A stretch of 31,388 nucleotides of DNA from a virus. Position numbers and translations under genes: made by a program. Where the stretch lies: the IMG/VR virus record IMGVR_UViG_3300043409_000277, positions 1 to 31,388 of that record, one strand, 5' to 3'. Positions 1 to 31,388 of this stretch are shown one piece after another (within the stretch, counting starts at the first letter, position 1; each line of letters begins with the position of its first letter). The notes under the pieces are model-generated. The model ran no database searches and was not told the origin of the DNA. It saw only the letters and a program-made list of their open reading frames with translations.

Positions 1-60
1 GGTGATCGCGCGGGACCGATCATCTTGCGCGAGTGAACTTGCTATTGTAGTACAAACCCT
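1..60. other. Left end: terminal repeat and dyads upstream of terminase genes (possible cos/pac or circular junction)
   Basis: Bases 1-15 (GGTGATCGCGCGGGA) recur exactly at 31367-31381, so the two ends are related. TGATCG at 3-8 and CGATCA at 17-22 form a perfect 6-base inverted repeat with an 8-base spacer. If the molecule is circular, GATCGG at 31382-31387 also pairs with CCGATC at 16-21 across the junction. Packaging sites of lambda-like phages commonly lie just upstream of the small terminase gene, and that gene starts about 200 bases downstream. A weak extended -10 (TGCTATTGT, 40-48) could be a promoter for the packaging operon. The repeat and dyads are visible; the cos/pac role is inference. 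Confidence 0.35.
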
Positions 61-273
61 ATGTCACTATCCACAGACTACCTACTCCTCAACATTGGTC
101 ACTCAACCCTGAAGTGGCACTTGAGCCGCATCAAAAGCGGATCATTCACCATCGACCAAGTCGCTGTCTTCTACTGTCCCGATCCCAAGAAATCGATTTA
201 CAAAACCGTTACCCGAGGTCTTGAGGAGCTTGTCAAAATGAAGCCCGAGAACCTCCCGATCCAATTGCGATGA
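61..273 (+). CDS. Small hypothetical protein upstream of small terminase
   Basis: This is a 70-residue ORF starting with ATG. Its stop codon lies inside an ATGA overlap with the small-terminase-like gene at 270, the usual junction style in this genome, which supports it being translated. I recognise no family. The product is basic and soluble, with no membrane segment; it has a hydrophobic stretch (YLLLNIGH) near the N-terminus and a C-terminal KPENLPIQL. There is no clear Shine-Dalgarno sequence; the leader before the ATG is A/C-rich (GTACAAACCCT). By position it could take part in packaging or be a small regulator, but nothing in the sequence shows this. Confidence 0.55.
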   Translation: MSLSTDYLLLNIGHSTLKWHLSRIKSGSFTIDQVAVFYCPDPKKSIYKTVTRGLEELVKMKPENLPIQLR

Positions 274-923
274 CTCAAACCGAGTACGTTAAGCATTCCG
301 GTTTGACCAAAGGAAGAGTCTCGCAACTCACCGCAGCAGGGATGCCGTTAACCTCCCCAGAAGAAGCAGACGCTTGGAGAGGATCGCGCAAAGGGATCGG
401 TGGCAGACCATCAACCCTGCAACGCATGGCTGCTATCCATCAACAGGAAGCCACCTTCAATGAAGCCGCGCAATCGATCACTGAAGGACCGTACAGACCT
501 CCTGAAGCCGCAACTGCGGTCAACGCATCACTCGTAACTCTGGACACGCCAGCGGGAGCCTACGAGCGGCAGAAACAGATTGAGAGAGCGTCGTATGGTT
601 TGGCGGTCCAAGCCCTACGCAATAAGACGATGGACGCTGGCCGTATGGTCACGGTTCACGCATCTGCCGCAAAGAATCTGATCAACGCTCGGCAAGATGT
701 AATCGCGTTGGCCGAGAAGGAGCGAACGATGGTCTCTGGATCTTGGGTCAAGAAGGTGATGCAAGATCACGACGGAGCGGTCGCTCAACTATTGAAGTCG
801 ATGCCCAAGCAACTTGCTGGCCGCATTGCTCCCCACGACCCAGAACACGCCGAGCGCGAGCTAGAGCGATGGGTCCAAGAAGTATGTCTCAAAACTCTGC
901 ACCTAACCGATCCTTGGAAATGA
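270..923 (+). CDS. terS: Terminase small subunit-like DNA-binding protein
   Basis: The 217-residue product opens with a Nu1/MerR-like helix-turn-helix (TEYVKHSGLTKGRVSQLTAA, residues about 4-23), followed by a wing-like segment (MPLTSPEEADAWRGSRKG). This resembles the N-terminal DNA-binding domain of lambda-type small terminase subunits. The middle part (residues about 95-150) is a long alanine-rich helical segment with RQKQIERA and NLINARQDVIALAEKER, a plausible oligomerisation region. Small terminase recognises the packaging site and delivers DNA to the large subunit, whose gene follows at 2568. It is coupled by ATGA overlaps to the genes at 61 and 920. A large ATPase subunit nearby supports the call; a different HTH regulator cannot be excluded. 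Confidence 0.65.
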   Translation: MTQTEYVKHSGLTKGRVSQLTAAGMPLTSPEEADAWRGSRKGIGGRPSTLQRMAAIHQQEATFNEAAQSITEGPYRPPEAATAVNASLVTLDTPAGAYERQKQIERASYGLAVQALRNKTMDAGRMVTVHASAAKNLINARQDVIALAEKERTMVSGSWVKKVMQDHDGAVAQLLKSMPKQLAGRIAPHDPEHAERELERWVQEVCLKTLHLTDPWK

Positions 924-2086
924 ACCAAATTGAACTACTGCTGGTCTCTAGTCTTATCCCGTACGCTCGCAACTCCAGAACGCACTCCGACGAGCAAGTA
1001 ACCCAAATCGCAGCCTCAATTCGTGAGTTTGGATTTACCAATCCAGTTCTCATAGATTCCAGCGGAACCATTATTGCCGGTCACGGTCGAGTGATGGCTG
1101 CCAAGAAAGTTGGACTAACGGAAGTCCCGTGTCTCCGTCTCCAACACTTAAGCCCATCACAGATTAGGGCTTATGTGATCGCTGACAACAAGCTGGCTCT
1201 TAACGCTGGATGGGATGATGAGATGCTGAAAGCCGAGTTGCTCACTCTGCAAGAGGAAGGATTCAACACCGATCTGACCGGATTCTCAGATGACGAGCTT
1301 AACGCTCTCTTAAACTCGGAAATCATCGAGGGACAAACCGATCCAGATGAAATCCCAGAACCTCCCGTTGAGCCAATAACTAAGCTCGGAGACATTTGGG
1401 TTCTAGGGAATCACCGGCTGATGTGCGGGGATTCTACGAGCATCGACGCTGTGCAGAAGATGATGAATGGATCTAAGGCTGATATGGTTTTCACTGATCC
1501 ACCTTATGGAGTCGAATACCAATCCAATATGAGAACAAAGTCTGACAAGTTTTCTGTTCTTAAAAACGACGACAAGTTTTTGGACATAAGTCCAATAATT
1601 CACTCATTATCTGAAGGGTGGGTTTTTGTGTGGACAAGCTGGAAGGTGATAACAAATTGGATTCAGATGTTTGAGGGATTTGGCTATCCGACAAACATTG
1701 TTGTCTGGCACAAACCCGGCGGAGGGATTGGAGATTTAAGTAAAACATTTAGCAGCGATTATGAGGTAGCTCTTGTTTGGCATAGAGGCGCGGAACTGTG
1801 CGGAAAACGAGTAGGATCAGTCTGGAAAATTAACAAAGACGGAGCCTCAACATACGTTCATCCAACTCAAAAGCCCGTTGCTCTTGCAGTTGAGGCAATC
1901 GACAAAACAACAGTCAACGGGAACATTGTTATGGATCTGTTTGGTGGATCAGGAAGCACTCTAATCGCTTGCGAGAAAACCAACCGCAAAGCCCGCCTGA
2001 TGGAACTTGACCCAAAGTACTGCGACGTAATCGTCAAGCGTTGGGAAGCCTTCACCGGCAAAAAAGCGGTTCTGGAAAAGGTTTAA
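920..2086 (+). CDS. ParB-like domain fused to N4/N6-type DNA methyltransferase
   Basis: The product is 388 residues from the ATG at 920, which overlaps the previous stop as ATGA; the frame is open further upstream to 743, but that extension is a shadow. Residues about 5-70 form a ParB/RepB-like domain (IREFGFTNPVLID, then IIAGHGRVMAAKKVG). Residues about 155-388 are a beta-class amino methyltransferase: catalytic DPPY at 193-196, HPTQKPV at 314-320, and the AdoMet-binding FGGSGST at 341-347, in the order expected for that class (motif IV before motif I). It should methylate adenine N6 or cytosine N4 in DNA. Such ParB-methylase fusions are common next to phage terminase genes. The region between about 1480 and 1870 is more AT-rich than its flanks and covers the likely target-recognition part, which may have been exchanged. 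Confidence 0.9.
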   Translation: MNQIELLLVSSLIPYARNSRTHSDEQVTQIAASIREFGFTNPVLIDSSGTIIAGHGRVMAAKKVGLTEVPCLRLQHLSPSQIRAYVIADNKLALNAGWDDEMLKAELLTLQEEGFNTDLTGFSDDELNALLNSEIIEGQTDPDEIPEPPVEPITKLGDIWVLGNHRLMCGDSTSIDAVQKMMNGSKADMVFTDPPYGVEYQSNMRTKSDKFSVLKNDDKFLDISPIIHSLSEGWVFVWTSWKVITNWIQMFEGFGYPTNIVVWHKPGGGIGDLSKTFSSDYEVALVWHRGAELCGKRVGSVWKINKDGASTYVHPTQKPVALAVEAIDKTTVNGNIVMDLFGGSGSTLIACEKTNRKARLMELDPKYCDVIVKRWEAFTGKKAVLEKV

Positions 2087-2568
2087 TGGAAATCTTAAAC
2101 TGCCAGAAGCCAGCCGGTATCGAAGCACTTCGCCAGAACAGAATCGCGATCAAAGCTATTGAGCGGCAGACCGGCTTAGAGTTCCTGTCGATATCAGACC
2201 AAGAGCCTTCCCGCATTGATGGATTCATCTTCGATCCGGCTAAAGGGATCATCACCGGAATCTATGAGGTCAAAACTCGCAGTTATGGCCTCCACAAGCT
2301 ACAGACCACATTCGGGAATGAATGGATGATCTCTTGGTCTAAGATCCAAGCGGCTCTGGAAGTTACTAGACGCACAAAGCTTCCGTTTTACGGAGTGCTG
2401 CATCTGCTGGACGACAACATTGTTATGATGGTTGAGATCTTCAACCGCAATGCGTCTTGGGCTGCAAACCATAAGGTTGAGGATCGTCTGGTTAACGGAA
2501 TAAAAGATCGAATGGCGTTAATCAATATGACGACCGCTATGCAATATAAGATGAACCAACTATTCTGA
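2086..2568 (+). CDS. Small PD-(D/E)XK-type nuclease candidate
   Basis: The 160-residue product starts at the ATG of a TAATG overlap with the methyltransferase; an in-frame ATG at 2041 lies inside that gene and is less likely. Residues 43-63 give a PD-(D/E)XK signature: D45 in RIDGFIFD, then E61 and K63 in YEVKTR on the next predicted strand, with an upstream Glu in AIERQTG. The family includes restriction enzymes, Holliday-junction resolvases and VRR-NUC proteins. The gene sits between a DNA methyltransferase and the large terminase and is coupled to both. It could be a restriction-like partner of the methylase, a packaging-associated nuclease or a resolvase. The motif is visible; the substrate is unknown. 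Confidence 0.6.
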   Translation: MEILNCQKPAGIEALRQNRIAIKAIERQTGLEFLSISDQEPSRIDGFIFDPAKGIITGIYEVKTRSYGLHKLQTTFGNEWMISWSKIQAALEVTRRTKLPFYGVLHLLDDNIVMMVEIFNRNASWAANHKVEDRLVNGIKDRMALINMTTAMQYKMNQLF

Positions 2569-4418
2569 TGACAGACCTAGAGCTTGAAATCCTAGAGTTC
2601 CGACGACAGTTATGGCGACCGACTCCACGGCAGTCTGTGGTTGAGTGGGCCGAGAGCAATCTGACTCTAAGCCAACGACAGACCGAGCATCCCGGTCCAT
2701 TCTCCACGGCGGTCAGACCATATTGCAGGGAGCCGCTTGAGAGTTGGAAGGATCCAGCGGTCTCCGAGGTTACTCTGTGTTGGGGAAGTCAAACCAGCAA
2801 AACAACGACGCTAATGGCTGGTCTCGCTTGGTCCATTGACGTAGAGCCGTCTCCTGCGTTGTGGCTTATGCCGTCTGAGAATCTGGCTCGCAGCTTCAGC
2901 AAATCTCGCTGGCTCCCTATGCTGGAAGACTCACCGGCAATGATCGCGCGGTTTCCTACGGATAAAGACCAGATCACCAATCTTGAGCAGCAATTCGACC
3001 GCTGCACTTTGACTTTTGTGGGGAGCAACTCACCGGCAAATCTAGCTTCCCGTCCCGTCAGAATCCTAGTTGCAGATGAGGTGGATAAATTCGCTGATGC
3101 TACGGCTAAAGAAGCTGACGCTCTGGATCTTGCCGAGCAGAGACTCAAAGCGTTCTCCAGTTCAAAAGCGTTCTTTACTAGCACTCCCACAACCTCGGAG
3201 GGGAGAATCTGGCAGCGGTATCTACGAGGGGACCAGCGGAGGTATTATATCCCGTGTCCGTATTGCAGAGAACATATCAAGCTTGAGTGGCGACAGGTAA
3301 CTTGGGAAAACGAGAAGCTTGAGGATGGCAGACCCGACTGGCAGCGCATCCGTACCACCGCCCATTACGTCTGCCAACTCTGTCAGGGGAAGATATCTGA
3401 CAGCCAGAAAGTCGCAGGGTTACGTCACGGCAAGTGGATCTCCGAAAATAAAGCCAGCCTCCCAAGCGTAAGGTCTTACCACCTCTCCTCTCTTTACTCC
3501 CCAGATCGCAAATGCACTTGGGGAAATCTTGCCGTTGCGTTCTTGGAGGCAAAAAGCTCGATGATGGGATTGCAGGGATTCATCAACGGTATGTTAGCGG
3601 AACCGTGGGAGAATCAGGAGACTCAACAAGACCGAGTCGAGATCGTATCTGATGCTGGAATCCCTGAAGCTAGACGCTACCTGACCGCTGACGTACAAGC
3701 TGCGGCTCCTTTTTTGTGGTGGGTCTGCCGAGAATGGAGCAAAGGCAACTCCCGACTTGTTGGAGCGGGTCACGCTGACGACTTTGCCGCACTCCGTAGG
3801 ATACAACTCCAGTACAACGTCCACGACATGGATGTTGGCGTTGATTCTGGCTATAACACTCAAGCGGTCTACGATGCTTGCGCTGAGTTCTCGCAGAGTA
3901 GCGCAAGCCCGATAAACTATCCCTGCGGTCTGCGGTATCCGCCCGAGGGAGGTTTGCGAAAGCCAATGTTAATCGGCTGGTTGCCGATGAAAGGACGCGA
4001 GACCGGAGCCAGATTTACGTCTAAGACCGGCTCCATCCATCCATTTGGAATTACAACGTCAACCTCGATGCGGACTGACGCTGTACAACCGTTGTTGGTT
4101 TTCGATACCGAGCATATGCGTGAGGTACTCCAGCGGCTCCGTAAAGGGACCGAGACTCATCAATGGAGTGTTTGTAGTCTCCCTGCTCCGCTTGACGCTG
4201 AAGGGGCTTTTGCGAGCGATTCTGATACATACTGGAAGCATCTGGACAGTCACATTTTGCGACCAACAGCGAACCGATCCGGCAGAATCAAACACTTGTG
4301 GTACAAACGAAACACTCGTTGGCCGGACCATTTGCATGACTGTGAAATCATGCAACTTGCTATGGTTATGTTGTGGGGAGACCTAACTTCCAGTACCTCC
4401 GAAAATTCTAATGGTTGA
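2568..4418 (+). CDS. terL: Terminase large subunit (GpA family)
   Basis: This 616-residue protein is the packaging motor and DNA-cutting enzyme. The N-terminal ATPase shows a GpA-like deviant Walker A (GSQTSKT, 73-79) and a Walker B followed by the catalytic acid (RILVADEVDKF, D170/E171). A zinc-binding pair of motifs follows (CPYC, then CQLC), typical of GpA terminases. The C-terminal nuclease begins around the Asp in VGVDSGYNTQAVYD. The length is normal for lambda gpA-type subunits (about 600-650). The start overlaps the previous stop as TGATG. A GpA-type enzyme suggests packaging with cos or a related site. It is followed by a 32-base gap and then head genes. Confidence 0.93.
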   Translation: MTDLELEILEFRRQLWRPTPRQSVVEWAESNLTLSQRQTEHPGPFSTAVRPYCREPLESWKDPAVSEVTLCWGSQTSKTTTLMAGLAWSIDVEPSPALWLMPSENLARSFSKSRWLPMLEDSPAMIARFPTDKDQITNLEQQFDRCTLTFVGSNSPANLASRPVRILVADEVDKFADATAKEADALDLAEQRLKAFSSSKAFFTSTPTTSEGRIWQRYLRGDQRRYYIPCPYCREHIKLEWRQVTWENEKLEDGRPDWQRIRTTAHYVCQLCQGKISDSQKVAGLRHGKWISENKASLPSVRSYHLSSLYSPDRKCTWGNLAVAFLEAKSSMMGLQGFINGMLAEPWENQETQQDRVEIVSDAGIPEARRYLTADVQAAAPFLWWVCREWSKGNSRLVGAGHADDFAALRRIQLQYNVHDMDVGVDSGYNTQAVYDACAEFSQSSASPINYPCGLRYPPEGGLRKPMLIGWLPMKGRETGARFTSKTGSIHPFGITTSTSMRTDAVQPLLVFDTEHMREVLQRLRKGTETHQWSVCSLPAPLDAEGAFASDSDTYWKHLDSHILRPTANRSGRIKHLWYKRNTRWPDHLHDCEIMQLAMVMLWGDLTSSTSENSNG

Positions 4419-4450
4419 CAAACTTCGCGGTCTGTTGATAGTCCGCGCAA

Positions 4451-4852
4451 GTGTTCACTTACACGGTAGCAACTAAGCGGTCATACTTGCGTACCACATA
4501 CGCGAGCAAAGCCGCTTTGACATTGCTTGAGGCTTTGACGGCAAAGCTGACTGTTTCCGCTGACTCAATGGAGAGCGGAAATGTAGTCCGTAGCACTTCC
4601 AGTTCTGACGTTTCCGTTGAGTTCGCTGAACCCGGTAAGGGGACCGCCGCTCCAATTGAGATGCTAGAAATGTGGGAGTCTCTGCTAACGGATTACGATT
4701 ACGCTGTAACGCTCCTCGCTGGAGACGCGATCCCGAGTCCCACCGATCTCCAGATTTACAACAAGATGCTGACCGCCGTTCTGGTTTCAACCACTCGGTA
4801 TTATGGGGATTTCACGCAATTCCGTCGTGAAGCCACAACCCGAATGAGCTAA
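4451..4852 (+). CDS. Hypothetical head-assembly protein between terminase and portal
   Basis: The ORF encodes 133 residues and must start at GTG 4451, because an in-frame TAG lies at 4439-4441 and the next internal ATG would remove most of the protein. No Shine-Dalgarno sequence is evident. It ends in a TAATG overlap with the portal gene. The sequence contains a helical start (SKAALTLLEALTAKLTV), a Ser/Thr-rich middle and a C-terminal helical part. In lambda-like phages this slot often holds a small head-tail joining protein such as gpW, but the length and sequence do not clearly match it. Function is not recognised. Confidence 0.6.
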   Translation: MFTYTVATKRSYLRTTYASKAALTLLEALTAKLTVSADSMESGNVVRSTSSSDVSVEFAEPGKGTAAPIEMLEMWESLLTDYDYAVTLLAGDAIPSPTDLQIYNKMLTAVLVSTTRYYGDFTQFRREATTRMS

Positions 4853-6420
4853 TGGGCTTTCTTCAAAACATAGCGAACAAGCTGTTTCCTCCTCCCGTTA
4901 ACAAATACGAAGGAGCCGGTCAGTCATTGCGTCGTTCGTATCTCGATACGTCTTACACTTCCGCGCGGTTTGATGTTACCAGTTCGACTCGTCAAGCCAT
5001 CGTTCGCAAGTCTCGCTTTTTCGAGCAAAACAACGCTGTACTGAATAGGCTTGGGGACTTGTTTGAAAGCTACACCGTTGGCTCTAGCTTTTCGGTTCAA
5101 CCGGCTTCTAGCGATAGTGCTTGGAATCTCAAAGCCAAGAAGTGGTTTGATGTCTGGAGCCGTTATCCCGATATTGGTTCTCGCCAGTCGTTCTCAACTC
5201 TGATGGGACAAGCTGCTCGCGGCTGGTTCTACGATGGCGAGTCGTTCTTGTTGTTGACCAAAGGAGAGACCGGCAAACCTCGGTTGCAGCTAATTGAGGC
5301 TCAATCCATTGCCACTCCAGCAGGGATGCAAGCAGATGAGACCGTATTTGACGGTATCCGGTTTGATCCTCGTACCGGACGAGCGATATCCTACTTTATT
5401 GGATCGGAAAAGACTCAGGGTAACCTGACTGATGTTCGCTCCATTCCCTCTGACTCGGTTGTACATATCTACGAGCCGAATCGTCCCGGTCAGCTTAGAG
5501 GTCTTCCGTTTGTCTCCGCTGTCATTAATGATCTCCACGATCTTGATGATCTGCAAAAGTTGGAGATGGAAGCTTGTAAGCTTGGTGCGTCTGTCGCTCA
5601 AATTGTTAAGACCGTCTCCGGTGAAGTCCAAGCAAGTAACCTTCGCGCTGGTACTGCTGGAGCAAGCGTAAACACCGCTGAGAATTACTACGAGCAGGTT
5701 TTTGGATCTGGCGTTAAGGTGATGAAAAACGGTGACAGTTTCGAGCAGTTCGCGACCGAGCGTCCCGGCGTAAATATGCGCGAGTACTGGCGACAACTGA
5801 CTGAGAAAGTCTGTGCTGGCGTTGGTATCCCTTACGTTCTGGTTTATCCCGAGTCAATGCAGGGAACTGTCTATCGCGGTGCGCTCGATATGTCGTCTGT
5901 TTGGTTCCGCTCTCGCCATCAAGTCATGGCATCAGCGGCTCGTCGTATTTACGAGTACGCGATGGAGTACGCGATCAAGAATGATCCTACACTAAACGAC
6001 GCTCCCTCGGATTGGTACGAAGTATCAATCACCGCTCCGCGCTCCCCGAATGTAGATGTTGGCCGTAACTCTGCGGCTCAATTGGCAGAACTTGAAGCGG
6101 GAGTTGTTACCTTTGACGAAGTCTACGGAGCGCGTGGTCTTGATTGGCGTTCTGCTTTAGAGTCAAAAGCCCAACAAGCTTTGTTTGTACGTCAACTCGC
6201 TGCAAAATACGGCGTTGATGTATCTGAGATTTCGGTGATTCAGAAAGAGCGTCCAGCAACTAGTGTTGCAACTGCTATTGACATTGAAGGCGATCCTTCT
6301 GAATCTCCGTCTCCAGTCGTTCCGTCAGAAGGTGGGTCGCAACCTGTTGTTGTAGAGCAGGACGAGATTACCGCTACCGTCAAGAAGACTCGGAAACCAA
6401 AAGCCAAGAAAACAGAATGA
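4852..6420 (+). CDS. Portal protein (lambda gpB-type)
   Basis: The 522-residue product matches lambda-family portals in length and in motifs: an N-terminal segment with RQAIVRKSRFFEQNNAV, the LLLTKGETGKPRLQLIEAQ beta region, DSVVHIYEPNRPGQLRGLPF, and the later GVGIPYVLVYPESMQGTVYRG stretch that typifies this family. Portal dodecamers form the DNA-entry vertex of the procapsid and dock the terminase. The C-terminus (about 440-522) is low complexity and ends in a lysine-rich tail (KKTRKPKAKKTE). It is coupled at both ends (TAATG at 4852, ATGA at 6417). The assignment is firm from family motifs and position. Confidence 0.92.
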   Translation: MGFLQNIANKLFPPPVNKYEGAGQSLRRSYLDTSYTSARFDVTSSTRQAIVRKSRFFEQNNAVLNRLGDLFESYTVGSSFSVQPASSDSAWNLKAKKWFDVWSRYPDIGSRQSFSTLMGQAARGWFYDGESFLLLTKGETGKPRLQLIEAQSIATPAGMQADETVFDGIRFDPRTGRAISYFIGSEKTQGNLTDVRSIPSDSVVHIYEPNRPGQLRGLPFVSAVINDLHDLDDLQKLEMEACKLGASVAQIVKTVSGEVQASNLRAGTAGASVNTAENYYEQVFGSGVKVMKNGDSFEQFATERPGVNMREYWRQLTEKVCAGVGIPYVLVYPESMQGTVYRGALDMSSVWFRSRHQVMASAARRIYEYAMEYAIKNDPTLNDAPSDWYEVSITAPRSPNVDVGRNSAAQLAELEAGVVTFDEVYGARGLDWRSALESKAQQALFVRQLAAKYGVDVSEISVIQKERPATSVATAIDIEGDPSESPSPVVPSEGGSQPVVVEQDEITATVKKTRKPKAKKTE

Positions 6421-8576
6421 GTTTCACCAAGAAGTCAGATTGGCTTTACTTCGCTCCGGCAAACGCTGCCGGTGATCCTGCTACCGTTCAGATCTTCGAT
6501 CAGATTGGCGAAGACTGGTACGGCGGTTCCGGTCTATCTGCAAAGCAGTTTTCGGATGTACTCAACGAGATTGGCAATGGTCCGCTGCTCGTAGAGATCA
6601 ACTCTCCCGGCGGAAATGTTTGGGATGGTCTCAGCATTTACAATCAATTGCGCGGTCGCAAAGCTCCAGTGACCACTCGGGTTGTTGGCATTGCGGCTTC
6701 CATTGCGTCAATTATCGCTCTTGCCGGTGATCGCGTAGAGATGGCTGACGCTGCTCTAATGATGATCCACGATCCGTCAGGTATGGCTTCTGGTACTTCC
6801 GAGGATATGCGGAAGATGGCTGAGGCTTTGGATCAACACGCTCAAGTGTTGGTTGGAGTGTATGCTAAAAAGACTGGTCGCTCCGCTGAGTCTATCCGCG
6901 CTGCGATGAAAGCCGAGACTTGGTTTACTACCGCTGAGGCTCTGGCTTTTGGCTTGGTTGACAAACCCATCAAGCAGCTTGCAATGGCCGCGAAATGGCA
7001 CCCTCGCGCTGTCACCAAGACCGCTCCTGAGACTGTCAAAAACAACCTCCGTCGAGGTCTTGAGCAATACGATGAGGGTCTCGCCGGTGACGGTCTTGAA
7101 CCCGCTACAGTAGCTGACGCTAAGTCGCTGATTTCTGGCGAAGCTCCTACCGCAGATAAGGTTGATAAAGCCTATAATTGGTGGGCGCGTAATGGCCGCT
7201 TTCTTGAGGCGGAACCTAATACTCCTGCGGACGTAGCGGCTAACCTCTGGGGAGGTGCTGCTGGACGCGATTGGTTCAACGCTCTATATGCTCAGATTGA
7301 GCGTCAAGAAGAGCAAGAAGACGAATCCCTAGACGACAAGCTTTCTGCTAATAGCCAAACCGCTAACGGCAAAAATGGCGTGGACTCCACGCCGCAACCA
7401 ACACAACAACCCGACACAAATATGTCCGATTCCACTACTGTGACGGCTGCGGCTGCTCCTGCCGCTTCCGTTGATCTCGCTACTATCATGGCAAAGCTTT
7501 CCGCTTTGGAGGCTTCCATTAAGTCGCCCACCGCCGCTCCCGCTCCTGATCCGGTTCGTCCCGTGATTCAGAACTTGGGCAACCCGCTGCTGGAGAAGCA
7601 CAAGTCTCTCCGCGCTGGTGCAGAGCGTAAGAGTTTCCTCATTGAGAATCATGGTGAGTTGCTGCGTCAGTCCGCAATGATCGCCCCCCAGAACGCTAAC
7701 ACGTTCGCGGCTGGCTTGGTTGTCGATTATCTCGCTGATGCGGTTATCACTGTTGCTACCACTAAGCTCGCGATGATCGCTGGCTTTACGCGCAACGTTG
7801 GCTTGGATAACCTCCGCCCCCGCGCTACCGTTCAGGTCAAGAAGTTTACCACTGGTGATGCGACTGTTGATAACGCTACCAACTTTGAAGATGGCGCGGC
7901 TAACCAGTCCACGCTGGCTGCTACCTCGGTGACTGTTAATCAGATCACCAAGAGTTTTACCGTCACTCAGCAGGAGTTGAATCAGGGTTTTGCTATCAGC
8001 GACTTGGCTCAGGGTTCTGCTGAGATCTTTGCTCTTGGTATTAGCAAGAAGGTCACCGCTCAAATGACCGCCGCTCTGTTTGGTGCTGGTACTGTCATTG
8101 GTACTGCTGCCAACTTTGATTCTAGCGACCTCCCTGCGATCTTGGCTCTGGCTAAGAACTACCGCCAGAAGTTGCTTCTGTTGGACGGTGGGCATCTGGC
8201 TCGTTTGATGTTCTCCGGTCAGTTGACTGCTGCCGCTGGAACTAATCCGTTCCCTGATTCGCGTTATGGTCCGTTGAACAACGGCTATTTCGGCTTTGCG
8301 AACATCTTGGAGCAAAACGATTATACTGGTGCTATCGCTAACACTGCTGGCTTCGTTTGTGGTCAGGACGCTATCGCGATTGCGAGCGGCTTGCCGGTTG
8401 GAATGATCGCTGGCGAGTTCGTTGAGCAGCGCACTGTTGAGTTGAGCAATGGTCTGTCTGTGTTGCTCTCTGTGTGGTATTCCCGCTCTACCCGCGCTCA
8501 CATGGCATCTTACGATATCATGTTTGGTGCGGCTGCTGCGGATACTACGCAAGCTGAGGTTTTGATCACCGCTTAA
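6417..8576 (+). CDS. Prohead protease (ClpP/S14-like) fused to HK97-like major capsid protein
   Basis: This 719-residue ORF joins two functions that are often separate genes. Residues 1-190 are a ClpP-like head-maturation protease: INSPGGNVWDGL, nucleophile S95 in GIAASIAS, H118 in MIHDPSG, and a likely third acidic residue, E167, in ETWF. Residues about 230-300 carry a conserved-looking block with YNWWARNGRF and LWGGAAGRDWF. A charged linker (EEQEDESLDDK) and an Ala-rich, scaffold-like helix follow, then an HK97-type capsid domain from about 395 to 719. An in-frame ATG at 7422 (MSDSTTVT) could start a shorter scaffold/capsid form. Self-cleavage would be expected to release mature capsid protein. 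The start is coupled to the portal by ATGA. Confidence 0.88.
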   Translation: MSFTKKSDWLYFAPANAAGDPATVQIFDQIGEDWYGGSGLSAKQFSDVLNEIGNGPLLVEINSPGGNVWDGLSIYNQLRGRKAPVTTRVVGIAASIASIIALAGDRVEMADAALMMIHDPSGMASGTSEDMRKMAEALDQHAQVLVGVYAKKTGRSAESIRAAMKAETWFTTAEALAFGLVDKPIKQLAMAAKWHPRAVTKTAPETVKNNLRRGLEQYDEGLAGDGLEPATVADAKSLISGEAPTADKVDKAYNWWARNGRFLEAEPNTPADVAANLWGGAAGRDWFNALYAQIERQEEQEDESLDDKLSANSQTANGKNGVDSTPQPTQQPDTNMSDSTTVTAAAAPAASVDLATIMAKLSALEASIKSPTAAPAPDPVRPVIQNLGNPLLEKHKSLRAGAERKSFLIENHGELLRQSAMIAPQNANTFAAGLVVDYLADAVITVATTKLAMIAGFTRNVGLDNLRPRATVQVKKFTTGDATVDNATNFEDGAANQSTLAATSVTVNQITKSFTVTQQELNQGFAISDLAQGSAEIFALGISKKVTAQMTAALFGAGTVIGTAANFDSSDLPAILALAKNYRQKLLLLDGGHLARLMFSGQLTAAAGTNPFPDSRYGPLNNGYFGFANILEQNDYTGAIANTAGFVCGQDAIAIASGLPVGMIAGEFVEQRTVELSNGLSVLLSVWYSRSTRAHMASYDIMFGAAAADTTQAEVLITA

Positions 8577-8587
8577 TCCTTAAGGAT

Positions 8588-8764
8588 ATGCGTATTGCAA
8601 CCACCATAGCAGTGGACAAGACCGGCAAAACTAAATTGCTGGCTGGTCCCGAAATTGATGCGACTCTCCAGCGCACTAATTTCAACACTGTTTCTGTTCC
8701 TGAGGGAGGCAAGCTCATCCTGTGGGTACAGGGAGCCTTAGCACCGAAGATCCGCAAAGGTTAA
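8588..8764 (+). CDS. Small hypothetical protein downstream of capsid
   Basis: A 58-residue ORF begins at ATG 8588 with an AAGGA ribosome-binding site four to five bases upstream. The product reads MRIATTIAVDKTGKTKLL and later VPEGGKLILWVQG, and is basic with a C-terminal APKIRKG. It looks like a small beta-rich domain. I know no function. Its position directly after the capsid gene and before a hairpin fits a minor head protein or decoration factor. Confidence 0.6.
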   Translation: MRIATTIAVDKTGKTKLLAGPEIDATLQRTNFNTVSVPEGGKLILWVQGALAPKIRKG

Positions 8765-8776
8765 ACAACCAAAACT

Positions 8777-8812
8777 GGGAGGGTTACCGGACACGCTGGT
8801 GACCCTCCCTTT
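8777..8812 (+). terminator. Strong hairpin after the capsid operon (possible terminator)
   Basis: GGGAGGGTTACC (8777-8788) pairs with GGTGACCCTCCC (8798-8809) over 12 positions, with one G-U wobble in RNA and a 9-base loop. Only three T residues follow (8810-8812), so it is a weak intrinsic terminator by the usual rule. It may instead be a processing or mRNA-stabilising hairpin that separates abundant head mRNA from the tail genes. Confidence 0.6.
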
Positions 8813-8829
8813 AACCGAAAAACAATTTT

Positions 8830-9090
8830 ATGGCCGTTCAAGCAGACATTTCGACCGAGTATTCAATGGGTCGTGAAGGGGTTTCCCTCATAACCGACAC
8901 TGCGGCTTACACTGGAACGTACTGCGGTTTGATTCCTTTGGAACCAACTGTATTTACGTCTATAACTGGATACCGCGTTTCAGGAAATTGGATTACAAAA
9001 GCAATTCCATCAGGAACTCCAGTGGTAGGAAATTTTACTGGATTCCAACTTTTGTCTGGTAGCATTTTGGCGTATAACGCTCGCTCTTAA
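8830..9090 (+). CDS. Small structural-type hypothetical protein
   Basis: The product is 86 residues and starts at ATG 8830 with an AT-rich leader (ACAATTTT) and no Shine-Dalgarno sequence. The sequence is rich in Gly, Thr, Ser and Tyr with alternating hydrophobic positions (TAAYTGTYCGLIPLEPTVF, then GYRVSGNWITKAIPSGTPV), suggesting a compact beta fold typical of virion accessory proteins. It ends in a TAATG overlap with the gene at 9090. It could be a head decoration or tail-associated protein; no family is recognised. Confidence 0.6.
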   Translation: MAVQADISTEYSMGREGVSLITDTAAYTGTYCGLIPLEPTVFTSITGYRVSGNWITKAIPSGTPVVGNFTGFQLLSGSILAYNARS

Positions 9091-9320
9091 TGATCTCAAT
9101 CGGCATAGCACTTAATCGGCTGCTTGCTGGCAAAGCTGGCGGTAATGACGATCCAGTGTTGCGTCGTGATCTTTTACGCGAAGATGAAGGTTTCCTTTGG
9201 CAAGAAGATGGAACCTCAAAACTTGTTATCACTCTTGGCACTTTTGATTCTCTGTTGCGAGAAGACGCTGGTTTTCTGCAACAGGAAGACCTATTTAAAC
9301 TCGCAATCCTAACAAACTGA
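9090..9320 (+). CDS. Small protein with internal LLREDxGFLxQED repeat
   Basis: The 76-residue product contains an imperfect internal duplication: LLREDEGFLWQED at about residues 28-40 and LLREDAGFLQQED at about 55-67. A related pattern (LLQESGSLLLQEN) appears in the protein at 11948. Acidic Leu/Gln/Glu repeats of this type are seen in phage tail and connector proteins, though the role is not defined. The gene is coupled to its upstream neighbour by TAATG and is followed by a fibre-like gene, so a structural or tail-tip role is plausible. Confidence 0.55.
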   Translation: MISIGIALNRLLAGKAGGNDDPVLRRDLLREDEGFLWQEDGTSKLVITLGTFDSLLREDAGFLQQEDLFKLAILTN

Positions 9321-9323
9321 TTT

Positions 9324-10259
9324 ATGGCAGACTCTAAAATTACAGCACTGCTGATTCCGCAGGTAACCACCAATCCAGCAACCGACGTATTACCAATCGT
9401 AAATATTGCGGATACTTTAATGGCTGCGTCTGGATCTACTCGTAAGATTACGATCAATACGTTGCTAGGCTCCGGCGGCACCGCCACCCTCGCTTCCGCC
9501 ACCATCACCGGCGATCTGACGGTGGCGACGAATAGATTGGTTGTTAATGCAAGCGGTGTTTGCATTGGAACGACTACAGCCACTCCTTTTGCTGGAAACG
9601 TAAAAACAGTGGTTGGAGCTGGAACTGGTGCTATCGGGTTAACTCTGTATGGAGGGACAGCAAGTACTTCTGGTTATTATTTCGCTGATGGCATAGTAGG
9701 AAACGAGACGTATCGTGGTTATGTAGAATACTCTCATACCACTGATAGCCTTGCTTTTGGAACAGCCGGAACAGACAGATACACCATCGGCAGCACCGGC
9801 ATCTCCACTTGGTCCGTAGCTGGCACCACCGCCATGACCCTCGACTCTACGGGGTTGGGGATTGGTACTGCAACCATCAATGAGCGTCTTGCGGTTCAGA
9901 CTGCGCTCACCGGAACCACCGCTGGCTCAAACGTGGTTGCTCGATTCCAGTCGAGTGCTAGTGGCTATGACTCACACATTGCTTTATCAGACAATTTGAA
10001 TCCATCCGGCAGAATTGGATATTTGTCAGGTGCTTTGTATCTGTGGACCAATGGTGCCGAGCGTGTCCGTATCGACACCTCCGGCAACGTGGGCGTGGGG
10101 GTTAGTACATTCGGAACCTCTGCCGCTAAGGTCCTCGGTCTTGCAAACGCTACCGCTCCAAGCACTTCTCCTGCTGGCATGGGCCAACTCTACGTCGAGT
10201 CCGGTGCGCTAAAGTTCCGTGGAAGCTCTGGCACCATCACCACAATCGCAGCCGCCTAA
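9324..10259 (+). CDS. Tail fibre/appendage-like structural protein
   Basis: The product is 311 residues. The N-terminus ([14 protein letters not shown], then [12 protein letters not shown]) resembles the attachment segment found in many phage fibre-like proteins. The rest is Gly/Thr/Ser-rich with repeated beta-strand phrases such as [33 protein letters not shown] and [15 protein letters not shown], which suggest a trimeric beta-helical shaft or head fibre. Parts of the gene are notably GC-rich (for example 9468-9530 and 9785-9850) next to AT-richer stretches, as in mosaic fibre genes that exchange repeat modules. It probably forms a host-contact appendage. No intramolecular chaperone motif was recognised. 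Confidence 0.7.
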
Positions 10260-10270
10260 TTTAAACGACT

Positions 10271-10645
10271 ATGCCTACCATCCTCTGGATCATCGAACGC
10301 CTTCTAGTCAAACCGACCGAAGGCCCCAACATCGATGTCGTGATTACCGCCGATTGGCGATGCAACGGCACTGACGAAACCTACAGCGGCACCTGCTACG
10401 GCTCCTGCTCGTTCGCTCCGCCGTCTGGTGAGTTCACGCCTTACGAGGATCTGACGCAGGAACAGGTCTTGAACTGGTGCTACGAGAACGGAGTCGATAA
10501 GACCGCTATCGAGGCGAACGTGACGCAGCAGATTAACGACCAGATCAATCCTCCGATCATCGCTCCTCCGCTGCCGTGGGTGCCGGTGCCGCCTCCGGTT
10601 AAGGTTGCGGAGCCTGTGGTGGTTGCCGATACTTCCGCCGCATGA
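10271..10645 (+). CDS. Hypothetical phage protein, Trp/Cys-containing with Pro-rich tail
   Basis: The 124-residue product has a compact N-terminal region with TADWRCNGTDETYSGTCYGS, which I recognise as resembling a short conserved segment in proteins of marine and freshwater phages. A helical LTQEQVLNWCYENGVDKTAIE part follows, and then a proline-rich C-terminus (PPIIAPPLPWVPVPPPVK). The function of the family is unknown to me. It lies between the fibre-like gene and the lysis-type membrane genes and ends in an ATGA overlap. The higher GC content matches parts of the preceding fibre gene. Confidence 0.6.
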   Translation: MPTILWIIERLLVKPTEGPNIDVVITADWRCNGTDETYSGTCYGSCSFAPPSGEFTPYEDLTQEQVLNWCYENGVDKTAIEANVTQQINDQINPPIIAPPLPWVPVPPPVKVAEPVVVADTSAA

Positions 10646-10791
10646 TCAAGATCGAACTTAGCACCGAGCAGGCCAATAGCCTCCTCCAACTCATCGACAT
10701 CGCGGTTAAGGCTGGTGGCGTTGCCAACGCCCGTGCAGCCCTTCCGCTTGTGGACCTCATAGTCGCAGCCGCACAGCCTAAATCCGAGTAA
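10642..10791 (+). CDS. Short helical hypothetical protein
   Basis: This 49-residue ORF starts in the ATGA overlap at 10642 and ends in a TAATG overlap with the next gene; those junctions are the main evidence that it is translated. The sequence (MIKIELSTEQANSLLQLIDI, then LVDLIVAAAQPKSE) predicts a short strand followed by amphipathic helices. There is no clear membrane segment and no recognised family. Its location at the head of the run of membrane mini-genes suggests an accessory role in lysis or regulation, but this is only contextual. Confidence 0.55.
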   Translation: MIKIELSTEQANSLLQLIDIAVKAGGVANARAALPLVDLIVAAAQPKSE

Positions 10792-10961
10792 TGCAAACCG
10801 ACACTAACAACAGCAGCGGAGTTGGGATCTCTCTAGCGACCGCTGCCGCTGCTGGTGCGGTTTCGTTCATCCCGCAGCTAACTCAGTGGTTCCAACTTGG
10901 AGCCGCTGTTTTAGCCTTTATCGCAGCATCAATCGGTCTCTACAAAACCTTTAAAAAATGA
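10791..10961 (+). CDS. Holin-like small membrane protein
   Basis: The 56-residue product has two hydrophobic segments: about residues 11-28 (Ala/Gly-rich, GISLATAAAAGAVSFI) and about 33-52 (FQLGAAVLAFIAASIGLY), with a short polar N-terminus and a basic end (KTFKK). That layout fits a class II-type holin, although small membrane proteins of other roles look similar. It is coupled to the genes on both sides (TAATG at 10791, ATGA at 10958) and is immediately followed by another two-segment membrane protein. The candidate endolysin lies far away at 24952. Confidence 0.6.
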   Translation: MQTDTNNSSGVGISLATAAAAGAVSFIPQLTQWFQLGAAVLAFIAASIGLYKTFKK

Positions 10962-11137
10962 ACTGGAAAACAACTCTCGCTGGCGTTGGCGCAATACTTG
11001 TCGCTGTTGGTGGTGCGCTCAAAGCATTGTTTGATGGTGACCCTACGACCAACATTGATCTTGCTGCGACTATTGCTGCCGTGACCATTGGCTTTGGCTT
11101 GATCGCTGCCAAAGACGCTGACAAAAAGCCCGAGTGA
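10958..11137 (+). CDS. Second small membrane protein (holin/antiholin-like)
   Basis: The 59-residue product has two predicted membrane helices: residues about 6-25 (TLAGVGAILVAVGGALKALF) and about 33-51 (IDLAATIAAVTIGFGLIAA), joined by a short Asp-containing loop (DGDPTTN) and ending in a charged tail (KDADKKPE). Similar small Gly/Ala-rich membrane proteins are frequent in lysis regions of environmental phages. It directly follows another holin-like gene by ATGA overlap, and the pair could be holin and antiholin. The order and pairing are inferred from context, not from a catalytic signature. Confidence 0.6.
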   Translation: MNWKTTLAGVGAILVAVGGALKALFDGDPTTNIDLAATIAAVTIGFGLIAAKDADKKPE

Positions 11138-11277
11138 ATTTTATCGAACAGATCGTAACCGCTCTGCTCAAGTGGCTGACTAGTTTCGTTCAAAAACCTC
11201 CCACCGTTGAAGACGCAAAACGAGATCCAGACCTCAAAAAGAAGTTGCTGGATCGTATTGCTGACTCTAATCGCTAG
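11134..11277 (+). CDS. Small amphipathic protein in the lysis region
   Basis: A 47-residue ORF starts with GTG in a GTGA overlap with the preceding stop. Residues 2-18 (NFIEQIVTALLKWLTSF) form a hydrophobic or amphipathic helix, and the rest is highly charged (VEDAKRDPDLKKKLLDRIAD). The last 71 bases overlap the lipoprotein ORF at 11207 in another frame, which recalls the overlapping Rz/Rz1 spanin arrangement, though this protein is far shorter than a usual inner-membrane spanin. The coupling and sensible composition support translation; the function is open. Confidence 0.5.
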   Translation: MNFIEQIVTALLKWLTSFVQKPPTVEDAKRDPDLKKKLLDRIADSNR

Positions 11278-11443
11278 TTGCGGCTGTGGGTCTCGCGTGG
11301 TTATGGTGCCTCACGGTGAGCCGGTGAGGCTCGCTGAGAGCGTTAAAGCTCGCGTATGGGTCAAAGGAGCAGACGGCGTTTCCGTTCGCTCTAGCAACCG
11401 GATAACGCTTCCCGAAGGTTGGTACGCATTGCCAAAAGACTGA
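11207..11443 (+). CDS. Lipoprotein, Rz1/spanin-like candidate
   Basis: The frame encodes 78 residues from TTG 11207; the true start may be a little downstream, as no ATG precedes the signal peptide. After a basic stretch (TSKRS) comes a hydrophobic segment ending in a lipobox, IASC (Cys about residue 25), followed by GCGSRVVMVPHGEPVRL. This fits a signal peptidase II-processed lipoprotein. The mature part is about 54 residues, with WVKGADGVSV and LPEGWYALPKD near the end. The overlap with the preceding small gene and the adjacent holin-like genes make an outer-membrane spanin (Rz1-like) attractive and would imply a Gram-negative host. Unlike classical Rz1 it is not proline-rich. Confidence 0.5.
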   Translation: MKTQNEIQTSKRSCWIVLLTLIASCGCGSRVVMVPHGEPVRLAESVKARVWVKGADGVSVRSSNRITLPEGWYALPKD

Positions 11444-11444
11444 T

Positions 11445-11951
11445 ATGTCACAACAAGTTATCAATGTCGGATCAACCGCAAACGACAACAACGGTGATAC
11501 GTTGCGCGGGAGTTGGATCAAAGCTAATGACAACTTTACGGAGTTGTACACCGATATCTCGGGTCTCAATACCGCGACCGCTTACACTCCGACTCTAACA
11601 GATTCCGGTGGTGGAAGAACGTACACCGTCACGATCAATTCCGCGCGATATACAGAGATCGGCAATCTGCGTTGGTTTTCTGTTTCGCTGTCGGTAACCG
11701 CCGCAAGCGGTACGGCTTCTGGTGCGCTGCGATTGAGCATCCCTGATTTATCGACTTACGCTGCGGCTGTCGGAGTTCAAGCTAACGGTCTCCACGCAAA
11801 CGCTAAGACTGAAATCGAAGGTAGCGTAATTGCCGGTCAATCTTACGCTGAGATTGTTCATTACGAAAACGGCAGCACTTCTTCCCTAGCGTCTCACGTT
11901 CAGTCTGGATCTACGTTGATTGTCACCGGAGTTTACTTCCACGCCGCTTGA
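11445..11951 (+). CDS. Tail/appendage structural protein
   Basis: The 168-residue product begins with QVINVGSTANDNNGDTLR, then WIKANDNFTELY, a motif often found at the N-terminus of phage tail-fibre or appendage proteins, where it probably anchors the protein to the virion. The remainder is beta-rich (YTVTINSARYTEIGNLRWF, LSVTAASGTASGALRL, GSTLIVTGVYFHA), resembling a fibre-tip or receptor-interacting domain. The short length suggests a small appendage rather than a complete fibre. Its stop overlaps a TTG start for the next gene as TTGA. Confidence 0.65.
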   Translation: MSQQVINVGSTANDNNGDTLRGSWIKANDNFTELYTDISGLNTATAYTPTLTDSGGGRTYTVTINSARYTEIGNLRWFSVSLSVTAASGTASGALRLSIPDLSTYAAAVGVQANGLHANAKTEIEGSVIAGQSYAEIVHYENGSTSSLASHVQSGSTLIVTGVYFHAA

Positions 11952-12403
11952 ACTTAATAGCCACTAGTCTCCAGTTGGGGATGTCTGTGCTACAGAGCGC
12001 GATGGGGAATCCGTCGTTTCTGTGGCAGGGAGTGCTGGTGCGCTGTCTTCCTGCTGCGATTACTGACGCGAACTCGGTTATCTCAGGTGGGTTTCAGGAC
12101 AATGTTCAAGCGCGAGTGTTGGTCAAGTTCTCCGATTGGCGACTAGCTGACTCAACCCTCGTAACCGTTGACGCTGCGGTCTGGTCTTGTGACGTTGGTT
12201 CCACCGCTGACCGGCTCCTGCAAGAGAGTGGGAGCTTGCTATTGCAAGAGAACACTGACCGATTGCTTCTGAGTTTCGGCAAAATGATTCCGGTGGTGGG
12301 AAGGCTTCTCACATACGATGGTCGCCAGATGCGAATCTTGTCCGCAAAACGTGATGGATCTGGAGCTTATTACGCGCTTGAACTTGGCTCTAAAACCAAA
12401 TGA
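11948..12403 (+). CDS. Structural hypothetical protein with LLQExGxLLLQEN motif
   Basis: The 151-residue ORF probably starts at TTG in a TTGA overlap; an ATG 33 bases further on (GMSVLQSAM) is the alternative. The middle contains ADRLLQESGSLLLQENTDRLLLSF, which echoes the duplicated motif in the protein at 9090. The C-terminal part (VVGRLLTYDGRQMRILSAKRD) is beta-rich and basic. The position, just before the tail-completion-like genes at 12400 and 13188, suggests a head-tail connector or neck component. I recognise no family with certainty. Confidence 0.6.
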   Translation: MNLIATSLQLGMSVLQSAMGNPSFLWQGVLVRCLPAAITDANSVISGGFQDNVQARVLVKFSDWRLADSTLVTVDAAVWSCDVGSTADRLLQESGSLLLQENTDRLLLSFGKMIPVVGRLLTYDGRQMRILSAKRDGSGAYYALELGSKTK

Positions 12404-13191
12404 CTCCAACCGTTACAGTTGATACGTCGAGGTTTGATGCGGCTTGGAAGGAATACCTCCCCAAGACTAAGCGGTCTCTTGCCGATGCCGTCAACGCTCG
12501 CACGTTTTTCTTGATGCTGCGGTTGTACTGCTTGTTGCCTCCTAAGTCCCCGCAAGCGTCAAGAAACAAAGTTTTAGATTACTTAGATAGGTATGTCTTG
12601 AAGATGCGTAAAAGCAAAAAGACAGGAAAGTATATTGGAAGAAATAGAGCATTAAGAGTTGTTCATTTGATAGCTCAAGCTAAAAACGCTCAATCTGGAG
12701 GAAACGGCGGAAAAGGCTTGTACGGTCCAACGATGAGAAAAGCTGCCGGAAAGCTTCGTCGTCGAGCGGCTGGCAGTGTTGGTTATTTGAAATCCGCTGT
12801 AACCAAAGCGATTAAGAAGTTGTCCCCATCATTTCAGCAATTTGGTGGAACTCGACGCGCAAAGAAGGGATCTGCTGGTGTTAGATCAGTGGCTGGAAAC
12901 CAAGCGTTGATCAATCTTGCGAATCAATACGGATTGCCTCAAGAAAATGTGGCAATTCATCGAGGATCTTCAGCCTATGCTTACAACGCCAAGTCTGGAT
13001 TCAACCCATCGAGTTATGTTCGCATGAACATTGGGTTGGCTGACAATCAGGTTGGAACCGTCGAAGGAATCTACTCCAAAGCAATGCAACAAGCTTACAA
13101 CGATGAAGCCCGTGAGCTTGAAAACCACATTGCAGCAGCACTGCAAGCCGCTTTTGATGGGTCTGAATCCAAAGGAATTACCGTCACATGA
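12400..13191 (+). CDS. Putative minor tail / tail-completion protein
   Basis: The 263-residue product starts in an ATGA overlap and ends in another. The first part contains a helix-rich DAAWKEYLPKTKRSLADAVN, like the start of HK97 gp10-type tail-completion proteins. The middle (residues about 70-160) is unusually basic, with RKSKKTGKYIGRNRALR, KLRRRAAG and GGTRRAKKGS. The last third has an acidic helix with EARELENHIAAALQAAFDG. Bases about 12570-13150 are more AT-rich than the flanks, a sign of mosaic origin. Its location before a terminator-like gene and the tail tube fits a neck or tail-completion role. Confidence 0.55.
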   Translation: MTPTVTVDTSRFDAAWKEYLPKTKRSLADAVNARTFFLMLRLYCLLPPKSPQASRNKVLDYLDRYVLKMRKSKKTGKYIGRNRALRVVHLIAQAKNAQSGGNGGKGLYGPTMRKAAGKLRRRAAGSVGYLKSAVTKAIKKLSPSFQQFGGTRRAKKGSAGVRSVAGNQALINLANQYGLPQENVAIHRGSSAYAYNAKSGFNPSSYVRMNIGLADNQVGTVEGIYSKAMQQAYNDEARELENHIAAALQAAFDGSESKGITVT

Positions 13192-13673
13192 ACGCTGTAG
13201 CCCTACGCACAGAACGCGCTCTAGTTGACTGGCTTGCCGCTGAAGATTGGTCAGCGTCTCCGATTGGGACTCCAACTTGTCTCACCAGTTACGGTCACGG
13301 TGCGTTTGCAGATCCAGACTTAGAGGACCAGATGCCAGCGTTTCCGCGAATCGTAGTCCGCGCATCGACCGCGACTCCAGTTCATCCGATAGACCGCACT
13401 TGCGAGGTGGATATAACCGCTACGCTTCAGTTGTCCGCAGACGATACCTCAGAGGCTCAAGCTCTGGCGATTGTGCAAATCTTTGAGAATCTTCTCCAAT
13501 ACCTCTACGTTGACGGGAACATTACGGAGTTAGACGCACTCGACACCGATCCCTCGGGAGGATTCAACGCGCAATTTGCAGTTCCAGTTGACTTTGGGAT
13601 CAACGACATCAGCGAAAGAGCTAGAACTTTTTCGCGATCCATGACAATTTTCGCAGCAGCAAACACGATTTAA
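13188..13673 (+). CDS. Tail terminator-like / neck protein candidate
   Basis: The 161-residue product is acidic and beta-alpha in pattern (RTERALVDWLAAEDWS, PAFPRIVVRASTATPVHPI, CEVDITATLQLSADD, ALAIVQIFENLLQYL). Size, composition and position between a tail-completion-like gene and the tail tube gene match tail terminator proteins, which cap the tail tube and join it to the head. The sequence match is not specific enough for a firm call. It starts in an ATGA overlap with the preceding gene. Confidence 0.5.
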   Translation: MNAVALRTERALVDWLAAEDWSASPIGTPTCLTSYGHGAFADPDLEDQMPAFPRIVVRASTATPVHPIDRTCEVDITATLQLSADDTSEAQALAIVQIFENLLQYLYVDGNITELDALDTDPSGGFNAQFAVPVDFGINDISERARTFSRSMTIFAAANTI

Positions 13674-13685
13674 CAACCCACAAAC

Positions 13686-14174
13686 ATGGCAACATCAAAA
13701 GGTCTAGCCCTAGTATTCGGGACTAAAGCTACCGTCAAAGTCTACGATTCAGCAAACGTTCTTCCTTTGGTCGCTGGAATTGCGACTCTTGAGAGCATGG
13801 ACATTACGCATGAATGCGACACCGAACAGATCAAAAACTCATCTGGCGAAGTGATTGCCAATGTAAGTTCAGGTGATCGCTTGTCCGCAACTTTTAACAT
13901 CATTCCAAGTGGAGCCACTACTGGAGACGCTAAGCTTGCTGCGTTAATTCCCAACGGCAACGGACGGGTTAACGTCACGGTTGCGGATTCAATATCTATC
14001 GGATCATCATTTACTGCTGGACCTCCTATTACTGTAAGCGATTCTATCAATGGCGATTGGATTTACATTGGAGGAGGAAGCCTTAAGTTTACGCAGTCTG
14101 GAAAGGCTATGTTGAGTCTCCCTTGCGTGAAATACGCTGGTCTCAACGGAGCTACCGCAGCGATCACTCTGTAA
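13686..14174 (+). CDS. Major tail (tube) protein candidate
   Basis: The 162-residue, Gly/Ser/Thr-rich beta protein (GLALVFGTKATVKVYDSAN, then HECDTEQIKNSSGEVIANV and SSGDRLSATFNIIPSG) fits the compact fold of phage tail tube subunits. It sits directly before the gene in the tail-chaperone position and the tape measure gene, the standard position in siphoviruses. The leader before ATG 13686 is A/C-rich (TAACAACCCACAAAC) without a Shine-Dalgarno sequence. The call rests mainly on size, composition and gene order. Confidence 0.6.
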   Translation: MATSKGLALVFGTKATVKVYDSANVLPLVAGIATLESMDITHECDTEQIKNSSGEVIANVSSGDRLSATFNIIPSGATTGDAKLAALIPNGNGRVNVTVADSISIGSSFTAGPPITVSDSINGDWIYIGGGSLKFTQSGKAMLSLPCVKYAGLNGATAAITL

Positions 14175-14176
14175 TC

Positions 14177-14728
14177 GTGTCAGAACTTGCAAAGATACTC
14201 GCAGAGAGCGGACCTCCAGCACCAGTGGTGCTTGGGGTTCGACTCGTCCCCTACACTGTAGGACACGCGATATTGCTGCAAAGACTGCGATCCCCGTACG
14301 TTCTAGGTGGAGAGATTACATCCAATGATCTAGCGGAGGCTGTGCTTGTTTGCTCACAGTCTCCTCTAGAGTCGATCAAGTCGATCAAGTCAATCTGGAG
14401 GGATCTATTCCTATGGTTGTGGTCGAAGCAGATTCAGCGGATGAATCTGATGGTTGAGTCCAACAAATTCCAGTTGTGGCTTAAGGAGCAGTCAACCGCT
14501 CCCGAAGTGCTAATGGAATCGGGAACTAAATCAAAACGTCCCGCGATGCCGTGGACCGAGCGAGTTCTTGTCGGCTGTCTCAATATTGGGATTGGACCAG
14601 ACGATGCCGTCAGGATGCCTCTTGGTGACGCAGAAAGGCTTATCCTAGCTCACGCAGAGATGATGGGGCAGGTTCAGTTGTGGGACGACCAAAGCGAAGC
14701 CATTTGGCAAAACCAACAAGATAACTAA
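14177..14728 (+). CDS. Tail assembly chaperone-position protein
   Basis: I place the start at GTG 14177, two bases after the previous stop, giving 183 residues; the frame is open back to an ATG at 14123, but that would overlap the tail tube gene by 52 bases. The protein has an N-terminal LAKILAESGPPAPVVLG, a helical part containing SIKSIKSIW (from a short DNA repeat at about 14370-14392) and a C-terminal LGDAERLILAHAEMMGQVQLW. Its position between tail tube and tape measure is where chaperones such as gpG/gpGT lie. I see no obvious slippery frameshift site. Function is inferred from position. Confidence 0.55.
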   Translation: MSELAKILAESGPPAPVVLGVRLVPYTVGHAILLQRLRSPYVLGGEITSNDLAEAVLVCSQSPLESIKSIKSIWRDLFLWLWSKQIQRMNLMVESNKFQLWLKEQSTAPEVLMESGTKSKRPAMPWTERVLVGCLNIGIGPDDAVRMPLGDAERLILAHAEMMGQVQLWDDQSEAIWQNQQDN

Positions 14729-14729
14729 T

Positions 14730-15809
14730 ATGGGTATTCTCTCAATGTTGGTAAAGCTTGGAATTGATTCCACTCAATTTGAGATGGGAATCAAACGCGC
14801 TCAGGGATTAGGTGAAAAGTTTGGAAACAGTTTTAAGAGTGCTGTCACCAGCAAGCTCGCTGGAGCGTTGTCTGTTGCTGCTGTTACAGCGTTTGCAAGT
14901 TCGATAGCAAAAGCGGCTGATGACATACTCGATTTATCAAAGCAATTAAACGTAAACACTGATAACATTCAACGACTTCAAATACTAGCTAGTGAAACTG
15001 GAGTTAGTTTTGAACAATTTGCATCTATTCTTGAGAAGACAGCAAAAGCTAGAATTGAAGCAACAAGCGGAGATGAGGCTCAAATTAAAAGAATGGCGGC
15101 TCTCGGTGTTTCTTTGTCTGATCTAAACAATATTCAAATTGAAAATTTTGATCTAAGCCAAAAGCTTGTTGCTGCTTATAAAGAATCAGGTAAATCAGCA
15201 CAAACCACAACAGCTATAACTGAATTGTATGGTTTGGGGTTACGAAAAGCAGCGGCAGCTTTAGCTGAATATCAAACCACATCAAATAGGAATCTATTTT
15301 CTTCTAAAAACATTGATGATTTAGCAAAAAGCAACAACTTGCTTGATGAGCAATATCGTAGGTTAAAAGCCATTAGCTCTCCAGCAATGGCTGAGGGACT
15401 TAAACTTACTGGTGAAGCTTTCCGTAGTTTCGTTGATGGATTTGATAAACGAAACTTCTTCACCGCGCCTTTATATGTTTCTGCAGTATCAGGAGCAGCA
15501 AATCAAAAAGGAGGCTTTATGGAATCAGCCCGTGCTTTTAGCCAAAGCCCTTTAGCGGCAAAGTTTGCTAATCAGCAACCACCAAAGACAGGAGAGAACC
15601 CTCCTCCTATAGGAACACCCCAATTTGAAAGAGTAAAAGGAGATAGATTCTCTCTTGGAGGATCTCAAGACCCTCTTGCTCGCATTGGTGGATTTAGTGG
15701 ATTTCAGGGCGCACAAGATACAGCTATTAGACAAGCCATTGAACAAACTCTTCAATTGAAGATGATTGTGAAGAATACCGATAAGACGTCAAGAAACACA
15801 GAAGACTAA
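14730..15809 (+). CDS. Tape measure protein (short)
   Basis: The 359-residue product starts with LVKLGIDSTQFEMGIKRAQ, a typical N-terminal phrase of phage tape measure proteins, followed by an Ala-rich hydrophobic helix (residues about 44-64, AGALSVAAVTAFASSIAKAA) and a long helical region. Tape measure proteins set tail length; at roughly 1.5 angstroms per residue this one predicts a tail of only about 54 nm, short for a siphovirus. No peptidase or lysozyme domain was seen. The gene is more AT-rich than the early tail genes. It follows the previous gene by one base. Confidence 0.75.
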   Translation: MGILSMLVKLGIDSTQFEMGIKRAQGLGEKFGNSFKSAVTSKLAGALSVAAVTAFASSIAKAADDILDLSKQLNVNTDNIQRLQILASETGVSFEQFASILEKTAKARIEATSGDEAQIKRMAALGVSLSDLNNIQIENFDLSQKLVAAYKESGKSAQTTTAITELYGLGLRKAAAALAEYQTTSNRNLFSSKNIDDLAKSNNLLDEQYRRLKAISSPAMAEGLKLTGEAFRSFVDGFDKRNFFTAPLYVSAVSGAANQKGGFMESARAFSQSPLAAKFANQQPPKTGENPPPIGTPQFERVKGDRFSLGGSQDPLARIGGFSGFQGAQDTAIRQAIEQTLQLKMIVKNTDKTSRNTED

Positions 15810-15810
15810 T

Positions 15811-16650
15811 ATGGCTACAATCAAAACCAGTGACATAGATCTTTCTGCGGTATCCTCTGGATACATTGAAGTTGCCCGAGAATACAGCGGAGGCGATGGT
15901 ACTGGTAGGCAGATAATTTACACATATCGCGGAAGCAAAAACGCTTTGCGTAGTGCTTCAGTTAACTGGGTTATTGCTGGAGGCAAATACCAAATTATTG
16001 AAAAAGGTCCGTACTCTGAAGCAACGGTTACTTTTTCTGGGACTAACTTTAATACCAATAATCCTACCGCTCTGCAACCGGCAGGAGATGAAGAACCGTC
16101 TCAGCGTTACGAGTTCAGGACTGAATACGTTGATGCTTCTTTGTTTGAACTGCCGCAAGTAAGAGCCGAGGCTAGAACATACATCTCAGAGGAAGAATAC
16201 TATTCAGCGGTCAAAGCTTCTGGAGATGATCCCAAGAACAACAAGCTCCCAATGTCACAAAGCCAATTTCCTTTGGCTTATGAATTGATTAAAAAGTTTG
16301 CTCGCGGTCAGACTAGCTTTCAGACCTCCCGCTGTTCATTGACTCGGATATCGTCTTATTCTGCTCTAAACGGATTGCCATCAACTCCACCGATTATATC
16401 AGCGGTGTATTCTGGAATTGTTCTTGCAAACAATAATCTGTTTCCTGCGTCAGTAAGAAACGTAATGCCGAGACCGCCGTTGAATCCCAATCTGACTCCA
16501 TCTGGGACAGCTTGGGCTTGGCTTAAAACAAACGACTCAACCTCACTGATGATTAAGACCAACCAAGTTGAGCGCAATGAGACTTGGACCTTTGCAGCTT
16601 GGGATCTTTTCGCATATCCTTACGACGTAGACCCTAGTTTACTCAGATAA
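15811..16650 (+). CDS. Tail protein downstream of tape measure, unassigned
   Basis: The 279-residue product is encoded one base after the tape measure gene. It is a soluble, mixed alpha-beta protein, with YIEVAREYSGGDGTGRQIIY near the start, an acidic helix (YISEEEYYSAVKASGDD) and a C-terminal NETWTFAAWDLFAYPYD. The position corresponds to distal tail or baseplate hub proteins in siphoviruses, but no distal-tail signature is clear. It probably belongs to the tail tip, as the following small genes and the 897-residue protein also do. Confidence 0.55.
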   Translation: MATIKTSDIDLSAVSSGYIEVAREYSGGDGTGRQIIYTYRGSKNALRSASVNWVIAGGKYQIIEKGPYSEATVTFSGTNFNTNNPTALQPAGDEEPSQRYEFRTEYVDASLFELPQVRAEARTYISEEEYYSAVKASGDDPKNNKLPMSQSQFPLAYELIKKFARGQTSFQTSRCSLTRISSYSALNGLPSTPPIISAVYSGIVLANNNLFPASVRNVMPRPPLNPNLTPSGTAWAWLKTNDSTSLMIKTNQVERNETWTFAAWDLFAYPYDVDPSLLR

Positions 16651-16666
16651 CCTAACCTAACATAAC

Positions 16667-17026
16667 ATGGCTGACGAAATCCAAATGACTGCTCGCTTGT
16701 ACGCTTCCAAAGGTGGAGCGTTTCTTCCGAGCGTAACATACACCAAGAGCGCGACAATGGCTGGAGTCGATATGGGTTCACAGACCCAATTGATTGGCAC
16801 CACCGTTGAAGCTCTAGACGTTCCGGTTGATGTAGCTAGTCCTTACAAGCTACTAATCGCCAACTTGGACAATACCAACTATGTTGAGCTTGGCTTTGTC
16901 TCTGGCACTTACACGATGCGGATTCCCGCTGGAGAGACGCTGCTGATGCCGTACGTTAGTGCGACGTTGTATCTCCTAGCGAATACCTCTGCCGTGACCA
17001 TCCAAGCGACGTTCTGCGAGATTTAA
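16667..17026 (+). CDS. Small tail-associated protein, copy 1 of a tandem duplication
   Basis: The 119-residue product is clearly related to the next gene: both begin MA[DN]EI and MxARLYASK, share a DMG motif, SPYKLLI / LPYKVLI followed by NLD, IPAGE and a TLYL / NLYL segment, and both end FCEI. It looks like a small beta-sandwich. Tandem copies suggest a heteromeric or dosage-related structural role in the tail. The leader is a short AC-rich tandem (CCTAACCTAACATAAC) without a Shine-Dalgarno sequence. The biochemical function is unknown. Confidence 0.65.
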   Translation: MADEIQMTARLYASKGGAFLPSVTYTKSATMAGVDMGSQTQLIGTTVEALDVPVDVASPYKLLIANLDNTNYVELGFVSGTYTMRIPAGETLLMPYVSATLYLLANTSAVTIQATFCEI

Positions 17027-17037
17027 CCAACTGAATT

Positions 17038-17403
17038 ATGGCAAACGAGATCGAAATGTCAGCTAGGTTGTATGCATCCAAAAACGGTGCATCAATCAAC
17101 TCGCAGACTTTTACCACTACATCAAACATGACTGGAACTGATATGGGTCAAAATACCCAAGATATCGGTTCCGCTGCTGATGAATTGCTGGATATTGCTG
17201 CCGATCTTTCTTTGCCGTACAAAGTTTTGATCAAGAACTTGGACTTGCAATATGCGGTCTATGTTGGAGTTTCCACTCCTTACCAATTCCAAATCCCTGC
17301 TGGAGAGTTCATGCTTATTCCGCGAGTTGACGCTAACCTGTATCTGAAAGCAGTCACCAGCGGATCAAGCGTCAAAGTCTTCGCTCAATTCTGCGAGATC
17401 TAA
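17038..17403 (+). CDS. Small tail-associated protein, copy 2 of a tandem duplication
   Basis: The 121-residue paralogue of the preceding gene is roughly 45% identical by eye, with the same length and the same motifs in order (ARLYASK, DMG, PYKVLI then NLD, IPAGE, NLYL, FCEI). The divergence shows the duplication is not recent. It overlaps the next gene by TAATG. Like its partner it is probably a beta-rich virion component at the tail tip. Confidence 0.65.
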   Translation: MANEIEMSARLYASKNGASINSQTFTTTSNMTGTDMGQNTQDIGSAADELLDIAADLSLPYKVLIKNLDLQYAVYVGVSTPYQFQIPAGEFMLIPRVDANLYLKAVTSGSSVKVFAQFCEI

Positions 17404-17615
17404 TGGCTGTAACACTACCATCTAAAGTTGCAGAGCGTGGTATGAAAGCCGAACACGCTCGCGCTATCAATCAACTGATTGACGTAGTCCGCAAGATTCA
17501 GCTTGTTGCCGGACCAGATCAAGCGATTGAGCAGACTCCGAATGGCACGACGCTCAAGATAAAGCAGACTGGAAAGACAGTTGTAACAACCTCGGAGGAA
17601 TCTTGGTTCTATTGA
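17403..17615 (+). CDS. Small hypothetical tail-region protein
   Basis: The 70-residue product starts in a TAATG overlap and ends one base before the large tail gene. It has a helix (EHARAINQLIDVVRKIQLV) followed by a beta-rich stretch (EQTPNGTTLKIKQTGKTVVT) ending in SWFY. This helix-then-strand layout is seen in small adaptor segments at the N-terminus of tail-tip or fibre proteins, so it may link the 897-residue protein to the tail. The family is not recognised. Confidence 0.55.
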   Translation: MAVTLPSKVAERGMKAEHARAINQLIDVVRKIQLVAGPDQAIEQTPNGTTLKIKQTGKTVVTTSEESWFY

Positions 17616-17616
17616 T

Positions 17617-20310
17617 ATGCCATTGGCAATTGATAGAAATGAAAAGATGTGGACTGCTCGCAATCTCAATGATCTATACGCGAGATTCGACAATAAGTGT
17701 GCCAGAACTTTAGACGGTAAGACTCCATATGTTCTGGGTCTTACGTCAAAAATACCTTTTGGTGTTACATACGATTATTCTAGAGATCCCGACACAAGCT
17801 TCTATGTAAACGGAAGCACTTTATCTCAAACTCAGATCGCAATTGAGCTTTCTAAGTTAGAGGTCAAGTATCAAGACAAAGAAGGCGGTCAGGTTTATCT
17901 TGATAAATACGTTACCACATTCAATTCTAACGAATGCAACATTGCGGCAATTCAAAAGTCTTTTGAGTTACACAAACGGATTGTTGATGGCATTGAATAC
18001 GATGTTCATTTAGGTTGGGACGATTGGGATTCTGGATATCTTTCTTACGTTAGGTCTTACTTTTCTTCAGTTAGCTCTGTTCCTTCATTACCTCCCGGTC
18101 GAATCCACAACCATAAGACCGCTGTCGCTGAGATCAAGATTGAAGGTATTTCTACTTTCAAGATTCTCAATTCCTACAAGCGGTTTGATTGCTGGCGAGT
18201 CCACAACTGTAGCAGCAAAGACATTACGGTATTTCTCCAATTGCCGGATCAATCAGCCGAACGCAAGACGGTCCCTGCAATGGGCTGTAGATCGTTTAGG
18301 AGACGCGCTGACGGCAGTTGGTTATCGACGTGGCGTGATGCTACTCCTTGCGTTTACTTCTTCCCTTACGTCGCTGGAGATGTTCCCTATTTTGCCGGTG
18401 GTCCACCAATGTACGGACAACCAGACTCGCTGTCTGTTTGTATGGAGCGATCTGCTAAAGCCAACAACATTGCCAATCCATTTATTGCGCTTCAGTGGAT
18501 GCGAGCGATGGGAGCTTGGGTAGATGCGCGATATATGCACGACATCCGCACAATGTATCCAGAATATGCGGACCCTACGGATGCTAATACTTTTATTGGA
18601 GACGCGATCTTTACTTGGGGACGCGCTAGAGTTCAGATTTACAGCAGTCTGACTAATGCTGTATTTGAAGATTACATAACAGTTTTCACGGGTGTTACAC
18701 TATTTACCGAGCAACTTAATCGCATAGGAATTAATGTACAAGTAAGCGGAGATGTTTTAGTAATGACCACTAAAAGACCTAATGCAATCATTCGGATTTA
18801 TCCTATTGATTGCAATGTGTTCTTTGGCGCGTCTGATCCGTATTGGCAGATTAATCCGACAACCACTAACATTTTAATTGGTTATCCAGAATACTATTAC
18901 ACTCAAGATGTAGCAGCACCGAACGCAGCAACTCAATGGCAAGCCGGTAACATTCCAACATGGATGGAGACAATGCGAGATCTTCGCAGACGCATTGCAG
19001 TCGAAGAAGGATTTCTTGTCAATTATGACGATGTAGTCGATATACCAGAGGAAAAAGTTGGAATTGTCAGGCTGACTCCTCTTGGATTAATGGCTGTAGC
19101 GTCAACGGCTCGCGGAATAGAAAATTATGATGCCAACGCTTTTAGTGATTTACCAAACTACGAGCGAACCGCCAACGTAATAGAGTTGCGGACAGATTTG
19201 AGGCCAAAAGGATTTGGCGTTGGTGCATGGATTGGCACTCCATACATATCAGCAAAAAAGACCTACATAATTGCTCAACCAAGCAATTACAGCGGTATGT
19301 ATGGTTACGTTTTCCCGCAGATTGGAACCGCAATTGGAAGTGCCAACTCTTATCCGGCAGTCAATTGTGCTTACGTTCCTTCTGGTGGACCGTGGGGATT
19401 CTCAAGCAGCGTCTACGATTACAATCTTGAGCGAGTATTCACCACAGATCCGCTGGTTCCGGCAATAACCAATGTATTCGGATCTGATTTCTGGATCAAT
19501 AAGTGGGGAGGAAAAGGTGGTGTTGACGCTTCTGTTAGAATACTTGGGCAACCAAATAAGACAGTACAAAGCAATGGTGTTGCTGATGATGTATTCAAAG
19601 ACAGGAACAACGCTGCAATGGCTTGTTTGGCTCCGTGGTACACTCAGATTTCTGTTACAACAACAGAACAAGCTTACATTGCAGACATTAGATGGACCTC
19701 ATCCACCTATTTTAATCTTCAGTATAGCTCAACGGCTAACGCTAATGATTACGATGGAATCGGTCAGTTCTATCATAAGATTCCAAAATCCGCTTTTCTT
19801 TGGAACTTGTTAGAAGCGCACGTTGCTGGATGGAATAGAGCGGTTCCTTTGGGTCACGGTGAGGATTGGTGTCCCATCTATAGTTTTGGTGCTTCGGGAC
19901 TTTTGCAGGGATCTAGATTAGGAATCTTGATGCCAAAGGACACAACCGTAACTTGTTTGGATCTATCAGAGGGACCGTGTTTCTTTATTAATGAACATCA
20001 ATACGACTCGTTTCTAGCAAATGGTGTTCAGGCTAAAAAACTGTATGACACTACATTATCCCAATACTATTGGGTTGTCAGTCAAACAGAGCTTGCAAGT
20101 TATTGTAGATCAAAAGGATTTACCTCGTTCAACTTTGATTGCAAAAACCAAGTCATCAGCGCATCTGAGGCAATAATTACACCGGCAACCGTGTGGAGAG
20201 AAATGCGCTCCAACGGATTTGGAGAGACCGTTGTTGAAGCCAACTACGTTGACGTAAGTAATGGCGATCTCTACCGGAAGATTCGTCTGGTTGACTTGGA
20301 TGTCGCTTGA
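17617..20310 (+). CDS. Large tail-tip / receptor-binding candidate protein
   Basis: At 897 residues this is the largest protein in the window and the last gene of the tail module. It is aromatic- and Asp/Asn-rich with scattered cysteines, and has beta-rich phrases such as VYFFPYVAGDVPYFAGGPP and YISAKKTYIIAQPSNYSGMY. No enzymatic motif or membrane segment was recognised. Size and position make a tail spike, baseplate or receptor-binding role likely, but no known domain was identified. Its stop codon lies within the -35 element of the next promoter (20307-20312). Confidence 0.6.
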   Translation: MPLAIDRNEKMWTARNLNDLYARFDNKCARTLDGKTPYVLGLTSKIPFGVTYDYSRDPDTSFYVNGSTLSQTQIAIELSKLEVKYQDKEGGQVYLDKYVTTFNSNECNIAAIQKSFELHKRIVDGIEYDVHLGWDDWDSGYLSYVRSYFSSVSSVPSLPPGRIHNHKTAVAEIKIEGISTFKILNSYKRFDCWRVHNCSSKDITVFLQLPDQSAERKTVPAMGCRSFRRRADGSWLSTWRDATPCVYFFPYVAGDVPYFAGGPPMYGQPDSLSVCMERSAKANNIANPFIALQWMRAMGAWVDARYMHDIRTMYPEYADPTDANTFIGDAIFTWGRARVQIYSSLTNAVFEDYITVFTGVTLFTEQLNRIGINVQVSGDVLVMTTKRPNAIIRIYPIDCNVFFGASDPYWQINPTTTNILIGYPEYYYTQDVAAPNAATQWQAGNIPTWMETMRDLRRRIAVEEGFLVNYDDVVDIPEEKVGIVRLTPLGLMAVASTARGIENYDANAFSDLPNYERTANVIELRTDLRPKGFGVGAWIGTPYISAKKTYIIAQPSNYSGMYGYVFPQIGTAIGSANSYPAVNCAYVPSGGPWGFSSSVYDYNLERVFTTDPLVPAITNVFGSDFWINKWGGKGGVDASVRILGQPNKTVQSNGVADDVFKDRNNAAMACLAPWYTQISVTTTEQAYIADIRWTSSTYFNLQYSSTANANDYDGIGQFYHKIPKSAFLWNLLEAHVAGWNRAVPLGHGEDWCPIYSFGASGLLQGSRLGILMPKDTTVTCLDLSEGPCFFINEHQYDSFLANGVQAKKLYDTTLSQYYWVVSQTELASYCRSKGFTSFNFDCKNQVISASEAIITPATVWREMRSNGFGETVVEANYVDVSNGDLYRKIRLVDLDVA

Positions 20311-20334
20311 CATTAACCCACCGTTGGGTTTACG
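20307..20334 (+). promoter_or_regulatory. Promoter with embedded dyad operator (copy 1)
   Basis: A perfect -35 (TTGACA, 20307-20312), a 16-base spacer and a weak -10 (TTTACG, 20329-20334) lie before the recombination genes. The spacer holds AACCCA-CCGT-TGGGTT (20315-20330), a perfect 6-base dyad around a CG centre. The same arrangement (TTGAC, four bases, CCCANCGNTGGGTTTANGGT) occurs at 23584-23613. A dyad between -35 and -10 is a classic repressor-binding position; a short RNA hairpin is the alternative reading. Confidence 0.6.
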
Positions 20335-20346
20335 GTCTCCCTGTCG

Positions 20347-20541
20347 ATGAAATGTCCCTCCTGCAACTGCATTTTTGCCGTAAGTCTTCGCGAGATCGCG
20401 AAGGAATTGGGCGGGTCAAAATCAACGGCAAAAGCCTCCGCTTCCCGAGCAAACGGAAAGCGTGGAGGCAGACCGAAAACCTATGAAAAACGAACTAATA
20501 CCGAGTCAGAAACAGTCCGCGCTATCGGTGATGGCCGGTAA
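20347..20541 (+). CDS. Zinc-finger-like mini-protein with basic tail
   Basis: The 64-residue product starts MKCPSCNC, a CxxCxC cluster that could bind zinc, followed by an HTH-like helix pair (SLREIAKELGGSKSTAKASA) and a basic segment (ANGKRGGRPKTYEKR) of the type common in small phage DNA-binding proteins. It is the first gene after the promoter at 20307, with a very short leader, and its 3' end overlaps the RecT gene by 59 bases. It may regulate the recombination operon or bind DNA non-specifically. The function is not established. Confidence 0.55.
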   Translation: MKCPSCNCIFAVSLREIAKELGGSKSTAKASASRANGKRGGRPKTYEKRTNTESETVRAIGDGR

Positions 20542-21169
20542 ATTCAGCGTCGAGCCGATCAAGCTGCTCGATACTCTCCGCGCTACTCTGATGCCGAAAG
20601 CTACCAATGAGGAGCTTCTGGCGTTTGTGGTCACTGCAAATCAGTACGACCTGAATCCATTCACTAAGGAGATTTACGCATTCCCCGGTCGCTCTGGAGG
20701 GATTACTCCAGTGGTCTCAGTGGACGGCTGGATTAAGCTGATGAATCGGCATCCACAGTTTGACGGCATCCAGTTCCGCACTGATGACGTTGACGGCAAG
20801 CCATTTTCAGTGACCGCAACCATCTACCTCAAAGATCGCTCGCGTCCCGTGGAGATCACAGAGTTCTTCAGCGAGTGCAACCGGAATAGCGAACCGTGGA
20901 AAGTCAATCCCCGCCGAATGCTCCGACACAAAGCGTTGATCCAGTGCGCTCGCGTAGCGTTTGGGTTCTCTGGAATCGTGGATGACGAGGAGGCTGTCCC
21001 TCCGCAGGTGCAAGTCAACGTCACGCCAAGCCGTCCAATATTCCGCAGCAAGCTGGAGCCGAAGGTGGAGCCGCAACCGCATGAGTTCTTGCCGGAGAAC
21101 AACCCGATCCCCACCGCTACGATCCAACCCACTGAAGCCATTCTAAACGAAGGGAAGTCCAATGAATGA
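20483..21169 (+). CDS. recT: RecT/Bet-family single-strand annealing recombinase
   Basis: The 228-residue product from ATG 20483 (GGAGG lies 14 bases upstream; GTG 20462 is the alternative start) shows the Bet/RecT core: MPKATNEELLAFVVTANQYD, LNPFTKEIYAFPGRSGG, VVSVDGWIKLMNRHPQFDGI and later RMLRHKALIQCARVAFGFSG. These proteins anneal complementary single strands during phage recombination and work with a partner exonuclease, here probably the next gene. The C-terminus (about 180-228) is Pro-rich and probably disordered. The stop overlaps the next gene by 8 bases. Confidence 0.9.
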   Translation: MKNELIPSQKQSALSVMAGKFSVEPIKLLDTLRATLMPKATNEELLAFVVTANQYDLNPFTKEIYAFPGRSGGITPVVSVDGWIKLMNRHPQFDGIQFRTDDVDGKPFSVTATIYLKDRSRPVEITEFFSECNRNSEPWKVNPRRMLRHKALIQCARVAFGFSGIVDDEEAVPPQVQVNVTPSRPIFRSKLEPKVEPQPHEFLPENNPIPTATIQPTEAILNEGKSNE

Positions 21170-22277
21170 CGAGCGCAGTGGCCTACCGTCAGCATCAGCG
21201 GCTTCTCGCTACGCTGCTTGTCTGGGGAGTTGGGAGTTAGAGCGTCAAGTGGCTGAAGTCGAGTCCAGTGGGGACGCAGCGACCGGCAACCGCATCCACG
21301 CCGCTCTGGGGTTGGAGCCGGTCAGCAATCTCACTACAGACGAGACCTACATCATCGACCGCTGCCGAGAGCAGGAATTGGAACTTGTAAAACAAGTCTT
21401 CGCAACCTCCACCGAGGAGCCGCAAGTCTTCCGCGAGAAGCGGCTGTGGAGCCTCCAGAACTACGGTCTCGGTCAAGAAGATAAGCGTCTGTGGAGCGGT
21501 AAACCTGACGTTGTCTACGTCGAGAACAACCGCGCTCTAATCATCGACTACAAGAGCGGCAGGGGGACAGTCGAGAACGCAGCCGAGAACCTCCAGTTGC
21601 GCTGTCTAGTCGCGCTCCTGCATGAGTCTTTCGGATTCACGCTGGAAGAGGTCACGGTCGCAATCATCCAACCTCTAGCTGGACCTCCAAGCGTTGCATC
21701 CTACGAGCTAGGAGATCTGATGGATGCGGTGCGTGAGTCGCAGTCCCTGATGGCCGCGATCATGCAACCGGATCAACCGCGCACTCCATCAGAGTCAGCT
21801 TGCAAGTATTGTAAGGGAAAACCCTATTGCTCCGAAGCTCGCGAACTGGCGGTCACAGGACCACTCGCCAACGCTCCAGAAGGCATCACGCCGGACGCGA
21901 TTGCATCAACCCTGACATCCAGCCATCTAGCGCAATTCCTTAACAGAGCGGCTCAAGCGGAGGCGGTTATTGAAGCTTGCAAGTCAGAGGCTCGACGGCG
22001 GTTAGGCGAAGGAGAAACCATTGAAGGATGGACTCTCAAAGACGGTTCTGTCCGCGAGTCTATTACGACTCCTGAAATAGTTGCGTCTCGGTTTCTAGAG
22101 TTGGGAACCTACGAGCAGCTTTCCGCCGCGATCACGATCAACAAGACCAAGCTCAAAGATGCGGTCAAACTCGCCACTCAAACCAAAGGCCGCGAGCTAG
22201 AAGCCAAGCTAACCGCGCTGCTCGACGGATGCACTGAAAGCAAGACCGGACAGCCAATACTGACCCGAATCAAATGA
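21162..22277 (+). CDS. RecB/Cas4-like PD-(D/E)XK exonuclease (DUF2800-type)
   Basis: The 371-residue product carries a PD-(D/E)XK core: H46 in GNRIHAAL, D116 in SGKPDVVYV, and D129-x-K131 in IIDYKSGRG, followed by a QLRCL helix. C20 near the N-terminus together with C214, C217 and C223 (CKYCKGKPYC) matches the one-plus-three cysteine layout of iron-sulphur Cas4/AddB-type nucleases. It follows RecT, has a good AGGGAAG ribosome-binding site, and probably resects DNA ends to supply single strands for RecT. The C-terminal third is helical and may be a separate domain. Confidence 0.85.
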   Translation: MNDERSGLPSASAASRYAACLGSWELERQVAEVESSGDAATGNRIHAALGLEPVSNLTTDETYIIDRCREQELELVKQVFATSTEEPQVFREKRLWSLQNYGLGQEDKRLWSGKPDVVYVENNRALIIDYKSGRGTVENAAENLQLRCLVALLHESFGFTLEEVTVAIIQPLAGPPSVASYELGDLMDAVRESQSLMAAIMQPDQPRTPSESACKYCKGKPYCSEARELAVTGPLANAPEGITPDAIASTLTSSHLAQFLNRAAQAEAVIEACKSEARRRLGEGETIEGWTLKDGSVRESITTPEIVASRFLELGTYEQLSAAITINKTKLKDAVKLATQTKGRELEAKLTALLDGCTESKTGQPILTRIK

Positions 22278-22708
22278 ATCAAACCCATCCGATGGAACTT
22301 GTGCGCGACTTTATGCGTACCTACCAGCAACTTGTCCCTAAAAGCCCCATCCTCCCAGATCCGGTGACGCAAAATCTGCGATACCGGCTCATCGACGAGG
22401 AGGCTCAGGAGTTAGCCGCAGCTACCAACCCGAAAGAGTACCTCGACGCAGTTGGCGACCTCTTGTATGTGGTGTACGGAGCCGCGCTTGCCGCTGGCTT
22501 TAGTCCGCATCAAGTCGATGCTGCGTTCACCGAGATCCACCGCAGCAACATGAGCAAAGTCTGGACGGACGATGAGATTGACTCCATCCCTGCTGATTGC
22601 CGGTCAACTCGCGTAGGGGACAATCGACACATTGTCCGCAGGAGTGACGGCAAGATCGCGAAGTCTCCATCCTACTCCCCCGCTCGACTGGAGGGATTTA
22701 CGCGATGA
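22274..22708 (+). CDS. MazG-like nucleotide pyrophosphohydrolase
   Basis: The 144-residue product contains the all-alpha NTP pyrophosphatase signature: DEEAQELAAA (acidic residues 41-46) and, after a turn, DAVGDLLYVVYG (D58, D62), which bind Mg and hydrolyse non-canonical or ribo-NTPs. The C-terminus has RRSDGKIAKSPSYSPARL, a segment seen in phage members of the PRA-PH/MazG group. It may clean the nucleotide pool or affect host (p)ppGpp signalling; that is inference. It is coupled by ATGA to the nuclease and to the next gene. Confidence 0.85.
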   Translation: MNQTHPMELVRDFMRTYQQLVPKSPILPDPVTQNLRYRLIDEEAQELAAATNPKEYLDAVGDLLYVVYGAALAAGFSPHQVDAAFTEIHRSNMSKVWTDDEIDSIPADCRSTRVGDNRHIVRRSDGKIAKSPSYSPARLEGFTR

Positions 22709-23034
22709 GGCATCTATGGGCCAGAGGCTTTGGACGGCTCCACAGTGACGCTGAAATCATTACCACAGACGACGGAAAACAGTTCCTGATCGCCGTGATT
22801 GAGTTTGAAAAACGCACTTTGGGCAACGGGAAGTCGTATGCTCAACGGGTCACATTCCGCTCGTTTGATCACGAGGATATGGACTCGGTAAATCTGCTCA
22901 CCGAGGGGACGCATATCATGTTCGACGGTGACTGCGATGCCGTCGCGGATAAGTCGAGTACCGGCTGGTGGTACGCAAACCCGAGGATAACCGGACGCAT
23001 CAGCGAAATCATCCCTTCAGGACATGAATCTTAG
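22705..23034 (+). CDS. OB-fold-like protein, possible second ssDNA-binding protein
   Basis: The 109-residue product is a strand-rich acidic protein (FGRLHSDAEIITTDDGKQFL, RVTFRSFDHEDMDSVNLL, EGTHIMFDGDCDAV, GWWYANPRITGRISEI) with the alternating pattern and terminal Trp/Tyr stretch seen in OB folds such as SSB or PriB. It lies among recombination genes, overlaps RusA by 11 bases, and may protect single strands made by the exonuclease. A clearer SSB is encoded at 30299. The fold is inferred from pattern only. Confidence 0.55.
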   Translation: MRHLWARGFGRLHSDAEIITTDDGKQFLIAVIEFEKRTLGNGKSYAQRVTFRSFDHEDMDSVNLLTEGTHIMFDGDCDAVADKSSTGWWYANPRITGRISEIIPSGHES

Positions 23035-23446
23035 CTTTTTTGCAGCCGGAATCCCGAAGGCTCAACCTCGGGTAAAAGCCTTCGTTCGCGGAGGTCACGC
23101 TGGAATTTACACGCCGGACGGAGCGGAGACTTGGAAGCAAGAGGTTAGGCGACAAGCCATTGCAAACGCTCCAGAATCGCTTGTGGGAGGAGTTGTTCGC
23201 GTGGAGCTAGACTTCTTCCTCCCGAGACCAAAAGCGCATCTGACCAAGCACGGGACGCCGAAAGCAAAATCACCAATCTGGCATTGCAAAAAACCAGATC
23301 TGGACAACCTGATCAAAGCCGTTACGGATGCGATCACAGACACTCAGCGAGTCTGGCTGGATGATTCGCAAATCTGCCAAATTACCGCTACGAAAACCTA
23401 CGCGCTTCAAGCCGTTGGATGCAGCGTGAGAATCTCGTCAGAATAG
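23024..23446 (+). CDS. rusA: RusA-type Holliday junction resolvase
   Basis: The 140-residue product matches RusA in length and motifs: N-terminal GIPKAQPRVKAF, ELDFFLPRPK, and the catalytic block KPDLDNLIKAVTDAI (D92, D94) followed by WLDDSQI (D113/D114). RusA cuts four-way junctions and is a common phage replacement for RuvC, resolving recombination or replication intermediates before packaging. It is the last gene of the recombination operon and is followed by a structured element and a terminator. Confidence 0.92.
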   Translation: MNLSFFAAGIPKAQPRVKAFVRGGHAGIYTPDGAETWKQEVRRQAIANAPESLVGGVVRVELDFFLPRPKAHLTKHGTPKAKSPIWHCKKPDLDNLIKAVTDAITDTQRVWLDDSQICQITATKTYALQAVGCSVRISSE

Positions 23447-23453
23447 CCTCTCA

Positions 23454-23522
23454 GAAATCGCGGAATGGTACGCAGGGAGATCCTGCGGCAGGTGATTTCA
23501 CCGCACGAAACACCGCGATTTC
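23454..23522 (+). ncRNA. Structured intergenic element, three-way-junction-like
   Basis: GAAATCGCGG (23454-23463) pairs perfectly with CCGCGATTTC (23513-23522). Inside lie two further hairpins: CGCAGG/CCTGCG (23471-23476/23482-23487, 5-base loop) and GGTG/CACC (23491-23494/23499-23502). TGCGG/CCGCA (23484-23488/23501-23505) is an alternative, mutually exclusive pairing. The element sits between the RusA stop and a terminator. It could be a small RNA, an mRNA 3'-end element or a replication-origin cruciform. Only the base pairing is visible. Confidence 0.5.
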
Positions 23523-23523
23523 C

Positions 23524-23542
23524 TCAGCATTTTGCTGATTTT
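23524..23542 (+). terminator. Rho-independent terminator after rusA operon
   Basis: TCAGCA (23524-23529) pairs with TGCTGA (23533-23538) around a TTT loop and is followed by TTTT (23539-23542). The stem is short and AT-containing, so efficiency may be modest, but it lies between the end of the recombination operon and a new promoter at 23584. Confidence 0.55.
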
Positions 23543-23583
23543 AGAGCCTCTGAAATAAATCTGAAGAAAAATGTAATCTCTTG

Positions 23584-23611
23584 TTGACGATATCCCAACG
23601 ATGGGTTTAAG
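23584..23611 (+). promoter_or_regulatory. Promoter with embedded dyad operator (copy 2)
   Basis: A -35 (TTGACG, 23584-23589), a 16-base spacer and a -10 (TTTAAG, 23606-23611) precede the accessory gene run. The spacer contains CCCA-ACGA-TGGG (23594-23605). Position and sequence repeat those of the element at 20307, including GGGTTTANGGT over the -10. The two early operons are therefore probably co-regulated by one factor binding the dyad. The 23543-23661 stretch around it holds no ORF that I can support. Confidence 0.6.
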
Positions 23612-23661
23612 GTAGCTCCATCGAAGGCAACGAAGCCGACGAAGAAACCGAAAGAATACGA

Positions 23662-23832
23662 ATGAAAAACAAGCCATCCAGTCTCGAAGAAGTTTGCGAC
23701 GCAGCCGCAGATATGTTTAGGGACAAGTCAATTGCCTCAGTTATCGTTGAATCTACTTTTGGCACATTTGAGATCCTCCGCTGCGAGCTATACTCTTGGG
23801 ACGGATACGCTGACGACGGCTCCGAGGATTAA
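23662..23832 (+). CDS. Small acidic early protein
   Basis: The 56-residue product starts at ATG 23662, about 44-50 bases after the promoter at 23584, with an A-rich leader (GAAAGAATACGA). It has a helical start (SSLEEVCDAAADMFRD), a central strand (SVIVESTFGTFEILRCEL) and a strongly acidic tail (WDGYADDGSED). It is the first gene of the accessory run. Small acidic early proteins in phages are often host-takeover or inhibitor factors, but nothing here identifies a target. Confidence 0.6.
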   Translation: MKNKPSSLEEVCDAAADMFRDKSIASVIVESTFGTFEILRCELYSWDGYADDGSED

Positions 23833-23882
23833 TTTTCCAAGAGGGGCGCGACTCTCCAACGCGCAACAAACCATAACTCAAT

Positions 23883-23897
23883 CCATCAAATACCATG
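23883..23897 (+). repeat. Shared translation leader CCATCAAATACCATG (also 24216-24230 and 24749-24763)
   Basis: The identical 15-mer ends in the start codon of three genes (23895, 24228, 24761). None has a Shine-Dalgarno sequence. A shorter form, AAATACCATG, occurs at 25429-25438 inside the ORF at 25418 and could mark an alternative start there. The conservation suggests a function in initiation, or recent duplication of gene-cassette boundaries. Confidence 0.65.
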
Positions 23898-24176
23898 ACC
23901 AACTCAAAACCCAATATCATTACGACAGGTCCGCTTGGAGTGAAGGTGACGAGCAGCGTGAGCTTTGGGAGCGTCGATCACGAGGTAACTTGGAAGCGTG
24001 GAAGCGCAAGTCTTGTGTTTGCTGCAAATGAAGGGCGGCTTCAGATAAACTGGCGACTCATTAAGGATAGCGATTCAGACAGTCATTTAAAGCTGCCGCG
24101 CACTGTCTGGGATTGGCTGGAGAAGTTCCAAAACGGAGGAGAAGCTGACAGTGTTGCATTTCAACTCATAAAGTAA
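23895..24176 (+). CDS. Hypothetical protein with repeated CCATCAAATACC leader
   Basis: The 93-residue product is beta-rich at the start (PNIITTGPLGVKVTSSVSF) and helical near the end (LPRTVWDWLEKFQNGG). No family is recognised. The ATG at 23895 is preceded by the 15-base sequence CCATCAAATACCATG (23883-23897), found identically before the genes at 24228 and 24761, with no Shine-Dalgarno sequence. That conserved leader supports this start. An overlapping ORF from 23732 in another frame is a shadow. Confidence 0.6.
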   Translation: MTNSKPNIITTGPLGVKVTSSVSFGSVDHEVTWKRGSASLVFAANEGRLQINWRLIKDSDSDSHLKLPRTVWDWLEKFQNGGEADSVAFQLIK

Positions 24177-24227
24177 TTTTCAAACGCGGGGAGCGCATAC
24201 GTTAAACGCTTAAAACCATCAAATACC

Positions 24228-24482
24228 ATGACCATCGAAATCAAATACACCGCATCTGTTTACACTCCTGCCGGTTGGCGCGGAGTTACCATCAAAGCAA
24301 CCGCAACCAAGACCAGCGAGAAAATGGCTCTGGTTGTTGAGGTGCTGGAAATCAACGGAGAGGCTCCTAAGTCTCAGATGAGCCGTACTGGAGCCAGTCG
24401 CCAGCGGTTCAACGGTAGGGGGATCTCCTGCCGCGAGGTAGGAGCCAAGAAGCGGCTCTCCGCTTGTGAAATCTTGAACTAA
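24228..24482 (+). CDS. Hypothetical protein, second gene of the leader-repeat set
   Basis: The 84-residue basic product has a beta-rich N-terminus (IEIKYTASVYTPAGWRGVTI) and central strands (KMALVVEVLEINGEAP), with a basic C-terminus (GASRQRFNGRG, EVGAKKRL). The intergenic DNA before it (24174-24227) resembles that before 23895: both start TAATTTTC, contain a GC-rich block and end in the shared leader (24216-24230). No family is known to me. Confidence 0.6.
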   Translation: MTIEIKYTASVYTPAGWRGVTIKATATKTSEKMALVVEVLEINGEAPKSQMSRTGASRQRFNGRGISCREVGAKKRLSACEILN

Positions 24483-24489
24483 CAAGCTG

Positions 24490-24732
24490 ATGACTATTAT
24501 CGCTCCATTAATTCACAGTAACGGATCTAACAAAGAGTCTTTGTGTCAAGATTACCACCAAGCATATTTGGATCTTCAAGAATCTATTAAAGCTTTTAGA
24601 CACATAGATTTTAACGGTCGCGATTATCCCCTTAATTTTGATAAAGCCAATGAGCATAGGGAGGAAATGTGGAACAAACTTTCATCAGTAAGTAGCTATC
24701 TAGGATATCATGTAGATTTTCTATCAAAGTAA
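24490..24732 (+). CDS. Conserved small phage protein (NGS-start, NGRDYP motif)
   Basis: The 80-residue product begins APLIHSNGSNKESLCQDYHQ and contains DFNGRDYPLNFDKANEH followed by a helix (REEMWNKLSSVSSYLGYH). I recognise this layout (IHxNGTS near the start, a helix, then NGRDY and a terminal helix) from a widespread small phage protein family without a known role. The gene is AT-richer than its neighbours and starts seven bases after the previous stop. Confidence 0.65.
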   Translation: MTIIAPLIHSNGSNKESLCQDYHQAYLDLQESIKAFRHIDFNGRDYPLNFDKANEHREEMWNKLSSVSSYLGYHVDFLSK

Positions 24733-24760
24733 GACCTAACCATCAACACCATCAAATACC

Positions 24761-24955
24761 ATGCGATACCATTGCAAAGATAAAGAGAACAAATCCCTCA
24801 GTCAGCATTCCTCCATCCTTGAAGCTCTTAGAGCGCGGGAGGTCTGGCTTCATACTCGGGAGCTTATCGGAATCACCGACAACTCTGGCCGACTGCTCTC
24901 AGCGGACGAACTCTACCAAGCTAAAGCTGCTGCTTGGATGAAAGGTCTCCGATGA
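24761..24955 (+). CDS. Small hypothetical protein, third gene of the leader-repeat set
   Basis: The 64-residue basic product (MRYHCKDKENKSL, LEALRAREVWLHTRELIGIT, LLSADELYQAKAAAWMKGLR) is helical. It carries the same leader (24749-24763) as the genes at 23895 and 24228. Its stop overlaps the endolysin-like gene as ATGA, so the two are probably translated together. It may only be a coupling leader for that gene. The function is not recognised. Confidence 0.55.
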   Translation: MRYHCKDKENKSLSQHSSILEALRAREVWLHTRELIGITDNSGRLLSADELYQAKAAAWMKGLR

Positions 24956-25290
24956 ACTTGGGACCACTCATTGCGGCCCTTATCACCGTGGAGACCGGCG
25001 GTTGCCGTAACCCTGATCTAGCCGTTGGAGATTCTGGAGCCGCTATCGGTGCGCTCCAGATCCACCGAGCGGTTGTAGTGGACGCAAACCGGATTGCTGG
25101 CACCAGCTACACTCACGCTCAAATGACTAATCGAGTTGCGGCTCGTCGAGTTTGCGAGATTTATCTTAATCACTACGGTAAAGGCTGTACCACTGAGCAA
25201 CTAGCTCGCAAATGGAACGGAGGCGGTCCCGCTGGTGATAAGAAAACAGCCACAATCGCGTACTGGAACAAAGTCAAAAAGCATCTATGA
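24952..25290 (+). CDS. Lysozyme/transglycosylase-like endolysin candidate
   Basis: The 112-residue product from ATG 24952 (ATGA overlap) resembles a compact goose-lysozyme/SLT-like domain: catalytic-type Glu in ITVETGG (E14), DSGAAIGALQIHRAVVVDAN (residues about 27-46) with the conserved GALQI, and a C-terminal ARKWNGGGPAG followed by TIAYWNKVKK. It would cleave peptidoglycan glycan strands. No secretion signal or wall-binding domain is seen, so release would need a holin; the holin-like genes are at 10791-11137, far away. Such a position, among early accessory genes, is unusual for an endolysin. Confidence 0.75.
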   Translation: MNLGPLIAALITVETGGCRNPDLAVGDSGAAIGALQIHRAVVVDANRIAGTSYTHAQMTNRVAARRVCEIYLNHYGKGCTTEQLARKWNGGGPAGDKKTATIAYWNKVKKHL

Positions 25291-25421
25291 AGAAGACCAT
25301 TCTAATATCAGAAGAAACCCACAGAAAGTTAAAGCAGTATTGCAAGAAGGAAGGAATTAAAAGCCAACATCTAACTGATAAGATCATTAGGGAGTGGCTA
25401 GATAAGGAGATGGCAACATGA
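25287..25421 (+). CDS. Ribbon-helix-helix-like small protein
   Basis: The 44-residue ORF starts and ends in ATGA overlaps. The sequence KTILISEETHRKLKQYCKKE then IKSQHLTDKIIREWLDKE follows the ribbon-helix-helix plan: one N-terminal strand, a helix, a turn and a second helix. Such proteins dimerise and bind DNA as Arc-type repressors or antitoxins. No toxin partner is recognisable beside it. It is a candidate regulator for the operon or for the operators at 20307 and 23584, which is inference. Confidence 0.6.
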   Translation: MKKTILISEETHRKLKQYCKKEGIKSQHLTDKIIREWLDKEMAT

Positions 25422-25747
25422 ACAAGAAAAATACCATGCCGAGTTATCTTGTAGAGCTAGAACACGAACTATCCGATGCCAATGACCGAATTCGATTGCT
25501 CATTGCCGAGCGTAACACTGCACGGCTTCAAGCCGATCAAAAGATCAGCCTCCGCGAAGAGTTCCGCGAACTGCTTGGGACAGACGACATCGAGCAGGGA
25601 GTGGCTGTTGTGCGCGGCTTACAAGACCGCATCAAGCGGCTGGAAGAAATCATCCACAGAGCGTCCTGCGAGTTCTTTCGCGATGGATCTGACGGTCAGG
25701 TTGCATCTGGTATGCTGGCGATATTAGAGGAAGGGAGGAAGCTGTGA
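25418..25747 (+). CDS. Coiled-coil hypothetical protein
   Basis: The 109-residue product is strongly helical with coiled-coil stretches (LVELEHELSDANDRIRLLIA, AVVRGLQDRIKRLEEIIH). The start is either ATG 25418 (ATGA overlap) or ATG 25436, preceded by AAATACC, which echoes the shared leader. The LQDRIKRLEE segment recurs in the next protein and the DNA beneath it is repeated almost exactly. No family is assigned. Confidence 0.6.
   Translation: MNKKNTMPSYLVELEHELSDANDRIRLLIAERNTARLQADQKISLREEFRELLGTDDIEQGVAVVRGLQDRIKRLEEIIHRASCEFFRDGSDGQVASGMLAILEEGRKL
25622..25647 (+). repeat. 26-base direct repeat (second copy 25942-25967)
   Basis: CAAGACCGCATCAAGCGG followed by C/T and TGGAAGA is present in two adjacent genes with a single mismatch. 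It encodes LQDRIKRLEE-type coiled coil in both. It suggests local duplication or recombination between the genes at 25418 and 25744. Confidence 0.8.
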
Positions 25748-26061
25748 ACGATCATATCGGTGACACCAACAAAATGATCAGCGACACGCCAAGAACGGAT
25801 GCACATAACTGGAAAGATGGAGACTACGATGACCCGCTTCACGCTTTCTACGACTTCGCGGGACAACTTGAACGCGAGCTTAACGCGGCCAACTCAATCA
25901 TCCGTCAGCAGCAATTGTTGGATGAAGAAAACCTGCGGCTTCAAGACCGCATCAAGCGGTTGGAAGAGGCGGGTGATGCGATGGTTTCACACGCAAAAGC
26001 TCTGGGAATGGATGGAACAGGGTTGGTAAAACGATGGACCAAAGCCAAGGAGGCCAAATGA
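25744..26061 (+). CDS. Coiled-coil hypothetical protein (TPRTDA / LERELNAA type)
   Basis: The 105-residue product begins at GTG 25744 in a GTGA overlap. It contains ISDTPRTDAHNW, then QLERELNAANSIIRQQQ and LQDRIKRLEEAGDAM. The combination of TPRTDA with LERELxxA is a pattern I know from small phage proteins of unknown role. It overlaps the next gene as ATGA, with AAGGAGG just upstream of that start. Confidence 0.6.
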   Translation: MNDHIGDTNKMISDTPRTDAHNWKDGDYDDPLHAFYDFAGQLERELNAANSIIRQQQLLDEENLRLQDRIKRLEEAGDAMVSHAKALGMDGTGLVKRWTKAKEAK

Positions 26062-26294
26062 AAACACTACCCGACGACTTCAGTATTTGCTTTATCTACA
26101 AGCACCAGAGAAACGGAGATGTGGTTGTACTTAACGCAGAAGATGCTCGCAGAATGGATTCATCACCAGCAATGCGGAGAGGGGAATACAAACACGTTTC
26201 TAGCGTGGACCCAATCTGCGTCCTGCAACTGATTGTCAATACATCAGGAAGGCGTAGAAACCAAATCATTAAAGGACTAAGCGAGAAAATATGA
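26058..26294 (+). CDS. Small basic hypothetical protein
   Basis: The 78-residue product starts at ATG 26058, which follows AAGGAGG (26047-26053), one of the strongest ribosome-binding sites in the window, and overlaps the previous stop as ATGA. An in-frame ATG at 26034 is a shadow start. The protein has a strand-rich first half (FSICFIYKHQRNGDVVVL) and a basic end (SGRRRNQIIKGLSEKI). No family is recognised. Confidence 0.6.
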   Translation: MKTLPDDFSICFIYKHQRNGDVVVLNAEDARRMDSSPAMRRGEYKHVSSVDPICVLQLIVNTSGRRRNQIIKGLSEKI

Positions 26295-26533
26295 GTTTGC
26301 TTGAAAAATTAGGTCTCACAAAGCAATCAATGGAGAAGATGCTTGGCGTTGTCGCGGTAGCAAAAAAGAATAAAATCAAACGCTATCGGCGGTACGAGTC
26401 TGTTCCAGCGGATATCCGAGAAGCGATTCTAGGAGAGCATTCAAGCTACACTTGCCGTGAGTTGGCTAAGAAATATGGCATCTCATCTTCAACCATCTGG
26501 GACATTAGAGAAAGTAAATCCAAAATTGAATGA
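26291..26533 (+). CDS. Helix-turn-helix mini-protein, array member 1
   Basis: The 80-residue product has a helical N-terminus and, from about residue 38, a homeodomain-like HTH: VPADIREAILGEH, YTCRELAKKYGISSSTIWDI. The same layout (a PxxI/V helix, then xxxELAxxYxxSxxxIWxIRxxK) is found in the next two genes. It probably binds DNA, as a regulator or as part of a multimer. It is coupled to both neighbours by ATGA. Confidence 0.65.
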   Translation: MSLLEKLGLTKQSMEKMLGVVAVAKKNKIKRYRRYESVPADIREAILGEHSSYTCRELAKKYGISSSTIWDIRESKSKIE

Positions 26534-26703
26534 CAATAAGAAGTGAATCATACATACCAAAGCGCGGACATATACCTCAAGCAGTTGTGATAGAAGTATT
26601 ACAAGACCTTCAGAACAACAGAACATACAGACAAATCAAAGAAGACTACGCAGTCAGCATAGGTTGGATACACAAGATCAGACACAATAAGACCAGAAAA
26701 TGA
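26530..26703 (+). CDS. Helix-turn-helix mini-protein, array member 2
   Basis: The 57-residue product starts and ends in ATGA overlaps. It consists almost only of the HTH unit: GHIPQAVVIEVLQDL then RTYRQIKEDYAVSIGWIHKI and a basic end (RHNKTRK). It aligns with the C-terminal halves of the proteins at 26291 and 26700. The codons are notably A-rich (for example AGA and ACA), unlike the operon average. Confidence 0.6.
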   Translation: MTIRSESYIPKRGHIPQAVVIEVLQDLQNNRTYRQIKEDYAVSIGWIHKIRHNKTRK

Positions 26704-26975
26704 ACATACTCAACGAAATCAAAAGCGGGATCTCCAGATTGCTTGGAGCACATAAGACGCTGGAGACCAAAGAGACTCCTAAAACTCTAAAGCCCAAACG
26801 CACAGCAAAGCGTGGAAGGGGACGACCGAAGGGAATGAAGATCCCTCGGGAGATCGTCGATGCGGTGCGACAAGCTGACAAGAGCATGACTAACAAACAG
26901 TTGGCTGCTAAGTATCGTGTTTCTTACTTTTGGGTTTGGAGCGTGAGATCCAAAAAGCTAAGGCTTAAGCGATGA
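26700..26975 (+). CDS. AT-hook plus helix-turn-helix mini-protein, array member 3
   Basis: The 91-residue product has an amphipathic start, a linker with an AT-hook-like motif (RGRGRPKG, residues 38-45) and the shared HTH (IPREIVDAVRQADKSMTNKQ, then LAAKYRVSYFWVWSVRSKK). The AT-hook should add minor-groove binding. It probably acts in gene control or nucleoid interaction. The start at ATG 26700 overlaps the previous stop. Confidence 0.65.
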   Translation: MNILNEIKSGISRLLGAHKTLETKETPKTLKPKRTAKRGRGRPKGMKIPREIVDAVRQADKSMTNKQLAAKYRVSYFWVWSVRSKKLRLKR

Positions 26976-27154
26976 AATACCAGTCAAAGACTAAGCCAAC
27001 GGTAGTGGTTGAGTTTGTAGCCGAAGCACAACTTAGAATCGGAGAGACCAAGAGACTCTGCGTGATCTACCAACGAGGAGAGATCTTCTACGTTCGACCG
27101 AAGGCTGAGTTCTTTGATAAGTTTGTGCTGGACGAACCTCAGATCCAGACTTAG
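26972..27154 (+). CDS. Small basic hypothetical protein
   Basis: The 60-residue product starts in an ATGA overlap. It is strand-rich (TVVVEFVAEAQLRIG, LCVIYQRGEIFYVRPK) with a short acidic C-terminus. It looks like a small beta-barrel domain. No family is recognised. It is followed by a 36-base gap before a tiny ORF at 27191. Confidence 0.55.
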   Translation: MKYQSKTKPTVVVEFVAEAQLRIGETKRLCVIYQRGEIFYVRPKAEFFDKFVLDEPQIQT

Positions 27155-27190
27155 AAGTAAGCGGTCAGCGCAAGCCGTGAGAAGCGAGCG

Positions 27191-27313
27191 ATGACATTCA
27201 AAAATGAAGCCATGTTCAACCAATTTCTCCCCACTCTTTCTGTGTACGTCCCGTCGCTTCAGCGGGAGTTCTCACCACAGACTGAGTGGGGATTTTCTTT
27301 GGAGAATACATGA
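27191..27313 (+). CDS. Possible 40-residue leader peptide coupled to the C5 methyltransferase
   Basis: An ATG at 27191 opens a 40-codon ORF (starting MTFKNEAMFNQF, ending FSLENT) whose stop overlaps the methyltransferase start as ATGA, the usual coupled junction here. A purine-rich GAGAAG lies upstream at a suboptimal spacing. The ORF contains a strong nested dyad (27229-27291). It could be a true small gene, a leader peptide controlling the methyltransferase, or a chance frame over a structured leader. Confidence 0.4.
   Translation: MTFKNEAMFNQFLPTLSVYVPSLQREFSPQTEWGFSLENT
27229..27291 (+). promoter_or_regulatory. Nested RNA dyad just before the methyltransferase ribosome-binding site
   Basis: CCCCACTC (27229-27236) pairs with GAGTGGGG (27284-27291); after a symmetric two-base internal loop TCTGTG (27239-27244) pairs with CACAGA (27276-27281); further in, TCCCG (27249-27253) pairs with CGGGA (27263-27267). 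The structure ends ten bases before the GGAGA ribosome-binding site (27301-27305) and is followed by ATTTTCTTT. It could be a terminator/attenuator or a translational control element. Confidence 0.5.
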
Positions 27314-28140
27314 ATGAGTTGGCACTTTTTGCAGGAGCGGGAGGAGGAATTTTGGGCGGATCACAACTTGGATGGCGCACCAGATGCGCTGTTGAGATTG
27401 ATCCCTACGCAAGAAAATGTCTCTTGTCTCGACAACGGGACGGAGCACTGGAGCCGTTCCCCATCTGGGACGACATCAAGACCTTTAGCGGTTACCAGTG
27501 GAGAGGCTCCATTGACATCATCACAGGAGGATTTCCCTGCCAAGATATTTCGTCCGCTGGACGAGGGGGGGGGATTTCCGGTGAGAAAAGCGGATTATGG
27601 AAGCAGATGGCGCGAATTGTCGGTGAGGTACGACCTCGGTTCGTCTTTGTGGAAAACTCACCGCTGCTTGTGGTCAGAGGTCTTGGAACCGTTATCGGTG
27701 ACCTTTCCTCGATGGGGTATGATTCTAGGTGGGGTATTGTGGGAGCGCATCACGCAGGAGCCAATCACCAGCGAAACAGAATTTGGATCGTTGGAAAAAT
27801 GGCCGACACCGAGAAGCTGCTCTGCGATGGCAGCAACGATAACTCCAGAGTCAGCTTGGAACGAAAAAAGAGAGCCGAATTTGGAGACAGTAGTTGGGAG
27901 GAGACATTGGCCGACTCCAACACTTGCTTCTCTAGTTGGTGGAAAGCTGAACCCAACGTGGGTCGAGTGGTTAATGGGCTGGCCGTTAGGCTGGACAGAT
28001 CTCAATCCAATCAAGATGGAGGAACTGCTCCGTTGGAAAATTGCATTCCAGACAGACCAAAGCGTTTGCGAGCAATCGGAAACGGACAAGTCCCTGCCGC
28101 AATGATGATCGCTTGGAAAACCCTAACCCAAGACCTATGA
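27310..28140 (+). CDS. C5-cytosine DNA methyltransferase
   Basis: The 276-residue product from ATG 27310 (GGAGA ribosome-binding site at 27301) has the C5-methyltransferase motifs in order: motif I LALFAGAGGGILGG (AdoMet, residues 4-17), motif IV GGFPCQDIS with catalytic C77, motif VI VFVENSP, motif VIII HQRNRIWIV (153-161) and motif X RAIGNGQVPAA (254-264). The target-recognition part between VIII and X is short. It may protect phage DNA from host restriction. A second ORF in the +1 frame covers most of the gene. Related phage enzymes with EPxVGRVxxGL near motif X are familiar; here it reads EPNVGRVVNGL. The stop overlaps the next gene as ATGA. Confidence 0.92.
   Translation: MNELALFAGAGGGILGGSQLGWRTRCAVEIDPYARKCLLSRQRDGALEPFPIWDDIKTFSGYQWRGSIDIITGGFPCQDISSAGRGGGISGEKSGLWKQMARIVGEVRPRFVFVENSPLLVVRGLGTVIGDLSSMGYDSRWGIVGAHHAGANHQRNRIWIVGKMADTEKLLCDGSNDNSRVSLERKKRAEFGDSSWEETLADSNTCFSSWWKAEPNVGRVVNGLAVRLDRSQSNQDGGTAPLENCIPDRPKRLRAIGNGQVPAAMMIAWKTLTQDL
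27314..28105 (+). CDS. Overprinted ORF in the +1 frame of the C5 methyltransferase
   Basis: A 263-codon frame starting ATG 27314 lies wholly inside the methyltransferase gene. Its product is not random-looking. Residues 99-145 contain WRELSVRYDLGSSLWKTHRC and TFPRWGMILGG, two WPTP motifs follow (163-166 and 199-202), and residues 212-230 read LNPTWVEWLMGWPLGWTDL. I recognise these from database proteins found near phage cytosine methyltransferases. The last motif resembles C5-methyltransferase motif IX (LTPxExxRLMGFP). It overlies exactly the conserved VGRVVNGL segment of the other frame. Whether it is translated, by its own start or by frameshift, cannot be told. Conservation may simply reflect the conserved methylase codons. 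Confidence 0.4.
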   Translation: MSWHFLQEREEEFWADHNLDGAPDALLRLIPTQENVSCLDNGTEHWSRSPSGTTSRPLAVTSGEAPLTSSQEDFPAKIFRPLDEGGGFPVRKADYGSRWRELSVRYDLGSSLWKTHRCLWSEVLEPLSVTFPRWGMILGGVLWERITQEPITSETEFGSLEKWPTPRSCSAMAATITPESAWNEKREPNLETVVGRRHWPTPTLASLVGGKLNPTWVEWLMGWPLGWTDLNPIKMEELLRWKIAFQTDQSVCEQSETDKSLPQ

Positions 28141-28925
28141 ACGAAGACAAGAAAACCCGTAAGGCTCCAGCCTTCCAGTTCTACGCTGACGATTTTTTAG
28201 CAGGAACAGCGGACATGAGCGCGGAAGAGGTTGGTGGATACATCAGACTGCTCTGCCATCAGTGGTCTAAAGGCGGAATCCCATCAGACGAAGATAGGTC
28301 CGCTCGCATAGCGGGACTAATGGGGTCGCCATCGATTCGCTATGTTCTCGCTAAGTTCACGCTATGCGATGGCGATACGTTGAAGAACGTCCGACTAGAG
28401 CAGATCCGGCAAGAACAAGCGGACTACAAGCTAAAACAAGCCGCATCCGGCAAGACTGGAGCGCAAAAGCGATGGGATAAGCCCAAATGTGATGGCAACC
28501 CTAATGGGGTCGCTATAGCAACCCCAATGGCAACCCCAATGGCGAATGCATGGCGAAGTGATAGCTCTCCATCTCCTTCTCCTACTCCTAATAAGAAAGA
28601 TACAGCGGCTCCTAAGTCGCCGTGGGAGGTTTCCTTCGGAGTTGAGCTACCGGAGAGCTTGCGAACCGATAGCTGTCTCCAAGCCGTTAAGCTCTGGCTC
28701 CAATACAAAGCCGAGAAGCGTGAAGGCTACAAGAAGACCGGACTTACAGCAGCACTGACCAAGTGGTCCCGAGAGTTTACCGCTGCTGACTTCCCGACTG
28801 TCGTCGAGAACTCAATCGCTAATGGATGGAGAGGAATTTTCCCTAAGAAAGACTTGCAGCAAAACTTATCAATATCTGGTCAACCGAAGACCGTTCTCTC
28901 AGAAAACATTGCTGACTACCTATGA
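28137..28925 (+). CDS. DUF1376 / YdaU-like replication protein
   Basis: From ATG 28137 (ATGA overlap) the product is 262 residues. Residues about 10-85 are the DUF1376 domain (APAFQFYADDFLAGTADMSA, then EEVGGYIRLLCHQWSKGGIP). A low-complexity linker follows (ATPMATPMANA from a short tandem DNA repeat at about 28519-28545, then SPSPSPTPNKK), and a C-terminal helical domain (SLRTDSCLQAVKLWLQYKAE, LTKWSREFTAADF) that may interact with DNA or helicase. It lies directly before a DnaB-like helicase and is likely to be the replication initiator or helicase loader. The upstream frame to 28041 is a shadow. Confidence 0.75.
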   Translation: MNEDKKTRKAPAFQFYADDFLAGTADMSAEEVGGYIRLLCHQWSKGGIPSDEDRSARIAGLMGSPSIRYVLAKFTLCDGDTLKNVRLEQIRQEQADYKLKQAASGKTGAQKRWDKPKCDGNPNGVAIATPMATPMANAWRSDSSPSPSPTPNKKDTAAPKSPWEVSFGVELPESLRTDSCLQAVKLWLQYKAEKREGYKKTGLTAALTKWSREFTAADFPTVVENSIANGWRGIFPKKDLQQNLSISGQPKTVLSENIADYL

Positions 28926-30217
28926 GCGATCCCTTTTTTGCTGAAGACGATGAGTTTGGTCTGATTGGAGCGTGTATTGCTGGAGGCTCTGACATTTGCT
29001 TTGACGCATTCGCTGAAGTTCCAACAGCAGCAATCCAAAACGAAGAGTTGGCTTTAACTTATGAAACCATAAAAAGCCTCATAGCTCAAAACAAGAAGGT
29101 ATCGTTACCTGAGTTAATGAAGGAATGGAAGCGAACCATTACAAGTTCACTAGTACCATTTGAAGCTTGGAACCGCTGCGATGAACTTTGCCCATCACCA
29201 TCCGGTTACCCGATGTTCGCCAAGAGCGTTCTGGAAGCCCACCATCGAAGGCAACTCCGTTTCGCTGGAGACCGCCTGATTCGCGATTCCGCTGTGGTCA
29301 CCCTAACCGTGGATCAAATCGTCGCTAATGCCGAACAGGGACTCACCGTTGAGGCTTCCAAAGACGATCTTCAATCCAGCAAGTCCGTTGTCTCAAGATT
29401 TATCGACTCTACTCAAGAGCGATTCAGTCGCAAAGGACAACTCAGCGGTATCAATACTGGCTTCTGGAAACTCAACCAGATGACTGATGGCTTCCAGCTT
29501 GGAGAACTCGCCATCATAGCAGCGCGTCCCTCGATTGGTAAGACAGCTATGGCTGTTGCTATAGCCAAAGCAGCAACGATAGAAGATCAAGTCCCAACCT
29601 TATTTATCTCACTAGAGATGTCTGATGAAGCTATTATTAGACGCATGGTTTCAACTGTTGGATCTATCCCAATGCAAGATATTAAGACCGGAGAGATGGA
29701 TCAGGGAGGTCTTAAAGCTATGAGTACCGCATCAGCTAAGATAGCAGCGAGTCCCCTACACTTTGCCTCTGGCTCCTCGGTGACCAACATATCGTCCATC
29801 ACAGCAGTGATCCGCAGAGCAGTACGCAAGTGGGGAGTTAGGTTAGTCTTGATAGACTACATCCAGAAAATCCACGGCAGCAAAGGAGCCGAGAAGAAAA
29901 CCTACGAGATAGGCGAAGTCAGCGGTAAGCTTAAAAGCATTGCCGTCGATACCAAGACCGCCATCGTTGCTCTAGCGCAACTCAACAGGGAAAACGAAAA
30001 AGATAAGGGTCGCTCGCCCAGACTTTCGGACATAGGGGAGTCAGGACAAATCGAGCGTGACGGAGATCTGGTGATGCTCCTCAATCGAGATCGCAACCAA
30101 CCTCGGGGAGAAGCTGTGATCGCAATCGCCAAGCAGCGTGACGGTGAATGTGGGGCCGTCAAACTCTGGTACGATGGACAGTTCTGCCGGTTCTCTGAGT
30201 GCGGTATCGATACCTAA
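28922..30217 (+). CDS. dnaB: DnaB-like replicative helicase
   Basis: The 431-residue product has a DnaB-like N-terminal helical domain (FGLIGACIAG, LALTYETIKSLIAQNKKV) and a RecA-type motor: Walker A ARPSIGKTA (201-209), LFISLEMSDEAIIRRM, Walker B RLVLIDYIQKI (307-317), and ALAQLNRENE with the motif-4-like DIGESGQIERDGDLVMLLNR. It should be the hexameric helicase unwinding DNA at phage replication forks. The length is normal for phage DnaB. It starts in an ATGA overlap with the replication protein, giving an initiator-helicase pair. Confidence 0.92.
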   Translation: MSDPFFAEDDEFGLIGACIAGGSDICFDAFAEVPTAAIQNEELALTYETIKSLIAQNKKVSLPELMKEWKRTITSSLVPFEAWNRCDELCPSPSGYPMFAKSVLEAHHRRQLRFAGDRLIRDSAVVTLTVDQIVANAEQGLTVEASKDDLQSSKSVVSRFIDSTQERFSRKGQLSGINTGFWKLNQMTDGFQLGELAIIAARPSIGKTAMAVAIAKAATIEDQVPTLFISLEMSDEAIIRRMVSTVGSIPMQDIKTGEMDQGGLKAMSTASAKIAASPLHFASGSSVTNISSITAVIRRAVRKWGVRLVLIDYIQKIHGSKGAEKKTYEIGEVSGKLKSIAVDTKTAIVALAQLNRENEKDKGRSPRLSDIGESGQIERDGDLVMLLNRDRNQPRGEAVIAIAKQRDGECGAVKLWYDGQFCRFSECGIDT

Positions 30218-30225
30218 GTTTAAAA

Positions 30226-30268
30226 AACCCAACGACAGGTTGACTGGCCTAAACAAGTCTGCCAACCT
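30226..30268 (+). promoter_or_regulatory. Helicase-ssb intergenic region: partial operator copy and hairpin
   Basis: AACCCAACGACAGGTT (30226-30241) resembles the dyads at 20315 and 23592 (it keeps CCCAACGA and GGTT) but lacks the TTGAC upstream, so it is at best a partial operator. AGGTTG (30237-30242) can pair with CAACCT (30263-30268). No convincing -10 was found. A weak regulatory element before ssb is possible. Confidence 0.3.
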
Positions 30269-30298
30269 ATCAGCGGACTCAAGTCCAACATAAACACC

Positions 30299-30586
30299 AT
30301 GATCACCGGCAAGATTGACGTTACTAAAGTAGACAAGACCCATCTCTTCAAAGGTAAGGCTGGAACATATTTGGACATTGCTCTCATTACTAATAAGGCT
30401 GGCCGTGACCAGTATGGTAACGACGGGATGATTGTTCAGTCTGTCTCTAAGCAAGCCCGACAAGATGGACACAAAGGTCCAATCCTCGGTAACTATGTAA
30501 AGACCGAGGACCGTATGCCTCCAGCAATCACCAAGAAGGTAACTGCTACCGATCCTCTTGGACCTGAAGACGACATTCCCTTTTGA
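30299..30586 (+). CDS. ssb: Single-stranded DNA-binding protein
   Basis: The 95-residue product has an OB-type strand pattern (MITGKIDVTKVDKTHLF, GTYLDIALITNKAGRDQYGN, MIVQSVSKQARQDGHKGP) and ends in the acidic tip LGPEDDIPF, the hallmark of bacterial-type SSB used to recruit partner proteins. It is shorter than E. coli SSB, as usual in phages. It follows the helicase, with an AC-rich leader ending AACACC before the ATG. Confidence 0.8.
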   Translation: MITGKIDVTKVDKTHLFKGKAGTYLDIALITNKAGRDQYGNDGMIVQSVSKQARQDGHKGPILGNYVKTEDRMPPAITKKVTATDPLGPEDDIPF

Positions 30587-30609
30587 TATACAACAAACCA
30601 TTTAACACC

Positions 30610-30825
30610 ATGACAACTACCGCAGAGTTCTTTGAAGATACGAAGTCAGCAACACCACGCTGTGATGCAGAGATCGAGAAGCTAAGGAAACATTACCCAA
30701 TACTGACACTAACCGTTGTATTCGCATTAGCTCGTAAGCTTGAGATGGAGCTAATCCAATCCAATAACTCCATCGTTGATCTGCTCAACCAGATCGAAGC
30801 GATAGAAGAGAAAGCACAGAAGTAA
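30610..30825 (+). CDS. Small hypothetical helical protein
   Basis: The start is taken at ATG 30610, preceded by TTTAACACC as in ssb; an in-frame TTG at 30583 overlaps the ssb gene and is less likely. The 71-residue product has ATPRCDAEIEKLRKHYP, then LTVVFALARKLEMELIQ and a C-terminal helix (LLNQIEAIEEKAQK). The TPRCDAE...LARKLEMEL pattern echoes the TPRTDA...LERELN proteins at 25744. Function unknown. Confidence 0.6.
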   Translation: MTTTAEFFEDTKSATPRCDAEIEKLRKHYPILTLTVVFALARKLEMELIQSNNSIVDLLNQIEAIEEKAQK

Positions 30826-30826
30826 T

Positions 30827-31267
30827 ATGGGAGGCGTACAGAAATACCTTACTCGTCAAGTCCAAGACGGTGAGATCTCTAAGGATGATCTGCTTGAATC
30901 ACAGAGGAAACTAAGCCTTTTAAATCAAGCACCTAAGCTGGTGCTTAGTGCTATTGCTAAAGGCTGGATGAAGTACCCTGATAAGCTAGAGACAACATCA
31001 GAAGATGAAGAGATAGCTAAGTGGATTGATACCTACGATTGTGAGCGAGCGTATCACAACAGAGTCAAAGGCATGACATACCGTGAGATCGGTAAGCTAA
31101 TGGGATGCGGTATGAATCGAGTGAGTGCCATCCTTCATCACGGTGAGAACATTGTACTGCAACGTAAGATGAAATCATTGGGTCATACTGTTGTTAGTAT
31201 TCCCAGTAAAGCTACAGTACAAGAGCATATCACTAATGCCAAGAGCAAGACCAAACAGAAGCAGTGA
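30827..31267 (+). CDS. Helix-turn-helix protein, late-operon DNA-binding candidate
   Basis: The 146-residue basic product has an N-terminal helical region (YLTRQVQDGEISKDDLLES) and a clear HTH (GMTYREIGKLMGCGMNRVSA, residues about 81-100). The C-terminus is basic and ends in KSKTKQKQ. It starts one base after the previous stop. The HTH resembles sigma-region-4/transposase-type modules. It is the last complete gene before the right end and could control the following packaging genes if the genome is circular. Confidence 0.65.
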   Translation: MGGVQKYLTRQVQDGEISKDDLLESQRKLSLLNQAPKLVLSAIAKGWMKYPDKLETTSEDEEIAKWIDTYDCERAYHNRVKGMTYREIGKLMGCGMNRVSAILHHGENIVLQRKMKSLGHTVVSIPSKATVQEHITNAKSKTKQKQ

Positions 31268-31337
31268 TGTACAACAGTATAACAGATTGTTTTATGCCAC
31301 TAAGTATGACGCTTTGCCTACCTAATGCAATAATGTT

Positions 31338-31388
31338 AGGAGGCTCCCGACTATGTCTAATACGCAGGTGATCGCGCGGGAGATCGGA
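31338..31388 (+). CDS. Start of an ORF running off the right end, with strong RBS
   Basis: AGGAGG at 31338-31343 lies nine bases before ATG 31353, which opens MSNTQVIAREIG to the end of the window. This is one of only two perfect AGGAGG sites I see. If the molecule closes end to end exactly as given, the frame continues from base 1 and stops at 34-36, giving only 23 residues. If one copy of the 15-base terminal repeat is removed, a 41-residue product in a different frame results. Neither is recognised. The 85 bases before it (31268-31352) hold no supported gene. Confidence 0.4.

Follow-up and report, generated by a model that had tools for sequence, protein, structure and literature searches.

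Reading frames A and B, which share the same DNA in a tailed phage, are probably the two subunits of one split C5-cytosine DNA methyltransferase, with B giving target recognition and motif IX. Comparison of the homologous sequences supports frame B as a real overlapping gene, presumably translated. On balance, we also favour the broader reading that a large phage and prophage family carries an obligate nested two-gene enzyme, in which the overprinted frame B is ancient, dominates selection on the 3' third of the locus and is mostly unannotated.

Two reading frames on shared DNA

The window (the whole stretch of DNA analysed, 31,388 nucleotides, IMG/VR record IMGVR_UViG_3300043409_000277) encodes a terminase gpA and a lambda-type portal, and belongs to a tailed phage. 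The A/B pair lies immediately upstream of a DUF1376 gene and a DnaB-type helicase gene, and has the following features:

27301-27304, plus strand: GGAG, Shine-Dalgarno-like in sequence, with spacings of 5 nt to the A start and 9 nt to the B start
27310-28140, plus strand: frame A, C5-cytosine DNA methyltransferase large subunit (proposed), 276 aa, ATG start; motifs I-VIII and X, motif IX absent
27314-28105, plus strand: frame B, +1 frame, ATG start, 263 aa; would be the small subunit and carry the target-recognition region and motif IX
27314-27316, plus strand: start codon of frame B, inside A codons 2-3 (ATGAATGAG)
27535-27543, plus strand: PCQ, motif IV of frame A with the catalytic Cys77 (sequence and conservation)
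27650-27667, plus strand: WKTHRC of frame B; this DNA also encodes VENSPL (motif VI) of A
27704-27721, plus strand: FPRWGM of frame B; conservation z reaching 33 relative to synonymous shuffles (localisation only)
27800-27919, plus strand: variable region of frame B with two WPTP motifs, at the place of a target-recognition domain
27800-27811 and 27908-27919, plus strand: the WPTP copies of frame B
27947-28003, plus strand: LNPTWVEWLMGWPLGWTDL, putative motif IX in frame B (dNN/dNS and hhalign)
28078-28095, plus strand: GNGQVP, motif X of frame A (A dNN/dSN 0.22 at residues 245-272)

Both open reading frames were as the original prediction had described them, with WKTHRC, FPRWGM, the two WPTP motifs and LNPTWVEWLMGWPLGWTDL all in frame B, and with WVEWLMG (B) and VGRVVNG (A) encoded by the same DNA. 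Frame B starts 4 nt downstream of the A start and covers nearly all of A, whose stop codon is at 28138-28140. The open reading frame list placed the A start at a GTG (27286) 24 nt upstream; the ATG at 27310 is the better reading. The GGAG at 27301-27304 could serve as ribosome-binding site for both starts. The A stop overlaps the start of the DUF1376 gene as ATGA (28137-28140), suggesting translational coupling. A short tandem repeat (2.2 copies of GCAACCCCAATG, 28518-28543) was present within the DUF1376 gene. Elsewhere in the window, a 407-codon open frame on the minus strand (7329-8552) runs antisense to a gene with a ClpP-like protease domain.

Frame A matched PF00145 (8.5e-31, residues 4-175) and phrog_363 (2e-57). 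In keeping with PF00145 membership, motifs I, IV (PCQ), VI, VIII and X were all present; motifs I-VIII and X were found in A and motif IX was absent, an absence already noted in the original prediction. Among 65 homologs, P76 and C77 were invariant, Q78 was conserved in at least 90%, and the PCQ, EN, R155/R157 and GNGQVP positions were invariant or near-invariant. A pattern search of 14 A-type genes did not recognise motif IX in the A polypeptide, while the canonical set has it in frame. The AlphaFold2 model of A had pLDDT values above 90 across most of residues 1-165 and 260-273 (about 92 in the motif X helix, 260-273) and low values at 175-257. High confidence thus coincides with the predicted large domain and the motif X helix, and the low stretch falls exactly where the small domain would be expected. 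Foldseek matched the model to M.HaeIII and M.HhaI across the large domain (E about 1e-15, TM about 0.53).

Frame B matched phrog_1008 (2.6e-17), a family of phage proteins that carries the label DNA methyltransferase. None of the Pfam and NCBIfam models searched matched B, and its profile gave only chance matches against PDB sequences. The structure model of B was poor (mean pLDDT 57), and Foldseek did not find a methyltransferase small domain with it. In the B profile, LNPTWVEWLMGWPLGWTD was aligned by hhalign to motif IX (KLHPRECARVMGYPDSYKV in HhaI) with a score of 18.6, while none of 100 column shuffles scored above 15.4. The alignment was unforced and was the same when the target was the whole canonical alignment. 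The match extends over only about 20 residues (E 0.006 in a single comparison; HHsuite probability 6%), and the assignment of motif IX to B, which we regard as probable, is carried by position and complementarity more than by score. The last motif of B had originally been likened to the motif IX missing from A, and both this alignment and the contrast between A-type and canonical genes described below agree with that proposal.

W113 and T115 of B (in WKTHRC) were at least 90% conserved, and z for this motif reached 23.6 relative to synonymous shuffles. The whole-family conservation z-scores overstate, since shuffling also breaks relatedness and the +2 control rises too, and they were used for localisation only. 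In L123, L126, L128 and L147 the B variable region is longer owing to repeats of a (W/L/I/F)PTP unit, and both frames stay open across the inserts; from these sequences, the variable region of these loci looks modular.

Conservation and selection across the family

IMG/VR was searched with B and with A, giving 155 loci, and A and B were in identical register in all 155. A further 80 loci came from bacterial genomes searched with the B profile, in Pseudomonadota, Verrucomicrobiota, Bacteroidota, Actinomycetota, Bacillota, Nitrospirota and other groups; metagenome-assembled genomes account for many of these 80, and some are probably prophages or phage contigs. When phage and bacterial loci were scanned with separate A and B profiles, the +1 overlap was found in 232 of 238. 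The remaining six comprised three in which the two frames trade places at one point and three truncated by contig ends. The former had appeared to be in-frame A-B fusions, a possibility that was rejected: both frames are swapped at a single point, as by a single indel. The search for standalone B genes and for in-frame fusions thus yielded neither. Among the 238 loci, B was found without A only at contig ends. In L008, L019, L078, L145 and L146, B is interrupted and A intact; B may have decayed there, the sequence may contain errors, or A may be independent of B.

Many survey loci were retrieved with B, so a less biased check was made with an M.HhaI query, which gave 30 C5-methyltransferases from 32 surveyed genomes; here the genomes had been selected for carrying B, and the genes had not. 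B was present in 14 of 14 A-type genes (profile score at least 164), none with a recognisable in-frame motif IX. By contrast, the canonical genes (profile score below 100) had motif IX in frame in 16 of 16 cases and B in none of the 16.

For the stop test, synonymous codons were shuffled in 81 homologs of less than 80% identity, with the A protein and codon usage of every gene held constant. Three stops were observed in B across the overlap vs. 350 expected, and B was fully open in 79 of the 81 genes vs. 1.0 expected from the shuffles. The +2 frame control showed 1143 stops vs. 1007 expected. For the window gene alone, shuffles averaged 3.7 stops in B across the overlap, and not one of the 300 left B open.

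The start of B was also conserved. Of 190 distinct homologs, 145 had ATG at this position and 13 had GTG, and a Shine-Dalgarno-like motif was present upstream in 143 of the 190. The A Asn2 codon was AAT rather than AAC at a ratio of 143:2, vs. 668:1185 elsewhere in A, and the B start codon was conserved more often than the A start codon.

Frame-specific dN/dS was estimated in 38 independent pairs and depends on the MAFFT alignments of A. The dNN/dNS of B was 0.42 overall (0.36-0.50) and below 1 in 37 of the 38 pairs. Ordinary flanking genes at these loci, in an equal frame relation, already gave 0.74 (0.67-0.81); the neutral reference is therefore 0.74, and judging the ratio against 1 was dropped. 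In the catalytic part, B dNN/dNS was modestly under the ordinary-gene value (0.56, 0.48-0.65). It fell to 0.31 (0.21-0.44) in the variable region (A residues 161-211) and to 0.14 (0.07-0.23) at LNPTWVEWLMGWPLGWT in the motif IX region, and was 0.65 in the motif X region. The A dNN/dSN in the catalytic part, variable region, motif IX region and motif X region was 0.17, 0.73 (0.61-0.87), 0.68 and 0.22 respectively. As A is nearly free and B constrained at A residues 161-231, this DNA mainly serves B.

Near-zero stops, the conserved start, frame-specific purifying selection and a register kept from phages to many bacterial phyla all favour a true overlapping gene, one of the three possibilities first raised. 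The homologs showed neither B interrupted by stops (3 in 81 genes) nor synonymous sites of A evolving freely across the overlap.

A proposed split enzyme and its alternatives

In the split enzyme that we propose, A would form the large catalytic domain, comprising the AdoMet site, the PCQ motif with its catalytic Cys, motif VIII and the helix of motif X. B would be translated from its own ATG, probably via a ribosome-binding site common with A, and its C-terminal third would be the small domain absent from A (target-recognition region and motif IX). Residues 1-150 of B overlap the catalytic domain. A and B would then assemble into one active enzyme that methylates phage DNA. Phage methyltransferases generally protect phage DNA from restriction, and protection against host restriction would most likely be the function here. 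The pair may derive from a single-chain ancestor whose reading frame changed at some point between motif VIII and the target-recognition region, so that the C-terminal half came to lie in the +1 frame; a second frame change would have returned motif X to A in most lineages, and B would have been extended upstream. Of 235 loci, 226 have motif X in frame A. Motifs IX and X are together in frame B in six homologs (L072, L096, L124, L138, L142 and Streptomyces phage Vash, gp32/gp33, L273), and motif X thus changes frame between family lineages.

It is unlikely that B is a real protein with a separate job (e.g. anti-restriction or regulatory) whose overlap with the methyltransferase arose by chance. 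WKT and FPRWGM of B had no counterpart found in known methyltransferases, and the lack of a Pfam match also fits such a protein. However, B without A was seen only at contig ends, and the in-frame motif IX present in canonical genes was unrecognised in the B-bearing A genes. In the six homologs named above, B also runs on past motif IX into motif X, a methyltransferase part, in its own frame, which ties B directly to the methyltransferase C-terminal half.

Programmed ribosomal frameshifting, which would join the A catalytic domain and the C-terminal part of B in a chimera, was also among the first suggestions and is still less probable. Since the same six homologs have motifs IX and X in B, and most of their A frames end soon past motif VIII, a +1 shift there would give a complete single-chain enzyme. 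Elsewhere this is less likely, because motif X lies in A past the segment in the 226 loci and the chimera would be without it. Moreover, B has its own ATG, conserved more often than the A start, and conserved motifs in its N-terminal half.

The last suggestion, that B is open and conserved merely through conservation of A, draws on parts of B that sit on conserved A residues (WKT under VEN of motif VI) and on the modest B constraint across the catalytic domain, but it is practically ruled out by the synonymous-shuffle and dN/dS tests, with 3 stops vs. 350 at fixed A protein and codon usage, B conservation strongest where A is least constrained, and the 143:2 preference for AAT at the B start.

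The split-enzyme reading has consequences for annotation. A alone was annotated in most records examined, including RefSeq E. coli and most phage records, and the probable specificity-deciding subunit is therefore missing from phage and bacterial annotation. If A were cloned alone, an inactive enzyme would be expected. The locus would be a deep-rooted example of DNA shared by two proteins of a proposed complex, recurring in phages and in bacteria of many phyla, and the lineages with motif X in the other frame would allow direct tests of how overlapping genes and split enzymes evolve. If the obligate nested reading is true, the N-terminal half of B, which uses DNA that also encodes the catalytic domain of A, would be a domain of unassigned fold that emerged through overprinting.

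Comparison with known methyltransferases

In M.EcoHK31I the small-subunit gene lies inside the large-subunit gene in a different frame. A and B likewise overlap, in the +1 register in 232 of 238 loci, but here B starts 4 nt past the A start and spans nearly all of A. The literature searched for an overlap in phage cytosine methyltransferases, or for this family as a nested pair, returned no report; split C5-methyltransferases are known, and the nested pair across this phage family appears to be without a paper in that literature. Catalogued relatives of frame B are phrog_1008 (annotated as DNA methyltransferase) and gp56 of Paenibacillus phage Shelly ("g55 internal gene"); neither entry states a subunit role in an overlapping methyltransferase.

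M.HhaI and M.HaeIII resemble A in the large domain, and their motif IX aligns to B. They differ in being single polypeptides with motif IX in frame and without an overlapping gene. Split C5-methyltransferases known to work include M.AquI and M.EcoHK31I (PMC3404938). The natural split of M.AquI is between motifs VIII and IX (PMC3404938), and L072, L096, L138, L142 and Vash gp32/gp33, with both motifs IX and X in frame B, share this division of motifs. In the window and most homologs, unlike in M.AquI, motif X is in the large subunit.

As far as PMC3404938 describes M.EcoHK31I (from E. coli, recognising YGGCCR), the large subunit has motifs I-VIII and X and the smaller polypeptide motif IX (citing Lee, Kam and Shaw 1995), and the predicted target-recognition region is placed in the large subunit. 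Likened to that account by motif layout, A has motifs I-VIII and X, and the putative counterpart of motif IX is in a second polypeptide, B. The two systems would differ in that, in the loci studied here, selection suggests that B holds the target-recognition region as well.
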